Positions 1-64,000 of a DNA stretch of 64,000 bases are shown piece after piece (position 1 is the first letter of the stretch; each line of letters starts with the position of its first letter). Where the stretch lies: the NCBI GenBank assembly GCA_009869945.1, contig WIXG01000008.1, forward strand, positions 248,001-312,000. The letters are read 5' to 3'. The position numbers and the translations under genes are program-made. A model generated the notes under the pieces. It was not told the origin of the DNA and ran no database searches. It was given only the letters and a program-made list of their open reading frames with translations. This DNA is from Mesaphorura yosii (taxonomy: Eukaryota; Arthropoda; Collembola; Poduromorpha; Tullbergiidae).

Positions 1-3000
1 TTCAATATACGCAATTTAAACTGCTGCGCTGCTGTTCTGCTGCTTTTTATTAGCTCAGCGTCTGCCGTTGCCGTCCACGCATCGCGCCGGTGTCCGTCCC
101 GGTGCGGTGTTTGATTTATGAAACTAGCGGGATGTATTTTGTTTTGGGGTTTGCACACTGCTGTAAATAATGCATGTGCTTGCGCTCTGTGTTGTGGTTC
201 GGTGCGCTCCTGCTCGTACTCGCTGAAATTTCCATACATGTAACATTGCACATTGCATCGTGAACGTAAATGATGAATTTATGGTGTGAGTGAAGTCGCG
301 TAAATTTGTAAAATAGAAATTGATGGTGTTTGTATTTAACTGCAACGTGAAAGAAACGCAACAGTTCGCACACCATCGCCCTACCCTAGTTCATACTCTT
401 GTTTGTTTATACTCTTCCCTTTCCAGATGTGCGCACATGTGCGTACGATTTATGGTGAAAGCATGGCATGCCCCAACCGGGCCATGAACTCCTCAGCTCG
501 CTAGTGGCAGTGGCGTGGGCGTGAAATTACCGCCGTGCCTGGAGTGGTGGAAGCGTAGGTGTTCGAGCACACGTTAGCTCAGCACACATTTGCACCTGAA
601 ACCATTATTATTGCATGCTTTTACTACCGGAGTTGACATACCGAAAATTGATTCCGGAATATAAAATATTCAATTTGCAATTTTCAAAACGGGCAGAGTG
701 ATTCAAATCAGTTTTATGGGACAGGCGCAGCGTACGCGCACTGATAAGTTGTGTGGTTGGCTGAATTTTGGATGGCGAGGCGTGGAAATTAATTTGCGCA
801 TTTCACATCGAGACCTCAAACATTCAAAATTTAGCGGCGCGTTCTCGCTCCGCGACTTTCAATTACAGTCATTGTAGCATTGAAGTACCGCGCGAATGAC
901 ACCCACTCGAAAATTCGTTTTTAATATTGGTTAAATTATTCAGAGATCAAGAGCTCACTTTCTTCAAACTCAAAACTGTGTTTCAAGTTCCATTGGTGTG
1001 TTCTCATGAGTCCCTGGATTCTGTGCGTCAAAGCCTCAGCGTTTAATATTCTCCTGACCTCCAAACACTTCTTTATTAATTTCATCATTAGCTTGGTTAA
1101 CTCGCACTAGTTCAACGTACGAATTAGCCAGCTTTGAGTGTCATGGGTTAACTGTCAACTAGGATCAACATCAACACTGAGCGTCTACTGCCTAGTTTAA
1201 GAGATTATGCTCAACACTGCAATGGTGCAGGCTTGGCTTAAGAGATTCTCAATTGAAGAGCAATGAGGTGAAAAATTGATGGTCTCAAGCTCAAAGAATA
1301 TGAAGTACGCATTTTAATAAGACAAAAAAGCAATTTGTTATTCCATTCCGCAGTTCATTCATCGTGCAGACAGCGCACTGCACGCGGCGCAGAGGGTAGA
1401 GAGCTTTAGCACATTCACTCCGAATTAGGCTCAAGATCCGACTAATGCATTGTACGAACGCTATAATGGAGTCTATGAACTAGGATTGGAGGGTTTACTT
1501 TAATTACATTCAGTGAATCCTTCTCCATACAAATGCGTGAGGCGTTTGTCTTAAGCTGAAATTGCGCATTTAATTCCTATCACGAGTCAAATCAGTTTAA
1601 CGTTTACTTTCGCTAAACAAATTCTGTCTGCAGCGCAGCGCAGTGCAACGCGGTGGAGTGATCGTGCCGCGACTGCGATTTGTGGCAGACGTCTGAAAAT
1701 AAAGATTTGAATTCGAATTGTCTTTTTGCTCATGACTTGACTTGACTCGACTCGATTCTCGGCTTGATAGCTTTCTCTCTGCGTGCACCGTACTCGACAT
1801 ACGCACTCACGCACGCTGTGCTCGTGTCTGTGCTTTCGCCACAGTCTTTCCTATTTTTCATATGTGGACCATATCGAGAATATATTAAACTGACAACATG
1901 TGGTAGATGACAGATACTTCAAAAACAAGATGATTTCTTTGAGTCGTGTTGCGTTTGTGTACTCACAGCACGACAGACTCCGGAACAGACCGGCGTAGTC
2001 AATAGCACTTCTTTGTTATGTGTGCGTCTGAGCGTCGTATTGGTAAAAATTCAATAATGCCATGTTTATTTTCACAACTGTGAATGCTAATAAGGGCCCT
2101 CGCTCAGTTTCACTCTTGACTCTGACTGCCATTGCCATTCAGATAAATCACATTCACAAGCGTCACGCCATCGCTCGTGTGGGATCGCCATTGAATTCAA
2201 TCACACAATGGCTTTGGCTAAATTATGGAATGCAGACCAACATCAAATCCAGGTGAGAGACAATTCATTAACGAAATAGAGTGCACTAACAAAATTGCCG
2301 CGCGAGAATGATTCTGCTGTGTAAATATTGCAAACGAGCCAGCATACGTTGGGCCAGCATATTTATGCATTATTTATTTCATAACTTCCAGCACGAGCTA
2401 TACTAGAATACCAAGAACCAATATTTGAATGGGTCGGACCGAACTGTGAACACAGTGCACACGTTGCAATTGCAATTTCCATCCGTAATGCATACATGGC
2501 CGGCCGAGGAAGATGGAAATGAATGTCTATATTGCATGATCGCATGCTGACACTTGTGCGCTACCAAAATTAAACCACCGCCGCTATACATTGCAGGCGG
2601 TACAGCACAACTTGGGCAACTTGGGCAAACTGGAGTGTACGGGCCGTATGTGCAGTGCATGCTTGTTGTGGGTATTTGGGTCTCTGTTTGCATGTGTTTT
2701 TATTTCACATCATAAATTACAAATTATGTAAAATTAAAAGTCTAATATTATTAGTTTTCACCGCGGGACGCTCCACTGGTCTGTGCCTGCCACAAGTACT
2801 GCTATTTTAACTAGGGCAGGGTAGGCAAGGCGAGGCGCGGCGAGTCCTCGATGGAATCTAGCCAAGAGCAATCCACATCCACTGCGAAGACGAAGTATGA
2901 AGTACAAGTACAGTGAAGAATTTGGAGTTCTCCAATTGGAAAGCGAAAGCATGAACTTATGGAATTATGGAGCAGTAACGTATTACGTTATTGCCACAAG

Positions 3001-4378
3001 AATGCACGTTACCCAAACTTGGTGCTGGTGCTGGTCCTGAAGAGAGATGTTGGTGCTTGACTGGCAGAGAATTTGCTTCATCTCCCCCTAAATCCTACGT
3101 CAGCCAAGCGAACACTGCCCTGCATGGCCTTAACGCTTAATGCAAGGACCGTAAATACTGCACAAAGCTTCGCTTTGTTAGTTAAATGCGCTCACGGTCC
3201 TTGCCTTAATGTTTATATTGCAGGTGTCAAACTCCGTGTTGCTGCACCACAAATTATTGCATACTAAACCCACGATACGACGAGTTAGGCCAGGCAGGCC
3301 AGGAATTTGTGGTTCCATGAAGTCGCTATCAAAATGAATGGAATGAAAGCACAATGCGAGTAATTGCTGCTAATATTTGTGCAGTATAAAAGACGTAGTG
3401 GTTTACTAAATTCCAGTCGTCGACGGAAGAATTTATGTTCATAATAAACTGACGTGACCGTTGCGTTGCGGGTGGTGGGTCGATGCGACACGACGCGCAA
3501 CGCGCTGCGAGGTCGGGCAAAATGAAGATATAAAAATGTTTATTCCTAGTTTTACTTTAAACCCCTATTTCAAGTACGGCCACCAAGATGAACGAACTGA
3601 ATGCGAGGTTATGAAGAGGGAGACAACAAAATTCCTTAAGGATATGAAATCTTTATTATTCTTTGATTATAGCTTGGAAATGAAAACAATACAAGTTATG
3701 TCAGTTTGTGGTCTTCTTGTGCGAGTGGTATCTTCTGTCCTTCGGCTATTTTTCCATAACCACTTGCTAGTACAATGCGAAATTTCTTGTCTGGTTGCCT
3801 GCCTGCTTGTTCGTGTGTACAATCATGAGAAAGAAACCAAGAGCAAGCAAGTCGAGAAAGTAAAAGCAGTAGAAAAAAAGCAATTTCCACTTGAAACCAC
3901 GACCAAGTCTGCGAGACCATGATTATTATTAGTGTTTGCTTTCACTCATATTTTTCCAGGGATTTACTTCATTGGTACAGTCGCAGCCGCGGCCGGTGGA
4001 AAGATATATTCGATAGCAGGTGCCTGGCTTGGCTTTCGCCATCGCGCACCGCGTTCCTCAATTCAATAATAGTAATATTTTCATTTATTTTCTTAGCAGA
4101 ACTGATACTCGGTTATTTATTAAGACGGAATCGATTTCAGGCGAGAGCGGTGCGAGATTAGAAAAATACAAGTGCCGGTGCAGAAGCGATCGTGATGAGA
4201 TACATCGCGAGTTGTGGTCAAATATTTACTGTTGGCTACTTACTTGAGAAATGTATTTGAGAAAAAGAAAACAATGGATTGGTTCATGAAGTACAATGAT
4301 TTCAGCTTTAGCCTGCTCGGAGTTGTGGAACGGCCGAGCTCTTGAAGCCAATTTACAAAATATCAATTATTGTAAAGA
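1..4378. other. Gene-poor stretch
   Basis: I see no exon chain, RNA gene or mobile element here. The open frames present are short, low in complexity or antisense to one another, and none matches a family I know. The DNA is AT-rich, with scattered imperfect short repeats such as the decamer-like units around 2610-2640. It could be intergenic or a long intron of a gene lying mostly outside the window. One imperfect hairpin is listed separately. Confidence 0.5.
3131..3214. repeat. Imperfect inverted repeat (hairpin)
   Basis: The arms share a nearly perfect 15-base block, GCAAGGACCGT plus flanking TTAA on the left and its reverse complement on the right. A short inner stem (CAAAGC / GCTTTG) surrounds a three-base loop, and the DNA between the two blocks pairs poorly. 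The size of about 84 bases is like a small RNA precursor or the remains of a small palindromic element. Nothing in the sequence decides between these. Confidence 0.5.
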
Positions 4379-4702
4379 ATGCAAAGTAAATTAGAAAAAT
4401 TACAAGAGAGCCGCGAGCCGTGGGCAAAGCACAAGTCAATTCCCCGGCCGAGAAAGGAGAACGTGGTCCATGAGGCAATGCACGATGATGAGTGCGCCAA
4501 CCCAAGCGTGGAGTACTTCACTCAAGCCAGCGTGAAGACGAAATATAAGCAAATGAACGCGCACGCAGAAATTATACAATGGATCGTTGAACAGCCGAGG
4601 CTGGAGAAAGATGAGAATAATGAAATTGAGGTTAAGAGGATTTCCGTAAATGACTTCAGGTTAGAATTGACAAACTTTTCTAAGCGATACAATAGAGCGT
4701 AA
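4379..4702 (+). CDS. Hypothetical 107-residue hydrophilic ORF
   Basis: This is an uninterrupted ATG-to-stop frame. The peptide is strongly charged (many Lys, Glu, Asp and Gln) and has no signal peptide, membrane segment or motif that I recognise. The composition looks more like coding DNA than the other open frames in this gene-poor region, but I find no flanking splice sites or family match. It may be chance. Confidence 0.2.
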   Translation: MQSKLEKLQESREPWAKHKSIPRPRKENVVHEAMHDDECANPSVEYFTQASVKTKYKQMNAHAEIIQWIVEQPRLEKDENNEIEVKRISVNDFRLELTNFSKRYNRA

Positions 4703-4914
4703 GATTTCCGGCTGCCGTTCCCATTGCCTGCCATTGCGCGAGTATTAGATTTCTAATGAATATTTTATTCAATGAGGATTAACTTTTCAAAAAGATTTAC
4801 GTTGGGCTGCGGTCTGATTCAGAGACTGCACTCCAGTGCAGGAAATTGACAAACTTTCTGCACGCTTAATCAGTTTCTTGGAGTATTAATTTAGAAATTA
4901 ACATGCGTGCGTAC

Positions 4915-5012
4915 CTGCCGATACATTTATTAATGCCCTCATCAAAGAGCAACCAGAAATACTTGTCCGCCGCCGCGTCCCAGTGCCCGTGCGGGTCTTC
5001 GTTAATCAAATT
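4915..5012 (-). CDS. Orphan internal exon of an unrecognised gene
   Basis: On the minus strand a 98-base segment is flanked by a good acceptor (TTTCAG before 5012) and a good donor (GTACGC after 4915). Only one of its three frames is open. It encodes about 32 residues beginning NLINEDPHGHWD and containing the aromatic-rich core KYFWLLFDEGINKCIGR. The GC content (about 52%) is higher than in its surroundings. I could not connect it to neighbouring exons. Open minus-strand frames at 5093-5441 are candidates for an upstream exon but show no clear motif. The family is unknown. Confidence 0.35.
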
Positions 5013-5700
5013 CTGAAATCATCAAAACTTTTCACATAAACCAAAAGTTCTAATAAAAAATTCATGCTGAAGCTGGAAAGTTTCTGTGTGCTTTACTCTT
5101 GATTTTTAAATATTGTATAAAACGTTTCTTTATAACCGGGAGGAAAACTGCTTGAACTTCCTGTGCTGAATTGATCTGGGCTAAATCTCACGTAGAGCGT
5201 TTGGAAAATTAAAGCTGATAGATTTTTATTGCATTCGACTGAGGGAGTCCCTCTGGTGTCTTCGTCCCTCGAGTGTCTCCAGTGCAACGTAAATAGAATC
5301 ATTCGCAATAGTGGTGGTTCCAACCGTCTGTAATATCCGGGAAGAAATTGGCCTGACATCTCGTAGAGCAGAATTAAATTTAATGTGTAGGGTAAAACTC
5401 TCCATGCACCGAATCGCCATTTCCTTTTCCAAGTTTTGCATTTAATATCTCCATCCTGCTTGCGGCCACTCAGGCACGCTCTTATTTTGACTAGTAATTA
5501 AGTGCTCACTAGTTTGTAATTTATAAAGTGCAACTCTGACTAATGGGCGTGGTTGAAAGGCCGAAGTGGAGAAATTCTTAAATTCGATTAGAAAATAGTC
5601 CAAAGTGCCAAGAAATTGATACTTTCGAGAGCAATTTGAAAATGCGACTCAACTCATAAATATTCTTAAACCAAAAAGTTAAACAAATCACCGGGAATAT

Positions 5701-5825
5701 TCTCTGGGAACAATCTCCTGAAACAATTCTCTAGAAACAATATATTGTCTGCGAACACTCTGGAAATAATTTACCTGGAGACAGTTTGTTTCCAGAGAAT
5801 TGTTTCAGGAAATTGTTCCTAGAGA
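5701..5825. repeat. Inverted repeat with 40-base arms
   Basis: The left arm (5701-5740) and right arm (5786-5825) are reverse complements, with about 36 of 40 positions matching, around a 45-base spacer. Each arm is itself built from two to three degenerate direct units ending in GAAACAA. The structure would fold into a long hairpin and resembles a miniature inverted-repeat element or a palindromic duplication. I see no obvious target-site duplication. Confidence 0.6.
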
Positions 5826-5889
5826 TCATTGAGTTTTTTAAATGTAAACACCTCTGCGAAAAATTTAAGCATTAATTAAAGTAACAGGT

Positions 5890-7300
5890 TTCCGATTCCA
5901 GTTTTGTTGAACCCGCTTGTCTCTTCCGAAATCTTCAATTGGAACAAAAACATGACTACGTCATTGCTGTTCCAGCAATCAGAAAGTAAATGATATAGAA
6001 TAAACACGGCATGTTGAGGTTATCTATGTCGTGACCTGCCAATGGGAACACTTTGTAGTCAACATCGAAAAGATCGCATGCAGTTATTTTTCATTCCCAA
6101 TTCAGAATATTTTTGGCCATTTCTCTTTTCTAATTCGTAAATTAAATCTGTCCGAAATGACGACAGCTTGAAAATGAAATCTTGACTTATCACTTACATG
6201 TTCCGGCATCTCAATTAGTTTTGGCTGGATCTCATAAGCATAAATGTAATTTATGCCCTAGAATCCTTCACCTGAAAGTTGTACATGGAACTTTGGAACA
6301 CTTCACATCTGACTCGTAAAGCGCATGTCCTTGACAAATAAAAGTGCCCTGTCTTACCACTTCTTCCACATGTTGGTCCGTATGCCCTACCCAAAACAAG
6401 GTTAGAAATCCTTCCACCAATCCAGACATTGTGTAGAAAACTCCAAGAACATCCTGGGCTTTGGTGAGTGCGTTGAAGTAGGTCAGTGTCAACAAGGCCG
6501 CAGATGTAATCGCGACAGGCATGGGAAAACCGACCAATCTACAGTACAGAGTGCTGTACTGTTGAATCGCTTCAAATTCACGGATCAGCACCAAACGAGG
6601 AGGCTCAATGTCCACTGCCTCTGCGACTTTGTATTTAGTTTTGCTATCAATTCCATTTGCCTGCCCTTCGAAGATGAACTTCGTCACAAATTGTTTATAT
6701 TGTGCCGTCAGCGTTTGTCCGATTATGAAAATGAGCCCGTAAGACAGCAGCTTGGAAGCAACCAGCGACAGCTCCAAGAAGAGGTCGATTGTCATGAGCA
6801 TCGGTCGCAGTGACTGGGTTGCTCTGCTTCGTAATTTAGGAAATCACCACCCACATACAAGAGCACAGATGCTGTCAAGATTAAGGAAAACAAAATGCAA
6901 GTCGAATAGAAGGGGCGACAATTTTCTTTTGCGCTTGCCTCCAAGACTTGCAGGGGAGTGAACACCGGAAGGAAAGGTAAATCCGTGCTGTCAAATTCGT
7001 CCATGTCCACACGATATTGATTGTTGAGGTAAGTATAATTTAGGATGCGGGGATTGTGCGAAAGAAATCCAGAAGACCTCGCATCTCGTACTCAAAGAAG
7101 CCTACTTGAAACGCAATTATTGCCCATGCGTAATAGAAACTGGGGCGTTTGTAGAAAGGCTTCTGTGAGAGGCTACGACCACCGGGTGGAAAAGGGTAAC
7201 CAGGTTGAATGCATGCGAGGGCCCAGCTGAATAAAACAATCCCCTTCAATAACTTTGATGGCATTTGGTGCAGCTTCGTTTGAAAGATGAAAGATGCTTT
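5890..7300 (-). pseudogene. Gustatory receptor pseudogene (copy A)
   Basis: This copy aligns along most of its length with the intact minus-strand receptor at 10648-12168. It keeps the KPFYKRPSFYYA block after the first membrane segment, the TINIVWTWTN block, the region around LVGFPMP, and the last exon with the TY motif. It is clearly broken. There is an in-frame TAA at 7040-7042 where the intact copy has Asp. At least two frame changes occur between about 6990 and 6790. A TGA at 6091-6093 replaces a Trp codon of the conserved WKWKLTACDLF block, and one base is missing in the TY motif near 5955. It lies head to head with the intact plus-strand receptor at 7735. Confidence 0.8.
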
Positions 7301-7734
7301 TGAAGCTTTTGTAGTACCAAGTTCAAGTAATACTGGAAAATGGCAAATTGCTGTAATTCCGACAAGCCGAATTTTTCCAGAATTAGATTCTACGACGCGT
7401 TCAGCAGACTGGAACAAATTACAGGCCACTTGCGAAAGGTATGGTTAATTAAATTCCAATTCTGTGAAGTACTGTATGAATACCTTTTTGTCAAGAACCG
7501 GAACTCGTTGCTAACATAGGCCACGCCTGACTCTGTAATGAACTGGAAAGGCATACCCTGGCAAATATCATCAAGCTAATGGGGTTCGAATAAATTGGAT
7601 AGTCACCGAGTATGCCTGAGACTATTACAAAGGTCCAGCATAAAGGACTGTTTATTGTGCAATACCCACACCCAGTGCTATTTGTGCCTGGAAGTCTGGC
7701 ATAAGGACACCTCTCCGCCTACAATTACTTCAAC

Positions 7735-9159
7735 ATGGCATCGTTATTGTACCCGAAGCTTGTCTCATTCGCCTTCAACTTTGGCTGGATTTTGGGTGTC
7801 ACCCCGAAAAGACTCCTTTGGACAAGTGGTTCCGACGCAGAGCCCGCTAAGGGACCAAAACTTTGGCAATACGGCCTCCCTTTGCTAATGCTTGGTGTGA
7901 ACTTCATCCTTATCTTTACTTACCTTTGGGAGGCAGTAGAGACTATAGATGGTTGGACTGCGTCCGTCTTGATATTAAGCTCCGCTCTGTACATAAATTG
8001 GTGGTTGGCGGATGCACTGCGCAGGACATATTTCATCTTTCAGTATCGGAAAGTGGAGCAATTCTTCCATCAAATTGGGCAGCTACAAAGAGAGTGGTCG
8101 TGCGTGAGTGGGGTGGGAAACCGCAAAATGAGCAGTAGTAGTACTCGGCTTACAATGCGGCTTATCACTGCTTACCTGGCATCTTGCTGCTTCTGGTTGG
8201 TCCTGGACCAATTCTTGAACACGTTTATAGGATCATTATCAAGTATATGGAAGGGCCTATGCATTGACGTTATTACGTTTTCATCCAAACTTCTTGCAAA
8301 CAGTTTCATTTTTGTGGGTGGACTTCAACTTCTTAAGGCATACGAGCGCATCGTAGAGCAGTTTAAAAACACTGGCACAGGAATTCAACCCTTTGTTACA
8401 AGTGGGAACGGGGATAACCAAATGCAGATCCGTCAACGCGAAGAGCAAGCAGCATGGACCGGTCTAATCACCTCATTTCAGAAAATTCAAGATTGTTTCA
8501 AGTTGTTCAATGAAATCAGCGGATTTTTGTTAATCGTAACTGTTGGAGAAAGCGTGACCTACCTTGTATTCCAAATCTACCGCACGACTGACCAGCTTAC
8601 AAAACTTGGAGTCTCCCAGCAACCAACATATGACTATATAGTACTCCTGGTCCTTTCTGGGATAATATTTGAAGCAATTTTGAGCATTTACTTGATTGTC
8701 CGCACCGGAGAGCAATTCAAGCAAAAGGTAGTGACTTTTCTTGTACGTCTGGAACTTTCTCCATTTACTAATATTATGAATCCTGACGACAGATGATCAT
8801 GACGAAGGAGGAAATGTGCCTGGCAAAGTGTCAGAGACAAATAGCGAGTCATGTTATAACTCAACCTGGCAGCATTTTTCTGTCGTGGGGATCCTCATTT
8901 TTGCCATCCCAGCAAGACCTGGCCACAGATCTAATCGTGACCTGGGAATGGAACTTAACTGGAGTTGGCCTGTTTAAAGCCAACAACAGGCTCCTAACCC
9001 GAGTAAGTCAATGCTACTTAAAAATTTACTCGCATTTAAAAAGCCGCGTTCACTAACTTACACTTTGAATTATTTTAGTTAGTTGGAGTGATACTAACGT
9101 ACTTCATGTTCATGATTCAGCTGAAAATATCCGAAAACACGGCGGTTTTGATGCAATGA
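7735..9159 (+). CDS. Gustatory receptor (7TM chemoreceptor), intact
   Basis: This is a predicted ligand-gated chemosensory channel of the arthropod gustatory receptor family. The exons are 7735-8727, 8793-9002 and 9079-9159; all joins are phase 0 and give 427 residues, normal for the family. Hydrophobic segments recur along the first exon. The last exon encodes LTYFMFMIQLKI, the C-terminal TY(x)5QL signature that defines the family. The exon before it carries WEWNLTGVGLFKANNRLL, equivalent to the block conserved in the other copies here. No stops or frame changes interrupt it. It differs clearly from the minus-strand copies, so it is a separate subfamily. Its ligand cannot be read from the sequence. 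Confidence 0.85.
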
Positions 9160-9289
9160 ACTCCTGTGTCCAATCAGCAATGAAAACCATTTGTCTTAAC
9201 ATTTAATTCATTCCTATAAGAATCCTTTTGTGTATAAGAAGAGTTTCAAAAATTGAAGTTAATATGACGTCCTGTGATTACTGTAAGCC

Positions 9290-10350
9290 AAGTTTATAAT
9301 TTAGTTCTGTTCTGACTAACTTATGTGTAAACTTGACAATTTCAAGCATTGCCACAATCTGGACAATCTCACCGTTTTCTGAACCTCTTGTCCAAGACTT
9401 GCAATCATGTAGAGAACCAGGAGCCCTTCGCATACTCCAAGTGTCCAACTGCATACAGACATCACAAATTTTGCCAGGGTGAGATTCTTTCACACAATTC
9501 CTTCGTACATGTAATTTAAGGTCAAAACACCTTTCGATGCTATCTGAACCAAGATAGGAACTCCCACAAACTTCTGATACGGCGCAAAGCATTCCTGAAT
9601 GGTTTCAAATCTTTGAACTTGTCAGACTTGTGACTTGTCTATGCCTGCTCTCAATTTGGGATCGAACTGGCATGGCTCCGGGAGCAACTCAATGCTGAAC
9701 TGTTTGTAATTTATCATTTCTTGTCCCACCAAGAAAATAACTCCATACACCAGTGTTTTGCCCGAAAATGATGACAAGTCTAAAATCAAGTCAAATACGG
9801 CAATCACGGTAACTCTTGGCCAGGGTCAACTGTTTGGTTCCTTTATTATAAAATGTGTGACTTCGTGTAGCCTATGATGCTTCCTGATCCAGAAATTAAA
9901 ATGACAATTCAAGTCAGAGCGATTCACCGCCGGTCGTCCAGACGTTCCCACGACCGTGCCCAAGTCCAGCTCGCTTAACTTGTCTATGGTTCTCAACAGA
10001 GACGAAGAGCGGAACAAGAAGAAAACTCGTAAAATTAAATTCGTCCATGTCCAGACAAAGTTGACTGTGGTTGAAATTATGATGTCCGAAAGAAGTTGGC
10101 CTTCAAACCGACCAATCGCAACTTTGACCTGGCCGGAAAAATAAATGAGTTGAGGCAAGATCAAACCGATCGCGTAATAGAACAAGTAATTCCTGTAGAA
10201 AGGTTTGTGAGAGCGATTAGTCGAAGCCACAAGCGGTGACCATGAATGAATGCACCCGAAAATGTGGCCAATGAAAATCGAGCCTGACAACAGTTTTGAC
10301 TGTAGGTGGAGAAAACCCATGGTGAGTGAATATTTAAGTTTAGTCACCAT
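9290..10350 (-). pseudogene. Gustatory receptor pseudogene (copy B)
   Basis: The N-terminal part (about 174 codons from 10350) aligns with the intact copy at 10648-12168, including the IFGCIHSWSP and KPFYRNYLFYYA blocks. After that the frame is lost. The region of membrane segments three and four is shortened, a segment with DLILDLSSFSGK resumes near 9800, and a further frame holds ETIQECFAPYQKFVGVPIL. The following segment ending ASLGQEVQKT plus a donor lies in yet another frame. I could not find the terminal TY exon. The copy carries multiple frame breaks and an internal deletion. Confidence 0.75.
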
Positions 10351-10647
10351 CGTAAGCCATCGTTAACTTGGAGCCACCGAGCCAGAATTGTGGTCGACAG
10401 AATAAGCTCGTTTGAAGGATTGAAAATTTCCCATCACCACACTTTAATTTCTTTAGTCTTGACACAATTTTTATTAGCATTAAAATGGGACAGGAGAGTG
10501 CTGCTCCAAAAAGGCGTTCAATAAAGCTGACCTTTTATGCAATTTTGTGGATATCTTAATCGATTTAAAGTGAATGGAGAATCTAGCTTTAGCCAGTTTT
10601 ACGACATTTCCGATCGATCCGATAAAGGAGCAGTAAGCAGCTCTAAA

Positions 10648-12168
10648 TTACATGCAATTGCAAGTAGTGTTGGAGGCTAAAGTTGTTGCTGTGCTCAGCC
10701 CAGTAGTTTCCTCCGCTATCTTCAGTTGGAACATAAACATGACGTACGTCATTGCTGTGCCGATAATCTAGTAAAATGGTATTATTATTTAAGGCATTCG
10801 TACTGACACTGGAATTAAAATGTATTAGCCCAGTAGCCACTGGATAAATGAATTGGTTTCTTACGAGAGGCAACACCCTGTGATCAATGTTAAAGAGATC
10901 ACAAGCTGTGAGTTTCCACTTCCATTCTAGAATATGGACGGCCAAGGTTGTTCTCTATAGGCAAAATTGGATTCGTAATCAAACAATGGCAGTGAGCGCG
11001 GGGAACGGTGACGTTTTCACTTACTGAATCGTTCAAATGAGCGAACTTTGTACTTGTTCGCAGCAACATTATCCTTATCTTTGCTTTAGAATCTCTCATC
11101 TAAAATGAACGAAACATTCAAAATGAACAATAATGATTCAAGGCATGAAAATGAAATGCATGACTTTTGTGACAGACTTACTGCTTCCTTTGCCTGTTGT
11201 CCCAAGTTTGCAATTAGATAGAGCGTTGAAAGTCCTGAGATTATAGTCAGACTCAAACTACACGCCGCCAAGAATGTGTTAGTTCTGCCCTTTATCCCGT
11301 CATGTATATTATTCAACGTGATTATACTGGTCGAGGTAAGTAGCACCAGAATTGGGAATCCAACCAGCTTCTCGTATAGCAAGAAGCACTCTTGCATAAC
11401 TTCAAAATTCCGTACATGCAATAAATGCAGCTTCCAGTTACCACGAATGAATTTCATGACGAATTGCTGGTACAATCGGACCAACTTGTAGCCAACCAGC
11501 AAAACGACTCCGTATAAGAACAATTTGGTCGCGGCCGATAAGAGCTCAAGCAAGATCTCAATGATGCTGATCAAAGCGTAGCGAGTGAGTGATTTGAATG
11601 TTTCTGGAGGGCTGATTAAAGCGTTCAGGAGATACAGTGCAATATTTAGGCATGAAATCATTATTATGATCGAAGTCAGACAAAGCGGAAACCGGTTAAA
11701 TCTGATGATGGTCGCCGGCTCTTGTTCCGAGTACGCTAGATTTGCTTCCGCGTCCATGATAATGCTCAGGGTGTTCACAAACAACGAAGAGTGAGACAAG
11801 AGGTGTATTCTGAGCAAGGAGTCCGACCAGCTCCAGACAATGTTATAAATTGTGGCAACAATTATATCTGATGCAGGTTGTCCGTGTTGAATCCAAGAAA
11901 TTATGGCATTTATTTGACGAACGAAGTACCCCACCTGCAGTAGAATTATGATCAATGCGTAATAAAATGTTGGGCGTCTGTAGAATGGCTTGCTGGTGTT
12001 CAACACGATCTTGGATAACGCCGGAGAGCTTGACTGAACGCATCCGAATATGTAACCAGCAAAAGTGGAGACCGATAACAAAGTTGAATGGAGTCTAATC
12101 AAATCCATGTTTAACGCAGATCTGAAATGCAAGAAAGTCCAACGTCCAGGAGTTAAGTCCAAGTCCAA
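10648..12168 (-). CDS. Gustatory receptor (7TM chemoreceptor), intact
   Basis: This is a chemosensory receptor of the gustatory receptor family with four exons: 12168-11182, 11099-11025, 10954-10865 and 10767-10648. All joins are phase 0 and give 423 residues. The large first exon carries the first six hydrophobic segments. The small exons follow the family's usual 3' structure, with WKWKLTACDLFNIDHRVLPL on exon 3 and AMTYVMFMFQLKI (TY motif) on exon 4. An alternative start lies 20 codons downstream at an internal Met. This is the only intact member of the minus-strand subfamily; copies A, B and D are its decayed paralogues. Confidence 0.85.
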
Positions 12169-12954
12169 CCCAACAATAAACTAAAAGCGGGGCATGTGTC
12201 TTTTAAAACAGGAGAATAATCGGGACTTAGGACGAAATAGAACAAAATGGTATATTGTAATTGGGCGTGGACTCTGAATGGACGAATTATATTAGAGCAC
12301 TTGAAGCGGTCTGTATTTGAACTAAGAGCATGCGCGTCATCATTTCATTGATTATCTGCCACAAAGCAGGTGAGTTTCACTTAAGAAGACTGCTTACTCA
12401 CATTCATTTCCTGGAAATTTCCTAGTTTGCAAGTATTGCAAACATCATGCCGAATAGTAAGCACTTTCTATCCACTTTGCTAACGTCTGCGTAGTGAACT
12501 TGACAGTCTAATTTTCAAGGTAGATGCGCTACTATGGACTTTGCCCTCAAGCCCACATGCTGTACCGGTCTTGGGCTTGAAGCGCAAAACAATTTTAAAC
12601 TTTTTAACCAGGATTTTTCCACCTGTGTAAAAACAAGATCGTAAAACCAAACAAATTATCGTGTTTACGACGAAAAGTAGTTAATTAGTCAGTCCTGCCA
12701 GTCAATGTCCTGTGATGAGTAAAAAAGCATGAGTTTGAGTTTCAGAATAACTAACTGGTTTTTTGTTTTTATGCTATACTGTCTGGATTGCTGCTGCGCG
12801 CGTGGCTTTTTATTGCACGTGCTAACCTTGAGCGTGAGCCTACAATTAAACTTTGTATATGCACATGCCGGACCTGGCTGAAATGCCACAAGGGTCGCAG
12901 CATGCTATTATTTAATGTAGTCCATTCCAGCCAGTCATTATCCAACCTGTAATC

Positions 12955-14655
12955 ATGGAGTTCACACTAGATTGGTTCACTCTTGCGACGAGTTTGCTTC
13001 TCGTAGTACTTTGCATCTATTTGCTCAGTCAAAGGAAGGCCAGAAACTTTCCACCAGGTAACTTCCAACTTCATATGACTCCGATTGGTATTGGAGTTCC
13101 AGATTACGAATTAGTAACCTTATAGGTCCATGGAGTTTTCCGATTGTTGGGCACCTTCCTTACCTTGGGCACGAACCTTTCCGAGCCGCGATAAAATGGC
13201 TGCCACAGTACGGACCAATCGTTGGACTGAATTTCGGGAGCTATCCGTGTATTTTCATCACTGGTCACAAACTAATTCAAGAGGCACTGGCTGAATCTGC
13301 ATTCGCAGGCAGACCCAAGGTGAAAATTGTCGTTGATCGTGGGGGAGGACAAATTTGTGGTGTAATCTCAACATCAGGGCGCACTTGGCACGAGCAACGG
13401 CGCTTCACACATCGAACACTGCGGGATTTTGGCTTTGGAAGGAAAACAATGGAGACGATCATCCTGACAGAAGTTCAAGACCTTATTGAAAGCCTCAAAC
13501 CAAGTGTGGGAGAGCCGATTTCTACAACCCATGTGTTTAGCATTGCTGTGTTAAATGCTCTCTGGACCATTGTCGTAGGAGAAAGAATTGGACTCGATGA
13601 TCCGGAATTAAATCGAATTAGTCAAGTATTTACTCAGTAAGTTCACTATTAGTTATTCCAGTGACCAATCTCAGAGGATTAACGAATCTTCGACTTGTCT
13701 CTACAGATCGCTTAAGGAAGTCAACGTATTTGCTGTGTTATCAGTATTTATACCATGGCTCTCATACGCTCCGAATTGGATAAGTCATGCGAAGGAATTT
13801 GAGGAAATGTACAAGCCAATTAATGCAATGCTTCAGCCGATCATCGATCAGCATTTTGAGTCTCACATTCCGGGACAACCAAGAGATTTTATTGATGCTT
13901 ACATTGATGAAATGAAGGCGACGACAGATCCGTCCTCAAGTTTTTACATTACAGAAAGTAAGCCAAGGAGTCAATCCATGACGGGTCGAACTTTCTTAAA
14001 TCTATTTCCTGTGTATTGTTTAGGGATGCAGCTGTTAATCACGGTTAATGACTTATTCGTCGCCTCACTTGAAACTACCAGCACAACATTAACATGGGTG
14101 GCTCTACTATTCTCGACCTATCCTGACGTTCAAGAAAAAGTTTCTGCCGAAGTGAAACGTGTCATTGGGACATCGCGACCTCCGTCACTCAGCGATCGAG
14201 ACCAGATGCCGTACACCGAAGCAGCCATTCGTGAGGTCATGCGAAGTCGACCTCTGCTGCCGAATGGAGTCTACCACTCCACAGTTGAAGACGTGCAATT
14301 TCACGGGTACAACATTCCAAAGGATACGATGGTGTTCTACAACATATTCGAAGCCCATTATAATTCCGATTTGTGGGGTGATCCTGAGAACTTCAGACCA
14401 GAAAGATTTTTGTCGAAAGATGGGACGACGGTTGAGAGAAGGGATGGCTTCATGCCATTTAGCACTGGAAAACGAATTTGCCTGGGAGAAAGATTGGCGC
14501 GTGACACTCTGTTCCTTTTCACAGCATCATTTTTCCAAGTTTTTCGCGTTGCTCCTGATCCGAACGGTCCGCCTCCCGACGTGGAGTTCCGTGTCAGAGG
14601 CACGGTCCCGTTTCCTAAACCTCACAAACTCGTGCTGACTCTCCGAGAAGGCTGA
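12955..14655 (+). CDS. Cytochrome P450, CYP2-clan
   Basis: This is a microsomal haem-thiolate monooxygenase; its substrate cannot be inferred. The exons are 12955-13057, 13126-13636, 13707-13957 and 14024-14655, giving 498 residues, full length for the family. Exon 1 encodes the N-terminal membrane anchor and reaches the proline-rich NFPPGPW hinge. Also visible are the WxxxRR-type C-helix (TWHEQRRF), the I-helix ASLETTSTT, the K-helix EVMR (ExxR), FRPERF, and the haem loop FSTGKRICLGE with its Cys ligand. The third intron (13958-14023, 66 bases) is open and in frame, so a retained form would add 22 residues. A poly(A) signal lies at 14774-14779. The gene sits inside the receptor cluster. Confidence 0.93.
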
Positions 14656-15100
14656 TGATGCGAACGAATCGGTGTGTGCCGTCCGGAGCTCAACTGAAGA
14701 TTGTCAATTTTATGATTGCTTGTCATGAGTTATTTCTCCTCTTATTCACATGGTCCTAGGATAATTCACCTTGAATAAATCTTTAATTAAAATAGAGCTT
14801 CTATTGTAATTCAGTGGTGTCTTCTGATACTCTCATGAGTCATGAATATTACCAATGTATTACACCTTCGAAGTTTGAATTAGCTCCACAATGGGGTATT
14901 CAGTAACCACACTCACACGTTTGGGACATGACGTACATTTATTTAGCGCATCCAAATAAACTCGAAAGAGACGCCCGATGAGCTTGAAGAAGCGAAAATT
15001 TAAGGTAATGGGAAGTAAGTTCTTGGAGGTGCAATAATTTCACACATTTCACACGTGCGGTAAAAAGTTAGTTCCGTATTCGTTGCACTTATCCTCTCAC

Positions 15101-16226
15101 TTAGGTTTGAGTACTTTTCCAAGTACTCGTCTCTTCAGCGATTTTCAACTGGAACATGAACATCACGTATGTCATCATGGCCCCACCAATATGTCAAGTG
15201 TAATTTGTAAAATTAAAATGATCAATGCATGACTAGCGTCAGCTACAGCGGTTCGTATCTGGGGTTATGCGTCTTACTAATGGAAATAGTCCGTAATTGA
15301 CATCAAAGAGGTCACAAGCTGTAAGTTTCCATTTCCACTTCAAGATGTGTGCCCAAATCATGTACCTGTGCTCGGTAAACATCCATGCGTTAAATAATTG
15401 GGTCCGAAGCATACGATGAAGAATGTTCTAGAATATTGATATTTAACTTCTTGTGCCAGTTTTGCACTCGTCCTCAGCGAAGTGGATCTTATATTTGATT
15501 TCACTTCCTCCATCTGAATTATTATCGGACAATTTTTAAGTTTGCAAAATTCACGCCTCGTTTTCAACAGAACCCTGAAGCTTACCGTTCTCTTTGCCTG
15601 CTGCTCCAGGCCAGCAATCAGAAACAGCATCACCAGGCCCTCGAACAAACCAAGCATCCTAATGCCAGCGCCTACGAATGTATTTTGCTTAAGTATTAGA
15701 TTGCAGAAACACGTCAAACTCTTTGAGGCTACGAGAAGGATTGGAAATTCAACAAAATCCTTGTAGAGCTAGAAAGCTTGCTGAATCGCTTCAAATTCTT
15801 GAATCCTGCTGCATATGAACGTTCAACTCCTTCAACTTGTCGAGGGTTCGCAGAAATGGGAGAAGTAGTACGCTCGTGACACCAGATTCTCCCAAGTCCG
15901 ATGTTGTTCATTCTGGCAATTATGATTTCAGATGCTGGGTGTCTTTGAAACCATTGAATTTCAGCTTTCATTTCGGCGGTGAAGTATATCGCCTGCAGTG
16001 CCACGAAGATCCAGGCCCAGTAGAACGTGGCACACTTGTAGAATGGGTTCGCGCTCTGGCTGCTGCTGACTCTAACCAGAAACGGAGATGTTGATTGAAC
16101 GCAGCCGGCAATGCAGCTGATGAAGATGAGGGCGGAAAACAATTCGAATTGGAATCTTGCTGAGGTCAATTTGTATTTTGACTTTGCTCCAAGCCTGACA
16201 CCAACGTTATTTCGATTTCCGTTCAA
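15101..16226 (-). pseudogene. Gustatory receptor pseudogene (copy D)
   Basis: The N-terminal block with AGCVQSTSPF and NPFYKCATFYWA is present, as are the 3' exons: LRTSAKLAQE, WKWKLTACDLFDVNYGLFPL, and the last exon with MMTYVMFMFQLKI followed by a stop. Between about 15900 and 15770 the sequence jumps from the second hydrophobic region directly to the segment after membrane span five, in a changed frame. Three or so transmembrane segments are therefore missing. The well-kept last exon suggests a fairly recent loss. It is a paralogue of the intact copy at 10648-12168. Confidence 0.7.
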
Positions 16227-16638
16227 TTATGGGCACTACACGCCACTTGTTTGAACTGCTAGTGCATGGCCGGCAGAATTTCATTTCAACTAAGATCCAA
16301 CTTAATTAAGTTAACTGACATTACGTCGATCAGTTTGATTGATTTAGTGACAGTTCCAAGGTCCAAGGAATTACGCAATGTGAAGACACTGGGCGGAAAT
16401 TTCTGTCAAGCAGGTGTGACCGAACTTTGTACTTATCCACACGATTGTGTAATAATCAGTAATGTGATTGCAATTTATTTAAGTTGGCATTTATTCGAAG
16501 CACATAACGAATGAACGTTTAACGAATTTAAACTTTGTATTCAATCGTATTATCAACACTTAAAACGATTAATAAAACGAGGCACAATAATCTGTTCTTA
16601 AACTTAAAATAGGGTAGTCAGTCTCAGTCTTCAAATTC

Positions 16639-16677
16639 ATCTCTTGAACAAGCCTCTAAAGGGCTTGTTCAAGAGAT
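16639..16677. repeat. Perfect 16-base palindrome
   Basis: ATCTCTTGAACAAGCC at 16639-16654 is followed, after a seven-base loop, by its exact reverse complement at 16662-16677. Perfect stems of this length are not expected by chance in a 64 kb window. It lies just upstream of the receptor relic. No tRNA or protein gene explains it. Confidence 0.8.
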
Positions 16678-16698
16678 AAACTCCACTTCACTTCCAAC

Positions 16699-16812
16699 AT
16701 GCTTCGCAAAAAGCAAAAGTTACATTGGCCTGATCAAATTACACGGCTATTGTCATTTACTGTCGTCATCGGGATGATATCTGGCTGTATTCCATCACCA
16801 GACAAACGATGA
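16699..16812 (+). pseudogene. Gustatory receptor N-terminal relic
   Basis: A 37-codon frame contains LLSFTVVIGMISGCIPSP, which matches the first-membrane-segment pattern LLSxxxxxGxIxGC(I/V)xSxSP of the minus-strand receptor subfamily, then stops at a TGA. Weak similarity may continue downstream in other frames, but I see no other receptor blocks. The relic lies on the opposite strand to its relatives, which implies an inverted partial duplication. Confidence 0.4.
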
Positions 16813-17358
16813 ACATTTACTCCGCTACGTAAGAGAACCATCGCGGTGAAATGGGCAACGCACTTTCACACATGATGCGTAATAGTAGTAGTCGTCAAGG
16901 GTGCTGGCACGGACTTGGACAATTTTACGAATATAAGCGGTTAATATATCTTGGAACCTCAGTGGCATAGTGGTCGATCAGAATAATAGAAATTGAAGTA
17001 GCATCTGTCGTCAACATGAGTGGATAATGTCAAAATGACTTTCACCGAAATTCAGAGCGTCTCTTTTATGTTTAAGGACATGAATGGACAGAGTTGTTCT
17101 GTAGTAAATACTGTACCCATTGTCAAACCTTGTTCCGATCATGTACTTATATGTACATAAATAAAAATTCATATTAAAAGCGCAGGGCATGAGTGAAGTG
17201 ATAGAAGCGCACAAGACACGCTTCAATGTCAAGTTAATTTAAAGCATAAACAGGGAACTGCGTTGTGGTATGCTGCATTGTGCATATCAAATCTAAATCA
17301 GCTAAATGAAGCACAATTAACTGCACCGAAAGCGCACTGAGCAGATCAGAGGCTGGTC

Positions 17359-20300
17359 ATGTCTAGGGTGAACAATCTCACTGGATTCTTTCAGCGTTTT
17401 TGTTCCGTGGCTTCCTTAGCGTGGAATAAAGAAATTGTTCGGCAGACTCCGCCATTCGTGATTTTGGCAGTGACAATGAAGCTATATCAATTATTTACCG
17501 TCCTTCTGCTGAGGTAAGAAAAACACGAAAATATAGTCAATGTTACTATAATTAAGCCGTTGAAACACGGTAAATTGTCACGAAAGGCTTTATGAGAGAA
17601 CTGCAGTATTCGAGTATCCACCGGTCCATCGTGATGAGTCTCACGTTGACATGTACCATGGAGTAAAGGTAGGTGATGTAACTCGGCTTGCATCTTTGCA
17701 AAAACGTTGTATAGCTCTGACTGCCTGATCCTCAGGTTCCTGATCCGTATCACTGGCTAGAAGATTTAGAGTCTCCAGAAACAAAAGCTTTCGTGAAGGC
17801 ACAGAATGAACTGACTGACAGCTACTTGAAGAAATGCCCTTATCATACCAAAATCCGAGAAGGTTTGGAGGAATTGATGAAATACACGAGATATGGAGTG
17901 CCGACTGTAAAAGGAACGCGTTATTTTTCAATGGAAGCAGAGGGGCTGCAAAGCCAGTAGTAAGTGAAACTTTGGAATCTCGCGAAAAACAATGGACCGA
18001 TAGCTGCTGCCTGTGATGACTAACAGTCTTATCACTTGACAGTGTTCTTCAGGTACAAGAAACCTTGTACGGTGAAAAACGGTTGCTTGTGGATCCAAAC
18101 ACAATGAATTCAGACGGCACGACAAGCATTAGTTTCTACAGACCTTCAAACGATGGACAACTATTGGCCTATGGACTGCGAGCCAATGGCTCGGATTGGT
18201 TCACAATACATTTTCTAAATGTGACCAGCGGAGAGAGCCTCCACGATTCACTAGCCAAGACAAAGTTTAGCCCGATGGAGTGGACGAATGATGGGAAGGG
18301 CATTTTTTACACGGTGAGGAGCGAATGCAGTTTGTTTGGCTTTTAAGAATTCGCTCGATTTCTCCACTTTAGAGGTACCTCGACTTGGAAGATGGAAAAG
18401 AGGGTGTGGAGACTGCTGCTGACTTGAACGCCAAGATTTATTATCACGTGTTAGGGACTTCCCAGTCAGAAGATGTGCTGGTGGCAGAATTCCACGAACA
18501 TCCGAGTTGGTCCAGGTGAGAAATCTCCTCGTGAGGTTGGTTCTCAGCACGATTTCATGAACATATTAAATTATATGCGTCATGCAGTTACGTGACAGTT
18601 TCACACGACGGAAAATACTTGATAGTGTTTGTAGAGGAAGGGTTAGCTTCAAATCGAGTGTACTATGTTGAGCTAGACAAATGGATTAACGAAGGGCGAC
18701 AGCCACTCCCCATCCTCTACGCAGTCGTGGACAACTTCGAGGCGAAGTATAGCGTGAGTGTAATGTTTAAGCTGATATTCAATGATTAATGCGAAACTGC
18801 GTTTGCGTTTTAATTAATTCTCATCTGCATTCAGTACGTCACGAACATTGAAAACGTGTTCATCTTCAAGACGAATCGGAAAGCGTCAAACCAACGGCTG
18901 GTTGCCATTAATATATACAATTCTGGTGAGGCGAATTGGGACAATAACTTTGTTCCAGAAGACCCAGACAAAGTGATGAATGATGCTTTGGCAGTTAACA
19001 GGTTAAATACAACATTATATGTTTTAACTTTTGGGCGATTACGCAGATGCTTGAGAGTTTTATCTTGTGCGCATGTAAACGTAGTGATCAGGTCCTGCTG
19101 CTGTACAAAGCGACGGTCCGCGACATCGTCCAACTTCGTGCCCTGAATGATGGCTCCATTCTTTGGACATGGACTCCTGAGTTGGGAACCATTTCCGAGC
19201 CCCGGGGACATCGAGATAGCTCGGAATTTTTCTTCAAATTTGAATCCGTAGTCTCGCCAGGCACAATTTACAGAATTGATTTATCGGACAGAAACTTCTC
19301 ACTCGGGCCACGCGTATGTATTTTGATGTAATAATTATACGATTGGCTAACAATAATGATATGGCCTGAATTACGACTTCTTTCAGCTTGAACCCTACAG
19401 AAAGCTTGAAATAGCTTCTCTTCGGCCTGCGGACTATGCCATTAAGCAAGTATTTTACAAGAGCAAAGATGGGACCAAAATTCCAATGTTTATTGCTCAC
19501 AAGAAGGTTCGCTTCGTAAGGCCAATATCCAAGTACATGATTTATAAATGCCTTGCTTTGGATCCTTAAGGGAATCGACTTGGGGCCAGACACACCGGCT
19601 CTTCTTTATGGATATGGTGGTTTTGAAGCAATCGTTGATCCGTACTTTGATGTGGAGGGTTCGTTCTTAATGAAGAACTTCAATGGTGTCTTTGCGATCG
19701 CCAATATTCGCGGAGGAAAGTAATAAGGCTCTATTATTCAAAGTTCGGGGCAACAGACCTTTGTCATGAGTGGAAAATGCATTTGCTTTCAGTGAGTACG
19801 GCGAAGTTTGGCACGATGGCGGACGATTACTGAAGAAGCAGAACAGCTTTGACGATTTCCAGGCAGCCGCTGAGTACCTAATCACCGAGAACTACACGTC
19901 ATCGCCAAAGTTAACGATAACCGGAAATTCGAACGGCGGGTTGCTAATCGCAGCCTGTATCAATCAGAGGCCCGACTTATTCGGGGCTGCAATTGCGCGA
20001 GTGAGGTAATTAAGCCGAATCTGCAGTCCACAAGTGGCTCAACTTGTGCCCGATAATACATTTTTCGCTTCCTTTCTTTGGATCAGTGTCACAGATATGC
20101 TGAAATTCCACAAATTCACATCTGGGTACGCGTGGACAGACGAATACGGAAGTGCTGACAACGAAACCATGTTCCATTACTTGATGACGTATTCGCCACT
20201 TCATAACGTCCGGATGCCAAGCGATAATCGTACGCAGTACCCAGCAACCCTGGTGATCACGGGAGACCATGATGACAGGGTGGTGCCCAGTCACTCATTT

Positions 20301-20665
20301 AAATTCATTGCTGAATTGCAACATATCGTTGGAAGCAGTGAGCGTCAGGTAATTAGGGCACAATCATAATGCCTTAGCGGTATGAGATCTGCGTTCAGCG
20401 CGCTGAACTGATTTGCTTTCATGCAGACAAATCCACTGCTCCTCAAAACGGACACAAATGTTGGTCATGGTGCTGGGATGCCGACATGGAAAATGGTAAG
20501 ACAAAGACTACAGATAATCATGAATCCATCCAACAATCTTGTTTGTTGGTATTCTATTACTAGGTAGAAGACGAAACCAACGCCTTCTCATTCCTATGCA
20601 AGGCATTGGACTTGAAGTTTATTCCGAACCCGGAGCCAAACGTTGTAGACTACGACTACGATTAA
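17359..20665 (+). CDS. PREP: Prolyl oligopeptidase (family S9A)
   Basis: This serine peptidase cleaves small peptides after proline. Fourteen exons run from 17476-17513 to 20564-20665, giving 754 residues from the Met at 17476. The N-terminal [16 protein letters not shown], the seven-blade propeller and the C-terminal hydrolase domain are all present. The nucleophile Ser (about residue 586) is in GNSNGG, the acid is in DHDDRVVP (about 671-678) and the His is in VGHGAG (about 712). Family members usually start near the YP block at about 710 residues, so this one has an N-terminal extension. A second in-frame ATG at 17359 would add 39 more residues. Exon 7 uses a weak donor, chosen because phase then matches MLESF at 19047. 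A poly(A) signal lies at 20729-20734. Confidence 0.93.
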
Positions 20666-21334
20666 TACTTTTGAATACTTTGATTAATTCATTGTTATCT
20701 TATGAAGATTTCCTGGTTCTGCCAGCACAATAAATTGTATATGATTGGAACTTGTCGGATAAGCGGGCTTTCATTCTGACTCCTCTGACTACGTGTTGAA
20801 TTGAGTTGGGCATGTGCACGAAATACGAGAGCCCACGGACACATTACAGGAGAGGATTTGAGAATGATAAACACATTCACGTGATTATGAGTCGAAGTGG
20901 AATCTCAGAGTAGAGCTGTGGAGTATCTGTTTATGCTTCCTAATGGCAAGATAGCCGAGTTCAGATTCAACTCATCTCGTAATTGTATTAAATTCATTCA
21001 TAAATACAACTTAGTCTAGTCGTGAGTCACAATTCGTGCAAGTTCATTACATTTTCATTGCTCATTTACTGAGGGGAGTTTTCTTTCACTTTATTTGTCG
21101 ACTCGACTCGACACACCACATTCCAACGCATTACGCAGTGCAGTTCGCGGCTGCTGACCCAATTTGGAATTCGATTGTTTCTCCAGAATTGCTTGGAATT
21201 GTAAGTTTATAGTGACTCAGTCTTTCCTTTCATAATTAATGTCATTTAATGATTCATTCATTTTCAGGATCAGGTTTCACATCAATCAATCGTTGTGATC
21301 TTAAACAGCTGCGGTTCAATCAATCATCTAGAAA

Positions 21335-22389
21335 ATGCAAAGTGTGATCAACTCCGTTAAGGGCACAGCGCTTGGTGTTGCCGAATACCTGACACCCATT
21401 CTGAAAGAATCAAAGTTCCAAGAAACTGGTGTGCTGACACCTGAAGAATTTGTTGCTGCTGGGGATCATTTGGTTCACCACTGCCCCACCTGGCAATGGT
21501 CACCCGGAGATGAAACGAGAACCAAGTCGTACTTGCCTAAAGAGAAGCAATTTTTGATTACGAAAAATGTTCCGTGCTACAAAAGGTGCAAGCAGATGGA
21601 ATATGATACTGAGCAGGAGAAGATAATTGACGAGACCGACGACGACGGTGAGGACCGAATTCTATGACTACGAAGAAGATCGAACTATTTAAAGTTGTTC
21701 ATGTTTCTGGTCCGAATCTATTTGTTTCAGGTGGCTGGGTGGATACGCATCATTACGACACGCCTTACCTGGAACAAAAAGTTGTGGAAATGCGCTTGGA
21801 CAATGTGTCAAAGGAGGGCAAGGGTGCTGCTGGTGCAAGTGGTGATAAACCAGCTGCAGCGGAAGCTGAAGACGAAGATGATGATGGACCAGCTGTTGAC
21901 ATGGATGACTTTGTTGCATCAGGGCTTCTCGACCAACAGGACGAGCAAACCATTCATAACTTTGTTCCAGCTTCCTCCGAGATCGCAGCGGCGGCGGGCG
22001 CAGCTGGAGGAACTGCTGGCGAAATAATTCAGACTCGGACGTACGATCTTCACATTACGTACGACAAATTCTATCAAACACCACGGCTTTGGCTGTTTGG
22101 ATACGATGAGGCACGAAAAGTGCTCACGGTCGATCAAATGTACGAAGATGTGAGCCAAGATCACGCAAAGAAGACGGTGACAATGGAGACACATCCACAT
22201 TTGAACTCTGTAATCGCTGCGTCGGTTCATCCGTGCCGTCATGCTGAGGTCATGAAGAAAATCATCCAAACGGTCACTGAAGGCGGAAGGGAACTTGGTG
22301 TCCACATGTATCTTATTATTTTCCTGAAATTTGTTCAAGCTGTGATTCCAACTATTGAATACGATTATACACAAAATTTTTCTCTCTAA
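21335..22389 (+). CDS. ATG3: Autophagy E2-like enzyme ATG3
   Basis: ATG3 is the cytosolic E2-like enzyme that transfers ATG8/LC3 to phosphatidylethanolamine during autophagosome growth. Coding exons are 21335-21647 and 21731-22389, giving 323 residues (usually about 310-320). The N-terminal amphipathic helix, the GGWVDTHH block just after the splice junction, the acidic flexible loop and the catalytic Cys in [14 protein letters not shown] are all visible. The C-terminus ends in a conserved IEYDYT stretch. A 5' untranslated intron (about 21201-21267) precedes the start. A poly(A) signal lies at 22596-22601. The gene converges on FIS1. Confidence 0.95.
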
Positions 22390-22805
22390 AAGTAGAATTC
22401 AAATGGGCGATCATTTCCTCCAATATGGAAAATACCTGGCTATCTTTTCTATTTTTGCTAAATGCTGTCTATTGTAATCTCTCTTAACCATTTACCAAAT
22501 TAACTTCATATCGATTGATCTTAATTGATTGTCTTTTGCCCTTCTGATATTAATAGTTAGTTAATCCACATTGTACTCCATTAGAGCAAGTCTGGAATAA
22601 ATTAAATCTAAAGAATCATTCATTTTTTTTAGTCTGCCTTTGTTCGTTAAGAATCAGATTCAGATTCCTTTTTATTTCTATATTCTACAAAATAATTTGA
22701 ATTAGAATTTTGAGTAGGCTCGATATTTCTATGAACTTAGGCAACTGCGCTCGTTATTATAACCGAGTTCCGTCAAGACTAGGTAACTGTCTTGTCCGAG
22801 CAATT

Positions 22806-23552
22806 CTAATGTCTCTTCAGGAAAGCCATTCCAAGACCAACAAGAGCAGCGCCGGCCAATGCAGCCCCGCCGACGACAGCTGCCCCTTTCAATGCTTCGG
22901 TGTCCATTGCTTTACGAATTTCTTTCTCCAAGTTTTGTGCTTGGCGGTTGCCCGGTTCAGTCTAAGAGTTAAATACAGTTTTGACGTACCAATAAACCAA
23001 TTAGAACCACACCAGATCAGTGACGCCGTACTCCAGTGAGAAACTTACCTGAAGTAGGATTTTCACATGCTTAAGGGCCTCGTTATAATTCTTGAGTCTT
23101 GCATGGGCTGTAGCCAAATAATAGAAGCAGTCACGACGGCAAGGTTTATTGGAGGCATCTGCCTCTTCTAAGGTACTTGCAGTTCTGTTGCCTGCGAATT
23201 CGAACATTGCTATCAGATTCTTAAGTTTCTTTCTTTCTTCCTGACCTTCTGAATCAATCCGAAGTGTGTGTATACTTACCTTTAACCAGCTCCTCCAAAA
23301 AGAGAATGCCTTTCTTTACATCCGAATTAAGTCTTGATCGAACCAAACAACAAGCATATTGGAATGTTGTGTTTGGAGTGGCTTCACCTGTTGCGTGTTC
23401 ATCATTAAACTTCCTTTCGAACTCCTGTGAGAAAAGTTCAGAGAATTTAGTAAATTAAGACACGTATAAATAAATGTGAAACCTGATTTAGTGATTACCT
23501 GTAGAAAGTCGTCTGCGACAAATGCAGTGAGCGCTTCAGAAGCGTCTGCCAT
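22806..23552 (-). CDS. FIS1: Mitochondrial fission 1 protein
   Basis: FIS1 is a tail-anchored adaptor of the mitochondrial and peroxisomal outer membrane that takes part in fission and mitophagy. The four exons are 23552-23499, 23424-23280, 23191-23049 and 22961-22806, giving 165 residues. The TPR-like bundle is recognisable by FQYACCLVRSR, GILFLEELV, YYLATAHARLKNYNEAL and EPGNRQAQNLE. A C-terminal glycine- and alanine-rich membrane segment ends in LKRH. It is slightly longer than the typical 150 residues. All phases agree. Confidence 0.93.
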
Positions 23553-23934
23553 TATCAATTAAATCAGTTAGACACTGACCGGGGATCGTTGTAATTTTAC
23601 AAGCAAAAATATTATCAAGAGTTATAGAAAATTTGAATTTAGTAGCTACAAGATAACGAATCAATTTCGGTATGCAGTATTATGCACCAATGCAGTGTTA
23701 TCTTTCGTCATTCAAAAGCTCGACTTTCCTGTTCTCATTGTGAGATTTTCAACTTTATGAGTCATCGAGTTTACAGAAGAAGCATGTGATCACGTCGTAG
23801 CCAAAACTGACTTCTAACACGTCATCGATTCCTCTCCTTCGTCAGGTCAGTGAATTGTCGAATGTACCTGGAATGTTCCAGGGATGGAAATGGAAACGAG
23901 AAGTGGAAGTTTATTTATAACACGTTTATTGTAT

Positions 23935-24754
23935 TCAAGACTCATGAGTCTCAGACTCACGCAAAAACAGGTTCGGATTCGTAAAATGTTTCGTGAGTTC
24001 GTACATGTTTGCAAACACGTAATCTGGCGTGTATCCCAAGTTATCAGTCAGCTCCAGGGTCAAGTTGCCTCGATTAATCCATGCAGTCGCCAATCCAATC
24101 CTTCCAGCGCCCGTCGTGTCAAAAGAATTTGAAGACACGAAGAGAATCCGGCTTCTTGGCGTACATGTACACTTTTCTGCCATCTCATACACTTCGGGAT
24201 GCGGTTTGTATTTGCGAATTGCGTCCACGCTGATCAACTGGTCAAAGTAGCGAATTAATTTGGAGTGGGTCCACCCACTCTTGAGCATTTCAGGACTTCC
24301 ATTCGACAGAACCACCAGTTTGTACTGCGTCTGCAGCTTGGCCAGTGAAGGGGCCACGTCAGGAAAGGCATCCAATGTCTCCCATGAATCGAGTTGAAAT
24401 TCTTTCTCAGCTTGGGTCAAATTCCGGATGCCGAATGTGTTTAATGAATTTTCAAACGAGTCTTTAGTGATTTGCCAAAAATCAACGTACTTATTCATGA
24501 TCGTACGCATTTGAGTGTACGCCAATTGCTTCGACCTCCAGTACTGGTTAAGGGCTGCAGCTTCGGTGTCAGAAGAAGTTATTCTTCGAAGACGATGAGT
24601 GACCGACGCGATGTCCAGCAGAGTTCCATAACTGTCAAACGCGATGATGTTGAAGTAATTGACCTGATGCTCTGTTTTAAAGCAAATAAAGTTCTATTGA
24701 GAACTGCTTGCGACTAATTACGCTGCATCGCATTTTAATGGAGATTCGTACCAT
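23935..24754 (-). CDS. L-2-haloacid dehalogenase-like (HAD type II)
   Basis: This HAD-superfamily hydrolase resembles bacterial (S)-2-haloacid dehalogenases, which replace a halogen on a 2-haloalkanoate with hydroxyl. The model joins a start codon at the very end of a first exon (24754-24752) to 24663-23935 and gives 243 residues. Every active-site position I know for the family is present: nucleophile Asp and Thr in FDSYGTLLD, Arg in YWRSKQL, Ser in LSNGSPEML, Lys and Tyr in YKPHPEVYE, and Ser, Asn and Asp in VSSNSFDTTGA. It has an intron and animal-like neighbours, so it is a resident gene rather than contamination. The family is mainly bacterial and fungal, so horizontal origin is possible. 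The exact start is uncertain. Confidence 0.85.
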
Positions 24755-25674
24755 TATAAGTAGTTTTAGAAGTCGCGTCCCTGTCCGTTGATTGCAATTT
24801 CTCTCCACACGCGTCATCGGCGAATAAAAACACGAGAATGACCACAACGTGGGAAGGCAACGTCGACGTGGTGACCATTCTCGCCTGGAAATTTGAGCCT
24901 TGCTCGATAGTAGTCAGTCAACAAAGAATGAATCACAGAGTCGGTCTGGAAACTGGAGTATCGAAATTCTGAGAGCGATATGCGATAAATCAGGTTCCGC
25001 ACTTACGGCTTGCAACTAACTACTCGAGGAGCGCTGTTAATTTTAAATTCAAGGAGATTATCCTCCAAGTCGCGCAGTTGTTCTGTCCGCGACTGCTGAC
25101 ATGCATAATCTTTATGATCTAATGCTCATTAGCATGTCGTAATATTTATTATGATAATTTTCGATAACTGGGTCGAAGTCGATCGACTGATTCTCGAATC
25201 TCGAGTTTCTCGTGAGAGCATGACCAGAACGTGCGAGTTCAATGAAGAGTAGTACAAAGTGCATAGTGCAAACAAATCTCTGATTAATGTATTCGCTGTG
25301 ATTTTATTAGTGCCTTGTACGCACTCTGCTTTTATTACGCTGGACATATATGAATTTATTTAATGGAGAGTCGATCAGTTGCTGATGCCAGTTCCGAATT
25401 CCAGTTTCAGTTTCAGGGTGAAGCTTTGTCTCATATTGCATTGCATTGCATCTGAAATGCCGTACAACACAAGCGAAATGAGACATCTTTTTGCGTATTA
25501 TGTTGTAGAGGTTTGACTTGCCAAGGGGGTTCTTGGCTTGAAGAGGTACCGTTTGAAATGGAGTTTGTGAAAGCTCAACAAAATTATGGGAAGTGCGATT
25601 CGTTTTTAATTTAATTTTAAATCGGGCTATTAACAATTTTGATTGCGATTTCTCATATTGCTTGCTGATTCAAA
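24755..25674. promoter_or_regulatory. Divergent upstream region, dehalogenase / CWC15
   Basis: The two flanking genes are transcribed away from this 920-base gap, so it should hold both promoters. I see no exon chain, RNA gene or repeat in it, and the scattered short open frames have no recognisable content. Confidence 0.4.
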
Positions 25675-26556
25675 ATGACGACTGCGGCAAGGCCCACGTT
25701 TGATCCTGCCAAGGGTGGAACCGGCCGAGGTGAAAAGGATTTAAGTGCGATCACTAAGCAGTACTCGTCCCGAGATTTACCTGGTCACACTAAGCTGAAA
25801 TATCGGTAAGTTATTATTCATTCAAGGTAAAATCGCTTAATTATGAACTTTGATTAAGTATCTTTCTCGTTTTTGCGGCTAAACAGCGAGCCTGGACAAG
25901 GAACTGAGGAAGAACGGAGGAGCAAGGACTACCGTCAGGAACTTGAGGAAAGGGAAAGACTTGCCAAACGCCAGAAGGATATCGAAGCTCGTCCGGGTGT
26001 TCACAATGCGGCAGCAATATCTAATATCGATACTAGCTTTTCTGGAGCCTCATCAACGCATGGACAGCCACCTTCGAAGAAATCGAAATCCGATGTTAAC
26101 CTTGATGCCGATGATCCTGTAGAGGCGTCCGACGACGACGATGATGATGACAGCTCAGATGACGAGGATGATACGGCTGCTCTCATGGCGGAACTCCAGC
26201 GCATTAAGAAAGAACGCATGGCGGAGCAGGCACGTAAAGAGGCTGAAAAACGAGCAGAAGAGGAGAGAATTCGTGCGGAAAACATTCTCAGTGGAAACCC
26301 TCTCCTGAATTACTCTGGACCCGGAGGCAGTGGGCCTACAAAAGGGGATATGAAGGTAAGATCTTACGGGGTGAAATATACAAGTGAAGTGTAATAACAT
26401 GGCGTGAATTTATTTCAGGTTAAACGGAGATGGGACGAAGATGTCGTATTCAAGAATTGTGCAAGACTTGATGACAATTCCAAAGGGAAAACCTTCATCA
26501 ATGATTGCCTGCGGTCAGATTTTCACAGAAAGTTTATGGAAAAGTACATCAAGTGA
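25675..26556 (+). CDS. CWC15: Spliceosome-associated protein CWC15
   Basis: This is a component of the Prp19-associated (NineTeen) complex in the activated spliceosome. The exons are 25675-25805, 25887-26355 and 26419-26556, giving 245 residues (about 229 in human). The invariant N-terminus [15 protein letters not shown] and the [14 protein letters not shown] block are intact. The middle is an acidic Asp-run region followed by a charged helix, and the C-terminal [16 protein letters not shown] is typical. It converges with IFT80, the stop codons lying only about 170 bases apart. Confidence 0.96.
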
Positions 26557-26727
26557 ATAATTAATTAGGAGGATTCAATGATTAGTGTAAGATTCCAGTT
26601 TCATATTCTGTAATTACGTCTTGTACTGAAGATCAATTGTTGTTTGTGCTTCGAACATTCTCCAAGCTGTACTATTAAAATGACCGTTTTATTCCTGAAC
26701 CAAATACCTAGACAAGTTTGTAATTAA

Positions 26728-29700
26728 CTACTCGTATTCTAATTCATTTTCAACATCATTAGCTTCTCCAGCATCCTTCGTCACCGTCAATTTAATATCT
26801 TTGTCTTTACCCTCGGCACTGTCCTCCTCCTTTCCTTTATTGCTCTCCTTAACCTTTGCTCCACCCTTTTTCTTCTTTTTGGTTCCGACCAATTGCTGCA
26901 GTTGTTTACCAGTCTCGATGTAATTGGGCAAATATTCCGCTTTCAATTCGAGATTTCTCAGATACGCGGCTCTTGCCTCAAACAGCGGTGGCAGATTTTC
27001 TTTGGATTTCAGGGCGAGTTCCAGCGCCCTGTTCCAGTTGTGAGTTTGGATGTGGACGTTAATTGATTCGCCAATTCTGCCAGCTGCAAAGCAAATTGGT
27101 GATTAATTTAATGCTGGTCAAAGATTGAACGATGCACGGTGACTACTCACCTGTCAAGAGTGTTGATTCTGCTTCGCCGAATTTGCCTCGAAGTAGCTGA
27201 ATTTGAGCCTTCTTCGAAATGGGGTCTTCAACTTCCTATACCCCATAAAGTAACACCATAAATTGACGAGTAATACGCAACTCTGAAATAGGTCTTCTGT
27301 GCAGTTTCGTACCTTGACAGCTTGGACAAAAAGCACTTTGTCATTAAGTCCAATTCCTGCAAATGCAATTTCCGTCACGTCGAGATCGCCTTTCCATAAC
27401 GCAAGCGCTGCCAGTACGCCCCATCCATACTTGTTCTAAAAACCATCCAGATTGCAAATCTTAGTAATTTTGCGTGGCGACTGAGACTGTGACAGACAAA
27501 ACAAAACAGGCTCTGTTGGTTTCTGCACTTACGTTTACGTATCTCGCAATTCTGTGTGCTTTATCCAGTTGCGAATTGAAGGCATTGGATTGTATATGAC
27601 CAATGAATGCATTCCCGAGCACAGTGAAGATCGTTCCGTCTGGCTTGCAGATTTCAATTCGATTCACGTCGTACGACATCAGATTCGGAATCTTACCGAC
27701 GTCACTAAAAAGAAGACAAAAATCAACTCCTCTGGCTAAGAATTAAGAAAGCTTCCATAACTCCGGTTAATTCCAGGCTTTTAGCTTAGTGTTACCCGAT
27801 ATCCTTATCCTCCCAGGTGCATTCGAGCAAGGACGAGTCCATGTAAAGCACTTGTGGCAAGTAGTACAAACGCAACTGGTTTTCGCGGACCACGGCCAGA
27901 ATACTAGCCTGATTGTGCCAAATTGCTCCTCTCGCCGCAGTGTCCAGCTTGATTGGGCCCTCCGTGTACAGGTGCGTTGTTGCCCTTCTCACGAAACCGA
28001 TGTAAATGTCTTGATTCGTGTCAATGATGGCAAGTGCTCGTTCGCTGAATCGAGGATAGTCATGGCGGGAGAAGGAAATGTGGTGAACCGGTGCTGACGA
28101 AGTCAACTGAAGGTTTCCAAGCGGTTTGCCAGGAGCTGTGCCGCCATTCGGGTCGAAGAACTGGATTTGTTTCGAGTCGTGGTCGATGATTCCGAGCAGG
28201 TCGGACGTGACTGTGACCATTTCGGGATTCAAATGACTTGTGCGCAGCGCAGCGTACTTGATTGCCCCGGTTCTCGCTCCAGCGTATGACCAAGCTGTGA
28301 TTAAATTGCCACCGACGAGGACAAATGATCTAAGAGTCAAGACACCAACATAAAAGGATACCAAGTAATGGACTAATCGAACGCCTTCTGACAACCTACT
28401 TTGGTGTTTGCACAATAAAGCTAATGGCTCCGAGTCCATGCTCTTGGATATCACAGACAATCGGTGTGGCAAGTTTGTCAACTCGATAAACAAAGGCTTG
28501 GGACAGCGTGATGATTATCATGTACCCATAATTAAGCTCCAGCTATTAAAACATCAGTACAGCAATTTAAATTTTTTAATTAGAGTTAGCCGTAGTCGAG
28601 TAGCCGTAAATGTGACCGAACAGCGACTCCAGCTGTAGCACGGTGCGGCTTACTTTAATTACTCTATCCCGATACTCGAGACGATTGCGCGTATTCTTGT
28701 CATAGTGCTGGAGTGTCACGTGTAGCGGGTCATCAAGGTCAGCCTCGTAGTTCCTCCAGACAATTGCATGTCCAACAACCGTGGCCAGAAGAATGCGCCC
28801 GGTTGCACAGGCGCCAGTGAATTGTGACCCATTCGGATTCCATTGAATGCTATAAATACTCCCGACGTCAATTTCTTCTTCTTGAAAGTGGGACCACTAC
28901 ACGTATGAGTAAAAGTCGAACTAGTTTTGCATAGATTAGATTGGCTGCTTGTGTGGAGTGAACTTACCCCGTAGCGACTACATAGGCGTAGCATTTTATA
29001 ACTGCCAACCGCAAACAGGCTTCCGTTTGGTGACCAACTCACTGCCGTGATTGGGTGCTCGTACGGCGCACTTGAGAATATTTGCACGCCTTCATTGTTC
29101 CACAGCTTGTACTTGCAGTCTTCACCACCAGAAACGATTAAATTGACGCTCGTACTCCAGCCCACGCAGAGAATGATGCCTGAATGTGCTTCCCACTCCA
29201 AGTACCTTGTACTCGTGCTGGACAGCGTTGTCATTTTGATGGCGAGACTATTTCCATTTGAGTAAAGCACACATCGGCCATCCGGGCTCCATGCACATGC
29301 GTAGACGGGCGTGCCTAACTGGGCGATTGTAGTGCGGAGGACACCGCTGCGTGACCAAATACGTACGGATCCATCTTCGCCCGATGTCAGGACCTCTTGT
29401 CCGTCTGGACTCCACGACGCCGAAAGAATTGCTCCTGGGGTTCGAACGCATGTTTAAGATTTACGACATCTCGAGTAAAGTCTGATAATGTATTACCTGT
29501 ATGAGCCTGGACGACTTTCTCCATTCGTCCACCACGAGCCATAATGTACAAACGTCCATCGCTCGCTGTTATCAGCAGTACGTCGTAGCTTTTCTTATTC
29601 GGTCCTACAACCAGAGATCCTTTCGGTGGCCATTGAATTGTGATGGGGTACAGGTCCTCCGGTAGGTCAAGAACTTTCCGTATGTCATTCTTGGAGATAG

Positions 29701-29923
29701 TCCACAGAATTAATTTGTGGTCGTCTCTGCAAAGCAAATGCGAGAACACATGGCTTAGTGTAGTGCAATTAAATTTTCAGGATGCAGCAACACATTCATT
29801 CAGTTAATTATATCCTTCTAAATCTTACCCACACGAAAATACTTCATCCACGCTGCTCCATGATGTACAGGTAGCAACGTCCGTGTGCTTTGGAGTGTCT
29901 TCTATCCTAATTTTTAACTGCAT
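26728..29923 (-). CDS. IFT80: Intraflagellar transport protein 80
   Basis: IFT80 is a WD-repeat subunit of the IFT-B complex needed to build cilia. In arthropods it serves mainly sensory neurons and sperm. The ten exons are 29923-29829, 29726-29497, 29434-28968, 28896-28654, 28542-28400, 28329-27796, 27704-27533, 27435-27313, 27235-27151 and 27083-26728. All phases agree and give 815 residues. Two beta-propellers fill the first 600 residues, with clear WD units such as SWSPDGQEVLTSGEDGSV and SWSPNGSLFAVGS. Helical repeats follow, with HNWNRALELALK. The C-terminus has an extra Lys-rich then acidic tail of about 50 residues that mammalian proteins lack. Confidence 0.93.
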
Positions 29924-31030
29924 CTTGACTCTTCGTTAACCAACTAACAACGATGAATTACAGAATTAACTGAGCAGTTTAGTGGTCGCAGAGGACTTTG
30001 GGCAGCAAATATTCATGGAAGGGAAATGTCTCATGTTCGCCATTGCATTGCGCCTTCCTGTTCCTGGAGATGATGATCACCAAGACTACGTCCAGCACAA
30101 CACGCAAGTCTCTTCTGTTCCGTATCGGATAAGCCAGCGCAGCGTGCACTCGCACGTCGCCACCAGCCCTTCACTTCATTTCATTTATGTACATCCATGG
30201 ACAACATCGTTGGCCATCACAGGATCAAGAAGATTGCGGTCATCACAGGATCAACTCGAGAACCGAGAACATCGAGATTCCTGATCCTACGTTTATCACA
30301 TGAGACGGAAAAATGATCGTAAAAACATCTTATGGTTCATCCTGAACCATTCACAACCTTTTTTACAGTCAATTGGCCAAGGTTTCCTTGTGTAGCGTAG
30401 CTACATGAGTCTGGCTCTGGCCTGGCTGTTACTGAGTACCACAGGGTACATGGGCAGGGAGAAGCGATCGTAAAATCGCAGCGCAGTAAAAACCCTCTGA
30501 ACGAACATCACCTCAACAAAGAACCACTTTTAGTACCGAAATACGTTTTATGTGCGCTTGAAAAAGACGCACAGCATTACAGCATGGCACGGTCGAGCGT
30601 TGCGCGCTACAAGCTTTTTGTTCAGTGCTGGGTATAAGTCATGATACATCTTGCTCTTGAACTACTCCAGTTAGCCCTCCAATTTTGGCAGTTAGTTGTG
30701 CCAGTTAATTCACTTGCACACATCACTACATTTACTTCTTTGCGTCAGATCTTTACGCTTCTTAGTTAATTCTGGAACGGTAGTTCCACTCTTCAATATT
30801 ATTTCAACCGACGGTGGTCAATCATCGAAGAGGATGTGAACTTTACGAGCGTATCGGAATTTCTGGGTGAAGTGGGCTGGATGCGCGTCACGACGTTATC
30901 CTAATTAGGTAACTTTAAACTGGAATCAACACATAATTTGCTACAAATGAACTAAAAAATATTAATTTTTTCAAAAGGCAGGTTGGAGTTTGAAAACATA
31001 CCCTGAGTCCGTGGAAAATTAATAGGCAAA
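29924..31030. promoter_or_regulatory. Divergent upstream region, IFT80 / SMC5
   Basis: This is a shared 1.1 kb gap between two genes transcribed away from each other. I see no coding exon and no repeat. The plus-strand open frame at 29982-30284 has no recognisable content. Confidence 0.4.
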
Positions 31031-34000
31031 ATGGTCCTGTACGATTCGGTGGATCTGGCTAGGATATTTGGCCATAAAGAGCCGTTTCAGGGATGCAAAG
31101 GTTCCATCGTGCGACTTTACATTGAAGATTTTATGTAAGCTGACATGTAATATTGCATCAATTGGCAGCAGTGGTCTAATGACAGTACTTTCAGGACATA
31201 CCACAAGGTGGAATTGAACGCCGGAGCTAATGTGAACTTAATTATGGGTCCAAATGGTACTGGCAAAAGTACTATCGTGTGCGCAATTTGTCTTGGTTTA
31301 GCTGGAAAACCCACCATCTTGGGTCGAGCTACTTCGGTATGTAAAAGATCAAAATATTTGTATATGAACCCTCCAATTTCTTTTTGCAATGATTTGCTGA
31401 TATTCCAGCTAAAAGCGTACATTCGGCATGGAACGAAAAAAGCGATTATAGAAGTTGAGCTCTACAATCCATCTGGAGATAATTGGATTGTAAAACGCAT
31501 CATTAAGGAGACAGACAATAGTGCCACATCATTCTGGATTCTCAACGAAAGGAAAGCGTCTCCTGACTCGGTAAATGTCACTATCCGTCATTATCGATTA
31601 AGGAGCTTTTTATTAAAAGTTGTTCATTTACTGAATTTCCCTTTCTTGCAACCCAACAGATAAAGAAACTCATGGCTTCACTGAATATTCAACTGGACAA
31701 TTTGTGCCAATTCTTGCCACAAGATCGAGTGCAAGAGTTTGCCAAGATGGACGCAGTTCTCCTCCTACAGTCGACGGAGCAAGCAATTGGGTCAGATACG
31801 TTAGCGAAGAAGCACGAGGCCTTAATTTCCATTAACAAATCAATTAAACAACTTGAATATGCTTTGAAAAACCACGTGGAGTCACTCCGTGTTGAAGAAC
31901 AAAAGAACCAGCGCGTCGAAACAGAGGTTGAAGCTTTTCAAGAACGGGAAAGAATTAAGAACAAAATCAATGAATTGGTTGGAAAGAAAGCCTGGTTTCA
32001 GTTTATTAAATCACAGGCTGTTTACAATGAAGTAAGCGAAAACTAAATCAGTTATGATTAATCCTGAGTTGTTGTACTAGCTCCTAAATTTATTTCATTA
32101 GTTAAACGACGAAGTGACAAAACTAAATCAGCAAAAATCACAAGCTGAAAAATCGATCGCACCGCTGCTTAAACTGGTGCGTCAGCTAGACGCACATTTG
32201 GTCAAATATCGTGAAAAAATGAGCAAGCTTCGTGCAGAGAACCTGTCAAAGTCTAACATGGTCCAAAAGAAGTTCAATAATGAGAAGGAAGCGAACGATA
32301 GCAAGGTGAATGAGATTGAAGCACAACTGAACCAGACGATTAGGTCAGAGGAGAGTAAACACAAGAGATTGCAAGCAGCTTTAGGACGAATTCAGTCTTT
32401 TGAAGAAGAACTTGCTGATCTTCGGCTTGACAAAGCAAATGATGGTATGTATATGCTTCGGAATTTTTCAAGGGGCCGTCACTGATTGAACTCTCCTTAT
32501 TCTTGCAGTTCCTGCATTGCAACGTAAAATATCGGACCTGGAGGGAACTAAATCTGAGTTGGTGAGACAGATTGTTGACATCCAATGTCTTGATGAGCAG
32601 TAAGTACTCTAAACTTCAGTCACGGTCCGAAATTTTTGAGTGTGACGTTCATTCCATTTTGTCTGCAGAGAGGAGAGCGAAAAAATAGCTCTAAACCAAC
32701 GAATGCGGACATCACAGAACGAGCTCGGCCAATTGCAAGATCTTCGAGTTTCTCGTATGCGTTTCATCCAACAAAACCATAGGGATCTCTACAAGGCTGT
32801 CAAATATTTTGAAATTGAAGAAAATAACGCCGCTTTCATCGGCAAGATTCATGAACCTATGATTCTTCATGTTTACGTGAACGATTTGCGTTATGGCAAA
32901 GTTGCTGAGCGTTTTATTGGAATGTCTGATTTGACTGCCTACTTTTGTGAGAACCGCGAAGACGTTCGTACATTAATTGAAATTACTGAGAAGCTCGGGA
33001 TTCGAGTGTCGGTTATTCATCATCCAGCGCCCGTAAACTTCAAGAAGCCAGTCTCTATTATAACCCCAGCACAATTTAAGTAAGGAATCCGTCATTTCGT
33101 ATGCCTTAAATTAGGTAAATGTATTTTGTAATTCATGTCCTTTTCTTTTTGTAGGAAGTTTCACTTTCAGAAATTGTTGTCAGAATTGCTGGAAGCACCA
33201 GAATATTACCTGTCTTATTTATACAAGGCTTGCGCGAGCAAGAACTGCAACAAAAACTGCACCTGTCGTATGTCGAAACCAGAAAATGTTCCGATTGGGT
33301 CACCAGCGACGGACAAAGTTATCAGTGATGTTATGAACCAGACGAGTTTGAAATTCTGCTATACTGGTAAGGTTTTCGTTTATTTCTTATTTGACAGATG
33401 CTAAATTTACTTACTGGTCCTTGGCCCATTGTAATTTTATGAATTTTATCTGGTAGACGACTACAACTACTCCATTCAGACATCTTACTACAGCGGAAAG
33501 AAGAATTCGTCCATTACCTTTCTTCAGTCAGCTCGTGTATTCACAGACCAAATTAATCGCAATGAGAGAGACAAATTGGAGCTGGCCATTCGGACTGCCA
33601 AGGAGGAGCACGAACGACTTTCGCAAAATATTTTGAGTCGAGCTCCCACATTGCAAGCTCTGAAAGAAGAAAAGCAGAAGGTCGACGAAGAGATCACTGC
33701 AACTAGAACAAAGATTGATTACGTTAACACGCTGGAATCGAAAATTGCATCAACCAAACTAACAGCCGAAGCAATTTCTCGTGAAAAGGTGGACTTAAAT
33801 GCTGTTAGAAGAACGGCGATGGCTGATAGTTTGGTAAGACATTAAATTGACTTTGACTTTCAGGGTCTGGTATGTTTCCTCTTCTTTGTATTTTGCGAAT
33901 TTTTCTCTAACAGAAAGCTCGAATGGCTCTCTTCAAATCAATTGACTCTGTGGCTGACGCAGTTGTAGATCTGACTGCCAATGCATACAAGTACAATGTC

Positions 34001-35241
34001 TTGAAGCGACAAGTTAGCATCATCCATAGCAGAAGTATTGCCAAGAGCAGTGAGTATGAAGAAGCCAAGCTGACAATGGACGAATACTTGGTAAAACCTT
34101 CAAATACTTGAAGACTTGACTGAGGATATGTATGTAACAATGTAGCTCTGACTCCTTTGCAGAGTCAAATACGGGAAATGAATGGGAAAGTCCGAGCGGC
34201 GCAGGACCAGATGGAGAAAAATAAGAAAGACGCGATTGCGAAAAGTAAATTGGACATGCCACCTGCCGAAGTTAGTACGGGTAAAGTTAACGAAGAAGCC
34301 GTTGATAAAGAGTTAAATCTCAACACGGCTCAGGTATGTGGACAATTCACCAATTGTGCGCAAAACTTTGAGTTAAGGGAGTAAACAATAATCTGAATTT
34401 TGCAGCTGAATTTCCTAGCTGATACGAATCCCAACGTGGTTCGAGACTATCAACAACGCAAACGTTTAATCGAAGATATGAGTAAAACGAAGGCAGAGAA
34501 AGAGGCCGAGCTAGTTTCTCTACAAACTCAAATGACATCCTTGAAAGTGGACTGGCTTGAACCACTCAATGAACTCATCAACCGCATTGACACTAATTTC
34601 GCAAAGTTCTTCGCCAGCATGCAATGTGCTGGACAAATATATCTGGACAAGGGTGAAGACGAGGCAGACTTTGCAAAGTATGGAATAAAGATTAAAGTGA
34701 AATTTCGTGCTTCGGAGCAGTTGACTGAACTTTCTGGGTGGAAGCAAAGTGGAGGCGAAAGAGCAATTACAACAGCATTGTACGTGCTGGCTCTCCAAGA
34801 ATTAACGACTGTTCCCTTCCGGGTTATCGATGAAATCAACCAGGTAATTGGCCCGCGAGTACCCCAAGCGCACTTGAAACTAAGATTAAAAACAGATAAT
34901 GCAATCCTTCTTTCTTGATTCTTCAGGGAATGGATGCCAAGAACGAGGCTCGTTTCTTCAACTTACTGTGCTCATTGGCAAATGGTGCAAGCACTCCTCA
35001 ATACTTTCTTCTTACACCTAAGGTAACGTTGGTGTTAACACGTTAAATGAAATCGTCACATTTTGTAATTGTTTGACTTTTGATACTCCAGATGCTCCCA
35101 CCAGTTACATACCCAGACAATGTGGACTTTCACTTCATTTTGAATGGTCCACACATTGACCTTCCTATACGTGGACAAAAGCGTAATTTGCCAATCGACC
35201 TCGACTTGGATGATGGCGATGATGATGATGGTGACGCGTGA
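31031..35241 (+). CDS. SMC5: SMC5, structural maintenance of chromosomes
   Basis: SMC5 is an ATPase subunit of the SMC5/6 complex, which acts in recombination repair and replication-fork processing. Fourteen exons run from 31031-31134 to 35092-35241, all in phase, giving 1081 residues. Walker A is GPNGTGKST (52-60). The SMC5 hallmark NLCQFLPQDRVQEFAKM follows shortly after. Long coiled coils flank a hinge region near residues 480-560. The ABC signature QSGGER is at 968-973 and Walker B ends FRVIDEINQG at about 993-1001. The last exon ends in an acidic Asp-run tail. A poly(A) signal lies at 35620-35625. SMC5 proteins are usually near 1050-1100 residues. Confidence 0.96.
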
Positions 35242-35699
35242 ACACGTTTGATAGCAACTTGATTACCTTTTGGAAGATCATTCTATGTCCAACTCTAACA
35301 TTAGGTCCAGGTCTTTCTATTACAACTGTCTATGTGTAAACATTTCCACTAGATTCTTTTGTTTAAGGTTTCCTCTTCTACTTCATTTTGAATTAAATAG
35401 CCGATAACCCCATTAATTTACAATAGTTAGAATAGTTCTAAGGTAACTGAACCGCTCGCCGCTCGTTTTGTGAATTAACTGTAAACTATTCTAATTTCTA
35501 ATTCTTATCTTACATTTAATTGTCTTAATACTTGTAGGTGTATAGAAGAGTTAGTTTAATTAATTTAAACTTTATATAAAGAACATTTTCTTCTCATTTA
35601 TGAAGTACTCCTGTCTTTGAATAAAATTGTGTGCCGTAAAACAGAACTGAATTTGCAAAGAACGTGTGTTGGGTGCTTATTATTGAGGATATTGAGCAG

Positions 35700-37234
35700 T
35701 TAACCCTTTATCATCCACAAATCCGCGTCCAGGACGATTTGAATGAAGTAGCTTCCACTCGCTCTGCAGAAAGAAATATGAAAGATCAGAGATACAATGA
35801 GGGTACCCACGGACAATGAGGTTGACTACTAGAAGGAACTTACCCCGGGGGACAATTTTCTCCAAACACGACTTGTTTCGAAGGATCGCAATGCAGCGTG
35901 AGTACACTTTTTTCGTGTCCAGGACACGCTTTCATCGTCTTGTTCCGAATCGACAAAGCGTAAAACACGGGCGCAGAATTATGACTGCATTCTACGAAAT
36001 CTAATATCAGAGGCCTGGCTTAAGGAATTTCGAAGGATTACGCTTACCTCCCACAAGTTTGACCTGCTCCACGCTGGTCATATTTGGTTTGAGCAATTTG
36101 AAGCAATGCGGCTGAATTGGTCCTCCACCATTGACAAAGAAATCGACATCACCCAAAGGCCCTTTGTATCCAAATTCGCCTTCGTTGGTGTGCACAATAT
36201 CTACGAATTGTGCGTCATTGTTATTCAGGCGATACGCAGCCGGAGTGTTGTCTGATTGGAAGGATGGGCGTGCCGGCTCCAGACCTGAAGATGAAAGCAA
36301 CATGGCAATATTCTAAAACTACGCGATGACGCGTAATTTCTACTATTTTGATGCACACACCTGTAATCCGGTAAATCAGGGACTTGGTTTCTGTGCCAAA
36401 GTATTGCCCCGCAAGTCCTGCAACATGGGCTCCAAGGCTGAATCCTATCAAGTGAATGCGATCTCCGCCACCAACAAGGAAGTCCTTCCTCATCAAGTCC
36501 TCTATGAACTGTGCCACTCGCTTTCCAACCACCATGACATTGCTAGCAGTCTAAAATTGCCACGAAATGCCATTTAAAATCTAAAAAGAAAGTTTTGTTT
36601 ATGTGACCGGTGCTACCTTTCTGTATGCTGGCAAGAAGAATATTGCTTGGAATGGACTGTTGGGATCCAATTGGAAGTTTAGTTTGCTCCAGTCCACTGC
36701 TATTATGTTCACAAGTGGTCCGTATCCATTCTGGAGGTAAGCTACCATGAAAATGAACATCAACACCAAATGTACAACTGGTCAAAGTCAATCGACAAGC
36801 AAATTGACTTGAAAGCAAAGGGTTGGAGGTTACCGTCCTTCACGTTTTGGGGAAAAGTATCTTTGTAATTTTGCGTGAATCCATGAATCAGAAAGATGAA
36901 GGGCAATTTTGGCTTGAGTCGTGACTTTCGCAGAGAATGATAATTTTTGTACTCGAGTTCGTCAGTGTCCGTCAGGTCACTGCAAGGAGAAAGAACGTAA
37001 AACCAAAACACAACTCTCTTTTAATCTTTCAGTGATAGAACTTGTAATTTACTTTGGATTCGGGTACAAATAGAACTTTACGCCATCCGGATCGCTCGCA
37101 ATTTTCGGCATGAAGAGGTCCTTCAACTCCTTCAGACCTTTTGAGAAGATATTTTGCGTCGTGTGCGGAAACAAAGCTGAAATGGACAGGAGAAGAATCA
37201 GAACGGAGAATCGCACAGAGGTCATCCCAGCCAT
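35700..37234 (-). CDS. Secreted pancreatic-lipase-like protein
   Basis: This is an alpha/beta-hydrolase of the pancreatic lipase / vitellogenin-like group. The seven exons are 37234-37053, 36979-36834, 36741-36617, 36550-36361, 36284-36048, 36000-35844 and 35763-35700, giving 366 residues. A signal peptide spans about residues 1-27. Recognisable parts are FLIHGFTQN, NIIAVDWSK, the nucleophile elbow GFSLG with HLIGFSLGAHVAG, and the His region VECSHNSAPVFY. At the catalytic-acid block, which usually reads GLDPAxP, this protein reads GLEPARP, so Asp is replaced by Glu. It may be a weak or inactive lipase. The last exon was placed by phase and ends in a short GSYF strand as in the family. Confidence 0.85.
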
Positions 37235-37908
37235 GGTAGAATTCACAGGTTACAAACACGAGTCTGGCAACGAGTTATTGACCGTGTGAATGGAAGTCTC
37301 AACTTTTAATTCGCGAGACACGACTCAAGATTCGTAAAATTGTGGTTGCGTTACGAGCCAAGTGCGGTGCGAGTAATCTTATCGCAATTGGCTGGCAATC
37401 ACAATACGGGTTTTCGTGAGAGGGAACCACAACAAGGACCTAGAAATCGATTTGGAGGTCAGGGTATCAGCGAAAGTTAAGATTACTCACTGTCTGGTCA
37501 TCATTGCTAAATGTCGAAGAAAGTTCACGCCGTGCCACGCATGACGCTGCATTGTCTCACGCGTAAGGTTTTCTGGTTGTTATTCTTCCATTTGATACAA
37601 GGCTCTGGACACATTTACATTCACTAATATTGATGGTGCTAAATGGCAAATGGGAATAACATTGAATGTTTCAATCGATCAAGATCGTATAACTTCACGT
37701 GGAATCTTTGTAAGAACCTTCACGATAATGGAAGCTTTCAGCAAATATAATTTTTAGCTGAACCAATTTTGCAACCTTTCAATTTATTGTACGATGAATT
37801 CTTGCATTTTCGAAATTGACAGAAATTAAATTAACAATAAAAGAGTACGAATGCTTGCCGAGCATACATATAACGGAAGTACAATTATTTCATGCGAAGG
37901 AGTTTTAT
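37235..37908. other. Gap between lipase and claspin 3' end
   Basis: About 670 bases hold the lipase upstream region and the claspin 3' flank. I see no exon or repeat. Confidence 0.4.
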
Positions 37909-40900
37909 TCACGTCTTAATCCACTTGAACACGCTTGTAGATTTTCTAGCATTGGATGCCCCAGCGACTTTAGGGTCCACCTTCGCCATCTTTGTGGGTT
38001 GAAATTTGGCAGGATTCTTGGCCTGATAAACCAACCACGTTATTAAACGCTGTGGCAATTGTCAAAATGCGCAATAAGTATGGATGGACAAAATTCTTAC
38101 CTTTCTCTTATTTTTGTGCTCTTCGGCAGGGTCAACGGAATGCGACGTTTCCTTCTCCGATGGAGATTGAACAGTAAACACGAACTTTCTTGAGTTGGCT
38201 TTAGAGCCTACCAATGACAGCTCACACGCTTTATTGAGTCCTGCGATTTTACTCAGGAATGGCGACCCGCGTCGCAGAAATGAACTTGAGAGTTGCTGCA
38301 AGGTGAAAAGCACGATAAGTTGTAAATTAAATGGTTTTAAGAAAAAATCGACTGATGGTAAACCTGACCTCACCTTGGATTTTGGACTCATAGGCGACGG
38401 AGCATCTTTCCCAAACACTGATTTTGAAGGTGCTCCACCAATTTCACAGGAATTTCTGCTCGGGTCATCACCTTCCGACGCAAACTTGCTAGATGAATTC
38501 AGTCTTGAACACGAGCCTTCATTCAGTATGCTCATGCTGTCCTGAGAGAATGAAACAAAGCTCTCTATTTTGCGCATGGTGTTTCTACCAATCCCAAAGC
38601 AGCGCGATTGGGTGGTTTCCTTCACAATCTTGATCAAACTATGACTTTCTTCGTCGTCACTTTCTGCTCGTTTCTGCAACTGAGGATTATCGTTCATCCA
38701 CTTTATTTTGTCGAGATGTTGTTGCTGCCATCTTATATCGGCTTCGTCCTCAACTGATTCTTCCATTCCATCGAATCTGGCATCGTCGTCCATCATATCT
38801 GGATTTAAAGGAGCACATTTATGAAAACATCAACCTAAGGCAAAGAGGAATTAATTAGGCATACCCAAATTTCCCCAAGTAAACAGCTTTTGTCGGGCAT
38901 TTCCATCTCCGTGCAAATCGCCATTTTCCAGAAACCTATTTTGCAGTTCTCGAACTGCGCGTTGGTCCTCATCAAGCATTTGCCTCAGATGCGCCTTTTC
39001 GACTTGAGCCTTCACAACGTCTTCGTCCAATACTTCCTCGTTGTTGACAAGATCGTCTAAGTCAGCGTCCAAGTTACACTCGTCCTCGTCACTAGACGCT
39101 TCTTCACTTCCAGAGAGTTCTGCTTCGTCTTCAACCAAGTCACGTCGTATTCTTCCTGATTTCGTCTTGAAGGCTTTGAATGGTTTTGGTTTTTCTTCCT
39201 CTTCATTGTCCTCGTCTTCGCCGTCCAAATCCATCAATTCAGACTCTGAATCTGAGTCGGTTATGAAATTGTCGAGGCCATTGTTTTCAACATACACGAA
39301 TTCATCTATAAATCGACACGGCAGACGCGTGAATTAGCATTTTTAATACAATTACAAGGCTACAGGCACAATTAAATATTCATTACGTGAATACCTTCAT
39401 CATCTGATTTTTCTTCCAACACTTGGATTCTACTGAATTTCTTATTCTCTATCGGTGGATTTTCTTCTTCGGGCTCTGCCTTTTCCTTATCTTCTTTTTC
39501 ACCTGAGTCTCTATCTCGAAACAAAATTCGTGATTTCGTTAATATGTCTGACAACTTGGGCGTTTCTTGGTCGCGGCTTGCTGCACCAGTTGTATGTACA
39601 GGAGTAACAGGAGTCTGCGCACTGAGTTCATTGTCTTCATTCGTCTCCGGTGCACTTTGGCTAAAATTCAAATTGGAGTATTGGCTATCTTGGGGTGTGT
39701 CCGGTTGTTGTGTCGGGAATTTCGCCGAACAGAGTCCAAGCATAGCATCCTCATCTTGAGTAGACTGTGGCAGATCTGTGGTCGCAGGTGGAACTAGCAT
39801 CTCATTATTTACAAGATCCACAATTCCATCAGAGTCATTTGTAACGGGAACTTCATCAGCCTTGTCGGTTATAGTTGTGTCGACAATCTCGTCGGTGTAA
39901 ATTTCTTCCAGATCTTTATCAAATGGAGTTGGACTTAGCGATAGTGACGAAAACTTGTCCTCTTTATCATCGTTATCTTGTCTTCGGCTATATGTGCGAA
40001 TACCAAGTGGTCTTAATAGAATCTCCGGGGTCGTATCCTTCAAATTGAGAGAAAGAAAATCATTTATACTCGCATTCGAATCAAGCCAGTTCAGAACTTT
40101 ACAAGTGAAATGTCATTGGACTGATTGGACAAAGTACCTTCAATTCGAAAGCAGATCTCAGCCACTGCGAATTTGTTTGAAACTCTGCGCTGGAGCTCTT
40201 TCTTAGCAAACTGTTGCTCCGGAAGTCTTCTGATTCGCCATCGGCACTTGAATTTTTTTCGAGGTCTTCCTTGATTGCAGCTTCACAGAACTTATCCAAG
40301 TGCTCCACAGGTTGCATTGGGGACTTTGGAGCGTCTGTCTCTGGATTTTCATTGCTATTCTCGTCGCTATCTTCAAACAACAGGGCTCTCGACCTTCGCG
40401 AGGAAGGCTGGATCTTTTCTGCGTCTTCCTCAGCGTCATTCTCATTTTCCTTGTCAGATTTATTATCCTCGCCTGTCTCTTCGTCGTCGTCACCTTCCTC
40501 AGCTTCTGAGTAATCACTGGCCAGGTCCACTATTTCTGGATCGTCATCACTAACCGGATCAACTTCTTCCGCTTCTTCATCCATGAAAATAAGCTTTTTC
40601 CCTTTCCTCTTCTTCTCTTTCTGATCGAAGTATTCTTGAAGTGCTTCTTCGTCAGTTTCGTCAGGTTCACTTTCACCAGAGCTGCTAATATCCTCTTCGA
40701 TTTCCTCCTCAACTTCTTTATCCTCTGGATACTTTTCTTCATTGTATATTGCAAAAGCCTTTACCTTCTCTTCATACTCCTTCAATTTTCTAGCTTGGAT
40801 TTGCGCTTTTAGTTTCTCCTGCAAAGTCGCGAATTTCAATCCTGGAGGTGTTTTTCCAGATGAAGGGGAAGCAACTGCTGCAGGCTTTGCGTCATTAGCT

Positions 40901-43031
40901 GCTTCAAGTTCAAATTCGTTGTGTGCTATGTAATGAAAGTTTTCCACAACCTCTTTCTCCACTCCCTGAGAATCTTCAACTTTCTTGCACACCCTGAAAC
41001 ATTCAATTAAAGTAAGGTCATTAAGAATTCTTACTTGTAACACGAAGTTCTTCAATTTCTACTGTAGTAATCAAGCAATGCTTACTGAACGTTAAAGTGC
41101 TCTTCTTGTGGCTTCTTTGGTACAATCGTATGCTTTACAAATCTGTTCATGAGTGCTTGAATTTTGCTTTGTGATCCCTTACTACCACTTCGTTTTCGAG
41201 TCGGTGACTCTTTTTCTAAGTTCAAATCAATGAAATTCTCATTGTTATCCTTCGATATCGTTGGTTTCAACTGCGCTATTTTCTTATAATTCGGAAGTGA
41301 TTCCAGTAGTTCCCGAATACTTTTCTTCTTGGGAACTCCAGACTCGGCCGCTTGCACTTCAATTTTCGTTTCATTTTCTACAATACCGCTTGTCTCCGAC
41401 TTAGATGGGGGAGAATGACGAAGTGGAACCTCATTCTCCACGGTTTCCACTTCCATATTTTCCTGGGCTTGTTGTTTATCTTCACTTGGTTCCTGAATCT
41501 GAGTCTGTCCATCTTTTTCATGTTTTTTATCGATTTCATCTTGGAGCCATTTTTGCACGGCAGTCTTAGGCTTGCTAACATTTAAATCATCAGCAAATAC
41601 TACTGGTTCTTTAGATTGCAGATTAGCCGCCAGATGACCTCCAGAGCGGTCTTCCTCGCTGATTTCTTCCAAGACTTTGGAGTCATTAATCTCTATTTCT
41701 TCATCTTCATCAATTACAGCTTCGTTTGAAGTTGTGTCAAGCCAATTTTTGACCGTAGCCGTTGACTGTGGGTGCTCAGTTCCAAGAATATCATCCACTT
41801 TTTTAATTTCAGCTCTACGGAATATTTCCTCTTCCTCAGAGTCGGAGTGTTTGACTTCATGGCTTTCTTTATTGAAGTCAGGATTATTTCCCAACGCTTT
41901 GTCTTCAATCGTCAGGTCCACTACATAATTAATTTTTCGCAAGTTGGGAATCTGAGATTTAGGAATATTACTAGACACAACTTTTGTGGAAGATGATTGG
42001 GGCTTGCTATTGCTACAGATTTCAGCCGCAGTAGGTTTGTTAGTAGTGTGATTCGGATTTCTTCGTTGAAGAAACGCATCAAGAGATAATTGCTTGGGTT
42101 TGTAATATGGAAGCTTTACTGCTCGTTCTCGTTGTAACTTCTGCGTTTGGCTAGTGATTTTCTTCATGGTTTCATCTCGTTCTTTCCTCGAGGGGAGTTT
42201 TTTCTTCTTTTCTACAGATTTAATGCGACATTGTTACAGACATTTTAATGCTTCTATATTATGTGCAGCAAGCTGAAGGCTGAAGAATATAGCTTACCTT
42301 TTGCATTAGACTTTCCCTTGGAAGGAATTGATTTGGTCGGAGTGGAGCTGGCATGTACATCAAGCAGTTCCTCTTCATCGCTATCATCGGTCAAATATGT
42401 GCGTTTTCTTTCGGGTTGCTTTACACTTTCCTTTCTATCATTATCAGAAGATAGATTTGGACGAACATATTTATTTGCATCATCACTGTCAGACTCCTCC
42501 GAATAAAGCTTGCTTCTGTGAGGTTTGACAGGTTTACTACTGTCCAATAACTCTCCGTCACTTTCACTCCCAAATAGCTGCTTCTCATCCTTTTCGGCGG
42601 CCTCATCGCTTGATTCATCTGAGAATAATTTGCTACTCAAACGCTTGGGCTTGGTCTTGGCTTTGATCTCAGCGTCTGACAAATCAGAATCGGTGTCTTT
42701 GATCAACTGGGCAATTGAGGGTTCTGCGCGCTTCGCATCTAAACGATTTACGATGTGGATTTCTGGAGTTAGTCAACTTCTCCATAAAATGTGATAAGTA
42801 CGTGCGGTGTTTACCTGATTTCAGGGAGATGATGTTCTCCACTTCACTGTCATCACTTTCGCCAAAGATTTTGCGACCAGATTCCAGTTCTTTTGATGGG
42901 TCTTGAAATTCTTCTATAATCTGCAAGCCACCCTCATCATCGCTTAGTCCTGTTGATCTGGGTGCTTCATTTGATTCTGGGAAGTGCGGAATATCGTCAG
43001 TGCCTTCGTCTCCCATGACTTGGGTCAGCAT
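37909..43031 (-). CDS. CLSPN: Claspin, replication checkpoint mediator
   Basis: Claspin links ATR to CHK1 at stalled replication forks and travels with the fork. The nine exons from the Met at 43031 are 43031-42815, 42738-42298, 42211-41086, 40993-40138, 40037-39395, 39305-38865, 38798-38374, 38295-38101 and 38022-37909, giving 1485 residues. The protein is very rich in Ser, Asp, Glu and Lys. The conserved core is TKSGRIRRDLVEDEAELSGS followed by LRQMLDEDQRAVRELQ, FLENGDLHGDG and the KLFTWGN block. The C-terminus carries KFVFTVQSPS, as in claspin. The open frame continues about 35 codons upstream of the Met to a stop near 43160, so a 5' exon may have been missed. Claspin is commonly near 1300 residues. 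Confidence 0.9.
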
Positions 43032-43628
43032 TCGGTCAGGTGCTGATGAAGACGTGCTTGTAACATAGGTACCACCCGCGCCGACCACAGTCTCAGCAGC
43101 TTTGGTATTGTCCCTCTTTTTAAACGGAACCGTACTTTGGGTACTTTCGTCAGTTGATTAAGCGATCACTATCAACTGTTCCAGAACTGCACTATAACTG
43201 CACTGCTTGTTCAATTAGCCTTAGAATGCTTTAAATGGTGCGATTAGTGTTTAGTGATTTCAGCTGTTGAAACTTCTTGCAGCTCATGACTTCGTTGTTC
43301 CTGGCGAGCGAGGGTTGGTGAGCCGCTCTTGTACGTGTTTCCCTCAATTGCACGAGAAGAATGCTTGTTGTATGAATTCTTTGTTCATACGCTTCGGCAA
43401 GGTGCGATGTAATCATCCCTCACTCATGTTATAAGTAATCTGTCTCAAAATTGCCCCAACTCTAACTCCGCCGAAATGCTGAGCTGCTGAAAGCGCAAAA
43501 TATCGTGTATCCGAAATGAGAAAGTTCTGTCTGGACAATTTCTGCAGTTAACAGACTTCGAATTTCCAGACTCAAGATTAACGAGACAGCGTTAGCCACG
43601 TTTAGGGGCACGTGCGACCAGTTGGAGG
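43032..43628. promoter_or_regulatory. Divergent upstream region, claspin / zinc finger
   Basis: This 600-base gap separates two divergent genes, so it should hold both promoters. Part of its left side (to about 43160) may still be coding for claspin. I see no repeat. Confidence 0.45.
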
Positions 43629-46155
43629 ATGGATGGCTTGGAGTGTCTAATTTGTTCAGAGGCAAGCGTTCCAAGGACGGGCTACAACTCTTTTGTCAGC
43701 GTCCGTGGCCAGCAAATCGACCTACTGTGGGAGCTCTTCCAAATTGACAACGAACAGCGACGCTGTGATTTCGGCCCTAATGAAGATGATAGTGTGTTAT
43801 GCTGTTCGTGTGAAGAAAAGGTATCATTGAAACTCGTTTATCAAGCAGGCATGTTTTGAATTTGTAATTAATTTTTGTCTACCCGCTTCAGTTGAACCAA
43901 GTTCAGGACATCATGTGTCAACTGCACGAATTACAGAAGAGACTTGAAGAACTTCGTATCGACATTAAGTCGTGTGTTGAGAAATCAAACACGACTGAAC
44001 TCCTGTCAGCGGATAATTGCAAACTTCGTTCCTGGCGAGCCAAAATTTTGTCAGGTTTGTAATACTTACCTACCACTGCACTTTGCTTCATGTTGAATCC
44101 ACCTTGTAGCATGTCATTTTCGCTCTGCAGGCAGTCAAAGCAAGGCTAACAATACTAATAGTAGGATTGATGAAATTCAAGTAGCAATTAAGCAAGAAGC
44201 AACCGATCTGGAGTTGCCATTACTATCGCCGTCACCGCCAATGTTTCACGATGACTTCAACTCGACTGACTTCTCAAACCCTGTATCTCCCATTCCAGTT
44301 AGTTATGAAGCCCAACAAATTGATTCCTTTCCTAGTTCCAAGCGGATCATGCAAGATCTGAGAATTGAGCTACGACGTATTGACGAGTTTTATCCGGCCC
44401 TGCAATACGCAGCCACAATTAACTTACATATGAAATCAGAAGCAGAAAGCCAAGATTTTGTGCCAGGCGACGGTTTCTATTATTTTGATGCCGAAAGTTA
44501 CAAATTACCATCGCGGTGCCGAGTGCCCGATTGTAAGAGTTTAAAACGATTTACTAACTCCAAAGCTTTAAGTAGGCACTTTAGGTGGGTGAAGATGACT
44601 CTAGAATTTTTTGGCCAACTTTTATGTGTAGCAAAGTTTTATGGTTGCGTAATTTGTATTTTAGAGACGTTCATCGCCACAAGACTTCGGATCGATGCAA
44701 TCGACTGAAGAGGCAGGAACTCTATTCAATGGAGGAAACCTTCTTAAAAAAAGTCATCAGGGCAGATTCAGATTCAAACGTTCGAGATATATCAACGACT
44801 AGTCTGCCGAGCGAGGACGTTGGAAGTGACCAAAGGGACCAAATTCCGAGCACAATCAACGATGTCAAACTTGACGAGAGCAAGTACGAAAAGTTCCCCA
44901 CAGAATGCAAAGAACTGGGTTGCAAAAGCAAAGGCTGTTTCACAAAACAGAAACTTAAACGGTAAGCAGTATCAAAACTAATTTCAAGAACATTTTTCGA
45001 AATAGTTTCGATACTCGTTCATTCGCCTTTTACAGGCACATTTTTCACGTTCATATCGTCCGTGCTCAGCAACACAAACCCAAGCAGATATGGGAAGAGT
45101 GCACGTATCCAACTCGCTGTCCGTATCCAAACTGCAAGCAGACGAAATTGTTTCACAGGAAGGTTGTGTTTCGAAGGCACATATCCAGAATCCATCAGGC
45201 AGGAAGAAAGGAGGATCCATTCAACAAGTTCAAGTACCCAATAAATTGCCCAGTTGAAGGCTGCAAAAGTCAGAATTTGTTCATGAACAAAAGCAGACTC
45301 CGCTTTCACGTAAAAAGTGTCCACAGGCGTAAACTCGGCATGGAGGAAGGGCTATCGAGCGAGGCCGAATGTTCAGCAAGTGTAACTGCATCAGAGCAGG
45401 CAGTTGTATGTGAAGTTTGTGGTTTGGTCATCGTTAACGCGAAATGTTTGGAAAATCACATGCGAGGGCACACGGGCGAATTTCTTGAATGCGAAAAATG
45501 TGACGCAAAGTTTCGCTCTCGACCAGGTTTGCTTCAACACAAACGTGCCCATCATTCTGACGTTCCTCCCGTGTTCCAATGCCCGCACTGTCCGAAAACA
45601 TTCAAAGTGAAACAACTGCTTAAAGTGCACATGTGGAGACACACGGGACACAAACGAAAAGTTTGCGAGATTTGCTCGCAAAGATTTATGTTCAAGGTTC
45701 TGCTAGACGAACACAAACGCTTCGTGCACTACAAAGAACTTGGCCTGGAACCGATTAGGTGTAAAATCTGCAACAAAATATACAGCAGGCCAAAGTATTT
45801 GCAGGAGCATACGAAGACTCACACAGGCGGAGGTCGTTTCGCGTGCACGCTGTGCCCTTACAACACTGAACGAAGTAAAGATCTACAAGAGCACGTCAGT
45901 ACAGTTCACTGTAAAGAATTTCCGTTCATGTGCAATCAGTGTGGAAAAAGATTTAAATTGGAAAGAAGACTCGTCGAGCACGAAAAGTACCATCAGGACG
46001 ATTACCCGTTCCAGTGTCCGATATGCAAAAGAAAATGTGCGTCCGGCCGAACCCTTGCTCATCATTTACGCAGGAAGCATTCTAAAACGGACTTGGAAGA
46101 ACAGGCATCCAATGCCGAGGTTCTTGCTAGCGCTGGCAGTTGTAGCAATATTTGA
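43629..46155 (+). CDS. C2H2 zinc-finger protein with ZAD-like N-terminus
   Basis: This is a probable DNA-binding regulator. The exons are 43629-43820, 43892-44054, 44131-44584, 44665-44961 and 45036-46155, giving 741 residues. The N-terminus has a CLIC plus CCSC pair around about 55 residues and then a helical LxxxQDIMCQLHELQKRL stretch, which resembles the arthropod zinc-finger-associated domain. About twelve fingers follow. The first four are atypical with longer Cys-Cys spacing (for example CPYPNCKQTKLF...H), and the last eight are classical CxxC...HxxxH. The middle is acidic and unstructured. A poly(A) signal lies at 46181-46186. The target is unknown. Confidence 0.9.
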
Positions 46156-46347
46156 ACGAAGTTAATTTTGAAAGTATTAGAATAAAAGGAGTTTAAAGGC
46201 ACACGAAGATTAAGGACTTTTACTTTTATCTGTCATAATTTTAGACTTTTGTACTCGTTACATATGTAAACTAAAGGCATATCACACACAGTAAATTTTT
46301 ATTTGATTGTGTGATAACACTAGATGAATAGACTAGCGCTTTGCAAG

Positions 46348-47973
46348 TTATGGAATTGATGACGGGGCAGGTGATGATTCCTCGTGATCGCGATGGCACG
46401 GCTCGTCATCCTGGTGGTGGTGTGGACCAGACAGGCCTCCTTGTTGAGTCAGTCCCATATTGAAAGCAATGGCAGACACGGTGGAAGAGCATCGACGGTA
46501 CAGGGCATGGCCGCTACCCCAGAAGAGCATTTTGCCCAGTTTCGACTCGAGAGCCATGTCTTCAGCCTCCGTGACGTTTCTCTCAACTCGCGGCTCCTCT
46601 TCAGGGAATGGCGCTGGCTCCTCAGCTTTCAGAATATAGATTTTGAATTCCCTAATAAATACAAGGTAAAGCTTAGCACGAAAGCATCATCTGAGCACGA
46701 AAGTCCCTCAGCTTCATTTATGTGAGGTGCTTACACCAAAACAGCAAACAACAATGGCTCCAATCACAAGGAAAGTAATGAAGAATCCAATTCTCACTAC
46801 ATAACCTATAAACTCAGAAAAAAAGGGTCAGAATAATACCAATTTACCTATGAATAATTCAGAACAACCTGGCCAAGGCTTTTTTCCTTGTCCTCTCATG
46901 TGATTCCACGTCGTGTATTTCAGAGACTTTTCAGTGTCGCCATATTGAACGAAGCTGAGAGCAAGTAGGCCAATCATGACCACTGGTGAAACAATACGCC
47001 AGCAGATAAGAAGATATATGTTCGGCGATTTTCCTGAATTCATTCAATACATATGAAAAATCTGTAGATAGATACATGGTGGAGATGCAAGTTAACTTAA
47101 TTCAATACGAATTAATTTATGTTTTTGCAGTACCTGTCATAAGTCTGATATCGTAACTGAATCTGTATATTAATCAAACAATTAGATGCAGTCAACATGT
47201 CCGTACAGTGAAAACATAAGCGTCAAGCTTTACTGTTTCAAGCCATAGATCCATGCAACGCCAATACATTCGATGAAAGCAGCGGTTAACTAAAATTCAG
47301 GAGTAAAAGTGAATCGTTTAAATAGTAGGATAAATATGCATAAAGAAAAAGAAGTGTCTAGTTTGCAGTAAACTCGTCCAGGAATGTCAGTATGTAATAA
47401 CCCCAACCAAATGCAAACACAATTGAACAGCAGCACAAAATAGCGCAAACAGCAGCTAATACAGGAATAAGAAAGCAAAAATAACGTCGGCAAAAATAAA
47501 TAAAGCAAAGCTATGGTCAGGTATAGAACGGACAAAAACTCGATTAACTCGTTAGTCTTACTCGTGATTTTAATCTCCAAGTTAAATAGGTTCAGCTCAT
47601 GCAAGGTTGTAACAATTCCTTCCACAATGGTGAACCCGCTTCCAATACCAAGAGAAAGCAGCATAAGGAAGAAGAGAAAGGCCCAGATTTGTGGTGCCGG
47701 AAACGAAACCATTGCTTCGGTAAATACAATGAAGACCTGGTGGAACCCAAAGTTCGCAGTTAGTCTTCCATATGATGATTAACAAACATTATTTATAATG
47801 GAGTTAGACTTTACCAATCCAGTGCCTTGCGCGGACTGAAAATATAGAAAAATATACATCGCATTGTATTAGCTTGGAAAGTAATTTAACTCCAAAATAG
47901 TGTACACGGGTGAGAGCAATTTCTTACTGCTCTGCTTTCACTACCGAGTTCCTTCACGAAAATTGCAAGTCAA
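46348..47973 (-). pseudogene. SLC6 transporter, 5'-truncated copy
   Basis: This is the 3' half of a sodium/neurotransmitter symporter-like gene. Visible blocks, in order, are IFVKELGSESRA, the 21-base exon 47835-47815 encoding SAQGTGL (family: SGPGLAF), [29 protein letters not shown], a membrane segment with [52 protein letters not shown], and a long His-rich cytoplasmic tail ending at 46348. Sequence for the first five or so membrane segments, including the sodium-site NxWRFP block, is absent up to the neighbouring gene. An in-frame TGA precedes the first block, and the exon near 47370 ends in a stop unless a GC donor is used. It is probably a partial duplicate, although the 3' exons remain open. 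Confidence 0.6.
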
Positions 47974-48079
47974 TTGAACTGAACATAACATGAGATGCAT
48001 TGAGGCAAGCGTGAAAGCCAAACGAATAGCCAATTACAATAAAAGTTTATTGCCAAGTAACCATACGTCAAGAAACAAG

Positions 48080-49704
48080 TTATCTTCTCAGCATGCGCAA
48101 ATACAGTTGCAATAGAGCGAGGAGCCCAAGATTGACTCCACTTGTCCCGGCACCGCTGTTTTCTGTCGTTGGATCCGCTTCTGTCGTTGGATCCGCTTCT
48201 GTCGTTGGATCCGCTTCTGTCGTAGTTGGCTCCGCTTCATCTGGAGGAGCTTGACCACAGACCGCCCGGTTTCGATTGACTTTCACAGCCATTTCAATTA
48301 TGTTGCTCCCCAGAAAGAAATCGGTGGAAACGATCATCGTGCGAGAGTACCACTCGGGACGCTGCCACCAGAACGTCAGTGGAATATTGGTCATCTGTGC
48401 AAAGCCACGCAGGCCTAACAGCGGGTACAAAATGTAGTCGGAGGTCTTGGGCGTCATTTCGGCCTGCGAGGACCAAAATATGCCTTTGCATCCATATTCA
48501 GGCAGAGCCACATTGGCAAAGTAGTCTTCCAGTGGCTGTACTTTGTTCACGTCTCCCCAAGCCTGCAATAGGCAATAAAATCTATAAACCGTGTCGACAC
48601 CACTTTTTCTGACTACGCACGACGTACATGAATTAAATACGGCCATAGAAAATCGTATTTGCTTCGGATGTCGTCCCGTTGATAAGTGAGTATCACGTTT
48701 TTCTTTAGATTCCAGACGTCATTCAGCGTCAAATTCATAGTCGCATTGCTTTTGTGGATAAGGAGATTGCCAACGTGCTCCTGAACATATTCTACGAGTT
48801 CCTCATGCCGTTCGACATTGTCCATTCCAACGGGGAAGCCATGAAAATCCATGAAAATGAGTTCGTTTGTCTCGGTTACGAACTTATTGATATCGTCAAA
48901 TAGAGTAATCAAGGGCGCGTATCGCGCGTTGCCATGATTAATCCAAAACTTTTCGTCTGTTTCTGGATAGTGGGCCACACGCATGTCCAGGTACCGGACC
49001 CCGTGCACGAACTGCCGGTACAATTGTTCCTCTTGGCAGACCGAATACCGTACATTGAGGGGGTCGGATGCGACGGGATCATACTCTTGAATGGCACCTG
49101 CGTCATGAGTTCCTGGAATCATCAGAGAGTGGAGTGGGATGTCACCAATTATGTCCTTCAGATCATTCATCCACGTGGGGTACTTTCGGAAGCAGTTGGT
49201 AAGCAACGGGACCGAGCCTCCGTTCACGATTTTCATGTAGCTGATCCAGTAGCCCAGGCAGTTATCCCCGTCCGATGAACCATTTAACGGTGGGCGTCCA
49301 AATCGTATCGATGTCTTAAAGTATCCGTCTCCTGCCGTTAGTAGGACAACAGCAAGAGCAGATGCCTTATAGTCAAAGGATGGTTCCACTGAAGCCGGGT
49401 CCAAATTGAACAACCCAATCCAATCGTCGGAGTCGGGGGCCGGAAACCTGGCCCAGTTCAGCTCTATCATCGTGTCCTGAATGACGCCATCGACAGGAGG
49501 GTCCACGACGGGACTGACTGTTACGAACACTTCGGGCTCAGTGAACAAATCTGAGAAAATTTAATTGACGAATTCATTGATTGTGTCACGCGAAAGAATG
49601 CCCGCCAAGAACTATAGTCACTCACCCTGAACTGCATTGACATGCGTGAAAGTAGTAAAAATCAGGAACGCACTGAAAAGAAACAGGACACTGGGTCCAC
49701 CCAT
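48080..49704 (-). CDS. Secreted PI-PLC X-domain protein
   Basis: This resembles PLCXD-type phosphoinositide phospholipases that have only the catalytic X domain. The exons are 49704-49626, 49550-48628 and 48562-48080, giving 494 residues. A signal peptide (about 1-25) is followed by an N-terminal beta-rich domain with WIGLFNLDP. The X domain has the two active-site His regions, HSLMIPGTHDAGA and FWINHGNARY, and EELVEYVQEHVG. Near the C-terminus is a Thr/Glu/Asp-rich repeat, then a small-residue region and a short hydrophobic end (LGLLALLQLYL), which suggests a GPI or tail anchor. The EF-hand, PH and C2 domains of signalling PLCs are absent. Confidence 0.88.
48162..48232. repeat. 18-base coding minisatellite
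   Basis: Three near-identical copies of an 18-base unit (plus strand TCTGTCGTTGGATCCGCT) and one diverged copy lie in tandem inside the last exon of the PLC-X gene. They encode the six-residue unit TTEADP. The identity of the copies points to recent slippage or unequal exchange, so copy number is likely to vary between individuals. Confidence 0.85.
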
Positions 49705-51658
49705 ATTAAGAGGAGACTCAAAATTCGGATGTTTCAGAAGTGAACCGAGCTAAATGAAGCTTCTGCCGAGCGGCGAACCTGGCCGCATTCGATCAAGTGG
49801 AATGGAGTCCAAGTGTGAACTATCACGCCCCTGTTCCCAGCTAATTAATTGAAGTTTGACATGCCATAAGCGAGACCAATCATTCGCGTCTCAAAGGCTC
49901 TTGAATCGTGTCACATTCGCATATACGTTCGAGTGTCCTCACTGCATGTGATGATTCTTCGGCGATACTGCATTGGTGATATCGGCACACTGTCGCATTT
50001 TGTTACATAAAAATTTTTGCAAGACTTGCCATGGCGTGGCGAACAATGCTGATAAGGAGCGAAAAATGAGAAGCTTCAATTGAATATTGCGGAATTTGCT
50101 GTCATGTCTAGCGCCTAGCCATCAATCCCATCGCACCATTATACTCGTATGGAAAGTATGGATAATTTATGCCAAGTCGTCATGCGCTTGATTTTACTAG
50201 AATGCTGCGTTAAACACGAGGCATATGCTACAAAGCTTCCGTGATTTTCGCTTCCACACGTTGGGTGTTACCAAAGCAGTTCCAGCCGACACCGACCGTC
50301 TGACTGCCATTCTAACGCAAATCAAGCCTCCATTAACGGTCACACCTAGAATGAAATGTGATATGACGTGAGTCTTTTTTTTCATTGAAATATGGCGTTT
50401 AAGACTGGGTACTCTGTGCTGCATCTTTGGCATTGCAACCTGCATACTTGCATGTTGCATCGCAATCGCACAACGACCACGTTCTCACAGGGTGCCCAAG
50501 CCCGTCTCAAGTTTCTCATGTCAAGTCCAAGTGCAAGTTCACACTTTCTTTGCTTTTGCCCCTGACTTGGCCTGACTTGGCCTGACTTAACTGCACTCCG
50601 TTCCGTTACTGTCATGGGTTGCCAGTTCAGTAACTGTGTAAAATAAAATGTCAACTCTGTATTTATGCTTTTCACACGACTCGTATTGCACTGACGACGC
50701 TGAGATCATGCTCTATGCGCCATGCACTTTCTATTCTATTTCTACGCGAGCTCCATGTCAAAAGCCACAGCCGAAGCGAAGCTGTGTTTATGTTTGTACT
50801 TTAACCCCTTCCAGACTCTGACTCTCTTCTTGCCTTGCGAGCTCGAGTTTCGTCAGTTTCTTACGTTGGTTCGCTGCTTAGCAGCTTATTGACTTAAATC
50901 AGCCTAAATTAGATAAATAAGTGTAAATTTTATCAAATGCATTACTCACACATGGCTGAGCATTGTACGCAAATGCAAGTCGAGTCCATTAGTCGCCTTG
51001 CCATATTAATGCGCCTTGCCCTTGAATGGACTCAAGACAAGAACAAGACATCGGAATAGACGACACGTACGTGATGTCTGAACTAAATGGTAAATGCAGG
51101 GCGAGTTTCAGTCGTACTCCTGTTCTTGACTTGTACTCGGCTTGTATTTTCTCATGCTCATGTCTTTATCACGCATTACATCGTGTCCAACATAAACTTA
51201 ACTTGGTGTCTGTCTTGTCTTGCCTGCTAATCGCAACACTTTCTTGGTCGTAAAAATTCTTGCTGATAGATAAACTGTGAAGTGAGGAACTGACAATAAT
51301 TCGAGTCTGAAGTTCCGCGTGGGTTACGTAATCGAGACATCGGCGGCGTGTGGCGGCAGCTGAAACTTGACCAGGCCAATTCAATTCAATGCCAATCACG
51401 AATGAAATGACGAACGTTCGATATTTTCATTTATTAACCGACCCAATTACTGAGACTCAGTGCTGAGTGGTTTTGGCTCGTGAGGAATGTGCGCTTGTAC
51501 TTAAAGGAGAATAATAAGAAATGGTCCACCATTCAACTTCAACATGCTTGATTTCCTCGTTCACACTTAAATTCAGTTTCATTGATTGGTGAGTAGTGAA
51601 TTTTCTGCAAGTGTCACAATTGAACAGAACCAGAAAAAAGCAACGCAAAAACCTCAAC
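49705..51658. other. Gene-free stretch
   Basis: Nearly 2 kb upstream of both flanking genes, with no exon chain recognised. It contains a short tandem of the 10-base unit CCTGACTTGG at 50561-50588 (nearly three copies). The promoters of the PLC-X and ACE-like genes should lie at the two ends. Confidence 0.45.
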
Positions 51659-53870
51659 ATGAACTGCAACTGGAAATTCTTACTTGGCCTCCTTTGCATG
51701 GTTTTCGTCTCCATCACGCTTCTGGTCGTCTTTCTGAGCAACAAAAGCGATAGCGATAGTGGCGGTCGCGAAGGGAAATCTGAGACCGGCAGCAGTCGCC
51801 GAGCGACGACCACAAACTTGGCGTACAGTGAAAGCGAAGTGCGGGCAAACGCGTTTGTGAGGAGTCTCAATGAAAAGTTGATTCAAGAATGTGAGCGGCA
51901 CGCCACAGCGGTTTGGAACGCGAAGCTCCAAATTCCAGACGCGAACCGGTCAAGGCAAGCGTATTTGGACAGCCTAGCCCATCGACAACGATTCGTATCC
52001 GCCGTTCTTCAAAGTGGGGCCAAACTGGATGCGATCGGCACGGACTGGCAATCATATCAGAACGAAACCTTAAAGAACCTCGTGCATCAAATTCTTGTGT
52101 CTGGAGCGGCCGTCACGGCGCAACAGCAGAACGACCCAAACGGATTTCACTTTCTTAGACTCGCCCAATTCGAAGAAATGTACCGGCATCGAATCGTGAG
52201 GATCATCGACCCACTCCTGCAACAAATCGACGAGTCGGAGTTCGAGGAGGCGCAGCTGGGCGGTCCAAAGCCGAGCACTTCTCATGCGCGCATTCAGCTT
52301 AACAAGAAAATTTGGATTCAGTTTCATGATGAGATGGGGCAATTTGTACGCGATGAGATTTATCCGGAGACGATACAGATTCTACAACGAGAGCTTCACG
52401 GCAGTGAAGGCAACCGCAACGGTCCTGTCCTTGGAACTGCAACGGAGGAAGAGTTCACGACCTTCAGCAGCTACTATCACACGATGCAATCTGAACTCGA
52501 CGCAATCCTCGAGAAGATTCGCCCTCTCTACACTTTGTTGCATGCACACGTCCGTGGCACTTCACGCGAAGTGCAGAAGACAGCTGCGCCGGGAGGTCAA
52601 GCGCAGATCGCGTCGAACGGTTCCATTCCAATGCACGTAATCAGCGCTTTCGGAAATTGGGTTCACTCAAAAGACGACGGAGCGCCATTCGACCAGATTC
52701 AGATGGTGCACATCACGCACAACATCGACAAGAAGAAAATGAGTCTCGAGCGGCTGCTTGATGGTGTAAATGAATTGTTCCTGTCTCTCAATCTAACGAC
52801 TGGCGATGATAACGGGCTTCCGGAGTCATTCTGGTCGCAGTCCGAGCTCGTGAGCCGTTCTGTTCAGGACGACAGTGGTGATTACGAGACAGCCTGCGAC
52901 GACGTGCTGGACGTATGCCGAGTCGATAATTACAAGACGGTGTTTTGCGACGACGTCTCGTACGAGAACTTTCGAGATTTTCATATCAAACTGGGCACCA
53001 TTAAATACATGATGATTGCTAAACCTGGACTCACTCTACCGAGTCGTGGAATCAATCCCAGTAAGTCAAACCCATTCCGTGTTGTGCCAGACGTGAGTTC
53101 TTTCTAATTATTCACCCGTTTTTCCATTCTTATTTCCAGTTCTGCTTCACGCCAACGGAATGGTTTGGAATCTGCTCTCCGCATCACCGCAATACATTGA
53201 CGGACTCAACATTTGGCACCACGAAGACTGGCAACGCGAGGAGGCGCTCCCTCACGACTTCACCGCAACAGTAAACTTCCAGTACAACCAGGCACTCGCC
53301 GTTTTACCACGCATGATGGAGTTCATCTCACAGCAGAAGTGGCTGGCGTCCGTGTTGGCAGGCAAATCAAAGGTCAATTCGTCAAACTGTGAGTACTGGC
53401 GATGGCGAGAAGAGCTGGAAGGAGTTCAGCCGCCAGAATTACGACGAGCATCGCAACTTGACGGATTTGCGGCTCTGAAGAACCCGCGGAAGCTGTACGA
53501 GGCATTTATTGGGGACATTATTGGGTTCCAGCTGCATCGAACCCTCTGCGAGGTGGCAGACGAGTATGTGCCGCTGGCCGCCGGTTCCATCGACTCTGGG
53601 CAGGAAGACCCCGCTTACAAACCTCTCCAACAATGTGATATCAGTAACAGTAGTTACGCTAGTAAATTATTACTTGAGTTTATGAGCATGGACACGACAA
53701 AACCACTACGGGATGTTCTGTACCAAGTGACAGGATCGGCTAAGATCAGCGTCGATGCGCTGCTAGACTACTTTGAGCCTTTGTACCATTTTCTGAGTTC
53801 GAATAACTTAAAGAGTAAGTTCCCGATTGGGTGGGATAACAAAATGAACAATTATCCGAGCTGTATTTAA
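51659..53870 (+). CDS. ACE-like membrane protein lacking zinc ligands
   Basis: This is a homologue of angiotensin-converting enzyme (peptidase family M2) that looks catalytically dead. The exons are 51659-53060 and 53140-53870, giving 710 residues. A short cytoplasmic N-terminus is followed by a membrane span at about 7-28, so it is likely a type II or signal-anchored protein, followed by a Ser-rich stalk. Family landmarks are IRPLYTLLHAHVR, SIPMHVISAFGNWV, IGFQLHRTLCEVA, CDISNS and DALLDYFEPLYHFL. The HExxH zinc site is replaced by HIKLG (about 442-446), and the downstream GFHEA is LLHAN, so the second His and the distal Glu are lost. It resembles nematode ACN-1 in this respect. A poly(A) signal lies at 53877-53882, right after the stop. 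Confidence 0.88.
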
Positions 53871-55019
53871 TTTGTAAATAAAACCAACTTTCTTTAACTG
53901 CTGTGTATTTTAATAGGTCGTGCTCTTTTCACCACTAGCAATAAGGGCTGTTGGTATTTTGGGCTGGATTTAAGCCAAGCCTTGGAATTTATTAGGCCAC
54001 GAACCACGATGACATTGTACAATTGAACGAGGAAATCCAAACATAAACAAATCAATCCGAATGATGGTAAGCTTCTGAAGGTTGACGCACAAAATCCAAA
54101 TCTTCAAGCTTCAGTCGCCGCGCGCCCTGCCCTGCATGAGGCGGTCGTCCGAAGCTGTGTATCGTATCGTATTGCAATCAGGAAGTTTAAAGAAGTATGT
54201 TCTAATTATAAAATAACGCAACAATGAGTTGGCAGTTTGCAATTATTGTCAGACAATGCAAGAATGATGAGTAGTTGCTAATTGTGCGTGCAAATAAAAG
54301 CGTAAACTAGACAATGAAATGCTTGCATGCATGCGAGGGTTGTAATTTTAATTAAAGTTGAGCCTTTCCTGCTATGCAGTAACAAACGAGTAATTTTAAT
54401 GTAGCAATCATGACAAGCAAGTGCCATCCCAGAACTGGCAATCAAGCAAGCACCTGCGTTACGCAAATGAAAATTCACAACCGGCTCAACTTGGCAAAAA
54501 GGAGGCATCATTGCATAGGCCATTTGCGATTTGCATTCGCGTGGCGATCTGTCAAACTGGTTTACTGCTCGCGTTTACCTCCTGAGAACAAGATATGGAT
54601 CAGTAATACCAATTACATACATAACTCGAATTTGCGTAACACGTGGTCTTGCCCACACTGCCCCTTACCGTGTTTTGGTTTTGGTCATTGCCCGCTCGTG
54701 CAATACCAGAAATGACATTCCCAAGCCAGAAATGCACTTCGACTTACGCATTCGCACACGTAATCTATCGTAATCGCGAGCACGTTCGAGTTGCATTGCG
54801 AATTACGATGCAATGAAGCAAAACATGGCAGGCGCGTAGCGAAGCGAAGAGGCTACATTTCACAGACCTCAGCCTTCAGTTTTCAGTCTAGCTGAATAAA
54901 ATCGTCGGCGACCCAAGTTCAGCTGATCATTTGTGCTTGTGCATTCGACCTCTTCTAACGTATCAGCAACTTTCAATTTCATTAAACCACACTTAACAAG
55001 CCCTCCAGCCCAGGCAAAC
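53871..55019. other. Gene-free stretch
   Basis: After the poly(A) signal of the ACE-like gene, about 1.1 kb holds no exon chain I can support. The short frames on both strands are low in complexity. The lipocalin promoter should be near its right end. Confidence 0.45.
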
Positions 55020-55974
55020 ATGGGTTCATTAACAAGTGCCTTGAATGTGCTGGGCGTCGTCCTCGCGTACATTTTGTTCAACTCCATCGTCTCAACAAAC
55101 GGACAACTGATGCAGCTTGGACCCTGCCCGAAGGTTCCTCCGATGAAGAATTTCAACACGACTGCTGTGAGTCCACGAGCGTCGACCTGATCTGAGGCTA
55201 AACTGGTTTGATTTGATTTTAACTGCACCGTATTAATTAATCTAATTTCAGTACGCTGGTCTGTGGCACGAAGTCGAGAAGTATTGGTTCCTTTTTGAAG
55301 CGACTACTTCCTGTGTGCGAGTTCACTACTTTGAGACGAAAAACGACGACGGTAGCTTCGGAGTAGAAATTAATCAATTTGATAACATGTAAGTAAAGAA
55401 TATGGCTCCTTTTCGGTGCAAGCTGGACATTTACGAGGTATTGATTTTGTTTCTTATTCATTTTTTTAAAGACTGAGAACAACGATGACCAATCCGGGAC
55501 TCACGAGATTCAACAGCGACGACGGAAGCGCAGACCTGATGCTGGACCTTGAAATCACACAGTCGCCAATTCCATGTAAGAAACGCATTTCGGTGTAGAC
55601 AAAGACATATACCCGAAGTTCATGCATTGTAATTTGCAAAATGTTGGTTTCATGACAGTCGTCGTCAAGTACCCTTACATGGTAGTCGACACCGATTACA
55701 AGACGTACACGATTAAATGGACGTGCACGAATACGGGGCCAATGAATATGCGTAAGTATTTGCATGTTACATTTTGCGAGCATTGGCTTCGAATAACATG
55801 CGCACAATTTCGACAATTTCGTATTCACATTTATCAATTTCAGAGAGTCTTTGGATTCTATCACGAACTAAATCTCTGCCACCACAGTCCCGAAAAAAGA
55901 TTTACAACGTGTTGAAGGACGCAGGAATCTCAACGAGTCAGATACGCAAGTCAGATCCAAATCGGTGTTCGTAA
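55020..55974 (+). CDS. Apolipoprotein-D-like lipocalin
   Basis: This is a secreted carrier of small hydrophobic ligands. The exons are 55020-55166, 55252-55388, 55472-55575, 55659-55751 and 55844-55974, giving 203 residues. A signal peptide (about 1-28) is followed by CPKVPPMKNFNTTAYAGLWHEVEKY, which holds the N-terminal Cys and the GxW lipocalin signature. The strands have the expected spacing (VVVDTDYKTYTIKWTC), and the C-terminal LWILSRTKSL carries the conserved Arg. The Cys residues could form the two usual disulfides. A poly(A) signal lies at 56163-56168. The ligand is unknown. Confidence 0.92.
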
Positions 55975-56729
55975 ATCGAAAGTGAAGTTCACGGCAAACC
56001 AGAGCTGACCCTGATTAGTCAATCTTAATTAGTCTAGTTAAATGTTTTGTGTTTTCATTTACCACGTGAATGTTGTTCGTACCTGTACTATATTCTCACA
56101 AACTCTCACTCACTACGTAAGTCAAGTTACGCAATGTCAATGTTATGTTCTAGGTTACGATGAATAAATAATTCCACCGCATTAATGGCATATTTCTATC
56201 GCGTGCTCAGTTCATCCCAGTTGAAAGGGGTGAAAGATTGTTCACATAATCAATTCACTAATACAAGTCAAACGAGAGTGGACAGGTGATTTTATTGACC
56301 AATTTGGCAATGGGATAGGCTCACGCTCACATTCATGCGAATGCGAGTGTGAACGAGTTGAATGACTTTAATGACTTTGACAGTGCTTTGTTGGATTTCA
56401 TAACTGTACTACTTCATTGTCGCACGCAAGCTGAATAATGCGTCAAATGATTTGAATCGCCACATCATCTGTTGCCTTGCTTGCCGAAAATGAGTGGCAT
56501 GTTAATGACGACCAATTTGCCAATTTCAGCAAACAATTTCAAAATCAATAGATGCATTGCAGGTAGGGGGTCCATTCATTTCAAATTCCAATGAGTTTAC
56601 CATCAGCTCGTTGCTCATCCTTCTGCCACCCGGCAAACCTACCTGAGTTGACATCGTCGACCCTTGCCTGGTTTAACATCAATAGCAGGGCGACACCACC
56701 CCAACTTGGACAAACTTCAACCTCTCACC
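55975..56729. other. Gap between lipocalin and NYN gene
   Basis: Contains the lipocalin 3' end and presumably the promoter of the next gene. I see no exon or RNA gene. Confidence 0.4.
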
Positions 56730-57855
56730 ATGCAGTCTTCAAATTCCCGTCGTTTCCGTAAAGCGTCAAAGCAACAGCAAGACTCGGACACTGGAGTAGG
56801 GAACGAAGATGCAGCATTGGCCATAATTCAAGATTCAAGTAAGTCTAACTTTGTGCTGTATCCAGACGATCCTCGCTCATGCTCGGCCTCCGCGTGGACA
56901 TTGGCCATAAACTGAAATTGGCGTGCTTTCAGCGCCAACAACGTCTGATGACTACTCTTCAGCTGATGAAGGCCCAAGAAATAAGAAAGCCAAGCAACTT
57001 CATACTCAATCCGCTCCGATTGCTTCAAATTCAACCGCGCAACTACAAGAAGAGCAATTCCATGAGATCCAGCCGGTTCTGACCAGGAGCGACAGTGATT
57101 CAGACCTCCCCAAACCCGAAACTGACTTTATTTTCGACGAGCAGCTGTTCAACAACATGTTTGCCTCATCCGAAACCCTCTCTCACGACTACTCGCCCGG
57201 CAGTCCACGCCCGATCGTGATTGACGGAAGCAACATCGCGTTCTCGCACGGGAACAACAAGCACTTCTCCGAGCAGGGTATTCTCATTTGTGTCGATTAC
57301 TTTCAGCAGTGTGGTCACGACGTCAAGGTATTTGTTTCGCGTTGTCAGCACGACCAGTTCACGCGCAAGATTGCAAATGATTTGGAGGCACGACAGATTC
57401 TGGTCTTCACGCCAAGCCGCCTCGTGAACGGAAAGAGAATCACTGCGTACGATGACCGTTTCATTTTACAGTACGCTACAGTTAAAAAGGCGATTGTGGT
57501 CTCAAACGATAACTATCGAGATTTGTACGATGAGAATGAGAAGTTTCATGAAGTCATTCGAGAGCGTCTTCTTCAGTTCACGTGGCCCGAGGAAAATGTC
57601 CTCATGTTTCCCAACGACCCGCTTGGGCGGAATGGACCAAGACTGGATGAATTTCTGAAGTTTCCCAGAAATGACGCAAATGAGAAGCCAAGAACGAAAT
57701 CTCGCTCTCGGGAAAGACAAGCTGGAGAAGAGAGTGACTATGAGCAAGATCAAGAACCCGACGCCGACACATCTGGTTATGAATCTTTAGCGTCCACGGA
57801 TGGGGATAGTTGGACGACGGACGACAGCGGGGCGAACAGCGATTTGGATTTGTAA
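56730..57855 (+). CDS. Regnase-like NYN/PIN ribonuclease without CCCH finger
   Basis: This is a probable endoribonuclease of the Zc3h12 / N4BP1 / KHNYN NYN group, which in known members degrades selected mRNAs. The exons are 56730-56838 and 56933-57855, giving 343 residues. An unstructured N-terminus precedes the NYN domain at about 128-270. The acidic active-site residues are in place: Asp in PIVIDGSNIAF (134), the Asp pair in YDDRF (210-211), and Asp in VSNDNYRDL (229). The family-typical FPNDPLGRNGPRLDEFL closes the domain. The CCCH zinc finger that normally follows in Zc3h12 proteins is missing; an acidic Ser-rich tail follows instead. Confidence 0.87.
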
Positions 57856-58196
57856 GGCAAAAGCAATCAAGGACGAACCACAATTTACATTTTAAATTAT
57901 TCATGCAAAATTCCTAAAAGTTATATGAGCATTCAAAAACATTATAACTGACCAGATATTGCACTACTAATCACGTATTTTATTCGATTTCTGTAAGGCA
58001 CAATACTAAAAATAACATATGTACAGTTTTTAAGGCACTGCCTCGTATTGCAGGAAGAAAAATAGTTTAGAAGTACATCTTCGTATCTAAGAAATTGAAG
58101 TTGGAACGATTTTATTAAGAAAATGACGATAATTGCGAAATTGGCGACGGTAAGATGTAGGCAATAGTTTGAGATTTTTATTTTTACTGCGAAATA

Positions 58197-59743
58197 CTAC
58201 TCAGGCACAAAGAAAGCAGCAGGGTATGATTGAACCAAAGTTTTGAAAGCAGGCTCCAGTGTTAAATTGCTCCAGCGCCTGAAAACAAGATAAATGATAC
58301 ATGCATTTAATTTTACATAACCCTTCTCAATCTAAAAACGGTAAAGGACTCACGCAATGCAATACTGGTAAAGCGCGTCTCTATGTTCCTTGTCAGCTCT
58401 GTGTAGATAGGCCAATACAGCTAACTCTCCACAATTGGTAGCGTTTAAATGATCGCCAATAAGAGCCGGAAAACACAGTTGCTTGAGTTCTTCTAATTCG
58501 TATTTGTCGCTGGCCTTGACAAGGCCCATCAGTTCCTCGCATCCCAATTCAGGAACAGGATTCTTGGCGGAGTACATGTACTTGAGAAGAATCTTCATGA
58601 CTTCAGGATCAATATCCGTAATTTGAATATTGCCGGTTTGGGACTCAGTCATCCGTGACTCGAGCATTCTTCGAAAAACGGAGCTCCGGGCTAAGAAAGA
58701 AGTAAAGCAAAATTGTATTAATGCAACTTGAATTATGCAAGTGTCTTCCATTTCCAAATATTCAATTTAGTTGAGCATACCGGATAGAATTGATCGGTGA
58801 ACTTTAAATACAGATCCACCGCATGTGATTTTCATATCAGACTCGCGACCAGTAGTAAGTAAATCAAGGACATCATTCATAAACGTTTTCATGTGGGCAG
58901 GAATACTTCTGTCGAAAGTAGGTTGGACGGGCTCAGTTCCACGAAATGTCAATGATCCCAGCACCTTGAGCGGAATTCGAATTCGAAGCGTGCCATCAGG
59001 ATAGTACAAATTCTTCTTTGACCAGAAGTCTTCTAGAGTGAGAAGCTTAGCAAATCCCCAATCCGGTTCGTGTTTGTCGAATTTATGGAAGCCAGCATCT
59101 GAGTAATTGAAGATTAGAAACTTCATCAATTTAGACTAGACATTTTTTTCTGAAATCTCAGAAATAGGTACCGAAGGTCAACACGACTGTATCCACATTG
59201 TTGACAAGACTGACTGAAAATTTTGCGTAGACGAAGTCGGTCTTTCGGCCGCTCGAATTTCTGCCAGTTCGATTAGGTAAATCACCGATGTCTACACCTT
59301 CTCGGCAATCAATCAGCTCAAGGTAAATTCCAATTGCCAAATCTTCGTCTTTCTTGTCTTTCAATTTGAGAAATATTCTCCTACAACGAACAAGTTCGCT
59401 TAGTTTAATTAAAGCATTTCAACAGCTAGCTGTAAGCTGTGTAAGTATCAATAGCTACTCATACCATGTTGTATTTAAACCATCGAATTGAAGTTTGTAG
59501 AGTTGTGAATCCAACTTCCTGGGTATCACGCGAAGAATGTCGTCACGCTCTAGTGTTAGCTTTGGGAACACGTTGCATATGTCCTTGATATCGAAATGCA
59601 AGTCGAACGGAAACTCCTCTTTCTAGAACAAATGACATTGTTTTTTAGCCTTCATAAGATCAGCTACCGAATACTACCGAAGTTCGTTAGTTACTTACCC
59701 TAGCCTCTTGCCAAAATACACTTGGAGTCGAAGTCGAACTCAT
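58197..59743 (-). CDS. MATH-BTB protein, SPOP-like
   Basis: This is a probable substrate adaptor for cullin-3 ubiquitin ligases. The exons are 59743-59699, 59622-59465, 59380-59172, 59098-58781, 58690-58354 and 58278-58197, giving 382 residues. The MATH domain covers roughly 20-200, with DWGFAKLLTLEDFWSKKNLYYPDGTLRIRI, and the BTB domain about 220-330, with SDMKITCGGSVFKVHRSILSARSSVFRRML. A BACK-like helix pair and a conserved WSNLTLEPAFKTL end follow. The start was chosen because only this frame joins in phase to exon 2. A spliced 5' leader (donor after 59925) is likely, and another ATG at 59909 opens an overlapping frame. Confidence 0.87.
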
Positions 59744-59925
59744 TTTCCAAGCTCTCCAGTTTGATCTGATCGCTGGTATCGAGGTTTCGAATATCAAATA
59801 TAGGTGACAGGAGGGTTGACGAAACAGGAAGTCGGTACACCTGAATCATTTTACACGGCACGTTGCCATCATTTTCTTTTCCAACTAGAAGATTAAGAAC
59901 ATCGACCATAGCCCAGAAACTTACC

Positions 59926-60612
59926 TTTACGCTTGAGCTGTTCTAATGCCAATTACAAGATAGGATCCCAGAGCGTGAGATTGTGAATTTATTCAAGAGT
60001 TGATGACACAACCCTGCAATTGCGACTTTGTGACTGATACGAATAACGAAAAACAGAAATAACTCAGGAACGCAGCGTAAAGAATAAGGAGATGCCTCGG
60101 AATAATTATTGTGAGTCACTTGAGTTGAAAGCTGCTGAACATTTTACTTAAAATTCAAAATAGTACAGTGTGCACTTCTACCGTGGCCGTGGGTCTGCCT
60201 GACCAGAAAGCTTCAACTATTTGCGGACGGACAGCGTAGCTAATGAAACTTTTATGAACTGGTGCAACATGCAACGTTGCATTCTATATTCCTCTTTGCG
60301 ATAAATATGGACTGCATCTATAAATGCAAATTAAACCATGATTACGATTTACGATTTGAGCTAATTCATGATTGGCAGACAAAATTTGAATCACCAAAAC
60401 GCAGTCTCAACTCGAGTCTGCGCGAAACGTGTGCAGATGTACAGGCCGCTTCTTTGTTCGTCAGTAGTCAACTCACACGGGTTATGCAGCGCTGTCACTG
60501 CATGCTTTATTTAGTTAAAGATTACAAAGTCACAGCAGTTTAGTTAGTGGCTCACTTTGGTTCGTTTAGGTTTGTGTCAATGCAATTATCATAACGTAAT
60601 TGTATGCATAGT
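59926..60612. other. Gap between MATH-BTB and small membrane protein gene
   Basis: Contains the MATH-BTB promoter side. The plus-strand frame at 60262-60543 has no recognisable domain and I do not call it a gene. Confidence 0.4.
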
Positions 60613-61128
60613 CTACTTGAAGAAGTTTGCTGCCAGAGAACAGAAGAAAGTGACGACGCCCAGGAACTCCAGGAGGACAACGCGACAGCGGTGATTCGGA
60701 AGCTCAATGTCCTCGCATCGAGCCTCAACGGCTGGAAAGTGGCGTCGTTTCGGATGCATGCCAAACTTCTTGTCTTGTCTGCAAATGTCGGTCTGTAGTA
60801 CAGATCAGTGAGCTTAGTTACAGTTAACATACAATATGTTCTAGAAAATATTCAAAAGTAAAAACGATGCAGCAGCTTACAGTAATGACAAACATGAATA
60901 TGAGATGGGCACAGATTTGGAAGTCGCATAAGGTCTTTGGAATTCTGCCAACACCCGGCGCCAGGTGCATCGTGTCTAGAAGCAGAGGTAGGGCAAGCAA
61001 CAACAAGAAAGGGGTCTGGAAATAATATAATTACGGCGCAGCGCAGACGAACTTACGAGCCAAGATAACGGTACTGTAACCCAGACAGCCCTGAAGAAAG
61101 AAATCGCGATAGTAGTAGAGACTTGCAT
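60613..61128 (-). CDS. Unrecognised small membrane protein
   Basis: The exons 61128-61057, 61015-60881 and 60792-60613 join in phase 0 through good GT-AG sites and give 128 residues. There are probably three membrane segments: the N-terminal third (a hydrophobic hairpin around LTPFLLLLALPLLLD), ICAHLIFMFVIT, and VVLLEFLGVVTFFCSLAANFF near the end. Between the last two lies a basic hydrophilic loop with two Cys (RQDKKFGMHPKRRHF). I do not know the family. A further membrane-like segment with GKIYIIFLALCYFTAWG lies just upstream at about 61205-61270 and may be an additional 5' exon, although I could not find a donor joining it. Confidence 0.55.
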
Positions 61129-61664
61129 AAAGAGAGTATCAAAATGGGGCTTTACATTAACATATTCCAGACCTATGTTAACCCAGTGATTACGATGTCA
61201 TCCCCATGCTGTGAAATAGCACAAAGCTAAGAAAATGATGTAAATCTTCCCCAGGTAAACGTGTGTAGTCCTAAATGCGGAAATGCACATGGAAATGTTT
61301 ACTAGTAGTCAGCCCCTGCAGGCGGGTGACCGTCTATTGCGAAGTCATTCTTAAGCAAATTCAAAACTTGACCAGGCGAGCTAGAGTTTAGTGGTTTCAA
61401 ATAAAGTAGTTAAAGCACTTTAGTTTGAGTTATAAATTGCTGACACAAAGTTCGGACAAGAAGAAGGCCATCTTAGCCTTCACAAATTCCAGCGTGGCAA
61501 CAAATGCAATACTTTCTGGACACAGCTCCAATTGAGTTGAAGGAAATCTCAATTTTATTGAACACAAGTTGGTACATTTTTTTCTATTACTAGAATTGTA
61601 CTTCTATAGTTAGGATTTTCAAATTAGCACACGCGTTCCAAGTAAGGCCACTGATCGGGGATGA

Positions 61665-62162
61665 CTAGAGTAACTTTTCAAAGAAGCAGACGATGACACC
61701 CGTAATGACCAAACCGAGTCCACACCACCCGACTCTGTCCAGGTCGCTCTTCTCCCCAAAGATGAAATGCCCGAATAAGAATGTGAAGACAAACGTTAAT
61801 GAATTGGTCAACGGGCTCGCAATTGACAAATCTGCAAAGACAAAATATCTTCCTTGAGTTACGAGCTAACTAATGACTAAAGCTTTGACAAATATTGGCA
61901 TTCATTCCGCTTGGCTTGCTGTCTTACCAGTCTGGCCCAAGGCATAGTAGAACAGCAACGATCCCATTTGGTTGATACAATACGCCAGGATGTACTTCCA
62001 ATTTAGGAGTAGTGATTTAACTTCTAGTAAAAAGTTTAGCAGTCTTGAATTGGAGGCGGACGTATTTGCCGGTGTTGTTGAGCGGTCAATTCCGTACTTC
62101 ATGAACGGATTTGTGAAGCCCCAGATGACTGCTACGAGTAGCAACAGGAGCACTTCATACAT
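61665..62162 (-). CDS. TMEM234: TMEM234 homologue
   Basis: This is a small four-span membrane protein related to the drug/metabolite transporter EamA fold; its biochemical role is not established. The exons are 62162-61928 and 61831-61665, giving 133 residues, close to the family size. The N-terminus LLLLLVAVIWGFTNPFMKYG, the central YCINQMGSLLFYYALGQTG and the second half SIASPLTNSLTFVFTFLFG match the family well, as does the end with a final hydrophobic span. It is divergent from the acireductone dioxygenase gene, 492 bases away. Confidence 0.9.
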
Positions 62163-62654
62163 GTCGAAAGATGCAGCAGGCGGCAGGTGTCTGGTGACAA
62201 TTTACCAGTTCCGGGCCGGCTGACAGACTCAGACGTGAGTTGGTTCGTCAAATGAAAATGAGATACTCGCGTCCTCTTGAAACAACTGACATGAGTGCAG
62301 CGAGAGGTGGGTCAACTTGTACAGATGATCACACACAAACCACAGGCTAAAGAATCAATGAGCAAAGGCACTTTTATTGAATTGTCCTTGAAGAAGCGAA
62401 GATTTAATTGTGTAATACCAATAAGCTGTATACAAATGTATGTTTACCGTGTCGTTGCTCGTTAAAGTTGCGAGCTAGTTGCGGAGACGGGAAAATATTC
62501 CGGATTCCGACGGAAGTGATTCCATGAAGGAACAATTCCGCGTTTGGATTTGAGACTCGAACTCGTTTCAATTCAGCCAGTATCACGTGTGGAAATACTA
62601 ATTCGATTTCTTTGTCTGTTCGGACTTCGCATATTGACGGTTTCAACAATCAAC
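62163..62654. promoter_or_regulatory. Divergent upstream region, TMEM234 / ADI1
   Basis: A short gap of under 500 bases separates two divergent start codons, so it probably works as a bidirectional promoter. No exon or repeat is seen. Confidence 0.5.
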
Positions 62655-63345
62655 ATGGTCCGTGCATGGTACATGGATGATTCCACCGAAGATCAGCGGA
62701 AGGAACACCACAGAAGCCCACCACAGTTCATAGATCTGGAGACTGTAAAGGAGAAAAGTGGAGTCTTGTACTGGAAGGTTTGTAAGCATTTGGTAAATGT
62801 ATGTACCAAGCTATACGATAAATGATTAAACGGTTAATAATCATTAGCTGGATCCAGTCACGTATGAGACAGACGGCAAGCTAGACAAAATTCGTGCCGA
62901 CCGTGGTTACACGTACAAAGACATGTTGGAATGCACACCTGAGAAACTGGAGAATTATGAGGAAAAGGTATAGCATGGCCGACGACTTCGAACCGTGCTC
63001 ATCTTTCCAGACTTACTTACATCGCTGCTGTTCCTTTAGCTCAAGTTTTTCTTCCGTGAACATTTGCACACTGATGAGGAGATCCGTTTCGTGATCGATG
63101 GGTCCGGCTACTTTGATGTGCGCGATATCAACGAAGAATGGATTCGCATTTTGGTGGAGCCCGGCGATCTGATTGTTCTTCCAGCAGGAATTTACCACAG
63201 ATTTACTCTGGATACGAAGGATTACATCAAAGTGATCCGTTTATTTGTCGGCGAGCCCGTGTGGAAGGCGCACAACCGGGGCGACGACGGAGTTGATCAG
63301 ATGCCATGCCGTGGCGAGTATCTGCGCCAAGTCCTGAAAGCTTAA
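62655..63345 (+). CDS. ADI1: Acireductone dioxygenase
   Basis: This metal-dependent cupin oxidises acireductone to 2-keto-4-methylthiobutyrate in the methionine salvage pathway, in the cytosol and nucleus. The exons are 62655-62777, 62848-62967 and 63040-63345, giving 182 residues, the usual length. Metal ligands are visible in [11 protein letters not shown] (two His and one Glu) and YHRF (third His), within GSGYFDVRD and [24 protein letters not shown] ends the cupin. A poly(A) signal lies at 63417-63422. Confidence 0.96.
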
Positions 63346-64000
63346 TCGCACTGGCAGGAGGCTGTCTACAGGTGCAATCAATCAAATTTTATGCTGTTGT
63401 AAATGTAAAGAATGCAAATAAAGTACAATGTTGAATCGAATCTTGAGACTTATTGCAAAAAAATGCAAAATGTAGAACTTACTTGTAATATTTCATTACA
63501 CATTCATGCATTAAACGATTCAATGAACTCTGTCAATAGTTTCTTTACCTGCTAACTCTATTCAATCAGCTGCATCCGTAAAAGGAGAATTTGCAACCCG
63601 AGGTGAAGCAGGCTGGGACTTTCATTTCGGACGTCATTCTCTGTCTCCCATCCTGCATGTCAATCAAGCCAGCTTAGCAAGCCAATCCCCGCAAGCCTGC
63701 AAGCTTGTCTTGTCTACACTTTCCCAAGTTTTTACCGTCCGTCGTCTGTCCATGTAGACAGTTTTATTTTTGTGCTGTCAAAACATTAAGTCACCACAAT
63801 AATTTAAGTACCATGTCCAAAACATTGCATCATGCGCACGTGCCAGTGACATCAACTTACTATTTAAAACAAAAACGTAGTATTTACTATTTACGAGCAC
63901 AATTACAAATTACAAGTCATCAAGTCCGCATACGGGGCCACGATACGGCGACTGACTGCATAATGGCCAATGGTTCATTCGATTAGCTCATCTCTTCACT
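63346..64000. other. Gene-free window end
   Basis: After the ADI1 poly(A) signal I see no exon chain. The short frames at 63705-63986 have no recognisable content. Confidence 0.4.

Follow-up and report, generated by a model that had tools for sequence, protein, structure and literature searches.

An intact, probably membrane-anchored homologue of angiotensin-converting enzyme without a zinc site in the springtail Mesaphorura yosii

Gene structure and genomic context

The window analysed here is a stretch of 64,000 nucleotides (C8:248001-312000) of the Mesaphorura yosii assembly, which comprises 93.0 Mb in 1127 contigs. On its + strand, positions 51659..53870 hold an intact two-exon gene, labelled C8, that encodes a protein of 710 residues. 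Exon 1 (51659..53060, + strand) opens with the ATG at 51659 and encodes residues 1-467 together with the first base of codon 468. It is followed by the donor GTAAGT at 53061 and by a single GT-AG intron of 79 bp and phase 1 (53061..53139), which falls at tACE position 408 in the alignment. Exon 2 (53140..53870) ends with the stop codon TAA (53868-53870), and the hexamer AATAAA, which resembles a polyadenylation signal, lies just 3' of it at 53877..53882 on the same strand. The coordinates given for the gene in the initial annotation of this DNA were correct.

The C8 frame contains no stop in 710 codons, versus approximately 33 expected from base composition, and the other five frames of the coding sequence contain 22-35 stops. 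The frame has stayed open despite deep divergence. A DNA search of the assembly for a second copy matched only the gene itself.

Several other features were observed in the neighbourhood. A Zc3h12a-like (Regnase) NYN ribonuclease domain (PF11977, E 3.5e-45) is encoded on the + strand at 56911-57855, and a PI-PLC-X-like protein is encoded on the - strand at 48616-49560, with a PF00388 match (E 0.00043, 20.4 bits) that falls below the family cut-off of 23.1. Open frames at approximately 54990-55970 on the + strand resemble, by eye, exons of a lipocalin of the apolipoprotein D type. In the assembly as a whole, the RR cuticle domain PF00379, a mark of arthropods, has 66 matches.

Homology to the M2 family

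The C8 protein matches the Peptidase_M2 profile PF01401 (E 7.3e-65), the match spanning positions 2-581 of the 581 in the profile, so that the proposed M2 homology holds for the entire domain. In phmmer searches against PDB chains, C8 matched 6s1y (E 3.2e-40) and 1j36 (E 1.9e-36), entries named angiotensin-converting enzyme (ACE), which we take to be Anopheles ACE (AnoACE2) and Drosophila ACE (AnCE), respectively. A total of 171 distinct PDB sequences match at E 1e-20 or better, and the best 60 of the 171 are all named ACE or ACE2. The disulphide cysteines C352, C370, C538 and C550 are kept in C8, which preserves two of the three pairs (C352/C370 and C538/C550), and the MAFFT alignment shows the loss of C152 and C158.

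The two exons were modelled separately with single-sequence AlphaFold2, which gave mean pLDDT values of 38.3 (exon 1) and 36.3 (exon 2, 242 residues). The one clearly confident element of exon 1 is a helix at residues 5-33, and the remainder of that model and the whole of exon 2 are unusable. Because the models are of no use beyond this helix, the ACE fold of C8 rests on sequence homology, from which we infer that the protein folds like ACE.

Loss of the zinc site and of the cleft residues

The register of the zinc site was set by phmmer alignment with the ACE chains 9clx, 7q3y, 6s1y and 1j36 and by a 12-row MAFFT alignment, and the two methods agree. Both align H-I-K-L-G-T-I-K-Y of C8 with H-H-E-x-G-H-I-Q-Y, and G-I-N-P-I-L-L-H-A with G-A-N-P-G-F-H-E-A. 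In testis ACE numbering anchored on H383, the substitutions are His383 to Ile443, Glu384 to Lys444, His387 to Thr447 and Glu411 to His471. The equivalent of HExxH is therefore I443-K444-L445-G446-T447 (52985..52999, + strand), the retained histidine precedes the motif, and H471 (53148..53150, + strand) occupies the position of the third zinc ligand. The zinc site had been described as erased with two of its three ligands gone; the erasure stands, but that register was one residue off, and all three ligands are lost along with the catalytic Glu. C8 thus does not carry the residues of an active M2 peptidase.

A nearby alternative exon restoring HExxH, the case that the initial annotation had raised against its own reading, was looked for in all six frames of window positions 48001-57000 and is absent; neither HExxH nor any of the distal-motif patterns tried was found in this interval.

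The changes extend into the rest of the cleft, where C8 shows Q281G, H353D, K511A, a gap at H513, Y520L, R522E and Y523A. All six of the residues that we take to be ACE substrate contacts (Q281, H353, K511, H513, Y520 and Y523) are therefore altered or missing. At 23 positions that we assume to represent the ACE cleft and chloride sites, C8 matches human testis ACE only once (R489), and the other springtail M2 genes without a complete zinc site (described below) match it at 2 (C50), 3 (C227) and 8 (C384a) positions, versus 22 (C390), 16 (C549) and 10 (C150) in paralogues that carry one. At the cleft positions conserved in at least seven of eight zinc-site-bearing sequences, C8 keeps 0/10, compared with 50/100 among the remaining conserved columns (Fisher p 0.0018), a test that is partly circular because the four residues on which the finding was based are among the listed positions. 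When these four zinc and catalytic residues are removed, C8 keeps 0/6 (p 0.028). For columns conserved in all eight sequences, the counts are 0/6 in the cleft versus 25/47 elsewhere (p 0.024), and 0/2 after the same removal (p 0.235, not significant). As judged from the alignment, C8 has lost residues mainly in the cleft; elsewhere, half of the conserved columns and two disulphide pairs are retained.

In the absence of the zinc, the catalytic base and almost all of the listed cleft residues, cleavage of peptides by the mechanism of ACE is excluded for practical purposes, and the holding of a peptide in the old cleft appears unlikely.

A predicted N-terminal membrane anchor

Residues 7-27 of C8 (FLLGLLCMVFVSITLLVVFLS; 51677..51739, + strand) form a run of 21 residues without charged residues, His, Asn or Gln, the longest such run in the first 60 residues. 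Its Kyte-Doolittle hydropathy reaches 2.95 over 19 residues, and the maximum past residue 60 is 0.91. The run lies within the AlphaFold2 helix at 5-33, and the ten-residue pLDDT means over residues 1-30 are 69, 91 and 75. The N-terminal membrane span that had been proposed for this protein is thus probable, on account of both the length of the run and its hydropathy. The N terminus looks like an uncleaved signal anchor rather than a cleaved peptide, so that C8 would sit in the membrane, most likely as a type II protein. C50 has a comparable N-terminal run (22 residues, hydropathy 2.76). C227, on the other hand, has a short hydrophobic start (1.5) that ends in the signal-peptidase-like TTSA, a cleavage site read by eye. 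Because this start resembles a signal peptide, the tether is not a mark of all three of these dead genes.

M2 genes in the springtail genome

An M2 profile search of the assembly returned 50 exon-level matches, belonging to at least 11 loci: six with the full zinc site, four without it and one fragment. Those with the complete set of three ligands plus the catalytic Glu are C211, C364, C384b, C390, C150 and C549. The loci without a complete zinc site are C8, C50, C227 and C384a. The fragment, C403, lies at a contig end, looks similar to C549, contains an in-frame TAG and was left unscored. Protein searches with C8 and C227 as queries gave no further M2 loci among the best-scoring candidates.

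In place of HExxH, C227 reads P-S-L-G-S and keeps Glu411, C50 reads R-I-M-V-R, and C384a reads K-Y-T-G-H and has Asp for Glu411. Which residue C50 has at Glu411 varies with the alignment: it is Arg in that of MAFFT, but sliding the segment RGFEEALVLAL could bring a Glu there. C8 is 19-25% identical to the six zinc-site copies of its own genome (MAFFT), and its identity to C50 and C227 is 20-24% in the 12-row alignment, or 23 and 26% in a three-row alignment.

Three of the loci have peculiarities of their own. C384a (locus L013, contig C384) is the first of two tandem M2 genes and adjoins a copy with the full zinc site; its gene model requires an inferred GC-AG intron. C549 (locus L010:1421-3370, - strand) is intronless and Gly-rich, has a complete zinc site (HEMGH, FQEAAGD) and looks like an old retrocopy. 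C150 (locus L017) has an intact zinc site together with H353A, K511S and H513P, and 10/23 of its cleft positions are as in human ACE, which suggests that its specificity is possibly altered.

Codon-position identities were compared with those after ten codon shuffles. For positions 1, 2 and 3, C8 and C227 give 0.419, 0.536 and 0.318 versus 0.380, 0.471 and 0.298 in the shuffled control; C8 and C50 give 0.414, 0.526 and 0.311 versus 0.385, 0.476 and 0.289; and C50 and C227 give 0.382, 0.520 and 0.335 versus 0.366, 0.460 and 0.285, a weak signal of selection because the excess is small and is present at position 3 too. Synonymous sites are expected to be saturated between M2 paralogues that are 20-24% identical.

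Origin of the dead paralogues

C8, C50 and C227 have the same gene structure: each of the three has one intron, of phase 1, at the common alignment position tACE 408. C390 clearly has this 408 phase-1 intron as well, among the 11 introns of its model, and C384b (11 introns) has the 408 intron next to a 12-base exon that is doubtful. The intron is absent from C211, C364, C150 and C384a. The structure of the trio thus looks like that of a copy that was stripped of its other introns before multiplying.

The protein tree unites C8 with C227 at 96/91. The branch that sets the trio apart from the other rows has a support of 91/90, below the starred level, and carries a long-branch warning. The terminal branch of C8 measures 2.61 changes per column, and mutual attraction of long branches is possible among C8, C50, C227 and C549. 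Five trees were rebuilt without one or two rows; in these, the remaining trio rows stay apart from the others with support between 74/88 (without C227) and 100/99 (without C50), C8 grouping with C50 at 74/88 once C227 is omitted. C384a joins C150 at 98/95 in the full tree and at 90/91 to 97/96 in the rebuilds. Constraining the four dead genes to one clade made the tree 7.6 log units worse (AU p 0.077), so the trees neither show nor reject a single origin of all four. Since C384a groups with the zinc-site-bearing C150, two separate losses of the zinc site are favoured, not proven.

C50 and C227 are likewise intact genes. They resemble C8 in having no HExxH, in the 408 phase-1 intron and in the loss of cysteines C152 and C158. 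C50 also shares the long N-terminal hydrophobic run, from which C227 differs by its short, signal-peptide-like start.

Discussion

Based on the results presented above, we consider it likely that C8 is an intact, apparently functional, single-copy gene for a dead ACE homologue, most likely a type II membrane protein, which belongs to an old trio of dead paralogues and would work through protein contacts at the cell surface. Such a protein would have a short cytosolic N terminus, the span at 7-27, a low-complexity stalk and an extracellular M2 domain, which would be glycosylated and disulphide-bonded outside the cell. C8, C50 and C227 would descend from one single-intron copy. The domain would act as a scaffold or bind a partner, neither cutting nor holding peptides. 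By analogy, the reading that assumes least is a tethered M2 shell that acts by contacts with other proteins; the cell-surface role itself is a guess of the same kind.

Dead paralogues regulate active partners in some other enzyme families. It is conceivable, if rather improbable, that C8 is a regulatory subunit that pairs with an active M2 paralogue and alters its activity, stability or location. The genome offers six loci with complete zinc sites as candidate partners; however, C8 is so distant from all of them (19-25% identity) that it is doubtful whether dimer surfaces are shared. The available text of PMC5106787 and PMC5201418 describes pseudoenzymes, a dead zinc deubiquitinase among them, that modulate active partners.

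A smaller chance is given to a peptide decoy, that is, a C8 protein that still binds and sequesters peptides in the old cleft. The idea has been published for the nematode homologue ACN-1 (PMC9518657, available text), and captopril and the loss of acn-1 each lengthen worm life, direct binding not being shown in the available text of PMC4769152. C8 also keeps the whole M2 profile, but the cleft in which a peptide would lie retains only R489 of the 23 listed positions, and the run of changes from Q281G to Y523A includes every assumed substrate contact.

The very long branch of C8 might suggest a decaying pseudogene or relic. This is very improbable, as the gene has an intact start codon, splice sites, stop codon and AATAAA, the 710 codons contain neither a stop nor a frameshift, half of the columns conserved outside the cleft are kept, and two dead paralogues are intact too. 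It is scarcely credible that C8 remains active as a hydrolase by using a different metal site or a different chemistry within the same cleft: the His that replaces E411 and the His kept at 382 are potential ligands nearby, but Lys occupies the catalytic Glu position, no frame of 48001-57000 encodes HExxH, and His382 is presumably not a zinc ligand in ACE.

Returning to a tethered protein that acts by contacts, we tentatively extend the reading to the other dead genes: possibly, an old group of arthropod M2 pseudopeptidases lost the zinc chemistry once, multiplied and kept a conserved extracellular role, some members being N-terminally anchored, unlike the secreted dead ANCEs of flies, with C384a as a second, independent loss. 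If this is true, M2 is a family with nearly as many dead as active copies in one animal, a state reached at least twice separately. In C8, all of the zinc and catalytic residues and almost all of the listed cleft residues are replaced, and its dead paralogues differ in anchoring. The gene makes the function of dead ACE homologues open to test, residual activity being hardly suspected: a C8 phenotype would have to come from binding.

Comparison with known M2 proteins

AnCE and AnoACE2 are active secreted dipeptidases. C8 has the M2 domain in common with both (1j36 and 6s1y) and keeps two of the three disulphide pairs; however, these enzymes carry HHELGH and GFHEAVGD, and C8 lacks both motifs.

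A literature search of titles and abstracts found no paper on springtail ACE genes, and the available portions of PMC9037934 and PMC7071726 contain nothing on dead ACEs. The newness of an arthropod dead ACE, which the initial annotation had implied, does not hold, because Drosophila ANCE-2, ANCE-3, ANCE-4 and ANCE-5 are already in print: the available text of PMC1325048 describes them as being without active-site residues and ANCE-2, -4 and -5 as a highly divergent group, and that of PMC9518657 predicts that ANCE-2 to -5 are not catalytically active. By description, C8 is set apart from them by its N-terminal span, since ANCE-2, -4 and -5 are apparently secreted and in ANCE-3 it is the C terminus that is hydrophobic (PMC1325048, same text). 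An N-terminally anchored dead M2 protein was not found in the open-licence literature, which says little, as the searches were not aimed at anchors.

The available text of PMC4769152 and PMC9518657 describes ACN-1 of Caenorhabditis elegans as an M2 homologue that lacks the zinc-ligand histidines and is needed for moulting, and according to the latter its knockout is lethal. A dead ACE homologue is thus essential in at least one animal (PMC9518657). Compared by description only, ACN-1 and C8 are alike as M2 homologues without the zinc-ligand histidines, and ACN-1, a protein of the moulting epidermis, would by this analogy be the nearest precedent for the role of C8.
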